This document shows positions 1-64,000 of a stretch of 64,000 nt of DNA, one piece after another (position 1 is the stretch's first letter; each line of letters opens with the position of its first letter). This DNA is from Candidatus Parcubacteria bacterium (lineage in GTDB: Bacteria; Patescibacteriota; Patescibacteriia; PEXW01). The DNA lies in the NCBI GenBank assembly GCA_003597955.1, contig QZJU01000006.1:1-64000 (forward strand), in the 5' to 3' direction. Position numbers and translations under genes: made by a program. The notes below the pieces were generated by a model. The model was not told the DNA's origin. It ran no database searches and saw only the letters and a list, made by a program, of their open reading frames with translations.

Positions 1-24
1 CCTGGCAAGAGAGGTTCCATTCAT

Positions 25-124
25 CCCCGCACTTAAAGCGGCTAAAAGACTACTCCTGACGCCGCTTCCGTGCGGGGTTTCCTGGATTAGAAAAAAGGGC
101 GAGGATTTTTAAATCCGTCGCCCT
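25..124. other. two nested hairpins upstream of the glycan operon
   Basis: No gene is visible in the first 250 bases. A nested stem-loop pairs CCCCGCAC (25-32) with GTGCGGGG (70-77) and, inside it, AAGCGGC (36-42) with GCCGCTT (61-67). A second hairpin pairs AGGGCGA (96-102) with TCGCCCT (118-124) and, inside, GGATTT with AAATCC around a two-base loop. They could terminate an upstream gene outside the window or be a structured leader. No known RNA family is recognised. Confidence 0.45.
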
Positions 125-221
125 GATGACTTTGCGTTTATCGTCGCCCAACAAAACTTGGCCTATTTTTGGGAAAAAAATAAAAACGCATAAATCCGAG
201 GGTTAAAAACCAATTCGTGGG

Positions 222-250
222 CTGACGGTTTTTAGAATCCACGATATACT
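222..250 (+). promoter_or_regulatory. promoter of the glycan operon
   Basis: CTGACG (222-227), a 17-base spacer and TATACT (245-250) form a good sigma-70-type promoter. The predicted start, near 257, lies 23 bases before the ATG chosen for the first glycosyltransferase and downstream of the alternative ATG at 253, which supports the later start. Confidence 0.55.
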
Positions 251-279
251 AGATGTGGATTTGTTTTAATTTTCAGCCT

Positions 280-1338
280 ATGAAAAAACTAAAAATCGCC
301 CAGTTGGTCCCTTTTGAAGAAACCGTCCCGCCGACCAAGTATGGCGGCACAGAATTGGTAGCGGCGAATTTGTGCGATGGCCTGGTTGGCCAAGGCCACG
401 ATGTCACTCTGTATTCGGTTGGCGGTTCGCGCACTAAAGCCAAACTAGTAAAAATTTTTCCCCAGTCGCTTCGTGCCACAACCGGAACCGATTTAAAAGC
501 CCGGGAATCTTTGAAGTTTATGGGCGTGGGTAAGGTATTAGCCTATATTCTGCAAAACCGCTTTGATGTCATTCATAATCACATTGGCTGGCGGCTGCTG
601 CCATTTTTGGAAGTTTTACCGGCGCCGGTCGTGACCACTTTGCACGGCCCCTTGGATATTGCTTACCAACAAATGGTTTATGGCGCTTATAAACGGGCAA
701 ATTTTGTTTCGATTTCTAATAACCAGCGCAAGCCCTTAAAACTTAATTATGCCGCCACGGTTTACAACGGCATTCAAGTGGAAAAATTTACCTATCAAGA
801 AAAAAAAGATGACTACCTGGCTTTCTTGGGCCGGATGAGCCCGGAAAAAGGGCCGGTGCAGGCCATTCAGGTAGCCAAGAAAACCGGGCGAAAATTAATT
901 ATGGCGGCCAAGGTTGACGCTGTCGACATTAAATTCTTCAATACTGAAGTTAGGCCGCACATTGACGGAAAACAAATCGTGTTCTTAGGCGAGGTTGATC
1001 ACGCAGGCAAAAATAAGCTTTTGGCCAGGGCGTCCGGGCTGCTGGCTCTGATCCAGTGGGAAGAGCCTTTTGGACTTTTCATGGCCGAAGCCAATGCTTG
1101 CGGCACGCCCGTTATCGCCATGGCCCGCGGCGCGGCGCCTGAAGTGATCGCTCATAAAAAAACTGGGTACTTGGTGCATACAATCGAGGAAGCGGTAAAA
1201 ATGGTTGGGCGCTTGGATAAAATTAAGCCGAAAGATTGCCGCCAGCGCGCCGTCGCGCGCTTTTCCGTTGCGGCCATGGTTGGCGGATATGTTCGTGTTT
1301 ACCGAAAGTTAATTCAAAATTGGCGTAAACGAAAATGA
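280..1338 (+). CDS. GT4 family glycosyltransferase (first of operon)
   Basis: A GT-B fold retaining glycosyltransferase of about 352 residues, expected to move a sugar from a nucleotide donor to a lipid or glycan acceptor at the cytoplasmic face. The N-terminal domain opens with MKKLKIAQLVPFEE and YGGTE, as in GT4 enzymes. The C-terminal domain has GRMSPEKGP and the donor-binding EPFGLFMAEANACGTP segment with the spaced glutamates. An ATG at 253 is in frame, but the ATG at 280 matches the start of the paralog at 2316 and lies downstream of the predicted transcript start. Several segments are almost identical in DNA to that paralog (for example 826-869 and 2868-2911). The donor and acceptor cannot be read from sequence. 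Confidence 0.9.
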   Translation: MKKLKIAQLVPFEETVPPTKYGGTELVAANLCDGLVGQGHDVTLYSVGGSRTKAKLVKIFPQSLRATTGTDLKARESLKFMGVGKVLAYILQNRFDVIHNHIGWRLLPFLEVLPAPVVTTLHGPLDIAYQQMVYGAYKRANFVSISNNQRKPLKLNYAATVYNGIQVEKFTYQEKKDDYLAFLGRMSPEKGPVQAIQVAKKTGRKLIMAAKVDAVDIKFFNTEVRPHIDGKQIVFLGEVDHAGKNKLLARASGLLALIQWEEPFGLFMAEANACGTPVIAMARGAAPEVIAHKKTGYLVHTIEEAVKMVGRLDKIKPKDCRQRAVARFSVAAMVGGYVRVYRKLIQNWRKRK

Positions 1339-2312
1339 ACCGACCCGCCCTGCTTCGCCACATTCAAACCATTTTGCAAGCCCGGGGTCTAAAACCCAAT
1401 GCCAGCCTTAATGAGGTTTTGGGGCACCACATGCGATTTTTTCGAACGGCTTGCCAAAACGCCAAAGGTGAAAAATTCACTTTTAAAATTTATTTGCTAA
1501 AAAGAGCGCGAACCCGAAAAGATTTTCAAAACGAGATTGCCTTTTATCACTATGCCAGCCAGGCGCGCTTGCGCCAGTTCCCCCGCTTTGTCGCCGGCAA
1601 CCGCAACTCCCAGCACCCGTGGATTCTCTACCACTTCATTCCGGGCGTTTCCTTCACGGCGTACCTGAAAAAAAATAAACGCCCCAAGCCGAAGTTAATC
1701 AAGCAGCTGGCGCAAACCATGCTGGCTTATGGATCGCTAAAATTACCCGCTCGCACCAAAAGGCAGCTGCGTTGGAATAACAGCGCTTTGGATTTTGCGG
1801 CTCGGTTCCGAAGTCTGATCAGCGGCTCACGCAAGCCGGTTCTGCTAAAATACCTGCGTCAAAATGAATTAGAGGCCCTGGCGAGAATTATTGCGTTCCA
1901 TAAAGACGCGGATCGCCGGGACTTGCCGGTCGGCTTGAGTCATGGTGATTTAAGCACCAACAACCTCTTGGTTCAGCCAAGGGGTTTTGCGGTTTTGGAT
2001 TGGGAGCATGTGCAAAGCGCTTCGCCCGCCTATGATGTGGCCGAGCTCTGGGTGAAAGAATTCTCCAAATCACCTTGGCGAAATCAATTGGTCGCCTCGC
2101 TGGCCAAAACCCAAACCGATTCCCAAAAATTTCGTTGGCTTTTTTGCGTAGAGGTTGCGCTGTTTTGCTTAAGGGATCTGCTCTTGCACGATCGCATCTG
2201 GCACGAACTGCATTCGCTTCAGCGGAAACGCATTATAAAAAAATTGCTCAACTATTACTCGCGGACTTACCGCGCTGCCTTGCGAGGCTTTGTGGCCTTA
2301 AACAAAAGTTAA
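1335..2312 (+). CDS. APH/choline-kinase-like phosphotransferase
   Basis: About 325 residues with the kinase catalytic loop SHGDLSTNNLL near residue 204 (Brenner motif HGDxxxxN) and the metal-binding VLDWEH that follows. This is the aminoglycoside phosphotransferase/choline kinase fold. In this setting, between glycosyltransferases with a 4-base overlap upstream and 3 bases to the next gene, a sugar or lipid head-group kinase that makes a precursor for the glycan is more likely than antibiotic resistance. That role is inference; the fold assignment is firm. Confidence 0.8.
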   Translation: MNRPALLRHIQTILQARGLKPNASLNEVLGHHMRFFRTACQNAKGEKFTFKIYLLKRARTRKDFQNEIAFYHYASQARLRQFPRFVAGNRNSQHPWILYHFIPGVSFTAYLKKNKRPKPKLIKQLAQTMLAYGSLKLPARTKRQLRWNNSALDFAARFRSLISGSRKPVLLKYLRQNELEALARIIAFHKDADRRDLPVGLSHGDLSTNNLLVQPRGFAVLDWEHVQSASPAYDVAELWVKEFSKSPWRNQLVASLAKTQTDSQKFRWLFCVEVALFCLRDLLLHDRIWHELHSLQRKRIIKKLLNYYSRTYRAALRGFVALNKS

Positions 2313-2315
2313 AAT

Positions 2316-3371
2316 ATGAAAAAATTAAAGATCGCTCAGGTCGCACCCCTGGCCGAGCGCGTGCCGCCGAAAAAATACGGCGGTACGGAAATCGTCATTT
2401 ACAACCTGGTGGAGAGCTTGATTACGCGAGGCCACCAAGTGACACTTTTTGCCAGATCAGATTCGAAGACCTCGGCCAAATTATCCCCCCTTTACCGTCC
2501 CGATCCTCGCGCGAAAAAACGTCAAAGCGCGCGGGGCTATTTGGTTCCCAATTTCTGGCAGACCCTAGAGCTTGGCCGAGTCTTTGAAAATGCAAACGAT
2601 TTTGACATTATACATTTGCACATCGGTACGACTTTTTTCCCTTACGCCCGATTAGTTAAGACCCCGTGCGTATTAACTTTGCACGGGCGTTTGAATACGG
2701 CTGAAGCAAAATTCGTTCACTCGGCTTATCCGGAAATCCCTTTGGTTTCTATCTCCAACAACCAACGAAGGCCGCTGCCAAAATTAAATTATGCCGCCAC
2801 GGTTTACAACGGCATTGATTTGCAAAAATTTAAGTTGGGTGCCGGCCGCGGCGGCTACCTAGCATTTTTGGGCCGGATGAGCCCGGAAAAAGGGCCGGTG
2901 CAGGCCATTCAAGCGGCGAAAAAATCCGGCCGCAAATTGGTAATGGCGGCCAAGCTTGACTTGGTTGACCGAGCTTATTACCAAAAAAAGGTCGAGCCAC
3001 TTATCGACGGCAGGCAAATTGTCTTTTTGGGTGAAATAAATCAAAAACAAAAAATTGAGATGTTAAAAAACGCATCCGGGCTATTGGCCCTGATCCAGTG
3101 GGAAGAGCCTTTTGGTTTGTTTATGACTGAAGCCATGGCTTGCGGCACGCCCGTGATTGCCACGGCCCGGGGTTCGGTGCCAGAAATCGTAAAAAACGGC
3201 GAGACTGGGTTTGTGGTAAAAAACCTTTCGCAAGCCCTGAGGGCGATTAATAATTTGAGCAAAATTTCGCGCCTCGCTTGCCGCCAAAGAGTCGAGAATT
3301 ACTTTTCCGCTCAGACTATGGTGGACAATTATGAAGCCGTGTACTATAAGCTTATCTGCTCAAAAAAATGA
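2316..3371 (+). CDS. GT4 family glycosyltransferase (second of operon)
   Basis: About 351 residues and a close paralog of the gene at 280: the same N-terminal pattern with KKYGGTE, the same GRMSPEKGPVQAIQ segment and the same EPFGLFMTEAMACGTP donor site. It probably acts on the same glycan with a different acceptor or linkage. It begins 3 bases after the phosphotransferase and overlaps the next gene by 4 bases, so it is translationally coupled. The near-identical DNA blocks shared with the first copy suggest recent duplication or gene conversion. Confidence 0.9.
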   Translation: MKKLKIAQVAPLAERVPPKKYGGTEIVIYNLVESLITRGHQVTLFARSDSKTSAKLSPLYRPDPRAKKRQSARGYLVPNFWQTLELGRVFENANDFDIIHLHIGTTFFPYARLVKTPCVLTLHGRLNTAEAKFVHSAYPEIPLVSISNNQRRPLPKLNYAATVYNGIDLQKFKLGAGRGGYLAFLGRMSPEKGPVQAIQAAKKSGRKLVMAAKLDLVDRAYYQKKVEPLIDGRQIVFLGEINQKQKIEMLKNASGLLALIQWEEPFGLFMTEAMACGTPVIATARGSVPEIVKNGETGFVVKNLSQALRAINNLSKISRLACRQRVENYFSAQTMVDNYEAVYYKLICSKK

Positions 3372-4399
3372 AACCGAAAATCGCCATCTTGGCATCCAAT
3401 CTCTTCCCGGTTCCTCCCGCGGCCACGGCCGCGGCCGAACTGATTGTCTCGCAAATCACCGAGGGTTTGGTAGATTTGGGCTTCCCGGTTACGCTCTACG
3501 CCGCCGGCGATGCGAAAACCCAAGCCCGGCTGGTTTCCGTCACGCCACGAGCTTCGGCTTTGGAACCCAAAATCGGCATGGCGAATCACAAGGCTTATGA
3601 ACTTTTGCTGGCGGCAAAAGCTTATGCCGACGCAAACGCTTGGGGCGCCAAAATCCTGCTTTCGCATATGTCCATGATCAGCGCGAATTTTGCCCGTTTT
3701 GGTAAATTCCCTACTCTGGCCCTGCTTCACAGTCCCCCAACTTATACTGATGCGCGGGTAATGCTGGCGAACAAAAATTTTCAAAAATACATTTCCATTT
3801 CCAATGCTCAAAGAAAACTTGTGCCCGGCGTAAACTATGTCGCCACAATTTACCACGGGGTGGATACGCAAAAACTTAAATTCCATCCGCAGCCCGGATC
3901 GTACCTGGCTTTCCTGGGCAGGATTCGAGATTACAAAGGCGTCTTGGAAGCAATCCAAGTGGCGCAAGCCGTAAAAATGCCTTTAAAAATTGCCGGGCCG
4001 ATTGGCGATCCGGTTTATTTTGCCAAAAAAGTAAAGCCCCGCCTGGGCGGGCTGGTAAAATATGTAGGCGAAATAAAACACTCACAGAAAAATGAATTTC
4101 TTGGCCATGCTCTGGCCACGCTTTTTCCCATTGGCTGGGCCGAGCCTTTTGGCTTGGTCTTGCCCGAATCCTTGGCCTGCGGCACGCCTGTTATCGCTTT
4201 TCCGCGCGGTTCGGTTAAAGAAATTCTACGAAATGGCAAGACCGGGTTTTTGGTTTATGGTGTCAAAGCAATGGCCAAAAAGGTTAAAAAAATTCGCCAC
4301 ATCAACCGCCAAATCTGCCGGCAAGAAGCTGAAAAAAGATTTTCCCTAAATCGGATGGTTAATGATTACGCAAAAATCCTAACAAAGTTTGCCAAATAA
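3368..4399 (+). CDS. GT4 family glycosyltransferase (third of operon)
   Basis: About 343 residues of the same fold but more diverged. The N-terminus (MKPKIAILASNLFPVPP) lacks the YGGTE motif of its neighbours, the middle has FLGRIRDYKGVLEAIQ, and the C-terminal donor site is EPFGLVLPESLACGTP. It overlaps the previous gene by 4 bases and lies 3 bases before the GalT-like gene, so it belongs to the same operon. The divergence suggests a different sugar or position in the glycan. Confidence 0.88.
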   Translation: MKPKIAILASNLFPVPPAATAAAELIVSQITEGLVDLGFPVTLYAAGDAKTQARLVSVTPRASALEPKIGMANHKAYELLLAAKAYADANAWGAKILLSHMSMISANFARFGKFPTLALLHSPPTYTDARVMLANKNFQKYISISNAQRKLVPGVNYVATIYHGVDTQKLKFHPQPGSYLAFLGRIRDYKGVLEAIQVAQAVKMPLKIAGPIGDPVYFAKKVKPRLGGLVKYVGEIKHSQKNEFLGHALATLFPIGWAEPFGLVLPESLACGTPVIAFPRGSVKEILRNGKTGFLVYGVKAMAKKVKKIRHINRQICRQEAEKRFSLNRMVNDYAKILTKFAK

Positions 4400-4402
4400 C
4401 CT

Positions 4403-5320
4403 ATGCGTCAAGCCGAACTAAGAATTGATTCCGTCCACGACCGTGCCGTCATCATTTCGCCCCGACGCAGCAATCGGCCGCATGATGTGGCCGAAACCAC
4501 CACAGCCATTCACCCTCCGGAGTGCCCTTTTTGCCCGCAAGCTTTAAAAAAACTGCCCGCAATTTACCATCTGGGTCGGGGCGAACGCGCCATCCAGGTT
4601 ATTAAAAATTCTTTTCCGGCCGTCAGCTTAAACAACCCGCGGGCGTACGGCTACCAAGAGGTAATAATCGAAACGCCCAAGCACGATTTGGAGCTGGGTG
4701 AATTGCCGGTTGCCCAGCTTGACCGACTCCTCAAGGTTTACCAGCACCGGACTCTGGCTATTGGCCGTTTGAAAAAAATCGAGTATATTTTGATTTTTAA
4801 AAATCACGGCGGCAAGGCCGGCGCTTCTTTGATTCATGCGCATTCGCAAATTTTCGCCACAGGCTTTGTGCCGCCCCACATAATTTTAAAACTGAAAAAT
4901 GTCCGCGCTTATAAAATTGAGCACGGCGCCTGTTACTATTGCGATACCTTAAAAAAAGAGGGGCGGAGTCCGCGCAAAATTTTAACCAACCGATATGTCA
5001 CGGCTTTTGCGCCTTATGCTTCAAGTTACCCTTATGAGGCATGGCTGATGCCCAACCGGCACCTGGACAATCTGACTCGTTTAAACCCAACCGAACGCCA
5101 GGCTTTTGCCCAGGCTTTGCATAAAATTTTAAAAAAACTGAACAGCATTCGAGTCTCTTATAATTTTTACCTGCACCAAACCCTGACTGACAAGGACGAA
5201 CATTTCTATTTACGGATATCGCCCCGCGAGCAGACCTGGGGCGGAGTGGAGGTCGGTTCGCGCCTGATCATAAATTCCGTGGCGCCCGAAGACGCGGCCA
5301 GGTTTTACCGAAGCAAATAG
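4403..5320 (+). CDS. galT: galactose-1-phosphate uridylyltransferase-like protein
   Basis: About 305 residues of the HIT-superfamily GalT fold, which exchanges hexose-1-phosphate with a nucleotide sugar through a covalent histidine intermediate. A zinc-type Cys pair (C41, C44 in CPFC) is present. The active-site HxHxQ is HAHSQ (H145, H147), where textbook GalT has HPHxQ. A second CxxC (CYYC) follows near 176. Most family members are somewhat longer. It closes the glycosyltransferase operon, so it may supply or recycle the nucleotide sugar. A related adenylyltransferase/phosphorylase activity is possible, so the symbol marks the family rather than a proven substrate. Confidence 0.75.
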   Translation: MRQAELRIDSVHDRAVIISPRRSNRPHDVAETTTAIHPPECPFCPQALKKLPAIYHLGRGERAIQVIKNSFPAVSLNNPRAYGYQEVIIETPKHDLELGELPVAQLDRLLKVYQHRTLAIGRLKKIEYILIFKNHGGKAGASLIHAHSQIFATGFVPPHIILKLKNVRAYKIEHGACYYCDTLKKEGRSPRKILTNRYVTAFAPYASSYPYEAWLMPNRHLDNLTRLNPTERQAFAQALHKILKKLNSIRVSYNFYLHQTLTDKDEHFYLRISPREQTWGGVEVGSRLIINSVAPEDAARFYRSK

Positions 5321-5337
5321 CTTGATAACCTTGCTGC

Positions 5338-5378
5338 TTGAGGCGTAAGGCTTGAGTCACGCTTATTTTTTTGCGAAA
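5338..5378 (+). terminator. probable terminator of the glycan operon
   Basis: A short stem (GGCGT/ACGC around 5341-5362) is followed by a run of seven T. It is modest in strength but correctly placed 20 bases after the galT-like stop. Confidence 0.4.
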
Positions 5379-5382
5379 AAAA

Positions 5383-5408
5383 TGCCCCGCAATTTTTCTT
5401 GTGGGGCA
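5383..5408 (-). terminator. terminator of the small basic protein gene
   Basis: On the minus strand TGCCCC pairs with GGGGCA around an AT-rich loop, followed by a run of T. It lies 54 bases beyond the stop of the minus-strand gene at 5462. Confidence 0.6.
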
Positions 5409-5461
5409 AAGTGGTTTAGGCAACTAATCCGACTCTGGTGGTGACTTAAGAAATCCAAGCC

Positions 5462-5563
5462 TCATTTTTTTCGAATTTCCCGTGCTACTGCTTTTGGGAG
5501 TCGAACTTTCTTGCGGGTCTTTTTTGGACCAAGTTTCTTTTTGATTTTTTTGGAACGAGACAT
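5462..5563 (-). CDS. small very basic protein, 33 residues
   Basis: The open frame extends further upstream, but the start at 5563 is preceded by a strong AAAGGAGG eight bases away. From there the protein is 33 residues, about half Lys or Arg, ending in AVAREIRKK, with no membrane segment. Such peptides may bind nucleic acid or ribosomes, but no family is recognised. It is monocistronic with its own terminator. A second tiny Lys-rich gene with a strong Shine-Dalgarno lies at 44035-44094. Confidence 0.6.
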   Translation of the reverse strand: MSRSKKIKKKLGPKKTRKKVRLPKAVAREIRKK

Positions 5564-5646
5564 CTTCCCAAACCTCCTTTTTGTGATTTGCCGATAAACA
5601 GATAATTTTCTAAGCGCTGTCTGAATAATCGGCATTGAACCAAAAT

Positions 5647-5675
5647 TTGAGAAAAAGGTCAAGGACTTATATAGT
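5647..5675 (+). promoter_or_regulatory. promoter, near-leaderless start
   Basis: TTGAGA (5647-5652), 17 bases, TATAGT (5670-5675). The predicted start near 5682 leaves only about five untranslated bases before the ATG at 5687, and there is no Shine-Dalgarno. Confidence 0.6.
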
Positions 5676-5686
5676 TAATAGCAGTT

Positions 5687-7537
5687 ATGCCTCAACTCGA
5701 CAACAATTTATGGATTGCCGGCGGTTACTATGTTGACTTTGACCAGCTAAACCAATTCCGGATTATCGGGCCGAATAACCATTTGTACTGCGGCTTGATC
5801 GATGTGCCGCGTCACCGCATCGCGATTGACAAGGTGGAAGTGGCGCCGGATCAAAAATGCGTAGTTGTGGGCAAGTTTTTAAGCAAAAATTTGAACCTCT
5901 ACCATCCGATGCTTGGCGATATGCGGACTATGCGCGGTTTAGTGGTCGACGCCAAAACTAGCGCCATGCGTTCTTTTTTGGAATTGCGCAAAATCGAACA
6001 CAGCGAATCCGTGCCCATGTGGATTCACAAAAGCGTAGGCAGCGAAGGCAAGGCTTTGGTTTTCCGGCGGTCTTACGGCGAAAAATGGTATGGCGTAAAT
6101 TTCACCTTTCCAAAAAACATTTCGATTCACAACCTCACGCGACCGTTCGGCGGGTTCCGCCTAGAAACCAAAAGCAAAAACCACATACCCTTTACCATTA
6201 CCGCAGACACCAATGACTTGCCCGAGCTTGCTTATCGCTGTTCGGTGTTGCCGAGCGAAGCAATTGACTGGAAGGTCTTCGGTAAAGAAGCCAAGATGAT
6301 AAAAAGGCTCTGGGAGCGCTCAAAAATTGAAATCGACCACCTGATTACCTGGGGCAAATCTTCGGGCGATCGGTTTGGCACGGTTTTTCCGCGCGACTGG
6401 ATGGAGTCCGTGCTTTTGGGCGCGGGCGATATTCCCTCAGAAACCATCGATGCGATGGTCTGCCGCTGTTTGACCAATATCGACAGTCAAGGCCGGCTTT
6501 GGCACGAAGACGCGGTCGGCGAATACCGCTACAAACACCATTTAGCCGGACGGGATATCTTTGATCGAAAAATGATTGACATTGAGCCTTTGACAATTCT
6601 GGCCTTGCGTTTTGTTTCGCCCTACTTTTGGACGAACAAGGAGGCTATAAAAAAACTTCGATTGGTGGCAAATTACCTGGCTACCCGAGCCCGAAAAAAA
6701 TATTTCATCGCTTTTAAGAAAAAGCCCAAAAACCGACAAACCCAGGAAGAACCGTATTATTTGGTGGGTAATTGGCGCGACAGCACTTGGGCTTTCAAAA
6801 AAATCCATCCCCACATCGCCCCGTTTGATGTTAATGCGGTTTTGTATCCTTTGGCTTTACGCCAAATTTTAGCATTAAATCAAAAATTGGGGCTGCACAT
6901 TCCTGACTTGAAAAAACTTTGCGCGCGCTGGGAGAAAAAAATCAGCGCTTTTGCCTTTCAAAATCCCGACCGTTTGCCGGCTTACGCTTTGGCCGCATAT
7001 GGTTTCCCCAGCAATGTTCCCGCTTCAGCGAAAAAAATGCGCTACCAACTTTTAAAAGTCAACCATTTGGACGAATGCTACCGTTACGCTTTGGGCGAGG
7101 GCGTGGAGGCGGACTTGGCGAGTTTTTGCAAAAGGCTGGGTTCCAAAGAATACTTTTTCACGCCCTCGGGCCCCACGCTAATCGCGGCCAATAACGGTTT
7201 AGGCTACACCACCCAGGAATACCATGGCTTGGTGATTTGGACCAAACAGGTGGCTTTTACCGTGCTGGGTTTGGTCAAACATTACGAGCGCCGACAGACG
7301 ACCTGGCGGCCCGCAACTTTGAAATTGTTAAAAGCCACGGCCTTGACTATGTGCCGAACTATGCTGAAGGTCTTTGCTAAACTTGGCGCCATACCCGAGC
7401 TCCATTATGACGATCATGGTTCCCCACGACTTTTCACTGACCAGCAGGCTGTGGGCGAAAGAATGAGTCGGGTGCAATTATGGTCGGCTGTTGGCGCTCG
7501 CCGAATTTTTCGGGAATATTACAAATTACTGAAATAA
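5687..7537 (+). CDS. glycogen-debranching-type glycoside hydrolase
   Basis: About 616 residues. The N-terminal 200 form a beta-rich domain and the rest an (alpha/alpha)6 barrel like that of bacterial amylo-alpha-1,6-glucosidases and GH15-like enzymes. Marks are the WGKSSGDRFGTVFPRDWME segment, the acidic GRLWHEDAVGEYRY stretch, a second acidic loop YLVGNWRDSTW and the C-terminal QLWSAVGARRIF. It would act on an alpha-glucan or a trehalose-like sugar in the cytoplasm, since no signal peptide is seen. It follows the glycosyltransferase operon under its own promoter, which suggests synthesis and trimming of one storage or surface glucan. Substrate is not determinable. Confidence 0.75.
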   Translation: MPQLDNNLWIAGGYYVDFDQLNQFRIIGPNNHLYCGLIDVPRHRIAIDKVEVAPDQKCVVVGKFLSKNLNLYHPMLGDMRTMRGLVVDAKTSAMRSFLELRKIEHSESVPMWIHKSVGSEGKALVFRRSYGEKWYGVNFTFPKNISIHNLTRPFGGFRLETKSKNHIPFTITADTNDLPELAYRCSVLPSEAIDWKVFGKEAKMIKRLWERSKIEIDHLITWGKSSGDRFGTVFPRDWMESVLLGAGDIPSETIDAMVCRCLTNIDSQGRLWHEDAVGEYRYKHHLAGRDIFDRKMIDIEPLTILALRFVSPYFWTNKEAIKKLRLVANYLATRARKKYFIAFKKKPKNRQTQEEPYYLVGNWRDSTWAFKKIHPHIAPFDVNAVLYPLALRQILALNQKLGLHIPDLKKLCARWEKKISAFAFQNPDRLPAYALAAYGFPSNVPASAKKMRYQLLKVNHLDECYRYALGEGVEADLASFCKRLGSKEYFFTPSGPTLIAANNGLGYTTQEYHGLVIWTKQVAFTVLGLVKHYERRQTTWRPATLKLLKATALTMCRTMLKVFAKLGAIPELHYDDHGSPRLFTDQQAVGERMSRVQLWSAVGARRIFREYYKLLK

Positions 7538-7594
7538 CGCTTTGGGGGTTGCAAATTTCGAATTTTTTTTGTAAAATTGGGGTTCAAAAAACCT

Positions 7595-10156
7595 ATGCCC
7601 ATTCCATACCTCAAACGCATCACTTACCGAAATCGCCTGCAAAAATCTTCCGACCCCGAATCCAAACCGGGTCGCTGGTTTAAAAACTGGAACAAAAAGA
7701 AGGTCTGGAGGGCTTTGGGTTTAATCGCCGCTTTCGGGGTTTTGGCTTGCGTGATTGTCGGCATAGGCGCCTTTGCGTGGATTGCCAAGGACTTGCCCGA
7801 TCCAAATAAGATTAAAGACCGGGCCGTAGCGCAAAGTACAAAAATTTATGCCCGCGACGGCGAGACTTTGCTCTATGATATTCACGGCGACATCAAGCGA
7901 ACGCTAATAAAATTGCAGGATGTTCCCGAGCACGTGCGGCAAGCCACCATCAGCCTGGAAGACCGGGAATTTTACAAACACGGCGGCATCAGCTTCCGGG
8001 GCTTGATCCGCTCCATAATTGTGGATATTTTTTCCGGCAGTAAGTCTCAGGGCGGCTCGACCATCACCCAGCAATTTGTAAAAAACTCGATCCTGACGAC
8101 TGAAAAAAAATTCACCAGAAAAATTAAAGAGATTGTTTTGGCTTATGAAATTGAAAAGCGTTTCAGCAAAGACGAAATTTTACAGCTGTACTTTAATGAA
8201 ATCCCGTACGGTTCCAATATTTACGGCATCGAGGCCGCGGCACAGAGTTTTTTTGACAAATCCGCCAAAGATTTAACCCTCTCTGAAGGCGCGCTTTTAG
8301 CGGCCCTGCCCCAAAGGCCCACCTATCTTTCGCCTTATGGCAACAATACCGATGCTTTAGTGGCCAGGCAACGGTATGCTTTAAACCTGATGTATGAGCA
8401 GGGCTTTATTGAGAAAGCCGAGTTGGATGGCGCTTTGGCCGTGGATATTTCCAAAAGAATCAAGCCCAAACGCGAACAAATGCGCGCGCCCCATTTTGTG
8501 ATGATGGTCAAAGAGCAGCTGGCTGACCGTTACGGCGAAGCGGTTTTAGAAAAGGGCGGCTTGAAGGTCGTCACCACCCTAGACTGGACCAAACAGGAAA
8601 TTGCCGAAAAAGCCATAACTGATTTGGTGGCAAAAAATGAAAAAAGCTACCGGGCCGAAAATGCGGCCATGGTGGCTATTGACCCAAAGACGGGTCAGGT
8701 CGTGGCCCTTGTCGGTTCGCGGGATTATTTCGACGCCACACACGATGGCAATGTGAATGTCGCTATTCGCGAAAGAAATCCAGGCTCGTCTTTTAAACCA
8801 GTGGTATATGCCACGGCTTTTAACAAAGGCTACGGCCCCGACACTCTGCTTTTCGATTTGGTGACTAATTTTGGCGGCAGCCCGGCCTACATTCCCAAAG
8901 ATTACGACGGCGGCGAGCGCGGGCCTGTGACTATGCGCAAGGCTCTGGCTGGTTCGCTTAATATCCCGGCGGTAAAAACCCTATATCTCGCCGGCATTCC
9001 CGAGGTTATTGATACGGCCAAAAAACTTGGCTACACTACTCTAACCGATCCAGACCGGTACGGCTTGGCTTTGGCTTTGGGCGCGGGCGGCGCAAAATTA
9101 ATCGAGCACACCAACGCCTTTGCGGCATTTGCGGCCAACGGGGTTCATCGGCCCATTGCAACGATTTTGAAAGTCGAGGATAAAAACAGAAAAATTTTGG
9201 AGCAATTCAAAGACCAGCCTGAGGAGGTTTTACCCAAGGAAGTTGTGGCCAACATTTTAAGCGTTTTGACCGACAACAATGCCCGCAGTTTTATCTTTGG
9301 TTCCCGAAGCCCTTTGGTTTTGCCTGATCGCACAGTTTTTGCCAAAACCGGCACGACCAACGACTGGCGCGATGGCTGGACCATTGGCGGCACGCCATCT
9401 CTGGTGGCGGGTTTTTGGGCAGGCAACAATGATTATTCGCCCATGGCCAAAGGCGCGGATGGTGTTTACGTGGCCGCCCCGGGCTGGAATAAATTTTTAA
9501 GCCAGGCCCTGAAGGGCAGCAAACGCGAATCCTACCCAAAGCCGCCCGAAAACAAAGCCGACAAACCGGTTTTGCAGGGCAAATTGACGGCCGAAGTTCC
9601 GGTAGCGGTTGATCGCGTTACAGGCAACCGCATTCCAGATGTGTGTAAAGAAACTTACCCCAAAGAATTTATTACCGAGGTTCTGATAAAAGAAGTTCAC
9701 GAAATCCTTCAGTACGTGAAAAAGGACGACCCGCAAGGCGCGGTCCCATCAAATCCGGCCAGCGATCCGCAGTACGCACGCTGGGAAGAGCCGGTCCAAA
9801 AATGGGCCAAGGCCAAAGGCTATGTGGCCAAAGAGCCGGATTTGGGCGATTGTAGTTTGCGCGATCCGGGCGCCGCGCCAACTGTTAATATTGTTTCGCC
9901 TACGCTAAACCAAACCGTAATCACAACGGTTTTGAGCGTGACGGCAAACGCGAGCGGACCGCGGGCCATCAGCAGGGTGGTTTACGCGGTTGATGATAAA
10001 GTGCTAGGTGAATCTTTGGTTGGCCCGGATTACTCAGTTAATCTGGATTTAACGGGCTTTGAAAGCGGTTTTCATACTTTGAGTGCGCAGGTTTTTGATG
10101 TGGTAGAAAATTCCGGTACCACCAGTCTGACTTTCAATTTTCTAATCAGTGGTTAG
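7595..10156 (+). CDS. PBP1A-type bifunctional peptidoglycan synthase
   Basis: About 853 residues. A short cytoplasmic tail and one membrane segment (about residues 37-62) lead into a GT51 glycosyltransferase domain with EDREFYKHGGIS, GGSTITQQFVKN and the LQLYFNEIPYG helix. The penicillin-binding transpeptidase domain follows with the catalytic SSFK, SLN and KTGTTNDWRDGW motifs, all intact. The last 90 residues look like an Ig-like or Big-type beta domain that may contact wall glycans. An in-frame TTG lies at 7577, but the ATG at 7595 gives the usual N-terminus. It polymerises and cross-links peptidoglycan outside the membrane. It converges on dnaN with a 12-base gap. Confidence 0.93.
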   Translation: MPIPYLKRITYRNRLQKSSDPESKPGRWFKNWNKKKVWRALGLIAAFGVLACVIVGIGAFAWIAKDLPDPNKIKDRAVAQSTKIYARDGETLLYDIHGDIKRTLIKLQDVPEHVRQATISLEDREFYKHGGISFRGLIRSIIVDIFSGSKSQGGSTITQQFVKNSILTTEKKFTRKIKEIVLAYEIEKRFSKDEILQLYFNEIPYGSNIYGIEAAAQSFFDKSAKDLTLSEGALLAALPQRPTYLSPYGNNTDALVARQRYALNLMYEQGFIEKAELDGALAVDISKRIKPKREQMRAPHFVMMVKEQLADRYGEAVLEKGGLKVVTTLDWTKQEIAEKAITDLVAKNEKSYRAENAAMVAIDPKTGQVVALVGSRDYFDATHDGNVNVAIRERNPGSSFKPVVYATAFNKGYGPDTLLFDLVTNFGGSPAYIPKDYDGGERGPVTMRKALAGSLNIPAVKTLYLAGIPEVIDTAKKLGYTTLTDPDRYGLALALGAGGAKLIEHTNAFAAFAANGVHRPIATILKVEDKNRKILEQFKDQPEEVLPKEVVANILSVLTDNNARSFIFGSRSPLVLPDRTVFAKTGTTNDWRDGWTIGGTPSLVAGFWAGNNDYSPMAKGADGVYVAAPGWNKFLSQALKGSKRESYPKPPENKADKPVLQGKLTAEVPVAVDRVTGNRIPDVCKETYPKEFITEVLIKEVHEILQYVKKDDPQGAVPSNPASDPQYARWEEPVQKWAKAKGYVAKEPDLGDCSLRDPGAAPTVNIVSPTLNQTVITTVLSVTANASGPRAISRVVYAVDDKVLGESLVGPDYSVNLDLTGFESGFHTLSAQVFDVVENSGTTSLTFNFLISG

Positions 10157-10168
10157 TTGTAAAAACTC

Positions 10169-11275
10169 CTACTGCCGGATGGGCATAACCAGATAGCGGA
10201 AATTTGTGGGCTGTTCTTTGGTGGTTTTTGGCTCTAGCAAGCCTGGGCTTTTTTCGTCATTTAAATGCAGAACCACGCCCTCGGCACCAACCACATTCAG
10301 GCCATCTAGCAAAAACCGCCAGTTAAAAACAATTTTACCAGTTTGGTCATTGATTTCCGCGGGCAATTTAACATCGCTCGCACCCACCTGGGCGTTCGCG
10401 GCAGACAGCGTGATCTCGTTATTGCTTTGATAAGCCAGGGTCACATCATTTATGCCCGAACGGCAAAACAGGCCGACTTGTCTTAGGGCTTTTGCCAGAC
10501 TTTCATTGTCCAAGACAAGGTGGGTGGAAAACTGCGCTGGGATTATTTGGGTGTAATCCGGAAATTGCCCTTCAATGAGCCGGGAAACCAACTCAATGTT
10601 TTCTCCACTAAAGCACACTTGATTGTCGCTGATGGTTAAATTGACTTCCCCGGCTTCCGGCGCAATCCGCAACCACTCCTGCAGGCTTCGGCTTGGCACG
10701 ATGATTTTTTGTTCTTCCTTGGTGGTGGTTAATTTGGCTTTTGCTTCAGCAAGGCGGTAGCTGTCAGTGGCGGCCACGACCAATTCTTGCTCTTTTAGGT
10801 GAAACAAAACCCCGTTTATTTCTGGCCGGGCTTCGTCAGCAGCAACCGCAAAAACTGTTTGGTTTAAAAGGGTTTTTAGGGTTTTTGCCGGCATGGAAAA
10901 TCGGGTGCCGTCGTGGACTTTTGGAATGACTGGAAAATCTTCGCCCGAAAGGCCTTTGAGGGTGGTTTTGGAATCAGCGCTGGCGATTACCAGCTCGCCA
11001 TTTTGAAGCTCGAGGGTAACATTCCCGGCCGGCAAGAGACTAACATAATCCAAAATCACGCGGGCCTGAACTGAAAACTCGCCCGGGCTTTCCACCTTAC
11101 CCCGGACTTGGGCTGTAATCCCAATTTCCAGGTTTGTGGTCATTAAAACAATTCCTTCGGCCGATGCGCGGATTAAAACATTTTTTAAAATCGGCAGCGT
11201 GGTTGAGCGGCCCGCAATGTGGCTGACAAAACTCAAGCCACTCAATAAGTTTTCTTGTGTACAAATTATTTTCAT
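10169..11275 (-). CDS. dnaN: DNA polymerase III beta sliding clamp
   Basis: 368 residues, the usual length for the ring-forming clamp that tethers the replicative polymerase. The opening MKIICTQENLLSGLSFVSHIAG and TLPILKNVLI are typical of domain 1, and the C-terminus ends in YLVMPIRQ, close to the canonical MPMR(L). It lies downstream of dnaA on the same strand with a 246-base AT-rich gap, the classical order at bacterial origins. Confidence 0.97.
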   Translation of the reverse strand: MKIICTQENLLSGLSFVSHIAGRSTTLPILKNVLIRASAEGIVLMTTNLEIGITAQVRGKVESPGEFSVQARVILDYVSLLPAGNVTLELQNGELVIASADSKTTLKGLSGEDFPVIPKVHDGTRFSMPAKTLKTLLNQTVFAVAADEARPEINGVLFHLKEQELVVAATDSYRLAEAKAKLTTTKEEQKIIVPSRSLQEWLRIAPEAGEVNLTISDNQVCFSGENIELVSRLIEGQFPDYTQIIPAQFSTHLVLDNESLAKALRQVGLFCRSGINDVTLAYQSNNEITLSAANAQVGASDVKLPAEINDQTGKIVFNWRFLLDGLNVVGAEGVVLHLNDEKSPGLLEPKTTKEQPTNFRYLVMPIRQ

Positions 11276-11521
11276 AAATATTTTATTAAGAAGGAAGAAT
11301 AAGAAGGGGTTGTTGAAAGGTTAATAAGTAAGATTAGTCTGGGGTTTTTTAGGAAAAAATGCGGAATTTTTTTAAAGCGGTGTGGGTGTGTTGGGTAAAA
11401 AATCGTGGATAAGATTGTAGAAGTTTTTTGGTATTGGTTTTGAAAAAACTTTTAAGTGTTTTTTTAACAATCAGTGGGTGGTTTTTAAAAGACTTATACC
11501 CAAGCGCCGCACAATTTTTAA
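11276..11521. other. dnaA-dnaN intergenic region with DnaA-box-like sites
   Basis: AT-rich and free of genes. It holds a near-consensus DnaA box, read on the minus strand as TTATCCACG (11404-11412), and a weaker site TTATACCCA near 11491. It must contain the dnaN promoter, and could be a secondary part of the origin. Confidence 0.4.
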
Positions 11522-12904
11522 TTATACATAAAGCCTTTGGCGTATTAGCTTTACGTCTTGTTGAAGTTTTGGGTCCTCTTTGATTTGTCCACTAACCTTT
11601 TCCACCGCGTGCATGGCTGTGGAATGATCGCGCCCGCCCAATTCGTCGCCAATCGTTGGGAAAGAGGCCTGGATTTCCTCGCGCATTAAATACATTATCA
11701 TTTGCCTGGGCTTTACAAGTTCTGAGCGCCGGCTTTGGCCCAAAACCTCAGAAACCTTAACATCATAAAATTGGCAGACCGTGGCAATGATTTGTTTGGG
11801 TGTAACCGCGTGTTGCCGTTTAGTTTGGGCGGCCTGGCTGACAGTGACCAAAACCTCCTTAATAGACTCTAGGGTTGGCGACTGCTTGCTTAAATTGTGT
11901 GTTGCCACTATGCGATTTAAAGCACCCTCAAGCTCTCGGATGTTGTCTTGGATTAAGTTAGCCACGTAATTTAGACAATCATTGTTTAGATTAAAGGATT
12001 TTTCGTGGCACTTGGCCCGCAGAATCGCAATGCGGGTTTCCAAATCCGGCTCCTGGATGTCCGCGATCATACCCCATTCAAAACGTGAAAGCAGCCTGGC
12101 TTCCAGGGCAGCAATGGCCTTCGGCGGCCGGTCTGAAGAAAGCACAATCTGTTTGTTGGCCTGGTAAAGCGCGTTAAAAGTATGAAAAAATTCTTCTTGA
12201 GTCCCCTCTTTGCCGGCTAAAAACTGCACATCATCTACCAACAAAACATCTACGGAACGCCAGCGCTCCCGAAACGAAGTCATTGAGCCTTTGAAAATAG
12301 CCTGGATGAATTCGTTGGTAAAGTATTCACTGGAAACATACAAAACCTTGGTCTTTCGGTTGGCTTGTAAAACCTCGTGACCGATTGCCTGCATGAGATG
12401 GGTTTTACCCAAACCAGCGCCGCCATAGATAAACAAAGGATTGTACACATCACCCGGTTTTTCCGCGCAGGCTCGCGCCGCCGCCTGAGCCAGCTCATTG
12501 CCCTTGCCCACAATGAAGTTTTCAAAAGTGTAGCGCGGGTTGAGGCCTGTGATTTTGGAAACACCGTTCTTGACGCTAACCTGATCGGGGTCGTCCCCGG
12601 ATTTGGTTTTTGCCAAAACCGCGCCGTCTTCCGAGAGCTTAGCGTTTTGGTTTTGCACCCGATACTCAATTTCCGAGATTTCGTTTTCGGTTAAGTGTTT
12701 AATGGCCCCCAAAATGTGGCTGTGGTACTTGTTTTCAAGCCAGGCTTTGGCAAAAGCGTTAGGCACGCCAATAACCAACTTGGAGCCGTTAACTTGGCTT
12801 ATAAAAGTATTTTTAAACCAAGTCGTAAAATTGGCCTTGCTCAACTTTAGCTCTAATTCGCCCAAAGTTGCTTGCCAGAGCTTGTCGTTTGGCAGTTTTA
12901 GCAT
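11522..12904 (-). CDS. dnaA: chromosomal replication initiator DnaA
   Basis: 460 residues with all four domains: an N-terminal helicase-contact domain (LWQATLGELELKLSKANFTTWFKNT), a linker, the AAA+ core with Walker A GGAGLGKTHLMQ and Walker B VLLVDDVQFLAG, and the C-terminal DNA-binding domain with the signature GRDHSTAMHAVEKV. It binds DnaA boxes and melts the origin. The gene faces away from rpmH, with the probable origin in between. Confidence 0.98.
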   Translation of the reverse strand: MLKLPNDKLWQATLGELELKLSKANFTTWFKNTFISQVNGSKLVIGVPNAFAKAWLENKYHSHILGAIKHLTENEISEIEYRVQNQNAKLSEDGAVLAKTKSGDDPDQVSVKNGVSKITGLNPRYTFENFIVGKGNELAQAAARACAEKPGDVYNPLFIYGGAGLGKTHLMQAIGHEVLQANRKTKVLYVSSEYFTNEFIQAIFKGSMTSFRERWRSVDVLLVDDVQFLAGKEGTQEEFFHTFNALYQANKQIVLSSDRPPKAIAALEARLLSRFEWGMIADIQEPDLETRIAILRAKCHEKSFNLNNDCLNYVANLIQDNIRELEGALNRIVATHNLSKQSPTLESIKEVLVTVSQAAQTKRQHAVTPKQIIATVCQFYDVKVSEVLGQSRRSELVKPRQMIMYLMREEIQASFPTIGDELGGRDHSTAMHAVEKVSGQIKEDPKLQQDVKLIRQRLYV

Positions 12905-13080
12905 GAAAAACGCCTTATTTAAAAGTGGGGTTTTTTGATATTACCATACTTAAAATCAGCAAAAAATAGGGAAAAAGTGGGTAGCAAGGGCATAATTTGT
13001 GGATTAAATATGGATAACTATTTTAAATAATCAAGCCTTTAATTTTCCTCTTTTAGGTGATACACTTTGGCTACAAATTT
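12905..13080. other. probable replication origin (oriC)
   Basis: The gap between the divergent dnaA and rpmH genes holds two adjacent DnaA-box-like sites, TGTGGATTA (12998-13006) and TATGGATAA (13009-13017), each one mismatch from consensus on the reverse strand. They are followed by an AT-rich tract (TATTTTAAATAATC) that could be the unwinding element. Gene order around it is the classical origin order. It must also hold the dnaA and rpmH promoters. Confidence 0.6.
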
Positions 13081-13102
13081 AAATCTTTTTGAAAACTACC
13101 GT

Positions 13103-13243
13103 ATGCCCAAAAGAACCTATCAGCCAAAAAAACACCGCCACGCTCGTGTTCACGGATTTTTTGCCAGAAAGCGAAGCGCGGGCGGTAGACGAGTCGTGCG
13201 GGCTCGCCGTCGAAAGGGCCGGAAGCGAATTTTTGTAAAATAA
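13103..13243 (+). CDS. rpmH: 50S ribosomal protein L34
   Basis: 46 residues, highly basic, opening [19 protein letters not shown] and containing the conserved [11 protein letters not shown] tail. It is a structural protein of the large ribosomal subunit. First gene of the plus-strand rpmH-rnpA-yidD-yidC run beside the origin. Confidence 0.97.
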
Positions 13244-13253
13244 AACCCCAAAA

Positions 13254-13610
13254 GTGCTGCCTCGCGTCCAGAGACTTCAGCAAGAAAAGGAAATTATGAG
13301 GGTTTTGCGTTTTGGCCGGCGCCGCCGAGTTGCTGATTTGCAAATTATTTATTTGCCCGGCCAAAAAGTCCAAAGCCGCGCCTGCGTAGTTGTTTCCAAA
13401 AAAATTTCTAAAAAAGCCCATGAGCGCAATCATCTCCGCCGTTTGACTCACGCCCTGCTGCCGCGATTTTTAAAGACTCTTGAGGCCCCACTTGATTTGG
13501 TAATCAGATTAAATTCCACCTTTAATTTTAAGCAGAAAAATTTAGAAAAATCCCTTACTTATGTCTGGCCCAACCGCTCCCACGCAGTTTTTTCGCCAAA
13601 GCGCCATTAA
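13254..13610 (+). CDS. rnpA: ribonuclease P protein component
   Basis: 118 residues starting at GTG, 10 bases after rpmH. The family core is visible: RFGRRRRVADLQIIYLP, VVSKKISKKAHERNHLRRL (the RNR-type RNA-binding helix) and a following amphipathic region. It partners the catalytic RNase P RNA, which is not in this window, to mature tRNA 5' ends. The last 50 bases overlap yidD in another frame. Confidence 0.92.
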   Translation: MLPRVQRLQQEKEIMRVLRFGRRRRVADLQIIYLPGQKVQSRACVVVSKKISKKAHERNHLRRLTHALLPRFLKTLEAPLDLVIRLNSTFNFKQKNLEKSLTYVWPNRSHAVFSPKRH

Positions 13611-13887
13611 GCTTTTGCGTTTTTACCAAATCACACTCTCGCCTGACCATAGTTGGCTTCGAACCAGGCGCCTGACCGGCGTCTGCCGCTTTCAGCCGAC
13701 CTGCTCAACCTACGCCATTATGGTCATTGAAAATTTTGGTCTCTGGCGGGGCGGCTGGCTGGCCTTTAAGAGATTGATGCGTTGCAATCCGTTTAACGCC
13801 GGCGGCTATGATCCCTGCCCCAACGCCAAAACAAACCGCGGGCCGCAGGAAAATTCTTCAGTTTTTAAAACCTCTTCGAGCCTATGA
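13561..13887 (+). CDS. yidD: membrane protein insertion efficiency factor YidD
   Basis: 108 residues with the family signature LLRFYQITLSPDHSWLR, CRFQPTCSTYAI and the CNPFNAGGYDPCP segment with its conserved cysteines. It assists YidC-dependent membrane insertion at the inner face of the membrane. It overlaps rnpA upstream and yidC downstream by 4 bases, consistent with coupled translation. Confidence 0.93.
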   Translation: MSGPTAPTQFFRQSAIKLLRFYQITLSPDHSWLRTRRLTGVCRFQPTCSTYAIMVIENFGLWRGGWLAFKRLMRCNPFNAGGYDPCPNAKTNRGPQENSSVFKTSSSL

Positions 13888-14669
13888 ATATTTTCGTAAC
13901 CTTTTTATACGACCCGCTTTTTAACGGCCTTATCTTTTTGTACAAATACATCCCCGGCCACGATTTGGGTGTCGCCATAATTTTACTGACCCTGTTGATA
14001 AAAGCCTTGCTGTTTTGGCCTTCGCTTTCGGCAATCCACAATCAGCAAAAAATGCAGGAAATTCAGCCGAAGCTTAAAGAGCTGCAGGAAAAATACAAAG
14101 ACAACAAGGAAGAGCTCTCCCGCCAGCTTATGGTTTTTTACAAACAAAACAAAGTCAATCCCTTTTCTTCGTGCCTGCCTTTGCTTTTGCAGTTGCCGAT
14201 TTTAATTGCGCTTTATAAAGTCTTTTTTGCCGGGATTAACGTGAATCCGGCCACCCACCTATTCAACGCCGATCAACTTTCGCACCTTTACCCCTTTTTA
14301 CGTTCGACCTTTGAAACTTCCCAGGTAAGCACCACCTTTTTGGGCTTTCTGGATTTAACCGCCAAACACAATATCGTTTTGGCGCTCTTGGCCGGCGCCG
14401 CGCAGTTTTGGCAATCCAAGATGATGATGTCCAAAAAACCGCCGAAAGTGCCGGGCGCCAAGGACGAGCAGGTCAGTGCAATCATGAGCACGCAGATGAC
14501 CTATCTCCTGCCCGCGATTACCGTAATTTTCGGTTACCAGTTCCCCGCCGGCCTCTCGCTTTATTGGGTTGCTTCCACGCTGTTTCAAGTCGCTCAACAA
14601 TATTATTATTTCAAGTGGCACAAACCTAAGCAGTCTGGTCAAACACCTGAGGTTTTGCCCAGAGCTTAA
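13884..14669 (+). CDS. yidC: membrane protein insertase YidC
   Basis: About 261 residues, the short Gram-positive-like form without the large periplasmic domain. Membrane segments lie around 30-50, 97-117, 160-178 and 205-230, with the coiled cytoplasmic hairpin KMQEIQPKLKELQEKYKDNKEELSRQ between the first two. The family motifs FSSCLPLLLQLPILIALYKVF and FPAGLSLYWVASTLFQVAQQYYYF are present. It inserts membrane proteins alone or with SecYEG. Confidence 0.96.
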   Translation: MNIFVTFLYDPLFNGLIFLYKYIPGHDLGVAIILLTLLIKALLFWPSLSAIHNQQKMQEIQPKLKELQEKYKDNKEELSRQLMVFYKQNKVNPFSSCLPLLLQLPILIALYKVFFAGINVNPATHLFNADQLSHLYPFLRSTFETSQVSTTFLGFLDLTAKHNIVLALLAGAAQFWQSKMMMSKKPPKVPGAKDEQVSAIMSTQMTYLLPAITVIFGYQFPAGLSLYWVASTLFQVAQQYYYFKWHKPKQSGQTPEVLPRA

Positions 14670-14674
14670 AATTT

Positions 14675-14974
14675 ATGCGAATGTCCTGGTCACAATTAAA
14701 AAACTTGCCGGTGGAAACCCTGACCGGAAAAAAACTGGGTCATGTCATCGGGTTGGTTATTGATCCCGAAACCCACGATGTTGTGCAATATGAAGTTAAA
14801 CAAGGCTTGGGTTTTAGTCGTCACGCCCTACTAATCGGCGCCAGCCAAGTTATCAGTATTTCCGTTGAGAAAATGACGGTTGAAGACCTGTATGGACAAG
14901 CCAAAGCCACAACCAACGCCAAAAACGCCGAAGCCGCAACCCCGACTCTTTCCGGCCTAGCCTCGAAAGGCTAA
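14675..14974 (+). CDS. PRC-barrel domain protein
   Basis: 99 residues. Residues 5-70 (LPVETLTGKKLGHVIGLVIDPETHDVVQYEVK) fit the PRC-barrel beta fold found in ribosome-maturation and photosystem proteins. The tail is Ala/Thr-rich and probably disordered. It lies 5 bases after yidC and is probably in the same transcript. The role is unknown; the fold suggests protein or RNA binding. It overlaps the convergent tsaE gene by 4 bases. Confidence 0.7.
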   Translation: MRMSWSQLKNLPVETLTGKKLGHVIGLVIDPETHDVVQYEVKQGLGFSRHALLIGASQVISISVEKMTVEDLYGQAKATTNAKNAEAATPTLSGLASKG

Positions 14975-15411
14975 ACCGGCGCCCGGTTATTGAAATAAAT
15001 CCTCCGGCCCCTTGGCCGTAAATCGATTCTTACCCAGAGCGGCTGAAATTTTTTTAGCCAAACCTTTATTTTTTCAGCCCATTCGATTATTACCAGGGTG
15101 TGATTTTGGTTTAACCAATACTCCAAATCCAGGGCCGGAATTTCGTTTTTGGATTTTAAGCGATAGCAGTCAACATGGACTAAAAAGCGATATTTTTTTA
15201 GCCCGGGGACTTGATAAATTTGCTCAATCACAAAAGTCGGTGAGGTGGGGACCTGTTTTATGCCCAAAAACTCGGCAATAGCTTGGGTTAGGACGGTCTT
15301 GCCCGCGCCCAGGGGCCCAGACAACGCAATCACTTTGGGTTTTTGGGCCAAGAGGGCCCGGGCTGCCAGCTTTAGCTCTCGGGGGGTTTTAAGATTGAAA
15401 ACTTTTTGCAT
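14971..15411 (-). CDS. tsaE: tRNA threonylcarbamoyladenosine biosynthesis ATPase TsaE
   Basis: 146 residues, with Walker A SGPLGAGKTVLTQ near residues 34-44 and the family segments VPTSPTFVIEQIY and VHVDCYRL. TsaE is the ATPase that helps TsaB and TsaD make t6A37 on ANN-decoding tRNAs. tsaD lies 8 kb away at 23320. No tsaB or tsaC is in the window. Confidence 0.93.
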   Translation of the reverse strand: MQKVFNLKTPRELKLAARALLAQKPKVIALSGPLGAGKTVLTQAIAEFLGIKQVPTSPTFVIEQIYQVPGLKKYRFLVHVDCYRLKSKNEIPALDLEYWLNQNHTLVIIEWAEKIKVWLKKFQPLWVRIDLRPRGRRIYFNNRAPV

Positions 15412-15456
15412 AAACTAATTAAAACACAGAAATTTCTATTTAAGAAACGCAAAGTA

Positions 15457-15485
15457 TTGACGCCTAAACAAGCAGGGTGTAAATT
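15457..15485 (+). promoter_or_regulatory. promoter of the DHH-like gene
   Basis: TTGACG (15457-15462), 17-base spacer, TAAATT (15480-15485). The predicted start lies about 19 bases before the ATG at 15511, and no clear Shine-Dalgarno follows. Confidence 0.5.
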
Positions 15486-15510
15486 CATTTACTGACCCGA
15501 ATAAGTTTTT

Positions 15511-16647
15511 ATGTCTAATGATAGCTACAAGCAGGCCGCGGAAATCCTTAAAAAAGCCAAAAACGTTTTGGTATGCTTGCCGCGGGTTCTTTCGACCGAC
15601 GCGATTTCCAGTGGGGTGGCCTTGCACCTGGTTTTAAGCGCCCAAGGCAAGCGGGTCAGAGTGATTGGCTCGGATCAGGAGCTGCCCGCCAGCCACGGGT
15701 TTTTGCCGAAAAGTGGAGAGATTGCCACGAATCTGGCCAATCTGAAGAAGTTTGTCATTTCCGTGGATTTGCGCCGCGCGCCGATTTCCGAATTGTCTTA
15801 TGACACCCAAGACGACAAGCTGAACATTTACCTCTCACCCAAGCAGGGTTTTTACCAGCATTCTGATATTTCTACCAGCACAACACAGCCCGAGTTTGAT
15901 TGCGCCGTCACTCTGGATTGCCAGGACATGGATCATCTGGGCGCGCTTTTTGAGCAGAACACAGAATTTTTTTACGCCACGCCAATTCTGAACATCGACC
16001 ACAGTCCGGCCAACGAACATTTTGGCCAGGTTAATCTGGTAGACCTGGTTGCCACCTCGGTTTCGGAAATCGTGACCGATTTAATCAAGCGCCTGGATCC
16101 GAACAGCGTGAACAGCGATGTAGCTACCGCGCTTTTGGCCGGCATGATAGCCAAAACCAAAAGTTTTCAAACTTCGACCGTCACACCGAAATCCCTGACC
16201 CTGGCTTCGGAATTGGTCGCGGCCGGCGCCAGACGCGAAGAAATCATCAAGAATTTATTTCAAAATAAATCTTTATCCGTATTAAAACTCTGGGGCCGGG
16301 CTTTGGCCAGGCTTCGCGCCACTGAAGACGGCCGTCTGGTTTGGGCAATTTTAAATCGCGCGGATTTCGAGCGCGCTGGCGCCACCCCGGCGTCTTTGCC
16401 CGGCGTTTTGGATGAGCTGATAATTAATACGCCAGACGCGCTTATTACCGCGGTTATTTATGAAAACCCCGAGGGCGGGGTGACGGTTTTGGTGCAGACC
16501 CACCACTCGGTCAACGGCCTAAAAATTTTTGCGGCCCACCAACCCGAGGGCACGGCGCATTCTTTGTCTTGGCGTTTAAACCAGGGTGGCCTGGTTGATG
16601 CGGAGGCCCAACTGCGTTTGGGTCTGGATTTATTGAGCAATAAGTAA
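15511..16647 (+). CDS. DHH/DHHA1 phosphoesterase-like protein, degenerate active site
   Basis: 378 residues with the layout of NrnA/RecJ-type DHH phosphoesterases. The N-terminal strand that normally reads HxxPDxDaxGS is LPRVLSTDAISSG, losing the His and one Asp. The DHH motif is IDHSPANEHFG, with Ser for the second His. The DHHA1 end has AHQPEGTAHSLSW where GGGHxxAAG is expected. The family normally degrades nanoRNA or cyclic dinucleotide products. Because several metal ligands are missing, this copy is probably inactive as a classical hydrolase and may act as a binding or scaffolding protein. It directly precedes pilB. Confidence 0.65.
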   Translation: MSNDSYKQAAEILKKAKNVLVCLPRVLSTDAISSGVALHLVLSAQGKRVRVIGSDQELPASHGFLPKSGEIATNLANLKKFVISVDLRRAPISELSYDTQDDKLNIYLSPKQGFYQHSDISTSTTQPEFDCAVTLDCQDMDHLGALFEQNTEFFYATPILNIDHSPANEHFGQVNLVDLVATSVSEIVTDLIKRLDPNSVNSDVATALLAGMIAKTKSFQTSTVTPKSLTLASELVAAGARREEIIKNLFQNKSLSVLKLWGRALARLRATEDGRLVWAILNRADFERAGATPASLPGVLDELIINTPDALITAVIYENPEGGVTVLVQTHHSVNGLKIFAAHQPEGTAHSLSWRLNQGGLVDAEAQLRLGLDLLSNK

Positions 16648-16679
16648 TCTTAAAACTTTCGGTTAGGTCAAAGAACCGC

Positions 16680-16685
16680 TATACT
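16680..16685 (+). promoter_or_regulatory. -10 box, near-leaderless pilB start
   Basis: TATACT ends 10 bases before the ATG at 16696, so the transcript would start about four bases before the start codon. The -35 region is weak and no Shine-Dalgarno is present. Confidence 0.45.
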
Positions 16686-16695
16686 GTTTTTAGTT

Positions 16696-18369
16696 ATGCC
16701 AACGCCCTTGCAAATTGCGCCGGAAGAAGCGCAAGAAAAATTTAAGGAAAAAATGGTCGAGATTGCCATTAAAGACCAAGAGCGGGCCGTACAGCGCCAC
16801 GCCGACGAATTGCACATTGGCTATATAAATTTGAAGGGTTTTCCCATCGGGCCAGAAGTTTTAGTGCTGATCCCCGAAAATGTGGCGCGAGATTTAAAAA
16901 TCGTCGCGTTTTTTAAGGAAGAGCAGGAATTGCGCGTGGGCGCAGTGGATCCGGCCAACGAACACGTTTTGGCATTTCTGGAAAACTTGACCGCCGATAC
17001 CAAGGTCAATGTTGTTCCCTATTTAATTTCCGAACACAGCCTGGAACTGGCCCTGCGCCTTTACGCGGCTGTGCCCAAAGTAAAAAAGTTCACAAGCGGC
17101 GTTCAAGTCAGCCCCGAGGATTTGGAAAAATTTAAAAAGGAATTAAAAAGCATTCGCGAGCTAGAAGCTAAACTTAGGGAAGTTTCTTTGACCCAGGTCA
17201 TTACGCTTTTAATCGCCGGGGCGGTTATCAGCCGCTCTTCAGATATTCACATTGAAGCCGAAGAAAAGACTGTTTTAGTTCGCTACCGAATTGATGGTGT
17301 TTTGCACGAAATCGCGCACCTACCGGTGGAGAACTGGAAAAAAATTATTTCCCGCGTGAAACTTTTAGCCCATCTGAAACTAAACATTACCCAAAAACCC
17401 CAAGATGGGCGGTTCACCATCTATTTAGACAAAGAAACCATTGATGTGCGGGCCTCGACCTTGCCCACCACCTTTGGCGAAAGCGTTGTCATGCGGCTGT
17501 TGATGTCTTCAGCCATCGGCTTGAAATTGGAAGATTTGGGCATGCGGCCAAGCGCCCTGGCCATTATTAAAAAGCAGGTGCAAAGACCCAACGGCATGGT
17601 TTTAACCACTGGACCGACCGGTTCAGGCAAGACCACGACCTTGTACGCTTTTTTAACCACCCTTAACAAGCCCGACACCAACATAATCACCCTGGAAAAT
17701 CCCGTTGAATACCACTTAGCCGGCATTAACCAAAGCCAAGTCAACGAGGAAAAGGATTACACTTTTGCCAAAGGTCTGCGATCGATTATGCGGCAAGACC
17801 CGGATGTGGTTATGGTCGGCGAAATTCGCGATGGCGAAACTGCGGAAATCGCAACTAACGCCGCTTTAACCGGCCATCTTATGCTTTCCACCCTGCACAC
17901 TAATGATGCGGCCGGCGCCATCCCGCGACTAATTGCTCTGGGTGTCAAGCCCTTTCTACTGGCGCCCGCGCTGAATGTGATAATCGGCCAGCGTTTAGTC
18001 AGGCGCATCTGCCAAAAATGCAAAACTAAAGCAGCAATAAGCGTCGAATTGTTGGAGCGGGCCAAAGAAGCCCTGGGCAAAATATCACCGACCAGCGGCG
18101 AAAAAGTTGATATGCAGAATCTGGTTTTTTATAAAGGCCAAGGCTGCGAGGCTTGCCAGGGCATTGGCTACCGCGGTCGGATTGGAATTTACGAAATACT
18201 GGTGATGAATTCCGAAATTGAAAAGATAATTTTATCCGCCCAAGTTTCGGAATACGACATTCGTGATATCGCCGCCAGACATGGCATGCTGACCATGGCG
18301 CAAGACGGGCTGTTAAAAGCTCTGGAAGGCATCACTACCCTTGAAGAAGTTTTCCAGGTTATTGAATAA
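16696..18369 (+). CDS. pilB: type IV pilus assembly ATPase PilB (GspE family)
   Basis: 557 residues. A GspE/PulE N-terminal domain is followed by the secretion ATPase core: the Asp-rich ISRSSDIHIEAEEKTVLVRYRIDG, Walker A TGPTGSGKTTTLYAF, the Walker B/Asp box VVMVGEIRDGETAEIATNAALTGH and the His box LSTLHTNDA. A zinc-type four-cysteine insert (CQKC then CEAC) lies near the C-terminus. It powers pilus extension, which in this group is tied to adhesion and DNA uptake. No pilC, pilT or classical pilin lies beside it here. Confidence 0.93.
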   Translation: MPTPLQIAPEEAQEKFKEKMVEIAIKDQERAVQRHADELHIGYINLKGFPIGPEVLVLIPENVARDLKIVAFFKEEQELRVGAVDPANEHVLAFLENLTADTKVNVVPYLISEHSLELALRLYAAVPKVKKFTSGVQVSPEDLEKFKKELKSIRELEAKLREVSLTQVITLLIAGAVISRSSDIHIEAEEKTVLVRYRIDGVLHEIAHLPVENWKKIISRVKLLAHLKLNITQKPQDGRFTIYLDKETIDVRASTLPTTFGESVVMRLLMSSAIGLKLEDLGMRPSALAIIKKQVQRPNGMVLTTGPTGSGKTTTLYAFLTTLNKPDTNIITLENPVEYHLAGINQSQVNEEKDYTFAKGLRSIMRQDPDVVMVGEIRDGETAEIATNAALTGHLMLSTLHTNDAAGAIPRLIALGVKPFLLAPALNVIIGQRLVRRICQKCKTKAAISVELLERAKEALGKISPTSGEKVDMQNLVFYKGQGCEACQGIGYRGRIGIYEILVMNSEIEKIILSAQVSEYDIRDIAARHGMLTMAQDGLLKALEGITTLEEVFQVIE

Positions 18370-18385
18370 TTAAGAAGAAAAAAAT

Positions 18386-18417
18386 AACGGGCGAAATTGC
18401 ATCCGCCCGTTTTTTGG
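18386..18417. terminator. bidirectional terminator
   Basis: AACGGGCG pairs with CGCCCGTT around a 10-base loop, with T runs on both strands. It separates pilB (plus) from the convergent small gene at 18424. Confidence 0.85.
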
Positions 18418-18423
18418 TTTTGG

Positions 18424-18654
18424 CTAATTGCCGTGAGCAATGTCATTCGGATCCAAGTCAATAAAGACACATAAACTTCCTTTGTTTTTTTGAGCGACCT
18501 CAAGTTTTCCCTTATATCCATATTCGGTCAAATACAATGTGCCTTTTGGCTTGATATCCGGCGTCATCATCTCCAGCAGCCTTTTGCCAAGCGCAATTTG
18601 TCGACTTAGAATCTCTGGGTTTTCCGGACTTGGCGGAATCGACCGTGCCCTCAT
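18424..18654 (-). CDS. hypothetical protein, 76 residues
   Basis: The frame is open further upstream, but AAAGGGG lies eight bases before the ATG at 18654, making this the best start (another ATG two codons earlier is too close to the site). The protein opens MRARSIPPSPENPEILSRQ and has a helical middle (ALGKRLLEMM) and a beta-like end with LYLTEYGYKGKLEV. No family is recognised. It is transcribed divergently from the gene at 18827 across a shared palindrome. Confidence 0.55.
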   Translation of the reverse strand: MRARSIPPSPENPEILSRQIALGKRLLEMMTPDIKPKGTLYLTEYGYKGKLEVAQKNKGSLCVFIDLDPNDIAHGN

Positions 18655-18749
18655 TTTCATCACCCCTTTCTGCTTTTTTGGGTTTTTGGCCGGCGAGGGC
18701 TGGTTAAAAGAGCTATTGATTTGCAGAAAACAGTATCGTCTTTTTAAAA

Positions 18750-18774
18750 ATTCTGTCAAGGTTCTTGACAGAAT
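18750..18774. promoter_or_regulatory. divergent promoters sharing an 11-bp palindrome
   Basis: ATTCTGTCAAG and CTTGACAGAAT form a perfect 11-bp inverted repeat with a 3-base spacer. Each arm contains a -35 TTGACA. To the right the plus promoter is TTGACA (18765-18770), 17 bases, TAGGGT (18788-18793). To the left the minus promoter has GATACT after a 16-base spacer. A protein bound here would control both genes at once, so it is a strong operator candidate. Confidence 0.6.
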
Positions 18775-18826
18775 GCCTAGATTCTGTTAGGGTCCAGAAA
18801 GACAAAAACAAAAAGAGGTTTATTAA

Positions 18827-19195
18827 ATGCGCAGCAAGAAATCTCGGCCAGCCGAAATGGCTCATGGGGCCGAAACAAAAAATTTGGTTTCAATCTTAAA
18901 ACTTTTTCCGCCAAGCGAAAGCCGAAAAAGACGAGTGAGTAATTTTGTTCGACTGTGTTACGATTATTATTTTTGGTACCAGGTTGACGAAGGGCGGTTG
19001 GAAATCTCTTATTTGCCTAACGCGGGGAAAAAACGGAGGGAAACCCACGATCAGGTAATGGCGATAATTTTCAAGTTATTTTTGCAGCCCAATGCCGAAA
19101 AGTTGTTCGGCGGCAAAATGCCCGACCGGGTTAAGGTTCGGGAAATGATTATCGCGCATTATCAAAAATTTGGCCAAAAGCGCAAATGGAACTAA
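18827..19195 (+). CDS. hypothetical protein, paralog of 19344-19784
   Basis: 122 residues, preceded by AGAGG at a good distance. No domain is recognised. The central pattern LKLFPPSESRKRRVSNFVRLCYDY, then a His followed by VMAIIFKLF, then DRVKVREMI lines up with the gene at 19344-19784 (LSLFGTEKARGRFIKLCQDY, His then IMQILRNL, DRKAVEKML), so the two look like paralogs. It has its own promoter, operator-like palindrome and terminator, which suggests an independently regulated accessory gene. It is basic and helical, with no membrane segment. Confidence 0.6.
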   Translation: MRSKKSRPAEMAHGAETKNLVSILKLFPPSESRKRRVSNFVRLCYDYYFWYQVDEGRLEISYLPNAGKKRRETHDQVMAIIFKLFLQPNAEKLFGGKMPDRVKVREMIIAHYQKFGQKRKWN

Positions 19196-19198
19196 TCG

Positions 19199-19228
19199 AA
19201 CCGCTTGTTTAACCGAGCGGTTTTTTTA
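19199..19228 (+). terminator. terminator
   Basis: AACCGCT (19199-19205) pairs with AGCGGTT (19216-19222) and is followed by a T run. It ends the gene at 18827. Confidence 0.8.
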
Positions 19229-19287
19229 TCCGCCACCGCAGAAAACCATGGCTTTAGCCGTGGATGAATGCCAAGGCGGGCGTGCTT

Positions 19288-19309
19288 CGGCGGAATCCGC
19301 CGAAGGGGT
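19288..19309. repeat. CTTCGGCGG palindrome
   Basis: CTTCGGCGG and CCGCCGAAG around a 3-base spacer form a tight hairpin in the gap between the convergent paralogs. Similar CCGCC/GGCGG hairpins recur at 22347, 25525, 25887-26004 and near the tRNA genes. Confidence 0.5.
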
Positions 19310-19343
19310 GCCATGGGCTTGCCCACGGGGCCCCACTTGCTGT

Positions 19344-19784
19344 TTAAATTGAAAGATTGTTCAGCATCTTTTCAACGGCTTTTCGGTCTTGCAGTTTATC
19401 TAACAAGCGGTAATCATCCTCCGGCCAATTTTTCGCGGTTATTAAATTTCTTAAAATTTGCATTATCTCGTTGTGGATTGCCGATTTTTTGGAATCCGGT
19501 GAAGAGCTGGTTTGGCGCGAGTGGGTTTCCGCCACCTGCCTCTGTTGATAGGCATAGGTTTCGTCGCGGTAGTCTTGACAAAGCTTGATAAACCGGCCTC
19601 GGGCTTTTTCTGTGCCGAACAAGGAAAGTAACCGATCCCAGGAGTCGGCCAATTCGCGGCCTTCAGTTTCAGTGTCCAGTTGCGAATTTATCGATTCGCG
19701 CACTATTTTTTCAGTCTTGCTGTCAAACTTGGATTGTTCGACAATTGGGTTTTCTTCCGGTGAATAGGCGATTTTTTCCAGCAT
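19344..19784 (-). CDS. hypothetical protein, paralog of 18827-19195
   Basis: 146 residues, acidic N-terminal half, helical throughout. It starts 5 bases after the valS stop, so it is probably cotranscribed with valS. The region from about residue 50 on aligns by eye with the protein at 18827: shared L-LF, RF--LC-DY, H--IM-I and DR--VE-ML. No known family is recognised and there is no signal peptide or membrane segment. The two converge tail to tail across a terminator and a hairpin. Confidence 0.6.
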   Translation of the reverse strand: MLEKIAYSPEENPIVEQSKFDSKTEKIVRESINSQLDTETEGRELADSWDRLLSLFGTEKARGRFIKLCQDYRDETYAYQQRQVAETHSRQTSSSPDSKKSAIHNEIMQILRNLITAKNWPEDDYRLLDKLQDRKAVEKMLNNLSI

Positions 19785-19788
19785 AAAA

Positions 19789-22326
19789 TTAAGCGCTTAA
19801 TTTTTTAAGTTTTTCTCTAGCCGCGGCTAATTTTCGTTTTTCGTTTTTCACCACAGGCGCGGGCGCGTTTTTTAGGAAGTTTTGGTTTTGTAATTTTGCA
19901 CTTTGGCTCTGAATGTAGGCTTTTAAATCTGCCAAAGCCTTTTTAACTTGAGCTAAATTAGCCTTGGGCACTTCCAGCCAGAAATTCACGCCGGCTTCAT
20001 GGCCGTGGGCTTTGTGTGCCAACTTGGCCGTGGGCACCAAGATCGCCCGGCTTAAAAATTCAACAATCTCCCGATTCGCCAGCAGCAATTTCGTGCCCGT
20101 GCCCTCTAGGTAAACCGGAACTTTTTCTGCTGGCGTGATTTTATGTAGCGCCCGGAAGTTTCGAATTTGGGTTATGAATTTTTGTATTTTCTCAAAATCT
20201 TTCGCTGGGGAAGGCTTTGGTTTTTCCGCCCGTGGCCACTCGGCAATCAGCAACAAGTCTTTTTTTTTCAGTCTGGCCCACAACGCTTCGGTGACGAAAG
20301 GCGCGAACGGATGTAAAAGTTTTAAAGAGTCTTCATAGACTTTTAAAAGAACCGGTTGGTTGGGCTGAATTTTTTGAGTTTCCACATACCAGTCGGCTAA
20401 CTCGTGCCAAATAAAATCATATAAAGCCTGGCCCGCTTCGGAAAAGCGGAAATTATTAATATCCGTCGTGACCAGGTTAATCAGCGCTTGGTTTTTGTTT
20501 AAAATCCATTGATCAGCCAAAGAGGCTTTTGGCGCCGCGCCCTTGGTATTGTCAGCAGACCGGTGGTCTATGAAATTTCCAATGTTCCACAATTTGTTTA
20601 TGAAATTTCGATAACCCGCGATTTTTTCTTCGCTCAAGCGGAAATCCTGGCCAGGGGCCGTGCCCAAAACCAAGCTTAAGCGAATGGCGTCAGTGCCGTA
20701 CTTCTCGGCCATGGGCAAAGGATCAATCCCCGTGCCCTTGGATTTGGACATTTTCTTGCCCTCTTTATCCAAAACCAACCCATGGATGAAAACTTTCTTA
20801 AAGGGAATTTGTCTGGTGAATTTTAAAGAAAACATAATCATGCGAGCCACCCAGAAAAATAGAATGTCCCAGGCGGTTTCCATGACTGAGGTTGGGTGAA
20901 AAAGTTTAAGATCTTTGGTTTTTTGGGGCCAGCCTAAGGTGGAAAAAGTCCAAAGCCCGGAGGAAAACCAGGTGTCGAGCGTGTCTTGGTCTTGCACAAA
21001 ATGCGTCCCGCCGCACTTGCATTTCTTAGGCGCGGCGACTGACGCAATGGGCGGGCAATTCAGCCGGATGGCAAAATGATCCGTGCAATACCAAACCGGA
21101 ATTTGGTGGCCCCACCAAAGTTGCCTGGAAATGCACCAATCGCGGATGTTTTTCATCCAATGAAAGTAAACCTTCTCAAATCTTTTGGGCACAAACTGGA
21201 TTTTGCCGGATTTAACCGCGGCCATTGCCGGCTTGGCCAGAGGCCCGATTTTCAAGAACCACTGTTTGGAAATTAGGGGCTGAACGATTGAGCCGCAGCG
21301 GTCGCAGTGCGGCATGCTGGCAGTGTAAGGCTCGATTTTGATAAGTAATTTTTTTGCCTGCAAGTCGGCGATAATTTTGTCTCGGGCCTGGGTGGCCAGC
21401 ATGCCCGCATAATTACCGGCCAGCTTGGTCATTCGGTTATCTTCGCCAATCACCTGCTTGATAGCCAGCTTGTGCCTTTCGCCCATTTCCCAGTCTGCCG
21501 GATCGTGCGCCGGCGTCACCTTGATCACGCCCGTGCCGAATTTGGGATCCACCAGGCGGTCGGCAATCACGGGCAAGGTTAAAGTTCCCGATTCGGTTTC
21601 AAAGGTAATTTTTTTGCCGATGAATTTTTTGTATCTTTTGTCTTTGGGGTTCACTGCCAAAGCCGTGTCGCCCAGCTTGGTTTCCGGCCGCGTGGTGGCC
21701 ACGGTTAATTGTCCGTATTTAATGAAATACAGATGCCCGGCTATGTCTTTGTGTTTCACTTCCAAATCCGAGAGCGCGGTTTGGCAGCGCGTGCACCAAT
21801 TAATTAATCTTTCGCCTCGGTAAATCAAGCCCGCCTTAAAAAGTATAATAAAAGCTTTTTGCACGGCCTGGGTTAAATTTGGATCCATGGTAAAGTGTTC
21901 CCGCGACCAGTCGCAGGAGGCGCCCAAGGATTTAATCTGGTCGGTTATGCGGGTGCCGTATTTCTGCTTCCAAGCCCAGACATGCTTTAAAAAAGTCTCC
22001 CGGCCGATTTCGTGCCGGCTGATGCCCTCAGTTTGCAAAAGCCTTTCCACCATTATTTGAGTGGCAATGCCCGCGTGATCCGTTCCTGGCAGCCACAAAG
22101 CTTTAAAGCCGGCCATGCGGTGGTAGCGAGTCAAAATGTCTTGAATCGTCATGCCCGTGGCATGGCCCAAATGCAGTTCGCCCGTCACATTGGGCGGTGG
22201 CATGCTGATGGAAAAGACTTTTTTCCTTTTATCCGGCAGGTTGTCAGGGTTAAAAAAACCCGACGCTTCCCAACGCTTGTAAATTGGCTCTTCAATGCCT
22301 AAATGATTGTATGCTTCATTTGCCAT
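19789..22326 (-). CDS. valS: valyl-tRNA synthetase
   Basis: 845 residues, a class I synthetase. The HIGH motif reads HLGHATG in PPPNVTGELHLGHATG, and the KMSKS loop is intact in KEGKKMSKSKGTG. The editing domain, with TTRPET and DxxxGTGxxxxxPAHDPAD signatures, lies between them. Two zinc-type cysteine pairs are visible (CTRC and CDRC). The C-terminal 60 residues form the usual tRNA-binding coiled coil. It charges tRNA-Val and clears misactivated threonine. Confidence 0.97.
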   Translation of the reverse strand: MANEAYNHLGIEEPIYKRWEASGFFNPDNLPDKRKKVFSISMPPPNVTGELHLGHATGMTIQDILTRYHRMAGFKALWLPGTDHAGIATQIMVERLLQTEGISRHEIGRETFLKHVWAWKQKYGTRITDQIKSLGASCDWSREHFTMDPNLTQAVQKAFIILFKAGLIYRGERLINWCTRCQTALSDLEVKHKDIAGHLYFIKYGQLTVATTRPETKLGDTALAVNPKDKRYKKFIGKKITFETESGTLTLPVIADRLVDPKFGTGVIKVTPAHDPADWEMGERHKLAIKQVIGEDNRMTKLAGNYAGMLATQARDKIIADLQAKKLLIKIEPYTASMPHCDRCGSIVQPLISKQWFLKIGPLAKPAMAAVKSGKIQFVPKRFEKVYFHWMKNIRDWCISRQLWWGHQIPVWYCTDHFAIRLNCPPIASVAAPKKCKCGGTHFVQDQDTLDTWFSSGLWTFSTLGWPQKTKDLKLFHPTSVMETAWDILFFWVARMIMFSLKFTRQIPFKKVFIHGLVLDKEGKKMSKSKGTGIDPLPMAEKYGTDAIRLSLVLGTAPGQDFRLSEEKIAGYRNFINKLWNIGNFIDHRSADNTKGAAPKASLADQWILNKNQALINLVTTDINNFRFSEAGQALYDFIWHELADWYVETQKIQPNQPVLLKVYEDSLKLLHPFAPFVTEALWARLKKKDLLLIAEWPRAEKPKPSPAKDFEKIQKFITQIRNFRALHKITPAEKVPVYLEGTGTKLLLANREIVEFLSRAILVPTAKLAHKAHGHEAGVNFWLEVPKANLAQVKKALADLKAYIQSQSAKLQNQNFLKNAPAPVVKNEKRKLAAAREKLKKLSA

Positions 22327-22346
22327 ATCGTGATTGCTGATTTTAC

Positions 22347-22598
22347 CCGCCTTCGCAGAAAATTACAAGAAATGATGATGTTTTGGGCGGGTATCCACCG
22401 TAGCGTGGCGAAGGCGGATTTTATAATTCTGCTTCGGCGGGTTTTGCGAAATGGTTTAAGGTTTTTATTATGGTTCCCAAAACCTACAGGCTAATATTAC
22501 CAGGCTTTGATTAATTAAACCAAACCAGAATCAATTTAAATCTTGTTTTATCCGTGTGCATATAAAGCATCATTATTGGCTCAATAATGATATTTTTT
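22347..22598 (+). ncRNA. candidate small RNA with promoter and terminator
   Basis: This gene-free gap holds a long inverted repeat CCGCCTTCGC (22347-22356)/GCGAAGGCGG (22408-22417), then TATAAT (22422-22427). The predicted start near 22434 is followed by a stem GGTTTTG (22440-22446)/CAAAACC (22478-22484) and, at 22569-22598, a perfect 9-bp hairpin ATCATTATT/AATAATGAT with seven T. A plus-strand transcript of about 160 bases is plausible, and no plus-strand gene explains the terminator. The GAAGGCGGATTT-TATAAT promoter pattern recurs at 25545 and 26455. Confidence 0.4.
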
Positions 22599-22602
22599 TA
22601 AA

Positions 22603-22638
22603 AAATCAGCCTCCATAAAAATCAATGAAGGCTGATTT
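22603..22638 (-). terminator. terminator of the HsmA-like gene
   Basis: AAATCAGCCT and AGGCTGATTT pair around a 16-base loop. On the minus strand a T run follows. The upstream arm lies in the last codons of the gene. Confidence 0.75.
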
Positions 22639-22984
22639 GTTTAAAAGCGCCGGTCAGGAAGGCAACCAGCCAGATGCCCCAAGCATAAACCGAGTATTGA
22701 TGGAAAAAATGTCGAGTTCGCCCGCTTTTTTTCAAAGCCAACAATGCCCAGATTAGATGGAGGAACATTATTAATAACGCGGCAAGCCCACAGCAAGTAT
22801 GCAAATTGGAAGCATGGGTCGGAGCGAGCCAGGACATTATCGAAGTGCCAAGAAAATCGCAAGCAAATCCGCCAGCAAACGCGCATACCATCCAAACCGC
22901 GAGTGAGCCCTTGATTTGCTCTGCCCAAACAGCCAGTGTATAAAAAATCAGCGCCAAAGAGACCAAAGCTATACCAAAGAACAT
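22622..22984 (-). CDS. HsmA/TIGR03987-like four-helix membrane protein
   Basis: 120 residues with four membrane segments (about 2-20, 29-48, 62-83, 95-113). The second carries the pattern GGFACDFLGTSIMSW, and the first YTLAVWAEQIKG, both of which match the TIGR03987/HsmA type of small membrane protein. Function in that family is poorly known. A strong AGAGGAGGG precedes the ATG. Its promoter (TTGACA, 17 bases, TAAATT at 23040-23012 on the minus strand) is divergent from the next gene's promoter. Confidence 0.65.
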   Translation of the reverse strand: MFFGIALVSLALIFYTLAVWAEQIKGSLAVWMVCAFAGGFACDFLGTSIMSWLAPTHASNLHTCCGLAALLIMFLHLIWALLALKKSGRTRHFFHQYSVYAWGIWLVAFLTGAFKQISLH

Positions 22985-23011
22985 CTAACCCTCCTCTAGT
23001 TTTGAAGAGTT

Positions 23012-23098
23012 AATTTAGGCCTTGGGTGCTAGTTTGTCAATTGCTTATTTATCCAGTTCTAATATTGGATTGACTTGGACAGATAATTAAAATAGGAT
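23012..23098. promoter_or_regulatory. divergent promoter pair
   Basis: Minus strand: TTGACA (23040-23035), 17 bases, TAAATT (23017-23012), for the HsmA-like gene. Plus strand: TTGACT (23070-23075), 17 bases, TAGGAT (23093-23098), for the 50-residue gene at 23129. Both are close to consensus at -35, with the non-TATAAT -10 type seen at the other accessory genes. Confidence 0.6.
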
Positions 23099-23128
23099 GT
23101 TATTAGCAAAATTACATAAGGAGACGGT

Positions 23129-23281
23129 GTGCGAATTTTCTTGTTTTGTCTGGTTGCAGAACTTATCGTTGTTTGTGCAGCAACATGGCTCATTCTTCGC
23201 CGAAAACTTAAGGCCAAAGACGCCTTAATTCATGAGCTTTATGCTTCAGAAGAACAGCTGTTCAACAAGCTTATCGAATAG
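23129..23281 (+). CDS. 50-residue single-span membrane protein
   Basis: A short gene starting at GTG, five bases after GGAG. The first 23 residues (MRIFLFCLVAELIVVCAATW) are a membrane segment, followed by a basic stop-transfer patch LRRKLKAK and a charged helical tail ending FNKLIE. A matching promoter lies upstream and a strong terminator immediately follows, so it is a complete monocistronic unit. The function is unknown. Confidence 0.6.
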   Translation: MRIFLFCLVAELIVVCAATWLILRRKLKAKDALIHELYASEEQLFNKLIE

Positions 23282-23285
23282 GCGC

Positions 23286-23323
23286 AAATAAGCCCACACC
23301 TATTCAGGCGTGGGCTTATTTAT
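23286..23323. terminator. shared terminator of the 50-residue gene and tsaD
   Basis: AAATAAGCCCACACC and GGCGTGGGCTTATTT pair over 14 of 15 bases around a six-base loop. It serves both converging genes, and its right arm covers the stop codon of tsaD. Confidence 0.85.
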
Positions 23324-24351
23324 TTCCCCAATTCCCAAACCGGATTAATTTTTAAAGTTTGCCAAGACGACCTTTGCTGATTTAAGTATTGAAAATACCC
23401 GGCCGCGGCAATCATGGCGCCGTTGTCGGTAGTGTAAGCGTGCGGCGCTAAAGAAAGCTCAAAGCCGTTTTTGGTAAGCGCATTTTGCAAATTATCCCTT
23501 AATTTTTCATTCGCGGCAACTCCACCAGCCAAAAGGACGCTTTGGGGCTTTAATTTCTCGGCCGCCTTTAAAGTTTTGCCGATTAAGGTTTCCACAATCG
23601 CTTGTTGCACAGAAGCGGCCAGATTCGCTTTGGTTTGAAAATTTAATCTTGGCTTGTTTCGCAAATAATACATAACTGAAGTTTTTAGGCCGGCAAAACT
23701 GAATTCGAAATTATCTCCATTTAACATTGGTCTTGGTAAGTCAATAACCGGGCGACCTTTTTTTGCCAGTTTGGCGATTTCTGGACCACCGGGATAAGGC
23801 AGGCCCAAAAGCTTGGCGGTCTTGTCAAAAGCCTCGCCAGCCGCGTCATCGCGCGTTTTGCCTATCAAGCGGATAGTTAGCCAGCCCAAGTTTTTTGGAT
23901 TTTTCACAAGCCACAGAAGTTCCGTGTGCCCGCCCGAGACCACCAGAGCCAAGGCCGGCAGTTTGGGGGCTTTCTCGCCCAGCCAGCAGCTGGCCAAGTG
24001 CCCGGCAATATGGTTGACGCCAAATAAAGGAATGCCCGTGGCAAAATTTAGAGCCCGGGCGGTTTCCACGCCAACCAGTAAGGCCGTGGCTAAACCGGGG
24101 CCGGCCGTAACCGCCAAGGCGCTTATATTTTTTAATTCCAAACCAGCTTTTTTAAGCGCAGCAACCAGGGTGGGCATAATCGTGGCCGCGTGTTCCCGGG
24201 CCGCGACTTCAGGCACAACCCCAGCGGTTTTTTGGTGGATTAAAATTTGCGAGGCTGTCACGCAACTTACAACCCGCAATTTTCTTGCTTCAGCTTTTAT
24301 GACCGCGACCGATGTATCGTCGCAGGAAGTTTCAATGCCAAGGATGTTCAT
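23320..24351 (-). CDS. tsaD: tRNA N6-adenosine threonylcarbamoyltransferase TsaD
   Basis: 343 residues of the Kae1/Qri7/TsaD ASKHA fold. The opening MNILGIETSCDDTSVAV, the metal-binding HIAGH near residue 111, VSGGHTELL and the late GGVAANEKLR are the family's signatures. It transfers the threonylcarbamoyl group to A37 of ANN-decoding tRNAs, with TsaE (14971) among its partners. Confidence 0.97.
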   Translation of the reverse strand: MNILGIETSCDDTSVAVIKAEARKLRVVSCVTASQILIHQKTAGVVPEVAAREHAATIMPTLVAALKKAGLELKNISALAVTAGPGLATALLVGVETARALNFATGIPLFGVNHIAGHLASCWLGEKAPKLPALALVVSGGHTELLWLVKNPKNLGWLTIRLIGKTRDDAAGEAFDKTAKLLGLPYPGGPEIAKLAKKGRPVIDLPRPMLNGDNFEFSFAGLKTSVMYYLRNKPRLNFQTKANLAASVQQAIVETLIGKTLKAAEKLKPQSVLLAGGVAANEKLRDNLQNALTKNGFELSLAPHAYTTDNGAMIAAAGYFQYLNQQRSSWQTLKINPVWELGK

Positions 24352-24408
24352 AATATTAGCCTAGCATATTCGGATTTTAAAAAAGCCAAAACTCAGCCAT
24401 GGTGTGGA

Positions 24409-24517
24409 CAATCCCGCAGCACTTTCCAGCCAAATGCCGTTAGTGTTTTAAGATATTCAGCCTGGCAAATATCTTGTAACTTTTTTAAAGTTTTGTTTGG
24501 AAAGTGCTGCGGGATTG
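24409..24517. repeat. palindrome element, copy A
   Basis: A perfect 20-bp inverted repeat, CAATCCCGCAGCACTTTCCA (24409-24428) and its complement (24498-24517), encloses a second perfect stem AAGATATT (24450-24457)/AATATCTT (24468-24475). The right arm runs into a -35 TTGACA. Copies B (25167-25299) and C (46128-46237) share the outer arms, and C also shares the inner AGATATT/AATATCT stem. This could be a small mobile palindrome, a cruciform or a cis-regulatory RNA. Confidence 0.7.
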
Positions 24518-24543
24518 ACATTTTTTGTTTTTTGTCTTATTAT
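24515..24543 (+). promoter_or_regulatory. promoter abutting palindrome A
   Basis: TTGACA (24515-24520), 17-base spacer, TATTAT (24538-24543). Three bases of the -35 box lie in the right arm of palindrome A. It drives the Nudix-like gene at 24604, leaving a leader of about 55 bases that ends in AGGAGG. Confidence 0.7.
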
Positions 24544-24603
24544 GGTTTTGTTAAAAAAAGGAAAATAAAAAATAAACACTTGATATAAACAGGAGGTTTT
24601 GTC

Positions 24604-25119
24604 GTGTCCTCACGCTCGTTAAAAAAACCCAGGATCATTCGAAGTTACCGGGCGATAATTCCAACCATAAGCCTTGCTGGTCGGCCAGAATTTCTGCTTT
24701 TTCAAAGGGCAACCAATGTCCATTACCCCGGATTTTGGGAGTGTTTGGGCGCCACACCCGAAGATGGTAACAAAGTTAAAGCGAGTTGGATTTTGCCCAA
24801 GGGCGGTTTGAGCGAAGGCGGAATCCGGATCACTAGAATTTTTGAGGAGATTTATCGGCACCAAAGGCCAATTGAAGAATGGCCGGGTAGCCGATGCAAC
24901 GATTATGATATCTACGAATCTTTGTATTTCTTAGTGGATTGCGCCACCATAAAACGCATCGATTTGTGCCCCCAGCACCGTGGTTTCGGCTGGTTCCCCT
25001 TGCCGGCAATCATTTGCTTGAAGAAAATCGTCAGGGAAAGCACCTGGGAAGCCTTTAAAAGGCTAACTTCAATTGATCTTTCAAAATACCAGCCCCAGAT
25101 AAATCACCGTCATCACTAA
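24604..25119 (+). CDS. Nudix-fold-like protein with degenerate Nudix box
   Basis: 171 residues starting at GTG behind AGGAGG. The layout looks like a Nudix hydrolase: FLLFQRATNVHYPGFWECLGATPED before the box, then WILPKGGLSEGG and RITRIFEEIYRHQRP, where the canonical box would be Gx5Ex7REUxEExGU. The expected Arg-Glu pair is not intact, so nucleoside-diphosphate hydrolysis is doubtful. The rest (YESLYFLVD, WFPLPAIICLKKIV) also fits the fold. It is monocistronic, with palindrome A upstream and a terminator downstream. Confidence 0.5.
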   Translation: MSSRSLKKPRIIRSYRAIIPTISLAGRPEFLLFQRATNVHYPGFWECLGATPEDGNKVKASWILPKGGLSEGGIRITRIFEEIYRHQRPIEEWPGSRCNDYDIYESLYFLVDCATIKRIDLCPQHRGFGWFPLPAIICLKKIVRESTWEAFKRLTSIDLSKYQPQINHRHH

Positions 25120-25131
25120 AATTGTTTTTTA

Positions 25132-25164
25132 AAAAGACTGCCCCATACTCGCAGTCTTTTTATT
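25132..25164 (+). terminator. terminator of the Nudix-like gene
   Basis: AAAAGACTGC (25132-25141) and GCAGTCTTTT (25151-25160) form a perfect 10-bp stem with a T-rich tail. Confidence 0.85.
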
Positions 25165-25166
25165 TG

Positions 25167-25299
25167 ACCCCGCAGCACTTTCCGAAAATGGTTGTTAGAG
25201 GTTTTGGGTATAGATATTGGTATCGTTTTGGGGGCGCGGTTTTTAAATTAAACTTTAAACCACAACCAAGACCACGCCCAATAAAAAGTGGCGCGGGGT
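25167..25299. repeat. palindrome element, copy B
   Basis: Left arm ACCCCGCAGCACTTT (25167-25181) pairs with the right arm at 25285-25299 with two mismatches. Inside, GGGCGCGGT and ACCACGCCC also pair. As in copy A the right arm runs straight into a -35 box (TTGACT, 25299-25304, with TAATTT 17 bases on), here ahead of the small gene at 25364. Confidence 0.55.
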
Positions 25300-25363
25300 T
25301 GACTTTCTTTTTAAAGTTTGATAATTTGAATAACTAAAACCAAAAAAACCAAGGAGGGTAAAA

Positions 25364-25498
25364 ACGGAAATTTTAGGAATTGTTCTTTTGGTGATTGGGT
25401 TAGTCGCTTTAGTATGCTGGGCTTGCCCTAAAATGTTCGGACACAAGTTTTCCAGAACCAGCCAGGGCAAACCCTTTAATCAATGGCGCCACTTATAG
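25364..25498 (+). CDS. 44-residue membrane protein, apparent ACG start
   Basis: A perfect AAGGAGGG ends five bases before ACG (25364-25366), which sits exactly where an initiation codon belongs. The frame continues as EILGIVLLVIGLVALVCWA, a membrane segment, then CPKMFGHKFSRTSQGK and a stop at 25496. No ATG, GTG or TTG lies at a useful distance; an in-frame TTG some seven codons later would cut the membrane segment. The layout resembles a TatA-like miniprotein but no Tat motif is convincing. Either ACG initiates, or ATG has mutated or been misread. Confidence 0.5.
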   Translation, partial: TEILGIVLLVIGLVALVCWACPKMFGHKFSRTSQGKPFNQWRHL

Positions 25499-25524
25499 GC
25501 AAAAGCCCAAAACCCCATTTCTAA

Positions 25525-25557
25525 AAATCCGCCTTGCTTTACAGAAGGCGGATTTGT
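25525..25557 (+). terminator. terminator-like hairpin with CCGCC/GGCGG core
   Basis: AAATCCGCCTT (25525-25535) and AAGGCGGATTT (25545-25555) form a perfect 11-bp stem with a 9-base loop. It follows the small gene, and its right arm is also the upstream flank of the TATAAT at 25558. Confidence 0.6.
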
Positions 25558-25665
25558 TATAATTATCTTGTTGGTAAACTGGAAATAAAAAATGTTATCA
25601 TTGAGGCTTTACCAACATAGTGAGGTCCCTTACCGCCAGTGGATTATCCCTGGCGGTATTTTTTT
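25558..25665 (+). ncRNA. candidate small RNA, copy 1 (about 95 bases)
   Basis: TATAAT (25558-25563) predicts a start at 25570, exactly the first base of a 9-bp stem GTTGGTAAA (25570-25578)/TTTACCAAC (25608-25616). After a short linker, a terminator hairpin ACCGCCAG (25632-25639)/CTGGCGGT (25650-25657) with seven T ends it. No protein frame fits. A second copy lies at 26469-26550 with the same promoter flank and the same terminator including its loop (TGGATTAT). It is not a recognised family. Confidence 0.55.
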
Positions 25666-25815
25666 GACATCAATATGTGCAAGGGATACGCTAAATCTAG
25701 CTTTTTTGACGAGTTCAAACCTCGCCCATGATGTCACAATTATGGTGATCAAATTGGAAGTTTAGCGTTAAAAAGCCTCGGCTGTATGGCTTTCCATTGG
25801 CCGGGGCGATTTTTA
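25664..25815 (+). ncRNA. candidate structured RNA with terminator
   Basis: A folded stretch: CGCTAAA (25689-25695) pairs with TTTAGCG (25761-25767) and encloses two 4-bp hairpins with 7-base loops, CGAG/CTCG (25710-25724) and TCAC/GTGA (25734-25748), a three-way junction. A terminator follows, GCCTCGGC (25775-25782)/GCCGGGGC (25800-25807) plus T run. A promoter-like TTGACA (25664-25669), 17 bases, TACGCT (25687-25692) overlaps the first arm, so either the outer stem or this promoter is not used as described. Confidence 0.4.
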
Positions 25816-25871
25816 TTCTTTAAAAGCCCTTGACCCACAGCCAGCAATCAGGCAGTATTTATTTTGTATTT

Positions 25872-26010
25872 ATGGCCCTATCGTCTTCCGCCAGAGGCGG
25901 ATCCGCTTTTAACGGAAACGGTTAGGCCTGCCCGCCGTACTCGCATACGCGAGGCAGGCGGGACATCGGCTTTTTCCGGCAAAGCCGGACCCGGCTTCGC
26001 CGGGCAAGCC
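25872..26010 (+). pseudogene. tRNA-Glu relic split by three hairpin insertions
   Basis: Pieces of the intact tRNA-Glu at 26266 occur here in order: ATGGCCCTATCGTCT (25872-25886), AACGG then GGTTAGG, GGACATCGGCTTTT (25961-25974) and CAAGCC (26005-26010). Between them sit GC-rich palindromes: 25887-25909 (CCGCC/GGCGG) in the D-loop, about 25927-25960 (CCTGCC/GGCAGG) and 25975-26004 (CCGGC/GCCGG and CCGGC/GCCGG) inside the anticodon loop. The 3' half with the T-arm is missing, so it cannot be a functional tRNA. Confidence 0.6.
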
Positions 26011-26026
26011 ACCATAGCGCTTTTAT

Positions 26027-26287
26027 ATGTTCTACCTTTACATCATACAAAGCTTTAAGGATAAACGGTGGTATATTGGGATAACACAGGATGTGCAAAA
26101 TCGAGTTGCTAAGCACAATAGCGGGAGCGTGCGCTCTACCAAAGCCTTCCGACCCTATAAATTAATTTATACTGAAATTTTCAAAACAAAAACTGAAGCT
26201 CGTAAAAGGGAAATTACTTTAAAGCGTTCTGGATTACTTAGGAAGCAGTTAAAAGATAAACTCATGGCCCTATCGTCTAACGGTTAG
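26027..26287 (+). CDS. GIY-YIG family endonuclease, runs into tRNA-Glu
   Basis: 86 residues, a single small GIY-YIG domain. The motif reads LYIIQ then WYIGITQDVQNRVAKHN, followed by KAFRPYKLIYTEIFKTKTEARKREITLKR, as in UPF0213-like nucleases. The last seven residues, MALSSNG, and the stop codon are encoded by the first 22 bases of the tRNA-Glu gene (26266-26340). With the relic copy of the tRNA 5' end at 25872, the gene sits between two 15-bp direct repeats of tRNA sequence. It may be a homing or repair-type nuclease; its target is unknown. Confidence 0.75.
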   Translation: MFYLYIIQSFKDKRWYIGITQDVQNRVAKHNSGSVRSTKAFRPYKLIYTEIFKTKTEARKREITLKRSGLLRKQLKDKLMALSSNG

Positions 26288-26340
26288 GACATCGGCTTTT
26301 CAAGCCGGTAATCGGGGTTCGATTCCCCGTGGGGCTACCA
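26266..26340 (+). tRNA. tRNA-Glu (UUC)
   Basis: A complete cloverleaf of 75 bases with encoded CCA. The anticodon loop UUUUCAA between UCGGC and GCCGG gives anticodon UUC. The T-arm CGGGG-TTCGATT-CCCCG is canonical. The 5' 22 bases double as the end of the GIY-YIG gene. Confidence 0.95.
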
Positions 26341-26383
26341 AAATGAGCGGGCATCACGAAGTGGTGGCCGATCATTTTTTTCT
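26341..26383 (+). terminator. terminator after tRNA-Glu
   Basis: An imperfect long stem (AATGAGCGGGC-ATCAC against GTGGT-GGCCGATCATT) with a short loop and a run of seven T directly after the tRNA 3' end. Confidence 0.7.
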
Positions 26384-26440
26384 TCTCGGGGAATCGAACG
26401 GGCGAGGACGACTGCCAGTGGCAGTCGACGCCGCCTGTGC
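26384..26440. repeat. reverse T-arm fragment with hairpin
   Basis: CGGGGAATCGAAC is the reverse complement of the 3' part of the tRNA-Glu T-arm, lying on the opposite strand. It is followed by GGGCGAG and a hairpin GACTGCCA-GT-GGCAGTC. It looks like another tRNA fragment interrupted by a palindrome, as in the relic at 25872. Confidence 0.4.
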
Positions 26441-26468
26441 GCCGCAGTTTTAACGAAGGCGAATTTGC

Positions 26469-26550
26469 TATAATAAAAAACTTTATTTAAATGCAACGAA
26501 GCCAGTGAGGCGGTTTGGTGCCAGTGGATTATACCTGGCGGCATTTTTGT
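26469..26550 (+). ncRNA. candidate small RNA, copy 2 (about 70 bases)
   Basis: TATAAT (26469-26474), preceded by GAAGGCGAATTTGC as in copy 1, predicts a start near 26481. The transcript would end in a terminator GCCAG (26520-26524)/CTGGC (26535-26539) with T run, whose loop and flanks match copy 1 (GTGAGG before, CAGTGGATTAT in the loop, GGCGG and T tract after). The 5' stem of copy 1 is not conserved, so the shared part is promoter plus 3' half. Confidence 0.5.
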
Positions 26551-26652
26551 TTGACAGCATAAGCTCGAATTTTCTTGGCACGCGTTTTTAAATTTGTTTA
26601 ATGGAGCTTTAAGTAATAGAATTAACTTGACTGGTCTTTAGCGCAGAAGCTT

Positions 26653-27411
26653 ATGAAAAAATTTTGGATAGTAAGCTCAGGCCTAATCGCGGCTGGTTTG
26701 TTGTGGTCAGCGCCACAAGCTTGGGCGATTCAGACAGATTCAGAAAATCCGCGGGTTTCCAGCGTGGCTACGTTTTTGCCTTTAGGTCGGGTTTTGGGCG
26801 AAGCCACAGTAAAGCCCACCATAAAACCCATCACCTTAACCAAGGGCGTTTATAAGTTTAAAGTTGGTACCAAAACCTATAGTCTAAAGCCTTTTAACAA
26901 CTACTCGGGTGCGGTCATGGCTCGGCAGATTAATTTTGGCACCAAGCTCGGTTCGGTTTACCTTTTTATCCCGCAAGGCGCTTACAGCAAAGCCATCATC
27001 AATTATTATTTGCCGGGCAGCTACAGCCAAAAAAGGGAGCTTTATGTTTTTGGCACCATCAGTAATTTTAAAGGCTGGAACGCCAGCATCAGCGTAGAAG
27101 CATACAGCCACAAAGTTTATATCGCCCTTGGCACCAAAGGAGCCGGAGCTAGCGCTCGGGTCATGGAAATTACCAGCAAAGGCTTGCGACAAGTGAATAA
27201 TCCAACGGTCGCCCCAACCGAGAGCAAAGGGCCGGTCTTGGTGCAGTTTCTAAAACTTTACCCCCTGCAAAATGGCCTGGTCACCCTGATCAAAGGCAAT
27301 ACCGCAACCTTGAAAGTTTGGAAGTACAATGGTGCCAAAAATCGGTACGACCAAGATCCTGATTATGATTTAAGCAAAATTAAAATTCAAAACGAAAAAA
27401 TTTCGCTTTAA
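26653..27411 (+). CDS. secreted protein of unknown function
   Basis: 252 residues with a clear Sec signal peptide (MKKFWIVSSGLIAAGLLWSAPQAWA, cleavage near residue 25). The mature part is beta-rich (KGVYKFKVGTKTYSLKPF, GSVYLFIPQGAY, RELYVFGTISNFKGW) with no Cys and no recognised domain. It is followed 11 bases later by another secreted protein, so both probably act outside the membrane. There is no hint of enzymatic motifs. Confidence 0.65.
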   Translation: MKKFWIVSSGLIAAGLLWSAPQAWAIQTDSENPRVSSVATFLPLGRVLGEATVKPTIKPITLTKGVYKFKVGTKTYSLKPFNNYSGAVMARQINFGTKLGSVYLFIPQGAYSKAIINYYLPGSYSQKRELYVFGTISNFKGWNASISVEAYSHKVYIALGTKGAGASARVMEITSKGLRQVNNPTVAPTESKGPVLVQFLKLYPLQNGLVTLIKGNTATLKVWKYNGAKNRYDQDPDYDLSKIKIQNEKISL

Positions 27412-27422
27412 ATACGAAAAAT

Positions 27423-28130
27423 ATGAAAAAACCAATTTATTTAATTTGCGGTTTGATTATCGTCGGCGTGGCGGCAGTCATCTTACCGAGTTCGGCACAA
27501 ACTTTGTATAAAGCTTTTACCGAAAACGTGATTTTTCATAAGATTACCGATTTCCGCACAGGCATAAAAAATTCTCAAGGTCCGGTCAGAGTGTTTGACA
27601 GCATGCAAGTCAGAGGGAATCTAAGCGTGACCGGTTCGATTACCACGCCAATCTCGGCTCAAACCATTACTTTCAATAAAAATGTAAACGCAGCAAATTA
27701 TATTGCCTCGACAAATTTGCAGAAAGCCTTGGATGAGGAATTGGCGGTTGATCTCACAAAATTGTTGCCCGGTACCACCTGGAATGTGGCGAATTATCCC
27801 CCAACCGAAGGTCATTCCGAATGGGATTCGGGCCAAGTGACATTTTCCAGCACCGGCTTGACCGTCACCATAAATACCGGCGCAATGTTGGCTGCGGATT
27901 TGTATCATACCACCGCGCCGAACCTTAATCTTCACACTTGCAATAACGCCAACACCTACCAATTATTCAATCGCCGCATTTACTATTCGTATGTGGGACT
28001 GTGCGTGGCTGGTAGCGCTTCTGCCTCGTCTTATGCCAACGGTAGCGCGCAGATATTCGTGGAAAACCCATATTCCCTCGGTTTTTACGGGAACGACGGC
28101 ACAATTTCGATTTTGACAAAAGTCAGGTAA
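27423..28130 (+). CDS. membrane-anchored or secreted protein of unknown function
   Basis: 235 residues. The N-terminus MKKPIYLICGLIIVGVAAVILPSSAQ is a signal peptide or anchor. The mature part has repeated beta-like segments (QVRGNLSVTGSITTPISAQTITFNKNVNA), reminiscent of tail-fibre or adhesin shafts, and a Gly/Ser/Tyr-rich end with two Cys. It is cotranscribed with the gene at 26653. A surface role is plausible but not shown. Confidence 0.6.
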   Translation: MKKPIYLICGLIIVGVAAVILPSSAQTLYKAFTENVIFHKITDFRTGIKNSQGPVRVFDSMQVRGNLSVTGSITTPISAQTITFNKNVNAANYIASTNLQKALDEELAVDLTKLLPGTTWNVANYPPTEGHSEWDSGQVTFSSTGLTVTINTGAMLAADLYHTTAPNLNLHTCNNANTYQLFNRRIYYSYVGLCVAGSASASSYANGSAQIFVENPYSLGFYGNDGTISILTKVR

Positions 28131-28158
28131 AAACCTCATCTCAAGTCGACTTAAACCC

Positions 28159-28187
28159 TTGCCACACCAAGTAAATCTTGTTATAGT
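28159..28187 (+). promoter_or_regulatory. promoter of hsp20, near-leaderless
   Basis: TTGCCA (28159-28164), 17 bases, TATAGT (28182-28187). The predicted start near 28194 is three bases before the ATG at 28197. There is no Shine-Dalgarno. Confidence 0.65.
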
Positions 28188-28196
28188 TTTTTCACC

Positions 28197-28613
28197 ATGC
28201 CCAAAAAAACAAGTCAAACCAAAAACATAGAAATTTCTAATACCCCGAAAGAAAAAGATTGGCTGGAAGAAAGATACGACGGCCAGCTGGCCGTGGATGT
28301 TTACCAAACCCCCACCCACATTGTCGTTCAGTCCACTGTGGCCGGCATAAAACCTGAAGACCTGGATGTGGCCATCAGCAATGATTTGGTGACTATTCGC
28401 GGCGTCAGGCGACGGGAAAATGTTGTGGAAGATCAAGATTATTTTATCCAGGAATGCTATTGGGGCGGATTCTCCCGATCAATTGTCTTGCCCGTTGATG
28501 TTCTAAGCGAAAAAGCCGAAGCAGGCATGAAGAACGGCATTTTGACAATAACCATTCCCAAAATCAAAACCGCCAAAACCCAAGTGCTGAAAGTTAAAAA
28601 CGAAGCCGACTAG
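28197..28613 (+). CDS. small heat-shock protein, Hsp20 family
   Basis: 138 residues. The alpha-crystallin domain spans about 35-135 (LAVDVYQTPTHIVVQSTVAGIKPEDLDVAISNDLVTIRG) and ends with the AGMKNGILTITIPK motif that is diagnostic of the family. It holds unfolding proteins in a refoldable state in the cytoplasm. Confidence 0.92.
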   Translation: MPKKTSQTKNIEISNTPKEKDWLEERYDGQLAVDVYQTPTHIVVQSTVAGIKPEDLDVAISNDLVTIRGVRRRENVVEDQDYFIQECYWGGFSRSIVLPVDVLSEKAEAGMKNGILTITIPKIKTAKTQVLKVKNEAD

Positions 28614-28682
28614 CTTCTGGGTTAAAAAATAGCGGTTGTGGCGGTGGGCTTAACCCACCCATTTTTCTTTAATAAATTTTTT

Positions 28683-28901
28683 ATGAAAGGCATTATTGAA
28701 AAGATTGACGGCGCGCACGCCACGATTCGACTGGTCAGCGGCGAAGCTTTAATCTGGCCGACAGCCGCTCTGCCCGAGAGTGCCAAAGTCATGTCAGTCG
28801 TGGATTGCAATTTGACCATAAGCCCGCGGGAAGCCACGGATCAGAACGAAATTTCGCGCCGCCAACTGAACGAAATTTTAGCCAGCCAACCGGAAGAATG
28901 A
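28683..28901 (+). CDS. small protein resembling DUF3006
   Basis: 72 residues from the ATG at 28683, opening MKGIIEKIDGAHATIRLVSGE and continuing IWPTAALPESAKVMSVVD, which fits the small beta-barrel of DUF3006-type proteins. The stop overlaps the start of the VanW gene (ATGA), so the two are translationally coupled. The role is unknown. Confidence 0.55.
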   Translation: MKGIIEKIDGAHATIRLVSGEALIWPTAALPESAKVMSVVDCNLTISPREATDQNEISRRQLNEILASQPEE

Positions 28902-30718
28902 GTGGCGCAAAAAGAAATTTAATAAAAAAGAAAGTCGGTCGGCTTAGCTTAGTCGATTTGGGTTTTGGCTTTGGCCTGGCTGCGGTCTTGGCCGCAGTTT
29001 TTTTTGCCGTTCCCCAGGTCTATGCCAAGAAATTTTTGCCCGGCGTTTGGATCGGTCAAGTGCCGGTTGGCGCCAAAACCCAAGCTGAAGCCAAAGCCAA
29101 ACTTGAAAAGAGCGTGACAGCGCTACTGGACCAGGGCTTAAGCGTGGAAATCGACGGTAAGATTAAAAAAGTTCCAATCCAGCAGGCCGTGACCTCCAGT
29201 GATATCACTCCTCCGTTGATCGAGATTGATGAAGCCGCGAGCCTGGATAACGCCTTCAAATACGGACACGCTTTTGGGCTATTCCGAAACTCTTTGCAAG
29301 CCTGGCGAGCCATGATTTTCCGCAAGCACATCGAGCCGATTTACCAGGCCGATGAAATCACCATCGAGAATGCTTTGCGGAAGCAGTTCGGCGCCAAAGA
29401 TGTGTTGCCGGAAAACGCGCATCTTAGTTACGCGGACGGAGTTTTTAAGGTGACGCCGGAAAAGGCCGGCCAAGGCTATCAATATCAAGCGGCCATCAAA
29501 AGCGCGCTGGCCCAATGGTTAAACCTGCAGCCCGCAAAGATAAAGCTGACTTCAGGCGAAGAACCAGCCAGAATAAATGCCGAGAGCGCGAATAAATTCA
29601 TTGACGACGCTGGGGCGATTGTCAAACTTGCGCCGTTGACTTTAAATATTCCCGAAGCTAAAGCCGTGACTCTGGATGCTGCTGCCGTCGGCCAAGCTCT
29701 GGATGTGGGGCTGAATAAAAAGAATTCTTTAACTTTAGTTTTTGCTGAAAACAAGATGCAAAAGCTGATTAAAAAAATTCAAGACCAAGTGGATGTGGAA
29801 GCGAAAGACTCGAGATTTAAAATGGAGAACGGGCGGGTCGTGGAATTTCAGCAAGGCCAGGTCGGCAAGCAACTGGATGTCAATGCGACCTTAGCCAATT
29901 TAAACGAAACGATTATCAATCAAAAAAAGTCCGTAGCCCAGGCTGAGGTGAAAACTATTAACCCAATTTCCGCTTCGGAAAACGCGCAGAATTTGGGGAT
30001 TACGGAATTAGTGGCTACGGGCAAAACCAATTTTGCCGGCAGCCCGACCAACCGGCGCCACAATATTGCCAATGCCGCTAAGCTTTTAAACGGCCTGCTA
30101 ATTAAGCCCGGGGAAGAGTTTTCGTTGGTGGCCGCCCTGCAGCCGATCGAAACTTCCAACGGGTATTTGCCAGAATTGGTGATAAAGGGCAACCGGACGA
30201 TTCCCGAAGTGGGCGGCGGGCTGTGCCAGGTGGGCACGACCATGTTTCGCTTGGCTTTAAATTCCGGCTTGCCAATTCTGGAACGGCGGAATCACAGTTA
30301 TCGCGTGAGTTATTACGAGCCGCCCGTTGGCATGGACGCCACTATTTACGACCCCAAGCCGGATTTTCGTTTTAAAAACGATTATGCTTCGGCCCTGCTG
30401 CTGCAAACCCGGGTTGAGGGCAATAATTTGATTTTTGATTTTTACGGCACCAAAGACGGCCGGAGCGTGACTTTGTCCAAACCCAAACTATTTAATGTCA
30501 CCAAGCCGCCGCCGACTCAATATATTAAAACCACGGATTTGAAGCCGGGCGAAAAAAAGCGCCTGGAGCGGGCGCATAACGGCGGCGAAGCCAGCTTTGT
30601 TTATTCCGTAAGCAAAGACGGCAAAACCAGCGCCCAAACCTTTGCCAGCAAATACCGAGCCTGGCAAGAGGTCTGGTTGGTCGGCGCCACAGCCGAAGAA
30701 GTGGCGGCGGAAAGTTAA
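28898..30718 (+). CDS. VanW-family membrane-anchored wall protein
   Basis: 606 residues from the ATG that overlaps the preceding stop; a longer open frame upstream is not needed. One membrane segment (about 17-40) precedes an extracellular part with peptidoglycan-binding-like repeats and a C-terminal VanW domain (GEEFSLVAALQPIETSNGYLPELVIKGNRTIPEVGGGLCQVGTTMFRLALNSGL). VanW domains occur in cell-wall proteins, though their chemistry is not settled. Likely acts in wall maintenance with the PBP and SpoIID-like proteins in this window. Confidence 0.85.
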   Translation: MSGAKRNLIKKKVGRLSLVDLGFGFGLAAVLAAVFFAVPQVYAKKFLPGVWIGQVPVGAKTQAEAKAKLEKSVTALLDQGLSVEIDGKIKKVPIQQAVTSSDITPPLIEIDEAASLDNAFKYGHAFGLFRNSLQAWRAMIFRKHIEPIYQADEITIENALRKQFGAKDVLPENAHLSYADGVFKVTPEKAGQGYQYQAAIKSALAQWLNLQPAKIKLTSGEEPARINAESANKFIDDAGAIVKLAPLTLNIPEAKAVTLDAAAVGQALDVGLNKKNSLTLVFAENKMQKLIKKIQDQVDVEAKDSRFKMENGRVVEFQQGQVGKQLDVNATLANLNETIINQKKSVAQAEVKTINPISASENAQNLGITELVATGKTNFAGSPTNRRHNIANAAKLLNGLLIKPGEEFSLVAALQPIETSNGYLPELVIKGNRTIPEVGGGLCQVGTTMFRLALNSGLPILERRNHSYRVSYYEPPVGMDATIYDPKPDFRFKNDYASALLLQTRVEGNNLIFDFYGTKDGRSVTLSKPKLFNVTKPPPTQYIKTTDLKPGEKKRLERAHNGGEASFVYSVSKDGKTSAQTFASKYRAWQEVWLVGATAEEVAAES

Positions 30719-30740
30719 ATTTTTTGGAATCGCAATTTGG

Positions 30741-31181
30741 CTAAAGCCAAATGGCGATAAACAAAGCGCCCCACCAGCTTATGACCGAAAAGGCCCCGGA
30801 TATGAACATCCGAATTTTTAGACTTCTTGGCAAAGCTTGCATCCGAGTTTCATCAGGCAGTTGCTCAAGCTTTGGCCGCATAACCCAGTTGATTAAAATG
30901 CCATCAATAATCAAAATCGCCACAAAAGCCAATTTGAGGTAAAAAAGTCCGGGCCGCGGTCCTGGAATGCGGGCCCAAATCCAAATGCCAGTAATTATGG
31001 CCAAACCAAGGCCGATCCAAATAACCCTGGAACCGAAGTGGAAAAAATTTTTTAGTTTACCCCAGGTTAAATCTTTCCGGACGAATTGCAGATGTATAAA
31101 AACCGCCGCGCCCATGGCCATGACAATGGCGCCGACATGCGTGAAAGCCAGAATAAATGCCAAGAATCCGTATTTGCTCAT
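30741..31181 (-). CDS. four-helix membrane protein
   Basis: 146 residues from MSKYGFLAFILAF (an upstream ATG adds eight residues). Membrane segments lie near 5-30, 48-68, 78-98 and 125-145. The loop IWARIPGPRPGLFYLKLAFVAILIIDGILINW resembles small CopD/DUF2214-like integral membrane proteins, but no diagnostic motif is present. Function unknown. Confidence 0.5.
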   Translation of the reverse strand: MSKYGFLAFILAFTHVGAIVMAMGAAVFIHLQFVRKDLTWGKLKNFFHFGSRVIWIGLGLAIITGIWIWARIPGPRPGLFYLKLAFVAILIIDGILINWVMRPKLEQLPDETRMQALPRSLKIRMFISGAFSVISWWGALFIAIWL

Positions 31182-31214
31182 ATTGCTTATGCGCAAGTAT
31201 AGCACAAAAAGAAA

Positions 31215-31238
31215 ACCCGACTTATTTTAAAATCGGGT
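31215..31238 (-). terminator. terminator of the membrane protein gene
   Basis: ACCCGA (31215-31220) and TCGGGT (31233-31238) pair. On the minus strand a T-rich tail follows. It ends the gene at 31271. Confidence 0.65.
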
Positions 31239-31270
31239 CTGGTGGCGTGTAAATTTTTTGACATGGAGGC

Positions 31271-31810
31271 TTAGCGCCCCTTAGATTCGTTGAATTTCGA
31301 ATCTTCATCCAATGTGTTGGCGAAGAATCGAAGTGTGGCGGAAGTGGCATCGCTCAAGACGGCTACGGTCGCTTGCGCCGGCCTCATGCCCGTGGCTTTG
31401 GTCAAGTTGGCGCCGGCATGGAAACCCAGGAATGAATAGATTCCCAGGAATAGAACCGCAAGCGCAAAGACCGAGATTTGACCTGGAAGTTTAGTGTTGG
31501 CTGAATACCAGCCAGCCAGCTTAGTGATGATCGGCTTAAAAATATGCCGCACGACCCAGAAGGCCAAAATTAAAATCAGGAAAAAACCTGCATAAATTGG
31601 GCCTTGGGTAAAATCCAAGCCAAAGAACCAGGGCAAAGCATTGTGCGAGTCAAAGTAAGACTCACCCATTGAGGCGGCAAAGACGATCATGAGCGCGAAG
31701 CAGATGCCCGCCCCCTTTACCCAGCCGTATTTGGTTGACTTTGACCAGATGTGGAAGATAAGCATCACGACAAAGGCAAAGAATGCCCAGGACAACAGGA
31801 ACAGTGTCAT
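31271..31810 (-). CDS. four-helix membrane protein
   Basis: 179 residues, behind a perfect AAGGAGG. Membrane segments lie near 4-22, 34-52, 66-86 and 108-130, and the C-terminal 45 residues are soluble. A promoter TTGGTC, 18 bases, TAAAGT lies upstream on the minus strand. No family is recognised. The strong Shine-Dalgarno places it in the accessory gene class of this window. Confidence 0.6.
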   Translation of the reverse strand: MTLFLLSWAFFAFVVMLIFHIWSKSTKYGWVKGAGICFALMIVFAASMGESYFDSHNALPWFFGLDFTQGPIYAGFFLILILAFWVVRHIFKPIITKLAGWYSANTKLPGQISVFALAVLFLGIYSFLGFHAGANLTKATGMRPAQATVAVLSDATSATLRFFANTLDEDSKFNESKGR

Positions 31811-32230
31811 ATCAAACCTCCTTGTAAAGGATCCTGTTTTTGTTTTTACAAAAAAACCAGCTTTTTACACTTTAGCCTGTTCTAGTTTTTTTGACCAACA
31901 ATCTGCAGCCAAGAAGATTGCACCGAGGAGAAACCAAGAGACGAGCTCCGTGTTGACCTTGGTGCAACCCCCATGCTTGTCGTGGCTGCAGGTAGCTGGC
32001 CGAAATAATCAGGTTTTTTTCAAAAAGTGTTTGGCTGGTTTTCAAGGGCTCAAACCCCCCCTTTTTCAGATTTTCGAACCCTGTAACTTAGCACCGATTG
32101 AATTTTTTGTCAACGCCCCCCACCCCCTCCAGCTAGCGCAATCAGCACAAAACCCTTTAAAAACAGCATAAAAGCTTGTTTTTTTAAGGTTAAATGCTAA
32201 AATTTAAGCCACCTTTAGTTCACAAACATT
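31811..32230. other. gene-free gap with a nested inverted repeat
   Basis: About 420 bases without a gene. CTGCAGCCA (31903-31911) and TGGCTGCAG (31983-31991) form a perfect 9-bp outer stem. Inside, TTGCACCGAGG (31918-31928) pairs with CCTTGGTGCAA (31957-31967), with GGAG/CTCC inside that. It would make a long hairpin on either strand, upstream of the minus-strand gene at 31810. It does not match SRP RNA, 6S RNA or a riboswitch by eye. The remaining right half, up to pepA, shows nothing distinctive. Confidence 0.45.
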
Positions 32231-33724
32231 ATGAAGATTTCCATAAAACCCTTGACCCAAAGCCCCAAAGCCAAAACTTTGGTTTTGGCGGTTTTCCAAA
32301 ATCAAGACCCGCGAAAGCATCCATTTTACAAAAATTTGCCTTTAAGCCTGAAACAAACAATTTCGGCGTATGTTCGAACAAAAGAATTTATGGGCCGGCC
32401 GGACGAAACCAAGGTCATTCCCTACGGCACTCAAGCCCAGACTTTATTGCTGGTCGGCAAAGGCGAGTTTAAAAACTGGTCAGCCCGAACCGCGCGGGTG
32501 ACTTTGCGGCAGATCATTGCCATCGGCAAATTGCACCGACTAAAAGAATTAGCCTTGGTTTTTGAAGATTTTGGAACGAAAGGCTTGTCAGCTCAGGCCC
32601 AAGCCGAACTTATGGCCGAAAGTTTTGAATTGGCGGCTTACGAATATACGGCTTATAAAACCCCCCCGCCCAGCGGCTGGCCGAAAATTCAGCAAGCAGT
32701 AGTCTTTATCCAAAAGCCCGGCTTGAAATTAACCAAAAGCTTTGAAGCCGGAAAACTGATCGGCCAATCAGTGAATGCGGCGCGGGATTTGGCCAACACT
32801 CCGGGCGGCGATATGACGCCGAGAGTTTTGGCCGCAGCCGCCACCAAAGCCGCCAAAGAATTTGGATTTAAATGTTCGGTTTTAAAAAATCAACAACTGC
32901 GCAAGCTCAAGATGGGTGGAATTTTAGGCGTCGCTCGCGGTTCAGATGAGTCGCCGACTTTTAGCGTTTTGGAATATGCGCCAAAAGGCCACGCCAAAGA
33001 CCAACCTTTGGTATTCATCGGCAAGGGCATTACTTTTGACAGCGGCGGTTTGAATGTAAAGCCTGATACGGCCATGTATGAAATGCACATGGACATGTCG
33101 GGCGCGGCCAGCGTAATTGCGGCGATTAGCGCTATTGCCCGGCTGAAAATAGCGGCTCGCGTGATCGGCTTGGTGCCCGCCGCCGAGAACATGTCTGCCG
33201 GCTCGGCTTACCGGCCTAGCGATCAACTGCGCAGCATGTCAGGCAAAACCATTGAAGTGAAGCACACCGACGCCGAGGGTCGGATTATTTTAGCCGACGC
33301 CTTGACCTATGCCAAAAGATTTAAACCCAAAGCCGTGATTGATGTGGCAACCCTGACTGGCGCGGCCGTAGTGGCCTTGGGCCAAAGAGCCGCGGCGATT
33401 TTGACCCCAGACGAATTTTTTGGCCGCAAGATCCACGCCTTAGCTGAAAGTTCAGGCGATTACGCCTGGCCTTTGCCGCTCTGGCCCGAATACGAAACTG
33501 AAGTAAAAGGTATTTTTGGCGATGTGGCAAACATCGGCAACACACGCTTTGGCGGCGCAATCACGGGCGCGGCGTTTCTGTGGCAATTTGCCAAAGATTT
33601 TAAATATTGGGCGCACGTGGATATAGCGCCGACCATGACGAGCATTGAAGGCATGCATTTGGCCAAAGGCGCGACTGGCGCGGGAACGCGCTTGTTGATC
33701 GCTCTGGCCCGGCAACCCAAGTAA
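32231..33724 (+). CDS. pepA: leucyl aminopeptidase, M17 family
   Basis: 497 residues. The N-terminal alpha/beta domain is followed by the catalytic domain with the two-metal site: [15 protein letters not shown] (Lys and Asp ligands), the MHMDMSGAA Asp and the signature [14 protein letters not shown] (NTDAEGR in most members, His for Asn here). It removes N-terminal residues from peptides in the cytoplasm. It is followed at 10 bases by ruvB. Confidence 0.94.
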
Positions 33725-33734
33725 TAATAATTTT

Positions 33735-34760
33735 ATGCCTAAAACCACAGACATCTTAGCGCCGGTTGAGCAGCCCGATGACCAGATATTCGACATTTCA
33801 TTGCGGCCAAAGAGTTTAGGCGAGTATGTTGGCCAAACGGCGGTGAAAGTAAATTTGCAGATAGCTATTGGCGCGGCCAAACATCGCAAAGAACCCTTAG
33901 AGCATGTTTTGTTGCACGGCAGCCCGGGCCTGGGTAAAACTACTCTCGCCCATATTATTGGCTCGGAATTAAACTCAAGCGTGCGGGTAACTAGCGGTCC
34001 GGCCTTGGAAAGAGCCGGTGATGTGGCGGCGATTTTAACCAACTTGGCCGAAGGCGACATTCTTTTTATCGACGAGGTTCACCGTCTGCCCAGAACCGTG
34101 GAAGAAATTTTATATCCTGCCATGGAAGAATTCGCCATTGATATCGTGGTGGGCAAAGGTCCGTCCGCGCGGACTTTGCGTTTGGATCTGCCCCGGGTGA
34201 CCATTGTCGGCGCAACAACGCGTCTGGCTTTGTTGTCAGCGCCTTTGCGGGATCGGTTTGGCATGACTTTTCACCTGGATTATTACAACGAAGCCGATAT
34301 TGACACGATTTTGGCGCGTTCGGCAAAGATTTTGAAAATCAACCTGGAGCCTGAAGCTAGGAAATTATTAGCCTCGCGCTCACGTCGAACGCCGCGGGTC
34401 GCGAACCGGCTTTTAAAAAGGGTCAGGGATTTTGCGCAAGTGAAATCCGGTGGCGTGGTCAGCGTATCCAGCGCCACCCAAGCCTTGGAGCAATTGGGCA
34501 TTGACGCTTTAGGCCTGGATCCAACGGATCGAAGGGTGTTGACTTGCGTGATCGATCAATTTAACGGCGGGCCGGTCGGACTTTCCACCCTGGGCGCCAC
34601 CACGGGCGAAGACATTCAAACTCTGGAAGACGTGGTCGAGCCGTTCTTGCTGCAAATTGGTTTATTGGTCCGAACGCCTCGAGGTCGAGTGGCCACGCCC
34701 GTAGCCTACCAGCACTTACAGAGAGCCACGCCCGTGGATCTGCAGCAAAGATTGGTTTGA
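33735..34760 (+). CDS. ruvB: Holliday junction branch migration helicase RuvB
   Basis: 341 residues. AAA+ core with Walker [14 protein letters not shown], Walker [13 protein letters not shown], the arginine-finger segment [17 protein letters not shown], and the C-terminal winged helix ending in [15 protein letters not shown]. It drives branch migration with RuvA, which is not in the window. Confidence 0.97.
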
Positions 34761-34834
34761 TTCAACCGGAAAATTTTTACATGGTCGTAAAATTTGTAGA
34801 ATTTTTCCAAACCGGACTACTCTTAACAAAGTGA

Positions 34835-34840
34835 TATACT
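34835..34840 (+). promoter_or_regulatory. -10 box, near-leaderless
   Basis: TATACT ends 10 bases before the ATG at 34851. The -35 region is weak and there is no Shine-Dalgarno. Confidence 0.4.
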
Positions 34841-34850
34841 GACAGTAAGT

Positions 34851-35126
34851 ATGACGCTTTCGCTTTGGTTATTATTGATCCCCTTTGGTTTGGTGTTTGG
34901 TGTCTGGTTAATTTTAAGCGCGGCGGCGGTTTTAAAAATGTTGCGGTTTGGTTTTTTAAGCCGCGCCGCCGTGATCTCGGTTTTTTTGTTTATCAGCTTT
35001 TCGGTTGCGACGATCGTGGTCATCTTTATCTTTTTGCGGCAAGTTGATTGGTCTTCCGGCGTCACCCTGGGTTCGCCGGAAATAAATTTGCCCAATGTCA
35101 ATGATTTAAAAAATCGATTGCCTTAG
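34851..35126 (+). CDS. small two-span membrane protein
   Basis: 91 residues with two membrane segments (about 3-29 and 37-62) and an extracellular-type tail LRQVDWSSGVTLGSPEINLPNVNDLKNRLP. No family is recognised. It lies 13 bases before the PH-domain membrane protein and is probably cotranscribed with it. Confidence 0.55.
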   Translation: MTLSLWLLLIPFGLVFGVWLILSAAAVLKMLRFGFLSRAAVISVFLFISFSVATIVVIFIFLRQVDWSSGVTLGSPEINLPNVNDLKNRLP

Positions 35127-35139
35127 TCATATTTTAGAA

Positions 35140-35757
35140 ATGAAAATCCAGCCGACTATACCCAATATGTTGCCCGGCGAGAAAGTAATTTTAATGCTGC
35201 ACCGCCACGGCTTTATCGCCTTTCGTTTTTTTATGATTTATTTATTTTTCGCTACTCTGCCGGTCATCGGTGTCTGGCTTTTAGCCAATTACACCACGGC
35301 ATTTGCTGATCCGGCTGGATTCGTTTATGCCCTGACCGTTTTGCTTTATGGCGCTTACGCTTTAATTTGGGGCTTGTTATTTTTTATTACCTGGCTGAAT
35401 TATTACCTGGATATTTGGATTGTCACCAACGAAAGGATTATAAACATCGCCCAACAGCGCTTGTTTTACCGGGTGGTTTCCGAACAAAAATTATATCGCG
35501 TGCAGGATGTGACCTGGGAAATGAAAGGGGTAATCGCCAACCTTTTTCGCTTCGGTAATGTGCAAGTTCAGACCGCGGGCGAAGACGACAAATTTGTTTT
35601 TGAACATATTTCCCAGCCCGAAAAAGTCGCCCAGACAATCATGTCCCTGCTGGAATCAATCGAAAAACAGATCGGCCTGGACAAAATGGCCGAAGTCGAA
35701 GGCGATCTCGGCAGCCAGGCGGAAAGCAACCCGTCTGCTGGCGGAACCAAACCGTAA
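35140..35757 (+). CDS. membrane protein with bacterial PH (DUF304-like) domain
   Basis: 205 residues. Two membrane segments (about 29-51 and 68-91) precede the YdbS/YdbT-type PH domain, with DIWIVTNERIINIAQQRLFYRVVSEQKLYRVQDVTWE and FGNVQVQTAGEDDKFVFEHI. Such proteins are membrane-bound and poorly understood. The tail from about 180 is charged and probably disordered. Confidence 0.75.
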   Translation: MKIQPTIPNMLPGEKVILMLHRHGFIAFRFFMIYLFFATLPVIGVWLLANYTTAFADPAGFVYALTVLLYGAYALIWGLLFFITWLNYYLDIWIVTNERIINIAQQRLFYRVVSEQKLYRVQDVTWEMKGVIANLFRFGNVQVQTAGEDDKFVFEHISQPEKVAQTIMSLLESIEKQIGLDKMAEVEGDLGSQAESNPSAGGTKP

Positions 35758-35759
35758 AT

Positions 35760-36119
35760 TTAATTTTTTGAAAGCGCTTGGAATTCCGCTTGGGCTTTTT
35801 TGTGTATCTCGGGAAGCAAAACGCTTAGTTGTTCGGGCGAGCATTTTTCCAGGCATTCAAAAGCATGATAGCCTGGCTGATTATTCGAACCAACTTGGAA
35901 AAAGGGCTTAAGTCCGGCCGAGCTTAAGACTTCTCGGATGGCAAAATTGTAAGCCCGGCATTGAGCCTCGGTTTGGCCCTCATAGGCCACCATGTAATTT
36001 TTATCTACCTGCGGCTCCACAACTTGCAAATTGACCTCAACAAGTTCCGCCGCATTTTCCGTTTGGGTTTCAGACTTTTCGTTTTCTTCGGATTCAAAAT
36101 TTATAAATTCACGTTGCAT
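35760..36119 (-). CDS. hypothetical protein, 119 residues
   Basis: The first 40 residues are acidic and low complexity. The remainder (NYMVAYEGQTEAQCRAYNFAIREVLSSAGLKP) looks like a small alpha/beta domain with two Cys near the end. No family is recognised. It follows the repeat protein at 36124 by 4 bases in the same operon. Confidence 0.55.
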   Translation of the reverse strand: MQREFINFESEENEKSETQTENAAELVEVNLQVVEPQVDKNYMVAYEGQTEAQCRAYNFAIREVLSSAGLKPFFQVGSNNQPGYHAFECLEKCSPEQLSVLLPEIHKKAQAEFQALSKN

Positions 36120-36123
36120 AAAT

Positions 36124-36801
36124 TTAGGTTAGTAATTCCAAGAGGATTTTCAAGCGGCTGGCTTGAGCGGCAAAGGGCCCCCAATAACCCTGTTGGCGCG
36201 CGGATTCCAGGACCACAAACATATTATTCCAATCCGTGTCTGTGAATTTTAAGGTTGACTGGGTTCGGAATTCATCGGTTAAAGCCATGGCCAAGCCAAT
36301 TTTAGCGGCCATATCCCAGTCGCCGTCGGCTTTTTCTTGGTCCAAAGCCCGTAAAACACTCGTCCAATCTTCTTCCGTGACCAGGCCGGGGTGGAAACGG
36401 TCTGAATCCGCACCGCGCAAATGGTGGGCGTGGGAAATAAATAAAGCCCAAGCGTCCCTTTTTCGCAAATCATCCAGCGCATTAAGCAAAGCAGTCCACA
36501 AATCTTCGGGCACGACTAAAATCGAACCGCGAGCTGGGTCGAGTAATTTCAAATGCGAAAGCCGCGCGCCGACCGAAAGCCAGTCTTCAGTTTCCTGGAA
36601 GCGAGAAAGTTCCGCGATCAACGCGTCCCAGTCTGGATCGGTTATTTCAATTTTTCGGTACTTTTCCGGATCCAGCATGGCCAACCGGGAGGCGTGCCAG
36701 GCAAAATCATGCCAGTGTCGGCCGCGCGAGTAATTCGAAAGCTCTTTGACCATGGCTTGCCATTCTTCCTCGCTGATTTGCACATCCTTTGCAAAAGACA
36801 T
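36124..36801 (-). CDS. five-repeat helical protein of unknown function
   Basis: 225 residues built from about five tandem repeats of 45 residues (starts near 8, 51, 95, 140 and 186). Each opens with a short strand plus (E/D)xW or DW, as in ITDPDWDALIAEL, VPEDLWTALLNAL, VTEEDWTSVLRAL and FTDTDWNNMFVVL, and continues into a second helix with a W and an A-rich stretch (WxxxAxxASRLxxLD). This is an alpha-solenoid-like design, so a protein-binding scaffold is likely. It is not an obvious TPR, HEAT or ankyrin. No secretion signal. Confidence 0.6.
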   Translation of the reverse strand: MSFAKDVQISEEEWQAMVKELSNYSRGRHWHDFAWHASRLAMLDPEKYRKIEITDPDWDALIAELSRFQETEDWLSVGARLSHLKLLDPARGSILVVPEDLWTALLNALDDLRKRDAWALFISHAHHLRGADSDRFHPGLVTEEDWTSVLRALDQEKADGDWDMAAKIGLAMALTDEFRTQSTLKFTDTDWNNMFVVLESARQQGYWGPFAAQASRLKILLELLT

Positions 36802-36857
36802 ACCCAGATTATAGCCTGCTTAAGCGCTTTAACAAAACCTGGTCGACTTTTTTAAAA

Positions 36858-38708
36858 TCAGGGATAAGCCTTAATCAGTGTTATGCCGGTGTAGTAATGC
36901 TTCAAAATCCAATCGAATGTCAGGCCCTGATCGCGCGCGTACTTTAAAGCCCCAAAAGCCGACATGCCGACCATGTGGTTGCCGCCCCCGCCCTTGATGT
37001 AGGTAGTCGGATATGGCGGGCTGGTGCAAATGCCCAAAGGATCATTTACGGAAACCAAGTAAGGGAAATAATCCTTGTCGCCGCCCCAGACTTCGTGATA
37101 ACTGTGGCTGCGGCCGTCATTGCAGGAAGAATAAGCGGCGACAATCGTGCCCACCGTATTTTTTTCCGTGATCGCGCTGGGGTGCGTGGCCACCACCCCA
37201 CGGGTCGTTTGAACGGCAGCGACTACATTTGGAACTTTTAATTCGTAAGCGTAGCCTTCATAGACCTGGTCGGTGGAGGAATTGATGTCGTAAAATTCGT
37301 CTGCGTGCTTGGTTTTGCGCAAATTGTGAAAAAGCGCATATGAACGCGCCGCGGTCACCAGGGTTTTTAAAAATTCCGGGGGGCCGCTGTTGCCGCTTTC
37401 GGCCAAGCCGCTCAAATATTGTTCCAGAGGAAGTTCATTAATCACCCAAACTAAACCGGTTGCTGGCGTATGCCGGAACTCTAAGATTCCGCGGAAAAGA
37501 TTGTAAGGCGTCGACCAGCTCGAAACTTTTAAAATCGTATTCGGGTTTTTGCCCGTAAGCCTGACCGGAAGTGAAGATTTAATAACCGTTGAATTATAAG
37601 TCAGCGTATAAACCCCGGCGCTGTATTGGATTTTTGTTTGACCTTGGGCGGGCACTTCCAGCAGAACCGTCCCGACCGTGTCCTGAACCAGGTAAATCTG
37701 GTCGGAGCTAAAAGTGGCAATATCTTTATTTAGAGAGGTTAAGCCCACGCGAATGATTGGTTCGGCCGCAAGCGTCACCACCCCATTTTGGATAACCGCT
37801 GGTTCAGGAATGGCGACGGTTAAACTCAGCAAACCATTAACAGCGCGGGTTAAGCCGGGCGCTATAACCTGAACCTTTTCCGTAAATTCACCATATCGAT
37901 CCGGTGCCTGCAAAGCAAAACGGAAGGTGCCTTTTTGACCGGGTTTGACTTCTTTGGTGGTTAGTCGGCCCAAGATATTTTTACCGTACCAATTTTTATG
38001 GTAGAACTGGCTGGTTCCGGCCAAATCAGCGATAGCTAAGACCACTTCACCCTCGCCCCTTCGCTGCCAAGTTTTCGTCCCCGTGTTTTTAACAGTGAGT
38101 TCAAAAGTCTTGGACTTGCCTTTGGGCATAACATACACAGCCGAAGTTGTCAGCCCGGAATCGATTTGATATTGGCTGGTTTTGGGGCCGTCTACCCTGA
38201 CTAAAATTTTGAAACTTCCGCCGGGCATAAAGTCAACACCCCTTACCGCTAAAGAAAACATTTCCACATATTCCCCAGCTTTTTTCGGAGCCTTGAGTTT
38301 AAATTTTACCTGCACGCTCTCGCCAGCCTTAACATCTTTGTTTAAGCTCGCCGGCCGCACAATCGTCCCCCAAGATTTTTCCTTAAAAACCGTGGCGCGA
38401 TTCACATCCAGACCGGTTTTGGTCATTTTTACGGCATTGAGCGCCACCAAATTGGCGCCCTTAGCTTTCCAGGTTTTGGCGCCGGTATTGTTGAAAATTA
38501 CGCTTAGGTCAATTATTTCACCTGGTTCAGCTTGCAGATAGTAAGAACTACGCACGCCAACCGAAGCCCGGTAATCAGGCTTGGATTTTTTGGTCGCCGC
38601 TTCAGCGCTTTGCGGATTAACTAGTGCAAAAATAAAAGCGCCCACGAGCATGAGTAAGCCAAGCGTGGGAAAGCGAAAAAATTCAAAATTATTTTTAAAA
38701 TTTTTCAT
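36858..38708 (-). CDS. secreted SpoIID/LytB-like protein with Ig-like N-terminal domains
   Basis: About 616 residues from the ATG at 38708. A signal peptide (to about residue 37) precedes two NBR1-like Ig domains, each with NTGxKTW and a W-rich beta sandwich (about 70-170 and 190-290). The C-terminal half is a SpoIID domain: NELPLEQYLSGLAESGN with the candidate catalytic Glu, VTAARSYALFH, SSCNDGRSHSYHEVWGGDKDYFPYLVSV and GGNHMVGMSAFGAL, which replaces the usual GHGVGMSQ. SpoIID proteins are lytic transglycosylases on denuded glycan strands. The altered GHG site makes activity uncertain. Confidence 0.8.
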   Translation of the reverse strand: MKNFKNNFEFFRFPTLGLLMLVGAFIFALVNPQSAEAATKKSKPDYRASVGVRSSYYLQAEPGEIIDLSVIFNNTGAKTWKAKGANLVALNAVKMTKTGLDVNRATVFKEKSWGTIVRPASLNKDVKAGESVQVKFKLKAPKKAGEYVEMFSLAVRGVDFMPGGSFKILVRVDGPKTSQYQIDSGLTTSAVYVMPKGKSKTFELTVKNTGTKTWQRRGEGEVVLAIADLAGTSQFYHKNWYGKNILGRLTTKEVKPGQKGTFRFALQAPDRYGEFTEKVQVIAPGLTRAVNGLLSLTVAIPEPAVIQNGVVTLAAEPIIRVGLTSLNKDIATFSSDQIYLVQDTVGTVLLEVPAQGQTKIQYSAGVYTLTYNSTVIKSSLPVRLTGKNPNTILKVSSWSTPYNLFRGILEFRHTPATGLVWVINELPLEQYLSGLAESGNSGPPEFLKTLVTAARSYALFHNLRKTKHADEFYDINSSTDQVYEGYAYELKVPNVVAAVQTTRGVVATHPSAITEKNTVGTIVAAYSSCNDGRSHSYHEVWGGDKDYFPYLVSVNDPLGICTSPPYPTTYIKGGGGNHMVGMSAFGALKYARDQGLTFDWILKHYYTGITLIKAYP

Positions 38709-38793
38709 CACTGCATTTATTTTATCAAGAATTCGGCCAAAAGTCAATAAAAACAAAACCAATCCACCAAAAAAACGAAATATGTGTTAAGGT

Positions 38794-40236
38794 ATGGGTA
38801 TGTCGTTAACTCGAAAAATCGCCCTGAATTCCGCGGTGCAGATTGTGGGCAAGGTTTTAAGCACCATTCTGGGTTTAATCGTCATTGGCTTAATTACCCG
38901 AGCCTTAGGCACGGAAAAATTCGGGCATTATGCGACCGCTCTGGCATTTGTGCAAGTTTTTGGAATTTTGGTGGATTTTGGTTTGTACATAGTCTTGGTC
39001 AAAAAAATTTCCGAAGACGAAGCCAATGCGCCAGCCTGGATTAATACGGCTTTTACACTGCGGCTTTACACGGCGGTTGGATTTTTAATTCTCGCCCCGC
39101 TCATTGCTTTATTCACGGCCTACCCCGGGGAGGTTAAAAGCGCTGTTGCCATTGCCACGCTTTCGACCCTGGCGATCACGCTTAACCAGGTGTTAACCGG
39201 CATCTTTCAAAAAGCCTTGCGCATGGACAGGGTAGCAATCGCGGAATTACTTGGCCGCGTAGTTTTATTGGGCTTGACGATTTGGGTGGCGAAAGTCCAC
39301 CCAACCGTTAACTGGGTGATGTTAACCGTGGCCGCTGGCTCGGTGGTCAACTTTATTTTCATTTTTGTTTTCAGCCGAAAGTTTGTGAAAATTCGGTTAA
39401 ACTTGGAAAAAGAAAAGGTGAGAATCATTTTAAAGGAAGGCTGGCCTATCGCTTTATCCGTGGTTTTTAATCTTGTATATTTTAAAGCAAACACTTTAAT
39501 CCTGGCCGCAGTCAGGCCCGCCAGCGAAGTGGGCCTGTACGGCGCGGCCAACAAAGTTTTAGAAGTTTTAACCACCTTTCCCGCCATGTTCGCGGGTCTT
39601 TTGACGCCATTGCTGGCCGCCGCCTATGCCGCGAAAGATTTAAACCGATTTAAAACCATCATCCAGAAAGCTTTTGACAACCTTTTGTTGTTGGCCACGC
39701 CTTTGGCTTTGGGTACGGGATTTGTGGCCCACCAAGTAATGTATTTTGTCGGCGGTTCGGAATTCACACCAGCCGCGCCGGTATTAACTATTCTTATGGT
39801 GGCCACGGCCTGCATCTTTTTCGGAAATTTGTTTGCCAATGCTGTGGTGACGGTGAATGCCCAGCGGAAAATGCTTTGGGGTTATGGTTCTGTGGCCGTC
39901 GGGTCGCTGGTAATTTATTTATTAACCATCCCCCGTTTTGGTTTGTACGGCGCTGCGACCACAGCGTTTATAAGCGAATTGACAATTGCCTTGACCGCGG
40001 CGTATTTGGTGTTTCGGGCTACCAACATAAAATTGGAATATAAAATTCTATTCAAAAATCTGCTCGCCTGCCTGCCGATGTTGGGAGCCTTGGCGCTTAC
40101 CCCGAATTTGCATCTGCTTTTTCGGCTGGCTCTCGCCGCCGGCGCTTACTTGGCGGGGCTCTGGCTCTTTAGGATTTTTCCCGTTACCATCATGAAGGAG
40201 ATTTTTTCTCGGATAAACTATGCGCGTCGCGATTGA
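38794..40236 (+). CDS. polysaccharide flippase (MOP/Wzx superfamily)
   Basis: 480 residues with about 14 membrane segments and the fold-typical start LTRKIALNSAVQIVGKVLSTILGLIVIGLITRALG. Members move lipid-linked oligosaccharides across the membrane. An ATG six bases later is also possible. It overlaps the next gene by 17 bases, and with it and the two ligase-type genes makes a surface-glycan export and polymerisation operon. Confidence 0.88.
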   Translation: MGMSLTRKIALNSAVQIVGKVLSTILGLIVIGLITRALGTEKFGHYATALAFVQVFGILVDFGLYIVLVKKISEDEANAPAWINTAFTLRLYTAVGFLILAPLIALFTAYPGEVKSAVAIATLSTLAITLNQVLTGIFQKALRMDRVAIAELLGRVVLLGLTIWVAKVHPTVNWVMLTVAAGSVVNFIFIFVFSRKFVKIRLNLEKEKVRIILKEGWPIALSVVFNLVYFKANTLILAAVRPASEVGLYGAANKVLEVLTTFPAMFAGLLTPLLAAAYAAKDLNRFKTIIQKAFDNLLLLATPLALGTGFVAHQVMYFVGGSEFTPAAPVLTILMVATACIFFGNLFANAVVTVNAQRKMLWGYGSVAVGSLVIYLLTIPRFGLYGAATTAFISELTIALTAAYLVFRATNIKLEYKILFKNLLACLPMLGALALTPNLHLLFRLALAAGAYLAGLWLFRIFPVTIMKEIFSRINYARRD

Positions 40237-41287
40237 TTTGCAAGCTACGGCCGGCCAGCCGACTGGCTTTGGCCGGTATCTCAGTCAAATTTACAGGGCG
40301 CTGAAAAAGGTTGCGCCTGGGGATGTTGAGCTTGTCCAAATCAACTGGGTGAAAAAGAATTTACGCACACCGGCGAGGTTGATCTGGGACCAAGTCGGGC
40401 TGCCTTTTGCCGCCGCCTGGAAGCGGCCGGATGTTTTATTCGTGCCGGCATTCAGCACGCCCATTCTTTGGCCGGGAAAAATGGTGGTGGCTTGCCATGA
40501 TCTAATCGGCCGCCTCTTTCCAGAGAATTTTTCCAGAACAGCCAGGCTATATTGGCACGACATCTTGCCAAAAGCTTTGAAATTTGCGGATCAGGTAATT
40601 ACAATTTCCAATTCCAGCAAAAAAGACATTGTCAGGCTTTTGAAAATTCCAGAATCAAAAGTGAATGTAACGCCGCTGGCTGCCGACCCGATTTTTCAGC
40701 CCAATCAGTCTGAAGCATCCAAAACCCGCATAAAAAGAAGCTATAATTTGCCTCGGCCTTTTTGCCTGGCTGTCGGCACAATCGAGCCCAGAAAAAATTT
40801 GCCCTTTTTGGTTGAGGCTTTTGCGCGTGCCAAAAGGAATGATCATGATTTGGTAATCGTTGGCAAGCGCGGCTGGGATGCCGAAAATTTGGAAATGCAT
40901 ATTCGAAAATTGCATCTGCAAGATCGAGTAAAGATCTTGGCATATGTACCGGAAACGGATTTACCGGTTTTGTACGCCTCGGCCACAGCTCTGCTGTTTC
41001 CGTCTTTGTACGAAGGGTTTGGTTTGCCGATTCTGGAGGCCATGGCGTGCGGCACGCCCGTGGTTGCCAGCACGGCATCCTCAATCCCCGAAGTAGTTGG
41101 CGAGGCTGGACTTTACGCCGACCCCAAAGATCTAAATGCCTGGCAAGAACAAATTTCCAGGATAATCACTGATTCGGTTTTGCAGAGCAAGCTGCGCGTT
41201 GAAGGCTTAAACCGGGCAAGGGGCTATACTTGGGAAAAGACCGCCTTGAGAACTTTGGAAATATTTTATAAAGTAGCCAAGCTATGA
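40220..41287 (+). CDS. GT4 family glycosyltransferase
   Basis: 355 residues, GT-B fold. It opens MRVAIDLQATAGQPTGFGRYL, typical of mannosyl- or rhamnosyl-transferase-like GT4 proteins, and has AVGTIEPRKNLPFLVEAF and the donor site EGFGLPILEAMACGTPVVAS. It probably builds the repeat unit handled by the flippase. It overlaps both neighbours (17 and 4 bases). Confidence 0.9.
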   Translation: MRVAIDLQATAGQPTGFGRYLSQIYRALKKVAPGDVELVQINWVKKNLRTPARLIWDQVGLPFAAAWKRPDVLFVPAFSTPILWPGKMVVACHDLIGRLFPENFSRTARLYWHDILPKALKFADQVITISNSSKKDIVRLLKIPESKVNVTPLAADPIFQPNQSEASKTRIKRSYNLPRPFCLAVGTIEPRKNLPFLVEAFARAKRNDHDLVIVGKRGWDAENLEMHIRKLHLQDRVKILAYVPETDLPVLYASATALLFPSLYEGFGLPILEAMACGTPVVASTASSIPEVVGEAGLYADPKDLNAWQEQISRIITDSVLQSKLRVEGLNRARGYTWEKTALRTLEIFYKVAKL

Positions 41288-42714
41288 TTACCGCTTTAAA
41301 CCTGGGCCGCCAATCAAGATTTTTTTTGGCCAGCGCCTGCCTGGTCATTGCCGTGTCTTTGGCCTTTTTTGGAAGCCGCGAACCAGTTTTGACCTTGTTC
41401 GGGCTTTTGGTTTTAGCCGGTTTTGTTTTGTTTTGTTTTAAGCCTTTTTGGGGAATCATTGCCGTGGTTTTTCTTTTGCCTTTTGAAAGAATCGGCGCCT
41501 ATGATTACGCGGGCATTACAGTCCGGCCCAGTCAGGTCGTGGCCATTGTTCTTCTGATCGTCTGGTTGGTCCAGCGGGCATTTCAGGGCCGGTTGGCCTG
41601 GCAAAAACAACCAATTTTCTGGCCGGTTGTGTTTTTTTTAGGCATTAACGCCATTGGCCTGGCCAATTCCGAAAACCTTCAGCGCTCGGTTATGGTTTTT
41701 GGCTTTACGGCCTTTACTTTAATTGTGGGCTTGCTGATCCCGCAGATTATCACCAGCGAGCAACACTTAAAAATTGCCTATGTCGCCTTGGCCGTAACAA
41801 CGCTCCTGGTTTCCGCTTTTGGCATTTTTCAATTCTTAGGCGATTTAGCCGGCCTGCCAAATTCGGTGACAGGTTTACGCGAGCTTTATACCAAGGCGGT
41901 TCTCGGCTTCCCCAGAGTCCAGTCAACGGCTTTGGAGCCTTTGTATTTTGCGAATTTTTTAATTTTTCCAATCTCTTTATTCGTGGCCAGGCTTTTTGGC
42001 AAAATCAAAACCAGCGGCTTGCTGGGCTTGCCCCTGCTTATGGTGTCCGGTCTGGTTTTTGTTTTAACCGTGGCTCGGGGTGGGTATTTTGGTTTGTTGG
42101 CTAGCGTACTCGTGATCTTTTTGCTTTCTTGGCGGCAAATTTTAAACCCCGGCAAAGTTTTGGCGCTTTTTGCTTCGGGCATAATAATTGCCTTTGCCGC
42201 CATGCAGCTTTTAGGCAGCGGTACCGACGCCTTTAGCACGCAAAAATTCGGCCAACATATTCAGGCTTTATTCACGGGCGCTTCTTTTGAAGAACGCGTG
42301 GCGACTTTTGATTTGGCCAACCAAGCGTTTCACGAGCAGCCTTGGGTTGGTATTGGCCCAGGGCAGTTCGGGCCTTACGCCTCCATAAACCCATTTTTTG
42401 AACCCGAAGACGGCTGGAAGATCGTGAACAATCTCACTTTGGAACTGCTGGCTGAAACAGGAATTTTAGGCTTATTAGCAATGGCCTGCGTTTTTATTGT
42501 AATTTTCTGGCGCAGCCTTCGGGTTTTGAAAACTCCAACCTCGCCAAACTTGCGAGCATTTTTAATCGGCGGTACAGCCGCCTTAGTGGGCATTTTGGTG
42601 CAATACCAAACTTTTTCAATTTTATACATTATGCATGTTTGGGTGGCGATCGGCCTGGTCGTCGCCGCCCAAAATATAATTTTAAAACAAGCCCATGTCG
42701 ATTCTGGCAATTAG
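41284..42714 (+). CDS. O-antigen ligase/polymerase family membrane protein
   Basis: 476 residues with about 11 membrane segments. The large outside loop containing FEERVATFDLANQAFHEQPWVGIGPGQFG is the Wzy_C-type region of O-antigen ligases and polymerases. It would polymerise or attach the surface glycan outside the membrane. It overlaps the preceding gene by 4 bases and a second, related gene by 20 bases. Confidence 0.85.
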   Translation: MITALNLGRQSRFFLASACLVIAVSLAFFGSREPVLTLFGLLVLAGFVLFCFKPFWGIIAVVFLLPFERIGAYDYAGITVRPSQVVAIVLLIVWLVQRAFQGRLAWQKQPIFWPVVFFLGINAIGLANSENLQRSVMVFGFTAFTLIVGLLIPQIITSEQHLKIAYVALAVTTLLVSAFGIFQFLGDLAGLPNSVTGLRELYTKAVLGFPRVQSTALEPLYFANFLIFPISLFVARLFGKIKTSGLLGLPLLMVSGLVFVLTVARGGYFGLLASVLVIFLLSWRQILNPGKVLALFASGIIIAFAAMQLLGSGTDAFSTQKFGQHIQALFTGASFEERVATFDLANQAFHEQPWVGIGPGQFGPYASINPFFEPEDGWKIVNNLTLELLAETGILGLLAMACVFIVIFWRSLRVLKTPTSPNLRAFLIGGTAALVGILVQYQTFSILYIMHVWVAIGLVVAAQNIILKQAHVDSGN

Positions 42715-43954
42715 TTTGGGGGTATTAATTTTGTTTTTCGCCTGGCGAAAACCCGTTTGGGTCGGCCTATTCGTCTTGCTTTTGCTGCCCACTTATCAAT
42801 TGCGCTTTGAAGTGTTCGGCTTGCCGACCACGGTTTTGGAATTTTTGGTTTGGTTTTCGGTCGCCGGACTTATCTTAGCCTTGGGTTTAAAAAAAATAAG
42901 CTGGCCAAAACTTTCAAATTGGCATTGGCTGGCAACAGTGATTTGGCTGGGTGTTGGGCTTTTTGGCGTTTGGGTCTCTGGCGATCATTATCAAGCATTG
43001 GGCTTGTATCGAGCTTATTTTTTGGAGCCAATTTTGCTAATGCCCTGGCTGGTAATTATCGCCCAAAGCGAGACCAACCGCCGGTTAGTGCTTTTGGTTT
43101 TTAGTCTTCAAATTTTGATATTAGGCTTCATGGCTCTTGGCCAAAGATTCGGACTTTTTGTCTCACCTTCGCCGTGGATTCTGGAAAATCCCCCTCGGGT
43201 TTCCGGCTGGTTTGCTTTTCCCAACGCTTTGGCTCTGTATGTTGCGCCGCTTTCCGCATTCCTTTTTGGCGCGTGGCTTAAGTTAAGAAGCATAAAAAGT
43301 TGGCCGGAAACGCCCTTGTGGATAATTAGCGCTTTTTTTGGTTTTTTGGCATGCTTGCTGGCAAATTCCCAGGGCGCACTAATTGGTTTAGCTGCAGTTT
43401 TGGTGTCAGCCGGCTTTTTTGTTAAGCGCAAGCGGCTGTGGTTCGGCGTGGTCGTCATCGTCTGCGCCGCCCTGCTCTTTATCCCTATTGTCAGGCAGAA
43501 AAGTTTGGAAATAGTTACTGGCGCGGATGTTTCGACGGATGTGCGAAGAGTTTTATGGCAGGGCACCTGGCGGCTTTTGCAAGCCCGCCCAATTACCGGC
43601 GCGGGTTTGGGCAATTTTCCGGAAGTTTACAAGGTTTACAAGCTGCCCCAGCATGTTGAGTTCTTGCAGTATCCGCATAACTTGATTTTGAATGTTTGGT
43701 CAGAAGTGGGTTTGCCCGGCTTAGTTTTTAGTTTAATTGCCGTTATTTGGCTAAGCATAAGGCTTTTTCAGGCAGTGCGGAATCAGAATCATTGGGCTAT
43801 GGCCGGAGTTTTTGCGTGGCTGGCTTTAGTGGTCCATGGCTTGGTGGATGTGCCATTTTTTAAAAACGATTTAGCCATTTTAACTCTGGGACTCTTTATA
43901 TTTGCAGTATTTCTGCCGCCGGGCGATAAAGCCAAAAACAAAATTCCGTCATAA
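42695..43954 (+). CDS. O-antigen ligase/polymerase family membrane protein
   Basis: 419 residues, about 11 membrane segments, with the same Wzy_C-type loop (VRRVLWQGTWRLLQARPITGAGLGNFPEVYK and QYPHNLILNVWSEVGLPGL). Two ligase-type genes in tandem suggest one polymerase and one ligase. Terminates in a strong hairpin. Confidence 0.85.
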   Translation: MSILAISLGVLILFFAWRKPVWVGLFVLLLLPTYQLRFEVFGLPTTVLEFLVWFSVAGLILALGLKKISWPKLSNWHWLATVIWLGVGLFGVWVSGDHYQALGLYRAYFLEPILLMPWLVIIAQSETNRRLVLLVFSLQILILGFMALGQRFGLFVSPSPWILENPPRVSGWFAFPNALALYVAPLSAFLFGAWLKLRSIKSWPETPLWIISAFFGFLACLLANSQGALIGLAAVLVSAGFFVKRKRLWFGVVVIVCAALLFIPIVRQKSLEIVTGADVSTDVRRVLWQGTWRLLQARPITGAGLGNFPEVYKVYKLPQHVEFLQYPHNLILNVWSEVGLPGLVFSLIAVIWLSIRLFQAVRNQNHWAMAGVFAWLALVVHGLVDVPFFKNDLAILTLGLFIFAVFLPPGDKAKNKIPS

Positions 43955-43977
43955 ATTCAATTTAGACGGAATTTTGT
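43942..43977 (+). terminator. terminator of the surface-glycan operon
   Basis: AATTCCGTC (43942-43950) and GACGGAATT (43965-43973) pair around a 14-base loop, followed by T. The first arm lies in the last codons of the gene. Confidence 0.75.
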
Positions 43978-44034
43978 TAACTTGACTCTGGTTAAAATTT
44001 TCCAAAGCCAGTTTTTTGCTTTTGATTGTAAAGT

Positions 44035-44094
44035 TTAGCGCTTCTTCTTCTTTTTGCCACCCTTCTTCTTTTTCGCTGCTTTCTTTTTTGCCAT
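44035..44094 (-). CDS. 19-residue Lys-rich miniprotein
   Basis: The peptide is MAKKKAAKKKKGGKKKKKR and is complete with stop. A strong AGAGGAGGTG lies 7 bases before the ATG and an extended -10 (TGC-TATAAT, reverse of 44165-44174) lies further upstream, so this is probably a real expressed gene, not a chance frame. The composition (about 70% Lys) suggests binding to DNA, RNA or acidic protein. It is comparable to the small basic protein at 5462 but not similar in sequence. Confidence 0.55.
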   Translation of the reverse strand: MAKKKAAKKKKGGKKKKKR

Positions 44095-44232
44095 GGTAAT
44101 GACACCTCCTCTCAAAATAAACTCAAAGTTAAATGTCAAAAATTATTTTTGCTTAACTAAAATAATTATAGCACAAAAAATCTCGTCAAGCAATGTCAAG
44201 AGCCTATTTGACGATTAGGGTTTTAATAAAAA

Positions 44233-46050
44233 TTAAATTTTTTGCCTGGCTTGCCGCCGCCGATCAGCGGAATTTAGCAATTTTTTTCTAATGCGAATGC
44301 TTTGAGGCGTCACTTCTACCAATTCGTCGGCGCTTATATACTCCAAAGCGAATTCCAAGGTGATTTCTTTTGGCGGCGCCAGCTGAATGGCCTCATCCGA
44401 ACCCGACGCCCGCATATTCGAAAGCCTTTTGGCCTTGCAAACATTCACTTCAATGTCTTCATCTCGGCTGTTTTGGCCTACCACCATGCCTTGGTAGACC
44501 GGCTCCCCCGGGCCAATAAATAATTCTCCCCGACCTTGGGCGATTTCCAGTCCGTAGGCATTGCTTTTTCCGGTTTCCGTGGCAATCAAGGAGCCGTGGG
44601 GAAAGGGGTTAAGTTCCGGAACCGCCGGTCGGAAATTTTCAAAAACATGGTGCATGATTAAAGTGCCGCGGGTTTTGGTTAAGAGTAAACTTTTCAAACC
44701 CAGCAAACCTCGGGTTGGCGTTAAGTATTCCAGTCTGACGGTTTTGTCCGCTTCGGTTTGCATATGTTTTAATTCGCCGCGACGTTTGCCGACTTCGGAG
44801 ATGACTTCGCCCTGATAAGCCTCAGCCACCCTAATGCTTAGCAGTTCCCAGGGCTCTAGAGTTTTCCCGTCAAGAGTTTTGGTTATGACCTTCGGCTGAC
44901 CGATCTGTAATTCAAAACCCTCGCGCCGCATGGTTTCAATTAAAATGCTCAAATGCAGTTCGCCCCGCCCCGAAACCAAAAATTGATCTGAAGTTAATCC
45001 CGGCGCGACGCGCAAAGCCACATTGGTTTCCAGTTCTTTATATAATCTTTCTTGAATATTGCGCGAGGTCACCAGCTTGCCTTCTTGGCCGACGAATGGA
45101 CTGGTGTTGGCGCCAAAAGTCATTTGCATGGTTGGTTCATCGATAGCTACGGGCGGCAGAGGCTTGGGATTATCAGGGTCAGTAATCGTTTCGCCGATGT
45201 TTATTTTTTCAAAACCCGCCACTGCCACGATTTCACCCACGGCCGCCTGCTCAACGCTTGTTTTTTCTAGACCTTGGTAAACTAAAATTTCAGTCACTCG
45301 GCTTTTGGTCATCGCGCCGTCAGCGCTAATCAAGGCCGCTTCTTGGCCTTTTTTAAGTAGTCCAGCCGTGATTTTGCCAATGCCCATTTTGCCTTTGTAA
45401 TTGTCGTAAGCAATGGCCAAGATCAATATTTGCAGGGTTGCGTTAGGGTCGCCCTGGGGCGCGGGAAAGAATTCCAAAATTTTATCCAGCAGGGGATTAA
45501 TGTTTTTGCCCGGCTCGGCTGCGCTCAAACTCGCCGTGCCGTGCAGGGCCGAAGCATACACGATCGGGAACTCCAATTGTTCGTGATCGGCGCCTAAGTC
45601 CACAAAAAGGTCGAAAGTTCGATTGATAACTTCTTCAATTTGCGCATCACGCCGGTCAATTTTGTTTATTACCACAACGGCCTTTAGACCAAGCTCCAAA
45701 GCTTTTTTTAAAACAAATTTGGTTTGAGGCATTGGCCCCTCCTTGGCGTCCACCAGCAAGATGACCCCATCCACCATGCGCAAAGTCCGCTCCACTTCAC
45801 CGCCAAAATCCGCATGACCCGGCGTGTCCACGATATTTATTTTCACGCCTTGGTAAACTACGCTGGCGTTTTTTGCTCGGATGGTAATGCCGCGCTCGCG
45901 TTCCAAATCCAACGAATCCATAATTAATTTTCCGGCTGTTTCCGAATCGACCGCGTGGGTTTGTTTCAAGATCGCGTCAACCAATGTGGTTTTGCCATGA
46001 TCGACATGCGCAATGATGGCAATGTTTCTAATTTTTTGAAGTTCTGGCAT
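44233..46050 (-). CDS. typA: ribosome-associated GTPase TypA/BipA
   Basis: 605 residues. G1 AHVDHGKTTLVDAI, the switch region RGITIRAKNASV, DTPGHADFGGEVER and NKIDRRDAQIEEV are intact, followed by EF-G-like domains and the C-terminal BipA domain (GRGELFIGPGEPVYQGMVVG). It assists ribosome assembly and translation under stress. The promoter on the minus strand abuts palindrome C (TTGACG, 16 bases, TACTCT). Confidence 0.97.
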   Translation of the reverse strand: MPELQKIRNIAIIAHVDHGKTTLVDAILKQTHAVDSETAGKLIMDSLDLERERGITIRAKNASVVYQGVKINIVDTPGHADFGGEVERTLRMVDGVILLVDAKEGPMPQTKFVLKKALELGLKAVVVINKIDRRDAQIEEVINRTFDLFVDLGADHEQLEFPIVYASALHGTASLSAAEPGKNINPLLDKILEFFPAPQGDPNATLQILILAIAYDNYKGKMGIGKITAGLLKKGQEAALISADGAMTKSRVTEILVYQGLEKTSVEQAAVGEIVAVAGFEKINIGETITDPDNPKPLPPVAIDEPTMQMTFGANTSPFVGQEGKLVTSRNIQERLYKELETNVALRVAPGLTSDQFLVSGRGELHLSILIETMRREGFELQIGQPKVITKTLDGKTLEPWELLSIRVAEAYQGEVISEVGKRRGELKHMQTEADKTVRLEYLTPTRGLLGLKSLLLTKTRGTLIMHHVFENFRPAVPELNPFPHGSLIATETGKSNAYGLEIAQGRGELFIGPGEPVYQGMVVGQNSRDEDIEVNVCKAKRLSNMRASGSDEAIQLAPPKEITLEFALEYISADELVEVTPQSIRIRKKLLNSADRRRQARQKI

Positions 46051-46100
46051 TTAGAGAGAGTGACTTTCAAAATAAAATTCGCCAACAAGTGGTCAAAATG

Positions 46101-46128
46101 AGAGTATCATACCTTGGATTATCGTCAA
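46101..46128 (-). promoter_or_regulatory. typA promoter beside palindrome C
   Basis: On the minus strand TTGACG, a 16-base spacer and TACTCT (46106-46101). The -35 box is directly attached to the arm of palindrome C, as in copies A and B. Confidence 0.4.
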
Positions 46129-46237
46129 CCCCGCACCACTTTTCAACTAAATTCTTAAAATTTAAGTTTTAAGATATTTGCTCGGTTGAATATCTAATTA
46201 ATACTAAAAAGCGTTGGGCTGAAAAGTGGTGCGGGGT
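46128..46237. repeat. palindrome element, copy C
   Basis: ACCCCGCACCACTTTTCA (46128-46145) and its complement (46220-46237) are an 18-bp perfect inverted repeat. Inside, AGATATT (46172-46178) pairs with AATATCT (46189-46195), as in copy A. It sits between typA and the convergent-start small membrane protein gene. Confidence 0.65.
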
Positions 46238-46276
46238 CAAACACCCAAAGCTTTCCAAAAATCTTGAATTTTGGTG

Positions 46277-46282
46277 TATAGT
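46277..46282 (+). promoter_or_regulatory. -10 box giving a leaderless start
   Basis: TATAGT (46277-46282) places the transcript start at about 46289, which is the A of the ATG. The -35 region is weak. Confidence 0.5.
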
Positions 46283-46288
46283 AAGGCT

Positions 46289-46639
46289 ATGATTTTGATA
46301 CGCTGGATCATAAATGCCCTCATGGTCATTCTGGTCACTTATGTTGTGCCAGGCATAAGCGTTACCTCATTTTATACGGCCTTAATTGTGGCTTTAATTT
46401 ATGGAATACTAAACGCCATAATCAGGCCGATTTTGGTGATTTTAACCCTGCCTATAAACTTGATTACTTTGGGCCTGTTTACGCTCATTATTAATGCGGT
46501 ACTGTTTTGGCTGGTCAGCACCATTGTTAAAGGCTTTGCTGTGGAAGGCTTTTGGTCGGCGTTCTTCGGCGCGCTCGTGCTCTGGGTTTTTAGCTTTTTA
46601 ACCAACGGCATTTTAAAGGCGGCAAAACCAAAGATTTGA
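46289..46639 (+). CDS. phage-holin-family-4-like membrane protein
   Basis: 116 residues from the ATG at 46289; a GTG at 46271 is in frame but would lie upstream of the -10 box. Four short membrane segments (about 3-20, 27-48, 52-75, 88-106). YGILNAIIRPILVILTLPINLITLGLFTLIINAVLFWL is the typical YvlD/holin-4 pattern. These are chromosomal membrane proteins, not evidence of a prophage. Function unknown. Confidence 0.85.
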   Translation: MILIRWIINALMVILVTYVVPGISVTSFYTALIVALIYGILNAIIRPILVILTLPINLITLGLFTLIINAVLFWLVSTIVKGFAVEGFWSAFFGALVLWVFSFLTNGILKAAKPKI

Positions 46640-46732
46640 ATTTTTGGCTAATTTAAGCCAATAATACCTATAAAACCCAATTAAATGGGCTGGAATTTTT
46701 TAGTTTTCCACAGCTTGTAAACATTTAGGGTT

Positions 46733-46804
46733 GACAAAAAATCTGTATGTGCTAAGGTCGGGTGTTCAAAAATCTTGCACAGATAATGTGGCAAGATTTT
46801 TTGA
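46733..46804 (+). promoter_or_regulatory. promoter plus attenuator-like hairpin
   Basis: TTGACA, a 16-base spacer and TAAGGT (46733-46760) are followed at once by a strong hairpin, AAAAATCTTGC (46768-46778) with GCAAGATTTTTT (46791-46802), an intrinsic-terminator shape with a T run. It lies in the leader of the 3D-domain gene and would attenuate it unless melted. Confidence 0.5.
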
Positions 46805-46821
46805 ATTTCAAATTTGCAATT

Positions 46822-47352
46822 ATGAACCTGACCAAGCGACAATCCAAGCGCATTCGCAAGCTAATGCAATTCATGCTGGTGGTATTGATTTGGCAATTTA
46901 GTTTTCCCCAGCATGCTATGGCCCACAATGTCAACACGGAAAGAAAAGAAAATTCCGGCGCGAATTTTATGGTGCCCAAAGACTCAGATCTTTTGCCGGC
47001 CGTGCCACCAGCGGTAAAAATTGAAAAACCCATCGTTGATGAACCCAAACACATAGTCAAGCAGACTTTGACTGTGGTTATGACCGCTTACTCCTCGACT
47101 CGCGCGCAAACCGACAATGATCCTTTTACTACAGCTTCCGGAGAAAAGGTCCGTGATGGCATTGTGGCCATGAACCAAGTGCCGTTTGGCACAAAAATCC
47201 GGATACCGGATAAATTTGGTGATAAAATTTTTGTCGTCAAAGATCGCATGAGCGCTCGTTATGGTAAGAGCCGCGGAGACATTTGGATGAAGACATATCA
47301 GCAGGCCAAGCAGTGGGGCGTAAAGCGCGTTAAGGTTGAGATATTAAAATAA
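46822..47352 (+). CDS. secreted 3D-domain protein
   Basis: About 176 residues from the ATG at 46822, with a basic start and a signal/anchor segment (about 18-36, FMLVVLIWQFSFPQHAMA). The C-terminal 3D domain reads VVMTAYSSTRAQTDNDPFTTASGEKVRDG then FGTKIRIPDKFGDKIFVVKDRMSARYG, the family's Asp-rich double-psi barrel. Such proteins are often murein-degrading lytic transglycosylase-like enzymes. Start codons at 46762 and 46786 are also in frame but overlap the hairpin. Confidence 0.8.
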   Translation: MNLTKRQSKRIRKLMQFMLVVLIWQFSFPQHAMAHNVNTERKENSGANFMVPKDSDLLPAVPPAVKIEKPIVDEPKHIVKQTLTVVMTAYSSTRAQTDNDPFTTASGEKVRDGIVAMNQVPFGTKIRIPDKFGDKIFVVKDRMSARYGKSRGDIWMKTYQQAKQWGVKRVKVEILK

Positions 47353-47419
47353 TAAAATTATTCAGGTTTTAGTTGAAGACTTGAATAACTTTGTGTTAGG
47401 CTGGTTATGAATTGCCAAC

Positions 47420-47506
47420 GCCGCCGTGGTGGAACTGGTATACACAAGGGACTTAAAATCCCTCGGGGGCAACCCCTTGTCGGTCCGAGTCCGACCGGCG
47501 GCACCA
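47420..47506 (+). tRNA. tRNA-Leu (UAA)
   Basis: 87 bases with a long variable arm and encoded CCA. The loop CUUAAAA between GGGA and TCCC gives anticodon UAA. Acceptor GCCGCCG pairs with CGGCGGC. Confidence 0.95.
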
Positions 47507-47855
47507 GCTCGTTTCGTGTCTCGAGCTACGTTTTGCCAAAAACGGCAAGAGCCTCACTCACTCGCAATGTCTTGTTTAAAAGCAGTTTTGTAAATCCACT
47601 TGGTTTACTGGTTAATAAAAAATTCCATTATGACGAACAGACCGTAAAAAAGCATTAAAAGCCTAAACACTCTTGATCGCTAAAGTGATTGATATTCGTA
47701 CCCTTGGCAAAGTCAGCGCTTTTTACCACTCCAATCAGCGAGATTATTGGCGGTGAAAAAAAATAAAAAGCATGGAAATTTTGGCTTTTTCTGTATTCTT
47801 CATGCTAGCATTTTTAAATTCGCCCTAAACCAGCCGACTCTTAGTCTGCGATTCA
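47507..47855. other. gene-free gap between tRNA genes
   Basis: About 350 bases. Small hairpins after the tRNA (AGCTCG/CGAGCT; TTGCC/GGCAAG) may terminate it. A stem CACTCCAAT/ATTGGCGGTG lies near 47725-47755 but has no T run in a useful position. Otherwise nothing is recognised. Confidence 0.4.
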
Positions 47856-47930
47856 TGGAGCGGGTGATGGGATTCGCACCCACGGCCTCTTCCTTGGCAA
47901 GGAAGCGTTCTACTACTGAACTACACCCGC
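47856..47930 (-). tRNA. tRNA-Gly (GCC)
   Basis: 75 bases with encoded CCA. The loop UUGCCAA between CTTCC and GGAAG gives anticodon GCC. Acceptor GCGGGTG with CACCCGC. Confidence 0.95.
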
Positions 47931-47936
47931 ATTTAT

Positions 47937-48011
47937 TGGAGGCCACGGGCGGGATTGAACCGCCGTATAAGGGTTTTGCAGACCCTCGCCTTACCACTTG
48001 GCTACGTGGCC
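47937..48011 (-). tRNA. tRNA-Cys (GCA)
   Basis: 75 bases with encoded CCA, six bases before the tRNA-Gly gene on the same strand. The loop CUGCAAA between AGGGT and ACCCT gives anticodon GCA. Acceptor GGCCACG with CGTGGCC. Confidence 0.95.
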
Positions 48012-48239
48012 ATTATGTTTATTTGTTTCAGAAGTCGTCAGTCCTCGCCAAGCTTGCGCTAGACTCGTCTGCTCCGCCCTTGGGCGGCTTGCCTCGCTTC
48101 TGCCCGTTCCGCTTTTCTGCGGAATCCACTTGCCCACCCGACTGAACTAAGTCAGTCGTTCGGGCGGGGCCACGTGGCCCAATTTCCCCTTGGCCTTAGT
48201 ATGGCCTAATGTAACAAATATCCAATATTATCGCAACAA
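48012..48239. repeat. palindrome-rich spacer next to tRNA-Cys
   Basis: No gene. Contains CCGCCC-TTG-GGGCGG, a CCCGACTGA/TCAGTCG stem with a CGGG end and GGCCACGTGGCC near 48168, which repeats the acceptor end of tRNA-Cys as a palindrome. It is like the hairpin-rich flanks of tRNA-Glu and tRNA-Ile. Confidence 0.4.
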
Positions 48240-49273
48240 TTATAAAATTAGCATACCATCACCAAAAGAAAAAAACTTGAATTTCTGGGCGATAGCTCTT
48301 TGGTAAAGTTGGAAAAGCGTTTTTCGGCCGGTAAAAGCTGAAACCAGCATCAAAAGGCTGGATTTTGGGACATGGAAATTCGTGATCAAACCATCAATAA
48401 ATTTAAATTTATAACCGGGTTGGATAAAAAGCTGGGTATCACCAGAAAATCTATTCAATTTACTGCTGATGGCGCTTGATTCCAAAGTTCTTGCTACGGT
48501 AGTGCCAACCGCAATGATTGGCTGATGGTTTTGTTTAGCCCGGTTTAACACCTGGGCTGTTTTATGGTCTATTTCAAAATATTCAGAATGTAATTGCTTG
48601 GTTTTTAAATGTTTTTCCGTTAATGGCGCAAAAGTGCCTAAGTTTACGTGAAGGGTGACAAAGGCAATTTTATTTCCCCGCTCCTTTATTTTACTCATCA
48701 AGTTTTTGGTGAAATGTAAAGAAGCGGTTGGCGCGGCAATGGAGCCGGGAACATTGGCAAAAACCGTTTGATACTGGGCTTTTTTTTGGGCTTCGGTCAA
48801 AGGTGATTTTTTTAGGTAAGGCGGCAGCGGCGCGACTCCAAACCTCATTAAAATTGTTTCCAGCTGGCTGATGGGAAAAGTCGATTTAAAAACATAATGA
48901 TTATTTATTTTTTTGACCAGCTGAAATTGAATTCGAGGGGTTAATGTGTATTTTTCGCCGATCACTAATCGATTTTCGCATAACGCCCAAATATATCGCC
49001 GGTTTTTTTTAAGGTACAGAATTTTTATTTTGCCGCCAGTCGGCTTTTGCAAAATCAAACGAGCCGGCAATACCTTGGTCTGATTAAAAACCAAGACCGA
49101 ATTTTCGGGTAGATATTCTGGCAAATTATTAAATCTATCAAGTTTTATTTTTTTAGTTTTTCTTTCATAAATTAAAAGCCTGGCCTGGTCACGTGGCTGC
49201 GCAAGTTTTTGAGCGATTAAACTTTTGGGGATTTTGTAATCGTACAGCCTCAAAATCGCTTTTAAATTTTTCA

Positions 49274-49274
<1 letters not shown>
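48240..49274 (-). CDS. queA: tRNA epoxyqueuosine precursor synthesis enzyme QueA
   Basis: 344 residues, S-adenosylmethionine:tRNA ribosyltransferase-isomerase. It opens with YDIPKSLIA-like YDYKIPKSLIAQKLAQPRDQARLL. The family segments YQTVFANVPGSIAAPTASLHFT and FITNFHVPKSSLLMLVSAF are present. It adds the cyclopentenediol ring precursor to 7-aminomethyl-deazaguanine at tRNA position 34. It directly follows tgt with a one-base overlap. Confidence 0.96.
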
Positions 49275-50434
<1,160 letters not shown>

Positions 50435-50507
50435 TTACGAATTACAAATAATATACGAAATACGAATACGATTAGAATTTAACCAGCTTAACATAAAAAA
50501 CCCGGAC

Positions 50508-51200
50508 TTATTTGCTCACAATAAAATATTCCGCGTTTAACAATTCTTTTATGGCAAAAGCGGGAAAGCCGGAATAAGGTCGGCCATTGTCGATTTGGGA
50601 AAGGTGACAGCAAATAATCCGTTTTTTTACGCGGGGGTTTATGGAGATTTTCAAGTTGGGTTTTGGGAATTTCGACTTGTTGGCGTACTTGCCAAATTTT
50701 CTTCGGGCTTTAAAATATATTAAGGCGCGCCGGGAAATCGTCGGCGGCAAGACAAAGGCGTAAAGGGGGAGCTGGAATTTTCGCGCTAGTTTTTTGGCGA
50801 CTTTGCCCATGGCAATGTGGTCCAAATGTCCCGTAATGCCGTCAGATCCGAAACTTAAAATCGCTTTGGGTTTAATTTTTTTTACAATGGGTAAAGATTT
50901 TCGGTAAATCGCATTTGTGAAATTTTTAATTTTTCCGTCGGGAAAATTCAGAAGCCAAATTCTGGAAAGGTGGAAAAGTTTGCCGGCTTTTAGCAGTTCT
51001 TTACGTCGGATTTTTTTGAGCTGGGCATCGGTGACGGGTTTTTTCAAATGGGACCTCCCTCTTTCGCCGCGGCTTGAACAGATTAAAAAGTTCTGGCCGC
51101 CGGATTGGTAATTTTTGAATATCGAACCAGCCGCGGCATAACTTTCGTCGTCCGGGTGGGCGGTTAAGATCAGGATTTTTTTGCCTAGGAATGTTTGCAT
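50508..51200 (-). CDS. PIG-L/LmbE-family deacetylase
   Basis: 230 residues. The metal-binding AHPDDES near residue 15 and the later LSFGSDGITGHLDHIAMGKVA fit the PIG-L fold, which removes acetyl from GlcNAc-linked substrates. It lies upstream of tgt with an 80-base gap that includes AT-rich TACGAA repeats. Substrate unknown; a sugar of the surface glycan is possible. Confidence 0.85.
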   Translation of the reverse strand: MQTFLGKKILILTAHPDDESYAAAGSIFKNYQSGGQNFLICSSRGERGRSHLKKPVTDAQLKKIRRKELLKAGKLFHLSRIWLLNFPDGKIKNFTNAIYRKSLPIVKKIKPKAILSFGSDGITGHLDHIAMGKVAKKLARKFQLPLYAFVLPPTISRRALIYFKARRKFGKYANKSKFPKPNLKISINPRVKKRIICCHLSQIDNGRPYSGFPAFAIKELLNAEYFIVSK

Positions 51201-51269
51201 AGGAACAAGCTTAAGTAAGCCGTGTTTAGTATTGTATCAGAAACGCCAAAGCCATCTCGTTAGCCAGCC

Positions 51270-51298
51270 TTGACTCGAAAGAAAATTCTTATTAAACT
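51270..51298 (+). promoter_or_regulatory. promoter of rplS
   Basis: TTGACT (51270-51275), 17 bases, TAAACT (51293-51298). The predicted start near 51305 is six bases before the ATG at 51311; no Shine-Dalgarno. Confidence 0.6.
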
Positions 51299-51310
51299 AC
51301 CCTAACCAAT

Positions 51311-51664
51311 ATGGAAAGCGTATACAAATCAGCCAAAACCAAAGAACGAACCGACTTGCCGGCTTTACGGCCAGGCATGGTGGTTAAAGTCCATCAAAAA
51401 ATTAAGGAAGGCGAAAAAGAGCGAATCCAGATTTTTGAGGGCATGGTTTTGGATGTCAGGCACGGGCAGGGCTTGCACGGCACCTTTACGGTCAGAAAAA
51501 TTTCCGAAGGCGTTGGTGTGGAAAGGATTTTCCCTTTTCATGCGCCTACAATCGCCAAAATCGAACCCGTGAAGCAATTTAAAGTCCGCCAAGCTTCCTT
51601 GGGCTATCTCCGCCAAGGCTACCAAAAGCGTCTGAAGGAAGTGAAGCAGGCCAAGAAGGTTTAA
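51311..51664 (+). CDS. rplS: 50S ribosomal protein L19
   Basis: 117 residues. The SH3-like core [39 protein letters not shown] and the tail [15 protein letters not shown] are typical. It sits at the 30S-50S interface. Confidence 0.97.
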
Positions 51665-51742
51665 TTATCCGCAAGTACTAATAATGCAATGTTTAATAAA
51701 TAATGAAAATTGTATTTATTTATGGTATACGCTATTAGCTTG

Positions 51743-52387
51743 ATGAGTGATAGCACGCCGATCCCTTGGAGTAGTGAACTTGCTTATGCAATCGGCCTCA
51801 TTACTACTGACGGCAATCTTTCAAAAGACGGTCGACACCTTGAATTCACCTCTAAAGATATGGAACAAATACGAAATTTTAAGTATTGTTTAGGATTGAG
51901 AGTCAAAGTGAGTCTTAAATCTTCTGGTTACACAGGCGTCAGAGTTCCTCACATACAATTTGGTAATGTTAAGTTTTACCGATTTTTACTAAGTCTAGGC
52001 TTGCATCCAGCAAAAAGCAAAACTTTAAATGCTGTTAATGTTCCAGATAAATATTTTTTTGACTTCCTGCGTGGGCATTTTGACGGTGACGGACACCTGT
52101 ACTCATATTGGGATTCCCGTTGGAAGAATAGTTTTATGTACTATCTTGCATTTAGTTCAGCTAGCCCAAAGCATATCCTTTGGTTACGTACTAAACTAAA
52201 ACAATTGCTTGGTGTTCAAGGGCATATTACTAGAGCGAAGGGACAGAGCGTTGAGCAGTTGAAGTATGCAAAAAGAGAAGGTTTGCTCATTTTTAGAAAA
52301 ATGTATGCAAGCTCTGATTGTATTACTCTAACTCGAAAACGTAAAAAAATGCTTCAAGCTTTACAGACAGCAAAGTTGATGCTATAA
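51743..52387 (+). CDS. free-standing LAGLIDADG homing endonuclease
   Basis: About 214 residues from MSDSTPIPWSS (earlier ATGs at 51722 and 51710 are possible). Two LAGLIDADG helices are visible: AYAIGLITTDGNLS and FLRGHFDGDGHLY, about 100 residues apart, as in a single-chain double-motif enzyme. It is not inside an intron or intein here. Its DNA is clearly richer in A and T than neighbouring rplS, a sign of transfer. It ends 11 bases before tRNA-Leu(GAG). Confidence 0.85.
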   Translation: MSDSTPIPWSSELAYAIGLITTDGNLSKDGRHLEFTSKDMEQIRNFKYCLGLRVKVSLKSSGYTGVRVPHIQFGNVKFYRFLLSLGLHPAKSKTLNAVNVPDKYFFDFLRGHFDGDGHLYSYWDSRWKNSFMYYLAFSSASPKHILWLRTKLKQLLGVQGHITRAKGQSVEQLKYAKREGLLIFRKMYASSDCITLTRKRKKMLQALQTAKLML

Positions 52388-52398
52388 GCATAACATGT

Positions 52399-52485
52399 GC
52401 CGCGGTGCTGTAATTGGTAGCCAGGCTGGCTTGAGGTGCCAGTGCTCGCAAGAGCGTGGAGGTTCGACCCCTCTCCGCGGCACCA
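52399..52485 (+). tRNA. tRNA-Leu (GAG)
   Basis: 87 bases with long variable arm and encoded CCA. The loop UUGAGGU between CTGGC and GCCAG gives anticodon GAG. Acceptor GCCGCGG with CCGCGGC. Confidence 0.95.
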
Positions 52486-52772
52486 AGCTTTCTCCGCCCT
52501 GCGTGTGCTTAATAAATTAAGCCCACTCAGGTTTCGCAAGCGTGCCGCTTTCCCCAAATTTTTCATTCGAAAAATTTGGAGTCCCCCAGGAAGTCTGTTC
52601 ACTACAGGTTTCAGACGCAGCCTCGGTAGACCCCAGAAATTCGCGCTCCCCTTGGGCAAGCTCAGAGTTCGCGCCAAATTCCTGGTGATTAAAATTTGAC
52701 TAATAAAAATTTTTTTCTTAAGCTTTTAACAAACAAATTTTGAACCTTTAAAAAGGATGAAAAGGAGTTGGA
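52486..52772. other. tRNA-Leu to membrane-protein spacer
   Basis: No gene. A perfect hairpin CCAAATTTTT (52554-52563)-CATTC-GAAAAATTTGG lies mid-gap. A promoter TTGACT (52696-52701), 17 bases, TAAGCT (52719-52724) drives the gene at 52773. Confidence 0.5.
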
Positions 52773-53165
52773 ATGCTGAAAGCGAAAATTGTAGCGACTG
52801 TTAGTCTTTTGATGGTGATGTTGCAGGCCCTGATGTATTTTTTTGTTCCCAGGCAAGCCTGGTATAGTTTTCCTCAACCTTTCGCCCTCATCAGAGATAT
52901 TGCTGTAATAATTTTTATTTTTACGATTTTTTGGTGGCAAATAATTGCTTCCGAATTGCCACCGTGGGTGCGAGCTGTTTTTAAGACTTATTTAAAAACA
53001 ACCTTGGTTTTATTTTTTATCTCCGTGGGGTGTATGGCGATCGAGTACATTTTGGGTCTGAATTATGGCGCTAAATTGTTTAATGTAAAGGGTTTGGGGG
53101 GTCTGTTCTTGATTGCAGTATGGTTTTTTAGCACTTGGCGAGCCTGGACAAGCGCTTATTGGTGA
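52773..53165 (+). CDS. four-helix membrane protein
   Basis: 130 residues, strong GGAG eight bases before the ATG. Membrane segments lie near 6-23, 40-58, 66-88 and 104-122. No family is recognised. It has its own promoter and terminator, like the other accessory genes. Function unknown. Confidence 0.6.
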   Translation: MLKAKIVATVSLLMVMLQALMYFFVPRQAWYSFPQPFALIRDIAVIIFIFTIFWWQIIASELPPWVRAVFKTYLKTTLVLFFISVGCMAIEYILGLNYGAKLFNVKGLGGLFLIAVWFFSTWRAWTSAYW

Positions 53166-53178
53166 TAAGCCATATTTA

Positions 53179-53214
53179 AAACCGTCAGCCAAAGTAGAGC
53201 GGACGGTTTTTTTA
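53179..53214 (+). terminator. terminator
   Basis: AAACCGTC (53179-53186) pairs with GACGGTTT (53202-53209), followed by seven T. Confidence 0.8.
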
Positions 53215-53237
53215 ATTTCCCCCCTGATCCAATGCCC

Positions 53238-53267
53238 TTGACAAAGAGCTGAGTTTTAACCTAAGCT
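53238..53267 (+). promoter_or_regulatory. promoter of the HD-GYP gene
   Basis: TTGACA (53238-53243), 18 bases, TAAGCT (53262-53267). Leader of about 35 bases with AAGGA. Confidence 0.55.
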
Positions 53268-53308
53268 GATAAGCTTTAATAAACCAATTTAAGAAGGATC
53301 TTTAAAAA

Positions 53309-53938
53309 ATGAAGAATGCTGCATGTTGTAGGATGCAATGCGAAGCAGTTGCCGAGCAGTTGCTAAATTCTCTGCAAAATAAACATTCCTATTCTTATCA
53401 GCATTGCCTGGCGGTGGAGCGATACGCCTGGATTCTGGCTTTGCAAATTTCTCCGGCCTGGACCTGGGAAAATGGCGCTGCTTTGAAATTAGGCGCCCGG
53501 CTTCATGATATTGGCAAACTAAGGATTGATAACGCCATTCTAGACGGGACGGGCAAGCTCACGGATGAAGAATTCGCCCAAATTAAAACCCATCCCCGTT
53601 CTGGTGTGGAAATTTTAATGGAAACAGGCGTTGATTTTCCGGAAGTGGTTTACGAGCCGATTCTATGCCACCATATGGCTTTTGATCGAAAGGCTGTGGG
53701 CTATCCAATTGATTTTTGGGGCGAAGACATTCCTCTCGCCGCCCGGATTGTGGCCGTTGCTGATATCTTTGACGCATTGACCACAAAACGCAGCTATAAA
53801 CCCGCTTTGAGTTTTGGTGAGTCAGCCGGAATTTTATTGGCCGAGGCCGGCAAAAAACTTGATCCGTTCTTGGTGCAAGTTTTCGTGCACGAGACCATCC
53901 CCTATATGCTTTGGAACCAAGAAAGCGCAGACTCCTAA
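53309..53938 (+). CDS. HD-GYP domain protein
   Basis: 209 residues. The metal-dependent HD set is intact: GARLHDIGKLRI (HD), KTHPRSG, ILCHHMAFDRKAVGYPIDFWG (HH and GYP), and ARIVAVADIFDALTTKRSYKPA. HD-GYP proteins usually hydrolyse cyclic di-GMP. The N-terminus MKNAACCRMQCEA has four Cys and no sensor domain. No GGDEF protein is in the window, so the substrate is open. It is monocistronic with its own promoter. Confidence 0.85.
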   Translation: MKNAACCRMQCEAVAEQLLNSLQNKHSYSYQHCLAVERYAWILALQISPAWTWENGAALKLGARLHDIGKLRIDNAILDGTGKLTDEEFAQIKTHPRSGVEILMETGVDFPEVVYEPILCHHMAFDRKAVGYPIDFWGEDIPLAARIVAVADIFDALTTKRSYKPALSFGESAGILLAEAGKKLDPFLVQVFVHETIPYMLWNQESADS

Positions 53939-53983
53939 AAACTGCGCTTTTGTTTTTGGGTGACAATCAGGAGATATAAAACC

Positions 53984-54013
53984 TTGACAGTTTTTTCCGT
54001 TTTTAGCTAAGTT
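53984..54013 (+). promoter_or_regulatory. promoter of the 87-residue gene
   Basis: TTGACA (53984-53989), 18 bases, TAAGTT (54008-54013). Confidence 0.55.
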
Positions 54014-54064
54014 TATCGATTCCAAAAATCGTTCTTTTAACCATTTAAATCAAAGGAGGAAAAA

Positions 54065-54328
54065 GTGGCAAGTTTTCGGATTTTTGTTGAAGGCCCTAGG
54101 GGCGTTAGCGGGAGAGCCGTTTTGATTCCCGCCAACATTAATATAAGCGAAAAGCGAGTCGTCTTGAGTCTAGGCCTTGGCAAAGAGGAACCAAATTTTA
54201 CGGAATTCTCTAAGGTCATTGCCGATATAGATGAGAGTTTGAAAGCTGCGAATATCCCCCATGAAGTAATGCGGATAAATTCACAACTCAATAACCTGCC
54301 TGACGCAATTGACATTCAGTTCAGGTGA
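54065..54328 (+). CDS. hypothetical protein, 87 residues
   Basis: Starts at GTG five bases after AAAGGAGG. The pattern MASFRIFVEGPRGVSGRAVLIPANINISEKRVVLSLGLG looks like a small beta fold. No family recognised and no membrane segment. It has a promoter upstream and a terminator downstream. Confidence 0.55.
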   Translation: MASFRIFVEGPRGVSGRAVLIPANINISEKRVVLSLGLGKEEPNFTEFSKVIADIDESLKAANIPHEVMRINSQLNNLPDAIDIQFR

Positions 54329-54349
54329 CGGCCTTTCGGCTTGAATTAC

Positions 54350-54378
54350 AGCGCTCTTAAAGGGGGGGCGCTTTTTAT
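54350..54378 (+). terminator. terminator
   Basis: AGCGC and GCGCT around a G-rich loop with five T following. A second small stem GGCC/GGCT lies just before. Confidence 0.6.
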
Positions 54379-54531
54379 CCGTGCCGCTCTGTAATCCTTC
54401 AGATACCATCAGCTCTTGTTGGCGGAGACTCATTTAATTTTTCCAAAACTTTTTCAAGCTCCCTGGGTAAGCGCGCTTCGAAGGATGATTTTTAATTAAT
54501 GCCAATTTCACGCATTTACCCCGATTGACAA

Positions 54532-55686
54532 TCATCCAAACATTACCCAGTCAGGCCGAAAAATAAGAAGCAGGCCAATGAAAAAGACGACGACGCCTCC
54601 GATTATACTGGCGATGCGACTGTATTTTCCGTTAAAGCCAATAGAGCGAAAAGTAAATATCGCGATCGCAAAAATCAGCATGTCATCAAGCATAAAAATA
54701 AATGTGTACAACAGCAGATAGCTATAATGTTGCCAGGACGCGAAGTCGTGCATAGCCAAAATTTGGGTGTAGATAGCCGGCAAACCAGCTGAACAAGCAA
54801 GCTCGATTGTGTTAATCAGTATTGCTAAAATAATAATACCGATTAGCGCTAAGAACAGCGAACGTTTTTGAATTACTTCAGTCATACGATTGGAAATTTT
54901 TTGTTTTTGCTCCAGGTTTGTCACGGTGCATTCTTCAGATTTATTTACAAAAAACCTGCGTATATAGTAAACTCCGACGCCAGCAGCAAAAACGCCGATT
55001 AGTGCCTGCAACCATCTGACAACCCCGATAAGCTTAAAAAAGTTGAACCAGGCAGCCAAAAATACAAAATAAATTGCAGCTGAAGCTACGATAAAACTTA
55101 AACCAAGAATCCACAAACGCTTTCGGTTTTGCATGCCAATTAACATGCCAATAAGCAGGACTAAAACCCACATTGCGCAGGGGTTGAAGCCATCGAGGGC
55201 CGCAATTATGATGGTTACCATAGGCAAAGAAACGGTGGCCGCATCAATCGAGCCCAAAAGCGGTAAAGAAACCAAAAATGTCCTGGCTTCTTGCGGGGCT
55301 GAAGTTTTTTCGGCTAGTTTGGCTAATTCTTTTTGAAGCAGGGCTTGGATTTGGTTTCCAGTTGTTTCGTTCGTATCAAAACCTACAAGCATTTCGCTGC
55401 CGATAAAAGTGGTCGGAACCCCACTAGCTTGCAGGCCTTTTTCAAGAGTCATTTTTTCCCAAAGTTCCCGATTCTCGACATTAAAATAAATTTCATACAT
55501 CTGGATGTTTATGTCATCCCCGTATTGTTTTTGGAGCTGTTCAAGAAAAATTTTTTCTTTGGCACAATGCGGACAGCCATCTCCCCAGAAAAAATATATA
55601 TCTACAGCTTTTGCCTGCGTCATAAGCGGAAGACTAGCCGTGAACAGCATGATGAAGCTACAAATTAGCAATTTAATTTTAAGCAT
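54532..55686 (-). CDS. thioredoxin-CcdA fusion membrane protein
   Basis: 384 residues. A signal peptide (to about 26) precedes a thioredoxin-like domain with WGDGCPHC (redox CPHC near residue 38) and VPTTFIG cis-Pro loop. Then come about six membrane segments of a CcdA/DsbD-type transporter, with the Cys-bearing GFNPCAMW and ELACSAGLPAI. This would carry electrons from the cytoplasm to thiols outside the membrane. It is the last gene of an operon with DUF134 and DUF5320. Confidence 0.85.
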   Translation of the reverse strand: MLKIKLLICSFIMLFTASLPLMTQAKAVDIYFFWGDGCPHCAKEKIFLEQLQKQYGDDINIQMYEIYFNVENRELWEKMTLEKGLQASGVPTTFIGSEMLVGFDTNETTGNQIQALLQKELAKLAEKTSAPQEARTFLVSLPLLGSIDAATVSLPMVTIIIAALDGFNPCAMWVLVLLIGMLIGMQNRKRLWILGLSFIVASAAIYFVFLAAWFNFFKLIGVVRWLQALIGVFAAGVGVYYIRRFFVNKSEECTVTNLEQKQKISNRMTEVIQKRSLFLALIGIIILAILINTIELACSAGLPAIYTQILAMHDFASWQHYSYLLLYTFIFMLDDMLIFAIAIFTFRSIGFNGKYSRIASIIGGVVVFFIGLLLIFRPDWVMFG

Positions 55687-55963
55687 TTTTATTATGTATT
55701 GCGATAGCTCGTCCCTCGACCAAGGCCTGGGAAATTTTTTTTCGAGCGACTTGGAGTAAGCGCTGAAAAGTGCTTTGCGAGGTACGCATATGCTGGGCCG
55801 CTTGGGTTTGTTCCAATCCTCGATAGTCTTTTAGCCACAACGCTTCAAATTCTTCAGGCTGGAGCGCAACTACTTTAAGCATTCGCAAGGGCACACCTCG
55901 AGGTTTGTAATAATTAACCACCGGCCGCCGGCAACTATGATGTAAAAACCTGGGTCTTGGCAT
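55679..55963 (-). CDS. DUF134-family helix-turn-helix protein
   Basis: 94 residues with MPRPR at the start, KPRGVPLRMLKVVALQPEEFEALWLKDYRGLEQTQAAQHMRTSQSTFQRLLQVARKKIS: the DUF134 pattern with a sigma-70 region-4-like helix-turn-helix. The N-terminal part lacks the usual Cys cluster, except one. It overlaps the downstream gene by 8 bases. Likely transcription factor of its own operon. Confidence 0.8.
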   Translation of the reverse strand: MPRPRFLHHSCRRPVVNYYKPRGVPLRMLKVVALQPEEFEALWLKDYRGLEQTQAAQHMRTSQSTFQRLLQVARKKISQALVEGRAIAIHNKNA

Positions 55964-56004
55964 ACTTGATTTTTGCTTAGTTATTTGTTAAGTTTTTTAA
56001 TGAA

Positions 56005-56060
56005 AGAAGGCCAACCGGCCTCCCACTTTGCGTGAAAGGCCGGCGCGCGTGCCTTCTTTT
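56005..56060. terminator. terminator-like hairpin between DUF5320 and DUF134 genes
   Basis: AGAAGGC (56005-56011)/GCCTTCT (56051-56057), with CCGGCCT/AGGCCGG inside, would give a strong hairpin. It covers the stop codon of the upstream gene and could reduce readthrough into DUF134. Confidence 0.5.
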
Positions 56061-56301
56061 ATTTCCGGCGGCCTTTTAAGGCTGCTTTTTCTTCTTTAAT
56101 TGCTTGGAGTTCGGCTTCAAGCAATTTTTCCTCTTCATCTAAAGCCAACATTTCATTTTTAGGCGAAATAAATCTCCGACCAAATCCATTCCAGCCGGCG
56201 CTATAGCCCCGCCCTCGGTACAGACCACCACCGCAAGGGCCTAAGCCCCGTCCTGTGCCAGGCCCGTAACCCATGGGGCCGGTTCCGTCAAATCTAGGCA
56301 T
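56059..56301 (-). CDS. DUF5320-like Gly/Arg-rich small protein
   Basis: 80 residues from the ATG at 56301, preceded by GGGGGTG; a GTG three codons earlier overlaps that site. The start MPRFDGTGPMGYGPGTGRGLGPCGGG is diagnostic of the DUF5320 type, and the C-terminal half is a charged coiled coil. Genes of this type often sit beside DUF134 and NifX-like metal proteins in anaerobes. Role unknown; no NifX-like gene is here. Confidence 0.8.
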   Translation of the reverse strand: MPRFDGTGPMGYGPGTGRGLGPCGGGLYRGRGYSAGWNGFGRRFISPKNEMLALDEEEKLLEAELQAIKEEKAALKGRRK

Positions 56302-56315
56302 ATGAATCACCCCCT

Positions 56316-56345
56316 TTCTATTATGAATATATATTCATAATAGAA
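56316..56345. promoter_or_regulatory. perfect 30-bp palindrome, probable operator
   Basis: Each half reads TTCTATTATGAATAT and the two halves are exact complements with no spacer. It lies 15 bases before the DUF5320 start, overlapping where the minus-strand promoter should be. Such a perfect, AT-rich palindrome is a typical dimer-binding operator, most likely for the DUF134 regulator or a winged-helix protein. Confidence 0.7.
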
Positions 56346-56373
56346 TAAGGCATATTTTGTGTCAAGCTGGTTT

Positions 56374-57069
56374 TTATTTAATTTTGTTAAGGATTTTCTC
56401 AAGCTCCCCGGGCAACCGTGCTTCGAATGATTTTTTTAAACCGTTTAAATCCGCGAATTCCAATTTCCAAGAATGCAAGAAAGGCCGGTCAAGCTCCACT
56501 TTTTGTTTGACCTTTTTGGTTCGGTAAACTTTATCGCCGACAATCGGCATGCCATACGCCAAAAGGTGGGCGCGGATTTGGTTTGACCGGCCGGTTTCAA
56601 TTTCAATTTCCAGCAAAGTCAGATGCTGGAATTTTTTTAAAACATAAAAGCGGGTGATGGCTTCGCGGGTTTTTTCCGTAGCCTGCGGTTGGGCGCTCAT
56701 GCGGCCTTTTTTGCGTCGGGAACGCGCCAAAGGGAAGTTAATCACGCCCTCGGGCTTGCCTGGCCGACCGTGCACCAAGGCCAGGTAGATTTTTTTAATG
56801 GCGTGAGCTTGGAACTGTTTTTTTAAATGCAAAAACATTCTTTGGGTTTTGGGAATGACCATAACTCCCGAAACTTCCATATCCAGGCGATGGACCAGGC
56901 CCGGCCGGCCGGGGTCTTCGCCGACCTCGGCGATCTCGGGGTATTTCCGGATTAGCCAGTGCACCAAAGTCTGCGCCTTTTCATGATGTTCAGCGGGATG
57001 GACCAATAAGCCGCTGGGCTTATCAATGACTAAGTAGTCAGCGGTTTCTTGGATAATTTTAATATCCAT
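56374..57069 (-). CDS. RluD-type 23S/tRNA pseudouridine synthase
   Basis: 231 residues with no S4 domain. The catalytic Asp motif RPGLVHRLDMEVSGVMVI, KKIYLALVHGRP and GRSNQIRAHLLAYGMPIVGDKVY fit the RluA/RluD family. Which uridine it modifies cannot be told. It overlaps the CCA-type gene by 11 bases. Confidence 0.9.
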   Translation of the reverse strand: MDIKIIQETADYLVIDKPSGLLVHPAEHHEKAQTLVHWLIRKYPEIAEVGEDPGRPGLVHRLDMEVSGVMVIPKTQRMFLHLKKQFQAHAIKKIYLALVHGRPGKPEGVINFPLARSRRKKGRMSAQPQATEKTREAITRFYVLKKFQHLTLLEIEIETGRSNQIRAHLLAYGMPIVGDKVYRTKKVKQKVELDRPFLHSWKLEFADLNGLKKSFEARLPGELEKILNKIK

Positions 57070-57811
57070 ATTTTTTTGCCGCGAAGCGGCGTCCCGCTAC
57101 GCTGACCAAACCGGCTTTTTGGCAAAGGACTTGGAATGGTTTTTTTTGCTGAGTGATTTTTTTAAGTTCCATTCGCCAAATTTTCGGCCGAATATTTAGT
57201 TGCGGTAGGGTTTTTACGGTTTTTACCAAAGCAGCCCAGGTCTTTGGTTCGAATTTAAAATTTAATTCCGCAGCTAGCCGCAAAGCCCTTAAAATTCTGG
57301 AATGGTCCTCGGCAAATCTTTGTTTTGGTTGACCCACCGTCGATATTTGTTTTTTTCGCAAATCCGCAACACCACCAAAAGGATCCAGCAATTTTGCTTT
57401 TTTTAAATCCCAAGCCAGGGCATTAATGGTGAAATCCCGCCTTTTTAAATCAGTTTTCACGGGCAGGTTGGGCTTGGCAGTTATTTCAAAATCAAAATAC
57501 TTGCCAGTATTTTTGGCTTTTTCCCGCCTGGGCAGAGCCACATCAATTGCTTGTTTGCCGATTTTTACTGTCAGCACACCCCACTTTTCGCCCTTGGAGT
57601 CAACGGCACCCAGGTTTTTAAGTTGGGATTTCAGTTGGTTTAAAGATATTTTTCTCACCAGCAAGTCCAGATCTTTGATTTTTCTTTTCAGCAAAATGTC
57701 TCTAACTGCCCCGCCGACCAGAAAAACCTCGGCGGATTTTGGCAAGCGCGCCAGGATTGTTTTGATACCCTGGGTGCTGGCTGTGAAGTTGACCATAGCT
57801 GAAGGTAGCAT
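57059..57811 (-). CDS. short CCA/poly(A) nucleotidyltransferase-like protein
   Basis: 250 residues. The head domain carries FLVGGAVRDILLKRKIKDLDLLV with the two-metal Asp pair, then RRDFTINALAWDL and RFAEDHSRILRALRLAAEL of the neck. Full-length CCA-adding enzymes have another 150 residues, so the body and tail domains are absent or much reduced. All tRNA genes here encode CCA, so repair of ends is enough. A second ATG at 57796 could also start it. Confidence 0.75.
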   Translation of the reverse strand: MLPSAMVNFTASTQGIKTILARLPKSAEVFLVGGAVRDILLKRKIKDLDLLVRKISLNQLKSQLKNLGAVDSKGEKWGVLTVKIGKQAIDVALPRREKAKNTGKYFDFEITAKPNLPVKTDLKRRDFTINALAWDLKKAKLLDPFGGVADLRKKQISTVGQPKQRFAEDHSRILRALRLAAELNFKFEPKTWAALVKTVKTLPQLNIRPKIWRMELKKITQQKKPFQVLCQKAGLVSVAGRRFAAKKYGY

Positions 57812-57951
57812 ATCTCAACCTTGAAACTTTAACAAAAGTCAGGTAAGACAAAGAGGTAGGCAGATTTTGCTTATGCGGTCTCGCGATCTGAACCTCGCAT
57901 GGTCGAAAGCCTAAAAAACATTTCTTGATTTCTGTGGTCAGCCTGCTTGGC

Positions 57952-58026
57952 CGGCTCCTAGCTCAACGGTAGAGCAGGTGTCTTATACACACCTGGTTCC
58001 AGGTTCGAATCCTGGGGAGCCGACCA
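57952..58026 (+). tRNA. tRNA-Ile (UAU)
   Basis: 75 bases with CCA encoded. The loop CUUAUAC between GGTGT and ACACC gives anticodon UAU, which reads AUA. Acceptor CGGCTCC with GGAGCCG. Most bacteria decode AUA with a lysidine-modified CAU instead. Confidence 0.88.
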
Positions 58027-58100
58027 GTCCGGCGGGCAGTCACACGACCGGTTCCTGGTTTCCATCCTCCGGAGGACGGGCGAGTCCAGGGGCGCGTGCC
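58027..58100. repeat. T-arm-like sequence with hairpin insertion
   Basis: Beyond the tRNA, GGTTCCTGG and TCCAGGGG flank the palindrome CCTCCGGAGG and GACGGGCGAG. CCTGG/CCAGG could close the T-stem of a lost tRNA whose loop was entered by the hairpin, as in the tRNA-Glu relic. ACGGGCGAG also follows the reverse fragment at 26397. Confidence 0.35.
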
Positions 58101-58165
58101 AGAAGTTAGAGAAATTAACAAACAAAAAGACGCCAACAACTTTTGGTTGTGTGTTTTTTTAGAGC

Positions 58166-59197
58166 TTATTTAAAATTCTTGCCCGAAGTTATTGCGGCAG
58201 CGGAGTTTTTGCCAAGATTCCCCCATTTGCCGAACCAGCGGATGAGTTTAGAAACAATCAAGCCCTCTTCCAGTTTTAAGAAAAACAGAGCGGTGGCTAC
58301 GAATTGGAAAGTTGAGAATATGCTCGTCAGCAAAATTGAGATGATTACAAAAATTACAAAAGAAGCATTGAGATAGTTTACCAAACCGGGCACAGCCGTG
58401 GTGGCCGAGCTGAAAAGAATGTTGATTATATTGGGCAGAAAAATTACGCTAATAATTGTGGCCGCGATTACCAATATTAAGAAAATCAAAAAGGCCATTT
58501 CCAAGGTGGCCAGCCAATTCTTGATGAAAAGTCGCCAGGCCGAAACGATGGCTGCTTTTAATTTTAAATTCTTTATCACCGCGTAGGCCGAAGCGTATTG
58601 CAGAAGAAAGGCGACAATCACGGCAATGGGCACCAGGATAATAAAATTCAAGAATAGCAAAAGATTCGCCCAGAATTCTTGACCGCGAATGAAATATAAA
58701 GCCAGCAAAGGCAAGCCCAGAACAATCACTAAACCCGTGGTGATTATGTGATTAAAAAGATTCAGCCAGAAAACCGGCCAGAATTTTCGAGTCCCGTCCC
58801 TAAAACTTTCTTCCGGCTGGACCAGTTTTCCCTGTCGGAATTTATCCGTAGCCGAGATCAAAGCGCCTTGTGAAAGTACCGAAAGCCAGACGCAGAAAAC
58901 GAAAATGCCCAAGATGATAAGGATTGCCAAAAGATTGGCGAAAGTCAGATTGGCGAAAAATAGCTTGATGTTATTGAAGATGTATTCCAGAGTTTTGGAT
59001 TCGTATAAAATTCTGGCATTATTCAGGTTTTCGCCCTGATTTTCCAAAAAGGTCACATTGTTAAAAAACGCTCGAAATCCGCTGGCCACGCCCGAGTTCA
59101 GCAGAATTGCAAAAAAGCCGAAAAACCACAAATACTTGTGCCGCCAAGTCATGCGCCAGGCCTCGATGAGTGTTTGCCGGTAGATTGAAGTTTTCAT
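58166..59197 (-). CDS. six- or seven-span membrane protein
   Basis: About 343 residues from the second ATG (59197), which has GGAGG upstream that the first ATG would overlap. Membrane segments lie near 24-42, 80-105, 130-150, 170-200, 220-245, 262-285. The loop SATDKFRQGKLVQPEESFRDGTRKFWPVFWLNL resembles membrane proteins of unknown function common in firmicutes and patescibacteria. Cotranscribed or divergent from ftsH; role unknown. Confidence 0.6.
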   Translation of the reverse strand: MKTSIYRQTLIEAWRMTWRHKYLWFFGFFAILLNSGVASGFRAFFNNVTFLENQGENLNNARILYESKTLEYIFNNIKLFFANLTFANLLAILIILGIFVFCVWLSVLSQGALISATDKFRQGKLVQPEESFRDGTRKFWPVFWLNLFNHIITTGLVIVLGLPLLALYFIRGQEFWANLLLFLNFIILVPIAVIVAFLLQYASAYAVIKNLKLKAAIVSAWRLFIKNWLATLEMAFLIFLILVIAATIISVIFLPNIINILFSSATTAVPGLVNYLNASFVIFVIISILLTSIFSTFQFVATALFFLKLEEGLIVSKLIRWFGKWGNLGKNSAAAITSGKNFK

Positions 59198-59286
59198 ATT
59201 TTTATCTTCCTCCATACCGGTTCAGTATATCAAAAATACCGTGGCCTAGGAAAAGCCGTGAAAAAAATTCAGAATCCGCAGTTTTT

Positions 59287-61125
59287 TTAGACTTTTACCT
59301 TAACGGGCAGGAACTTTTTTGTTAAGTCGGCGAATTCTTCCTGCTCGATGGTTTCGTGGTCAAGCAGGGCGGAAACAATCGCATCCAAGGCCTCTCGGTA
59401 TTTGCGGATCACTTTCTTGGCGGTTTCCGCGGCTTGCTTCAGGAATCTGTCAACGGCCGCGTCAATGGCCTCGGCGATTTTTTCTGAGTAGTCCCTTTGC
59501 TCGGTTATTTCGCGGCCCAAAAAGATTAAATCATCTTTCATGCCAAAGGTTCGGGCGCCCAACTCGCTCATACCATAATCCGTAACGAGCTTGCGCGCCA
59601 GGCGCGTGGCTTGGCGCAGATCGTTTTGCGCGCCCGTGGTAATGTCGCCAAAAATTTCCCTTTCCGCAACTTGGCCGGCCAGCATCACGGCTAAATCGTC
59701 CAAAAATTCCTTACGTGGATGTAAGTGCTTGTCGGTTTCTGGCAATTTCAAAGTATAGCCGGCAGCCTGGCCGCGGGAGATAATAGAAACTTTATGCACG
59801 GGATCAGTGTGGGGCAAAGCGGCGGCAACCAAAGCGTGGCCAGCCTCGTGCACGGCCGTGATCTTCTTTTCTTGGTCGCTTAAAATGTGACTTTTTCTTT
59901 CCGGGCCCAGCAGAACTTTTTCAATTGATTCCAGGCAGTCAGATAAGTTAACCTGCTTGCGGTTGCGTCGCGCCGCCAAAATCGCCGCTTCATTCAGAAG
60001 GTTGGCCAGGTCGGCGCCGGAAAAACCGGGCGTGCGCTGGGCGACTTTATTCAGATCGACATCCGGCCCCAAAGGCTTTTGTCGGCTGTGGACTTTCAGA
60101 ATCTCGACGCGGCTTTTCAGGTCCGGCGGATCCAGAATTACGCGACGATCAAAGCGCCCGGGCCGCAAAAGCGCGGGATCCAAGACATCGGGTCGGTTGG
60201 TGGCTGCAATTATAATCACATTGGTTTCCGTATCAAAACCATCCATTTCTACCAAAATTTGATTTAGGGTCTGTTCTCTTTCATCGTGGCTGCCGCCCAA
60301 ACCCGTGCCGCGTTGGCGCGCCACCGCATCGATTTCGTCCACGAAGATTATGCTCGGCGCGGCCTTTTTGGCACGACGGAACAGGTCCCGCACCCGGGAA
60401 GCGCCAACACCCACAAACATTTCCACGAATTCCGAACCTGACATATGAAAGAAAGGGACATTGGCTTCGCCGGCAACGGCTTTGGCGAGCAAGGTTTTGC
60501 CCGTACCCGGCGCGCCCACCAACAAAACCCCCTTGGGAATTTTTGCGCCCAAGTCCGTGAATTTTTTGGGAAACTTCAAAAAGTCAACCACTTCCACTAG
60601 TTCCTGTTTGGCCTCCTGCACGCCCGCCACATCTTTAAAAGTGACTTTGACTTTCTGTTTTTCACGCTCATTTTCTTTGGCCAGGCTTTGGCCGAAAGAC
60701 ATGGCGCGGTTGTTGACATTCTGAGCTTGGCGCATCATAAACCAGAAAAAACCGATGAACAACAGAACCGGCAGGGCGATCGGCAGAATGGCGCTTAACC
60801 AAAGCGAAGCACCAGAAGGCTGTTTGACGCTGATTTCCAAAGCCGAAATTTTTTCCGGCGGTACACCGTAGTTTTTCAGAACCGTGGTAAAGGAATCGGC
60901 CGATTCTTTGAAGGAAGTTTGTTTTTCCCCGTTGGTTAAAGTTAAATTCAGCTTATCTCCGGAAATTTGCACGCTTTTAATCTGGCCGTTCTGAATTTGG
61001 GTAATAGCTTCTGCCAGGCTAACATTCTTGGCTCGGTTGCTTTCGCTGTTAATCGTGGAAAATACCAAAGAAACAATAAAAAGCGCCAGAAGTCCGACCA
61101 CGAGATTTTTGCTTAAATTTTTCAT
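59287..61125 (-). CDS. ftsH: ATP-dependent zinc metalloprotease FtsH
   Basis: 612 residues. Two N-terminal membrane segments flank a small outside domain; the AAA core has Walker [15 protein letters not shown], Walker [15 protein letters not shown] and the SRH region; the protease site is HEAGHALV. It degrades damaged membrane proteins and short-lived regulators. A TTGATT, 17 bases, TATACT promoter lies upstream on the minus strand. Confidence 0.97.
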
Positions 61126-61235
61126 AAGTTAAAGCCAATTAACTTAGACTGCAGTGGGCGTAGTATACTGGCAAAAACCGATTTAATCAACTCTGTACTC
61201 GAGCGGGGCGAATGGTGCGGGGCCAAGCGCCATAC

Positions 61236-62441
61236 TTAGGCTGTGGACTTTGATTCGGTTTTAGTTTCCGCGTCCCCTGCCTTAGCCTCATCGACCAGAG
61301 CGGTGCTGGCCGCTTCTGTTTCGCTGGCTTTTTCCGTTTCGGCTTCAGGTACAGGCCCCAGGGCTTTCACGGATAAGCCCAGCCGGTGTTGCGCCGGATC
61401 AAAAGAAATAATTTTGAATTCGCGCGTTTCGCCCGGCCGGAGAATTTCCGAAGGCTCTTTTATGCGCTTATGGGAAAGCTCGGATATGTGGCAAAGCCCG
61501 TGTATGACATCGTCCAATTCCACAAAAGCGCCAAATGTATTCAACCGCGCGATTTTGCCTTTTACCGTATCTCCGACTTTATACTTTTCGGCCGCGTGGT
61601 GCCAGGGATCGTCGGCCAATCTTTTTAAGGAGAGAGAAATTTTTGAACCCTCAATGCCGATAATCATGGCCTTGATCGGTTGGCCAACCTGGTAATGCTC
61701 GCGGGGGTTGTCGATTCTTTGCCAGGAAAGTTCCGAGATGTGGACCAAGCCTTCCAAATTGTCGCCAAAACCGATAAAAATGCCAAAATCGACAATGCCC
61801 GTGACTTTGCCTTCGATAATTTGGTTCAATTGAAAACCCCGCAGGGCTTCAACGCGTTCTTCTTCCCAGGCGGCTTTTTCCGAAACGATTAGTTTATTGG
61901 CGGCTTCATCAATGTCCAGAATTTTTACGGTCAGGTTTTGGCCGACAAAGCGATTCAGCAATTCCAAAATTTTATTTTTATCGCCGCCTTCAACTCGCGG
62001 GTAATGTTCAGGCGTTAATTGCGAGACCGGCAAAAAACCGTCGATGCGTCCGACTTTAACCATTAAACCACCCTTATTCGCGGCGACCACACTAACCCTG
62101 ATCGGTTCTTTGCTGGCCAACAAAGCGTCCAATTCGTTCCAGGCCTTTTCGTGTCCGGCCAAGCGGAAAGAAAGTTCCATTTCCCCGTTTTCATTTTCCA
62201 AATCTAAGACCGTCGCCTTGGCCAAATTCCCGATTTTCAAGCTGGCGGTTTCCCCGGATTCATCAATAAGTTCCTTGCCCCTGACCACGCCGGTTAATAT
62301 TCCACCGATGTCAAGATGGATTTCGGATTTTGATAAGGCAATTACCTTGCCTTCAACCACTTCACCAACTTTTGGGAATTTTGGCTGATCGGAGGAATTT
62401 AAAAGTGTACCAAATTCTGACTGCGGATTTTTGGAATTCAT
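61236..62441 (-). CDS. rpsA: 30S ribosomal protein S1 (four S1 domains)
   Basis: About 401 residues from the ATG at 62441; a longer open frame upstream has no family similarity and was not used. Four S1 OB-fold domains lie near 22-90, 110-185, 203-272 and 288-358, the third and fourth with the clear GIVDFGIFIGF and RLNTFGAFVEL patterns. The last 40 residues are acidic low complexity. S1 unfolds mRNA on the 30S; four domains is short against six in E. coli. Confidence 0.92.
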   Translation of the reverse strand: MNSKNPQSEFGTLLNSSDQPKFPKVGEVVEGKVIALSKSEIHLDIGGILTGVVRGKELIDESGETASLKIGNLAKATVLDLENENGEMELSFRLAGHEKAWNELDALLASKEPIRVSVVAANKGGLMVKVGRIDGFLPVSQLTPEHYPRVEGGDKNKILELLNRFVGQNLTVKILDIDEAANKLIVSEKAAWEEERVEALRGFQLNQIIEGKVTGIVDFGIFIGFGDNLEGLVHISELSWQRIDNPREHYQVGQPIKAMIIGIEGSKISLSLKRLADDPWHHAAEKYKVGDTVKGKIARLNTFGAFVELDDVIHGLCHISELSHKRIKEPSEILRPGETREFKIISFDPAQHRLGLSVKALGPVPEAETEKASETEAASTALVDEAKAGDAETKTESKSTA

Positions 62442-62592
62442 ATAACAAAAAAATGACTTAACCGTGGCCTTGTTTAGGAAACATGAGGCCCCTGGCTCGC
62501 CCTGCACGTTAGCAGGACGATTGGCGAATCGTAAAAAATCGAAAAGTACAAGCTTAAGTATCCTACTTTGGCTGTAATAATTAAGCAAGATA

Positions 62593-62621
62593 TTGACGAA
62601 ATTGAGTTTTTTTGGTATAGT
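62593..62621 (+). promoter_or_regulatory. promoter placing +1 on the ATG
   Basis: TTGACG (62593-62598), 17 bases, TATAGT (62616-62621). The predicted start at 62628 is the A of an ATG, so the transcript would be leaderless. Confidence 0.65.
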
Positions 62622-62627
62622 ATGCGC

Positions 62628-63587
62628 ATGGTTAAATCCCGCACGCCAAATCTTCGCACTAATGAAATAAAAAAACTCGCCCATACTTTGGTTTCCAAGG
62701 CTTCAGACAAATGGGGCCAGAAACCGATTTCCAAGCAGGAGTTTAAAAAATTGGTGGAAAGAGCCCCAGGCGAACATTTTTCGCAAATTCGAAGCGGCCG
62801 GAAATTTTTTTCGCCCCACGAAACCAAAAATTTTTTTAAGGAGTTCGTGAAGCATATTCAAGAACATCCCGAGTACAAACTCTCCACAGCCGCGCGGAAA
62901 GTTTTTAATGTGCGTCTGCACCAAGGCGATAATGCGATTGAAAATTTCGATCCGGAGAAAATCGGGAAAAAGGGCCTGGCTTTCGTGGCCCAAGCGCAAA
63001 AAGAGGCTGATGCAAAATTAAACACCGGGCCGACCGAAGAGGAAAAATTAAAGCAGTTGCGCCGGGAACGCGCCATGAAATTTTTAAATGTGTATCGCAG
63101 CAAGCAGCAGCGCGACGCCATGGCAAGCGGCAAAGGCTCGGGCCCCCCTTCAAGCATCAGCCAAGCCCAAACAAAGCAAGCCACGGGCTCAGTGGTTTCC
63201 CACGAAGGCGCGGGCACCATTGCTGGCGCCAGCCAAGTCGCCGGCCAAAGTGGGCAGGCCAGCGCCTCGATTGCCAATCAGCCAAAGGCGGATCAAGCCG
63301 GTCAACAGGATTCCGCCAGCCCCACACCTCTGGCCGCGGGCTTGCGCCAAGCCGGCAAGCCGGACTCAACTGAACCCACTAAGATAAAAATTCCAAAAAT
63401 CGGCCCGGCTGACGAACCGGCCAAAGATCAGCCAACCGATGCGCAATCCCAAGAATCAAACCAGGATTTAGCGGGCCGCTACGCGGCCGAAAAATCTGCG
63501 GCGCCAAAACCCGAAACCGAAGAAGCCGAGTCCGAAAAAGAGCCCAAAATTAAAGCCTCGGAAGTGGATAAAGACCTGCCGCTTTAA
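62628..63587 (+). CDS. hypothetical protein with low-complexity C-terminal half
   Basis: About 319 residues. The first 150 are a helical basic domain (RTNEIKKLAHTLVSKASDKWGQKP) with no recognised family. From about 165 the sequence is Gln/Ala/Ser/Pro-rich and probably disordered, ending in a Lys/Glu-rich stretch. The ATG chosen coincides with the predicted transcription start. Role unknown. Confidence 0.6.
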   Translation: MVKSRTPNLRTNEIKKLAHTLVSKASDKWGQKPISKQEFKKLVERAPGEHFSQIRSGRKFFSPHETKNFFKEFVKHIQEHPEYKLSTAARKVFNVRLHQGDNAIENFDPEKIGKKGLAFVAQAQKEADAKLNTGPTEEEKLKQLRRERAMKFLNVYRSKQQRDAMASGKGSGPPSSISQAQTKQATGSVVSHEGAGTIAGASQVAGQSGQASASIANQPKADQAGQQDSASPTPLAAGLRQAGKPDSTEPTKIKIPKIGPADEPAKDQPTDAQSQESNQDLAGRYAAEKSAAPKPETEEAESEKEPKIKASEVDKDLPL

Positions 63588-63592
63588 GCCTT

Positions 63593-63655
63593 AAAATCGC
63601 TTGCTAATTCCGGTTTTTTTTGCTAACCTAAGCTTAAAAGCAAGCGATTTTTCCG
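63593..63655 (+). terminator. terminator
   Basis: AAAATCGCTTGCT (63593-63605) and AGCAAGCGATTTT (63639-63651) make a 13-bp stem around a long loop, with T on the 3' side. Confidence 0.75.
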
Positions 63656-63682
63656 TCTTTAAAAACCTGATTAAATTAGTGT

Positions 63683-64000
63683 ATGATAATCACCTGGTTC
63701 GGTCATTCCTGCTTTAAAATTCAAACCCCAAACGCTGTAGTTTTAATTGATCCGTATTCGCCCAGCATCGGCTTAAAAATGCCCAAGGTTAGCGCAGATC
63801 TGGTTTTGATAACCCATGGCCATGACGACCACAACAATTTAGACTGTTTAAACGGCACGCCATTTATCGTTGATGCGCCGGGCGAATATGAGGTTCGTGG
63901 AATTTTTGCTCACGGCATCCCGGCTTTTCATGATGATAAAAATGGTACGGAAAGAGGCGGGATCACAATTTATAATTTGGAAGCCGAAGATATAAAATTG
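63683..64000 (+). CDS. metallo-beta-lactamase-fold hydrolase (partial)
   Basis: The first 106 residues; the gene runs off the window. MIITWFGHSCFKIQTPNAV and LITHGHDDHNN carry the MBL metal motif HxHxDH, and DAPGEYEVRGIFAHGIPAFHD fits the UlaG/UPF0173-like subgroup. A metal-dependent hydrolase of unknown substrate. Confidence 0.85.
   Translation, partial: MIITWFGHSCFKIQTPNAVVLIDPYSPSIGLKMPKVSADLVLITHGHDDHNNLDCLNGTPFIVDAPGEYEVRGIFAHGIPAFHDDKNGTERGGITIYNLEAEDIKL

Follow-up and report, generated by a model that had tools for sequence, protein, structure and literature searches.

Phages, ICEs and islands that enter tRNA genes insert at the anticodon, T or D loop, carry the missing part of the gene and leave one full tRNA behind. 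Fungal mitochondrial double-hairpin elements and the Rickettsia RPE are short GC-rich tandem hairpins or palindromes that are also found in frame in protein genes. The REP is another palindromic small mobile element (PMC3733652). Among nucleases, SegB of phage T4 is a GIY-YIG homing nuclease that stands free within a tRNA region, and translation of T4 homing nucleases, including SegB, is repressed by hairpins that lie upstream (PMC2988022). In the rRNA gene insertions of the CPR, GIY-YIG genes are reported to be sparse and outside homing, and the term tRNA is absent from the text of that study (PMC11270868). Another study names Patescibacteria as a source from which other bacteria received GIY-YIG genes (PMC12455944). 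A full-text literature search, which excluded subscription papers and preprints, returned no published description of the combination of nuclease gene and tRNA relic reported here, although such absence is not proof.

We analysed the first 64 kb of contig C6 (the window) of a 0.99 Mb genome (G000), which is 98.5% complete and has Patescibacteria/CPR as its nearest named relatives. A first-pass annotation had proposed that a tRNA-Glu locus in the window is a palindrome-plus-nuclease element which uses a tRNA gene as its target and regenerates it. It had named two observations as refuting, namely relatives with the GIY-YIG gene far from any tRNA, or a relic that matches tRNA-Glu no better than shuffled sequence. 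Neither was made, and the proposal is supported by an occupied and an empty allele of tRNA-iMet and by recurrence at tRNA-Glu in other candidate phyla.

Results

A split tRNA-Glu copy and a GIY-YIG gene that ends in the intact tRNA-Glu

The ordered tRNA-Glu relic pieces, the palindromes, the nuclease gene and the intact tRNA are all present at 25874-26340, as first annotated (Table 1). Three inserts separate four relic blocks; what had been read as three hairpins is refined in that the D-loop and anticodon inserts are each a tandem pair of 15-nt hairpins. The anticodon-loop insert lies exactly where it had been placed, and the first two, previously assigned to the D-loop region, are both in the D-arm. 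The relic, earlier delimited as 25872-26010, ends after the anticodon stem (nt 41), where ACCA follows. The letters of the target are unbroken around each insert: GTCT^AACGG (30 nt), TTAGG^ACATC (36 nt) and CTTTT^CAAGCC (30 nt), the last of which divides the anticodon TT^C between its second and third base. The chained relic blocks score 23, compared with a best score of 7 in 60 shuffles. Shuffled sequence always scores lower, and a chance match is rejected.

Table 1 Features of the tRNA-Glu locus, with positions in the window
Feature	Position	Strand	Support
Relic tRNA-Glu nt 1-13 (GGCCCTATCGTCT)	25874..25886	+	Identical to intact tRNA-Glu; chain vs shuffles
Double hairpin, 30 nt, in relic D-loop (TCT^AAC); second hairpin decayed	25887..25916	+	
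Relic tRNA-Glu nt 14-23	25917..25926	+	Chain vs shuffles
Palindromic insert, 36 nt, 3' side of relic D-arm; 2-nt boundary ambiguity	25927..25962	+	
Relic tRNA-Glu nt 24-35	25963..25974	+	Chain vs shuffles
Double hairpin, 30 nt (15+15), anticodon-loop 35^36; length, position and covarying pairing kept in 10 tRNA-Glu elements	25975..26004	+	
Relic tRNA-Glu nt 36-41, then ACCA (26011-26014)	26005..26010	+	
GIY-YIG nuclease ORF, 86 aa; stop codon within tRNA-Glu	26027..26287	+	Pfam GIY-YIG E=2.7e-16
Intact tRNA-Glu(TTC)	26266..26340	+	ARAGORN; Rfam tRNA 63.1 bits

The intact gene is the sole tRNA-Glu detected among the 42 distinct tRNAs readable in G000. The ORF overlaps it by 22 nt and, as had been claimed, takes its last residues and its stop codon from the tRNA: the C-terminal MALSSNG is encoded by ATG plus tRNA, and the stop TAG (26285-26287) is D-loop sequence. 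A 15-bp direct repeat with a spacing of 392 brackets the 392-base unit noted at first pass, and the GIY-YIG gene is the single ORF of this unit. The restored tRNA with an att-like direct repeat meets a criterion for genomic islands, but unlike a tRNA-integrating island the 392-bp unit contains no site-specific integrase gene. A group I or II intron in the tRNA gene is rejected, as an Rfam gathering search of the window returned tRNAs only. When an orthologous locus was sought via the flanking gene at 26653-27411, only weak matches were obtained, in two genomes of the same family. In three genomes the sequence 3' of tRNA-Glu contains a T-arm fragment in inverted orientation (CGGGGAATCGAACGGG), with a GC-rich stretch after it (window 26387-26441; L225 ~1670-1720; L232 ~2870).

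One clade of small GIY-YIG genes adjoins tRNA genes

Matches to PF01541 in 38 related Patescibacteria genomes of the class were taken by score order, blind to tRNAs, and their flanks were read. A tRNA lay within 100 bp of forty of the 104 distinct small GIY-YIG genes (28 genes upstream and 12 downstream of it), compared with about 2.4% expected by random placement (p ~1e-37), and all 40 were co-oriented with the tRNA. Within 300 bp the count rose to 50/104, with 49 of the 50 co-oriented. The ORF ended inside the tRNA in about a dozen survey genes. On a tree of 103 proteins, including four genes first found via the hairpin search, tRNA linkage was confined to one clade (45/62 linked), compared with 2/41 in the other GIY-YIG clade, which comes from the same genomes and thus serves as an internal control for gene-neighbour artefacts. 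Around a quarter of the linked clade is without tRNA linkage. The starred branches Glu, Leu and Val(+Lys) span genome families, and the Met, Ser, Gln and Arg isotypes are unclustered on the tree.

Searching named species genomes with the Glu group gave 80 loci. Leaving aside the two query genomes, the six best loci, among which are a Doudnabacterium, a Parcubacterium and two Moranbacteria, each run into tRNA-Glu sequence (TTC or CTC) and are each preceded by a tRNA-Glu relic; the tRNA-Glu downstream of one of these, L232, is a broken copy too. Twenty-one of the 80 loci lie within 100 bp of a tRNA, every one co-oriented. Mirror-image cases, with relics of 21 and 23 nt, occur in records labelled Brocadiaceae and Smithella, where assembly contamination is not excluded. 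Fidelity to one target across hosts, a criterion for homing elements, is therefore fulfilled for the Glu lineage in several candidate phyla, with some isotypes unclustered. A phage search with the window protein gave one match only (38%), in an unannotated record.

Relics were detected by chaining blocks of exact identity shared by the intact tRNA and the flank beyond the nuclease gene, for linked genes from the survey and the named loci and with 60 shuffles each. A partial copy of the same tRNA lies on the far side of the nuclease gene and beats 60/60 shuffles in 44 of 68 linked genes. Where the tRNA is downstream (36 cases), the relic starts at tRNA nt 1 in 31 and mostly ends at nt 22-28 (the end of the D-arm) or 34-45 (the end of the anticodon arm). 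In the 8 cases with an upstream tRNA, the relic corresponds to the 3' part and starts at nt 12-17 or 51-60. These ends at loops and arm boundaries imply that the element joins there, carrying whichever part leaves one complete tRNA. The homology limit is nt 1 in most occupied sites; at Ala in L172 and Lys in L169 it lies ~20 nt further upstream.

Four of the 13 GIY-YIG matches in G000 are small genes at tRNAs, namely Glu, Leu(tag), Ser(cga) and Val(tac). The Leu(tag) element has a 5' fragment of tRNA-Leu with palindromes splitting the D-loop, and the Ser(cga) ORF likewise ends within the tRNA. The Val(tac) element is a mirror image, running from intact tRNA through nuclease and palindromes to the 3' part of tRNA-Val.

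Occupied and empty alleles of tRNA-iMet

The first-pass annotation had suggested comparing relatives with and without the unit. Because no tRNA-Glu was found in the congener G001 (assembly 77% complete), and because the tRNA-Glu of G002, which is without the element, has a different context, this comparison was made at tRNA-iMet, which is occupied in G001 and empty in G000. In G001 the promoter is followed by iMet nt 1-18, a 16-nt palindrome (TCCCGCGGCCGCGGGA), nt 26-36 running into an ATG, the ORF and a complete iMet. The iMet gene of G000 is uninterrupted, with promoter region and downstream sequence as in G001. The G001 element has a repeat spacing of 287 nt, and its ORF stops at a TAG in the tRNA D-loop, as in the window. 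A further homing-element criterion, occupied and empty alleles of one site in relatives, is thus fulfilled at tRNA-iMet. Whether G001 gained the element or G000 lost it cannot be polarised.

The next tRNA at the G001 iMet locus is elongator tRNA-Met nt 1-36, 97.5% identical over 40 nt to the intact G000 gene; it is broken at the anticodon loop and then followed by a different tRNA-Met. As far as the sequence tells, an older gene is split here and a newer one is in place. The tRNA-Trp, Thr and Cys genes of G001 are each nested between the halves of an older copy. Intact Ala, Thr, Trp and Cys tRNAs were also seen lying within the anticodon loop of an earlier copy of their own isotype, with inverted repeats on either side (L005 2270-2450; L307; L311, in G001).

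An intact predicted active site and the host-gene alternative

The catalytic residues Y5, Y16, G18, R26, H30, E62 and K66 are all present in the window protein. Across the tRNA-linked proteins, Y5, Y16, G18, H30, E62 and K66 occur in 47/47 and R26 in 46/47, and the catalytic Tyr, Tyr, Arg and Glu required of the GIY-YIG superfamily (PF01541) are in place. Between the G000 and G003 copies pN is 0.09 and pS 0.82. Sequence comparison of this kind establishes that the predicted active site is intact and under purifying selection. The closest solved structures are the UPF0213 proteins 1zg2 and 1ywl (E 7e-18 and 6e-17), then SLX1 (7wme). SLX1 is a structure-specific nuclease, and a hairpin or cruciform substrate is therefore plausible for GIY-YIG proteins of the window type.

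Selection and these structural neighbours would equally suit a resident host gene, that is, a structure-specific (SLX1/UPF0213-like) housekeeping enzyme in tRNA operons that processes cruciforms from palindromes piling up around tRNA genes, the relics being by-products of slippage or duplication. Vertical persistence, seen for Ser(cga) in G000 and G001 and for Leu(tag) in G000 and G003 (dS saturated), agrees with it. So does the distribution of the 30-nt hairpins, found in 0/8 genomes with at most two GIY-YIG matches compared with 13/30 others (p 0.03). A housekeeping role is hard to reconcile, however, with the patchy occurrence of the gene, the many tRNA isotypes it adjoins, lineages that stay with one isotype across candidate phyla, an iMet site that is occupied in one member of the genus and empty in another, and relic ends placed non-randomly at loops and arm boundaries. 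We regard it as unlikely for the elements as a whole, and note that the vertically persisting copies, Ser(cga) and Leu(tag), also fit a resident host gene.

Hairpin inserts are paired but free in sequence

Ten Glu elements carry exactly 30 nt at 35^36, comprising two 15-nt hairpins with 6-bp stems and 3-nt loops, and relatives of the window protein at tRNA-Glu share this module in several candidate phyla. The sequences vary, from TCCGGCAAAGCCGGA... to TCAATCTTCGATTGA..., so that length and pairing are conserved and sequence is not. In a MAFFT alignment of the 30-mers with flanks, 99.3% of cells are paired and 10 of 15 pairs have double-sided changes, and 0/500 shuffles were as good. Across all elements, 34 of 38 measured inserts fold at z<-2, and none of the 38 lies elsewhere than behind tRNA nt 9-25 (D-arm) or 31-39 (anticodon loop). 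Base pairs in the inserts were 404 Watson-Crick and 9 G-T; such a scarcity of G-T suggests that pairing is a property of the DNA and not of an RNA fold. We infer, and the data suggest no more, that insert pairing is maintained in DNA, either by cruciform selection or by palindrome correction in replication.

The same counts weigh on the possibility that the tRNA half and hairpin form a functional leader of the nuclease mRNA, a regulator or decoy exerting, for example, translation control or acting as a tRNA-mimic antitoxin, with a nuclease that acts on tRNA. Its position 2-40 nt 5' of the ATG in most elements, the conserved length and pairing of the hairpin and the translational repression known for T4 homing nucleases, including SegB (PMC2988022), would all favour such a leader. 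Evolving RNA helices, however, are not expected to be so poor in G-T pairs, the same hairpins occur in nuclease-free relics and in reading frames, their size and position differ among lineages, and in mirror-image elements the relic lies 3' of the gene. A leader function of this kind is accordingly given little credence.

Strict GC-type double hairpins were found in 19 of 57 class genomes and in 0 reversed controls, located in copies of tRNA and 5S genes as well as within reading frames. G000 has 18 hairpins of the form YCCGSC-NNN-GSCGGR, compared with 1 in the reversed control; by their coordinates, 11 of the 18 are at tRNA loci (<~220 bp from a tRNA or within a tRNA relic). They sit in the loops of broken copies adjoining intact genes, for example the T-loop of two tRNA-Val copies and the anticodon loop of a tRNA-Tyr copy. 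At one locus (L049, G000:C6:82500-86000; 1183-1602 and 1837-1890), tRNA-Val and tRNA-Phe each adjoin a broken copy whose T-loop is exactly the site of a palindrome, with no nuclease gene present, and both tRNA-Val copies hold an identical 30-nt double hairpin. A 5S rRNA relic adjoining the intact 5S has a 30-nt double hairpin inside (L132/L063, G000:C2 ~2225-2330), and L123 is a second such 5S relic.

In uvrB a 30-nt double hairpin lies in frame and adds 10 residues (L064 1501-1530; G000:C2:25383-25412), and hairpins within long ORFs of several other class genomes resemble the Rickettsia palindromic elements. In another genome a tRNA-Met T-arm is present three times in tandem, the T-loop of each copy holding the same 30-nt double hairpin (L098 1456-1621; G053:C3). 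Separately, leaders and trailers of many intact tRNAs (Phe, Ile, Pro, Tyr and Ala; L049, L057, L005) form long extensions of the acceptor stem, and the tRNA-Tyr and tRNA-Pro genes of this set are without an encoded CCA where the extension starts.

Hairpins without a nuclease, in tRNA-Val, tRNA-Tyr and 5S relics and in frame in uvrB, imply that nuclease and hairpins may move separately. The mobile entity could then be the hairpins themselves, as non-autonomous 30-nt double hairpins (REP-, RPE- or double-hairpin-element-like) mobilised by some other enzyme, for instance a Y1 (RAYT-type) transposase, with the GIY-YIG genes as incidental neighbours using tRNA promoters. Their occurrence in tRNA, 5S and protein genes with no nuclease nearby and the three Y1_Tnp matches in G000 speak for this. 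Against it, no Y1_Tnp match was found in four hairpin-bearing genomes (G008, G017, G029 and G035), and in these Y1/RAYT is rejected as a necessary hairpin mover. Hairpin counts, moreover, correlate with the number of GIY-YIG matches (rho 0.41, p 0.01) but show no clear relation to that of Y1 transposase (rho 0.24, p 0.14), although this is correlation only, and neither the complete co-orientation within 100 bp nor a relic of the same tRNA is expected of incidental neighbours. We consider this origin improbable; the best reading is that the hairpins are an integral, DNA-level part of the element.

Discussion

We interpret the unit as a minimal, tRNA-targeted, homing-like mobile element of ~0.3-0.4 kb that regenerates its target, and put the probability of this reading at roughly 0.6. 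The architecture, its recurrence, the isotype-specific lineages, the occupied and empty allele pair, the hairpin module and the predicted active site, intact and under selection, are established by the genome comparisons. Cutting of the tRNA gene or its cruciform by the nuclease, with movement as its result, is inferred, and neither cleavage nor movement was observed.

The element would combine a small GIY-YIG gene of the tRNA-dedicated clade with a copy of whatever part its target tRNA lacks. Entry into a tRNA gene may be at a loop, in the window the anticodon loop at 35^36, after the putative nuclease has cut the tRNA gene or a cruciform of one tRNA arm. Repair of the break from a donor that is flanked by the tRNA itself would copy the element in, which amounts to homing without an intron. 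The 5' part of the old gene would remain as the relic, with hairpins in its loops, and the tRNA segment of the element would join the remaining part to restore a complete tRNA on the other side. The hairpins may disable the leftover copy as a target or may be the structure recognised by a structure-specific nuclease, and non-autonomous hairpins could be moved in trans. Since the element brings its own tRNA segment, insertion into an essential single-copy tRNA gene would be survivable. A weakness of the homing reading is that the regenerated tRNA sequence equals the uninvaded target, so that self-cutting must somehow be avoided.

A broader proposal, which we hold tentatively and would not yet back over its negation, is a structure-guided class of elements. 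Here a GIY-YIG protein would recognise or cut stem-loops, as cruciforms, in genes for tRNA and other structured RNAs, palindromes would enter the loops exactly and the duplicate would restore the gene. Autonomous (nuclease-bearing), non-autonomous (30-nt hairpin only) and tRNA-carrying forms, the last with a new tRNA nested in an old anticodon loop, would together drive the turnover of tRNA genes in Patescibacteria.

If the homing-like reading is true, one of the commonest small nuclease genes of Patescibacteria is a parasite of tRNA genes that repairs its own damage. This would explain many hairpin-riddled tRNA fragments and the turnover of essential single-copy tRNA genes in this group. With a very small candidate nuclease (~90 aa) and distinct target lineages, the invasion of essential genes by homing elements becomes directly testable.

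Like integrative elements, the unit has a tRNA gene as its site, inserts at a loop and restores a full tRNA. It differs in that it is without an integrase, measures ~0.3-0.4 kb with one ORF, usually carries the 5' and not the 3' part and has hairpins in the leftover copy. Double-hairpin, RPE and REP elements are similarly short and GC-rich, with tandem hairpins or palindromes and in-frame insertions. The two tandem hairpins seen here measure 15 nt each, and common descent with the fungal elements is not claimed. The hairpins described here are fixed at 15+15 nt, free in sequence, located in tRNA and 5S loops of duplicates and built into a nuclease element, and no sequence tag shared with known palindromic mobile elements was found. 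UPF0213 (YhbQ-type) proteins and SLX1 are closest by sequence among solved structures, and tRNA linkage is not described for them in the literature found. The GIY-YIG/LAGLIDADG insertions in CPR rRNA genes share the bacterial radiation, the stem-loops of structured RNA genes and the presence of GIY-YIG, but they lie in rRNA ISs, with GIY-YIG reported as sparse and non-homing (PMC11270868).

The free-standing GIY-YIG homing endonucleases of T-even phages, especially SegB, are likewise small genes at a tRNA locus without an intron, for which break-repair homing is proposed, and SegB has a hairpin just upstream of its ORF (PMC2988022). Compared with SegB, the nuclease gene here either connects directly to tRNA nt 1 or runs into the tRNA, and the element has a split duplicate of the same tRNA with palindromes in its loops. 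The element is found in bacterial chromosomes at many isotypes and encodes a protein of only 80-95 aa without a separate DNA-binding domain, for which cutting is inferred only. The arrangement is best compared to a homing-like, target-restoring element, with a real possibility that insertion guided by structure sets it apart as a separate kind.
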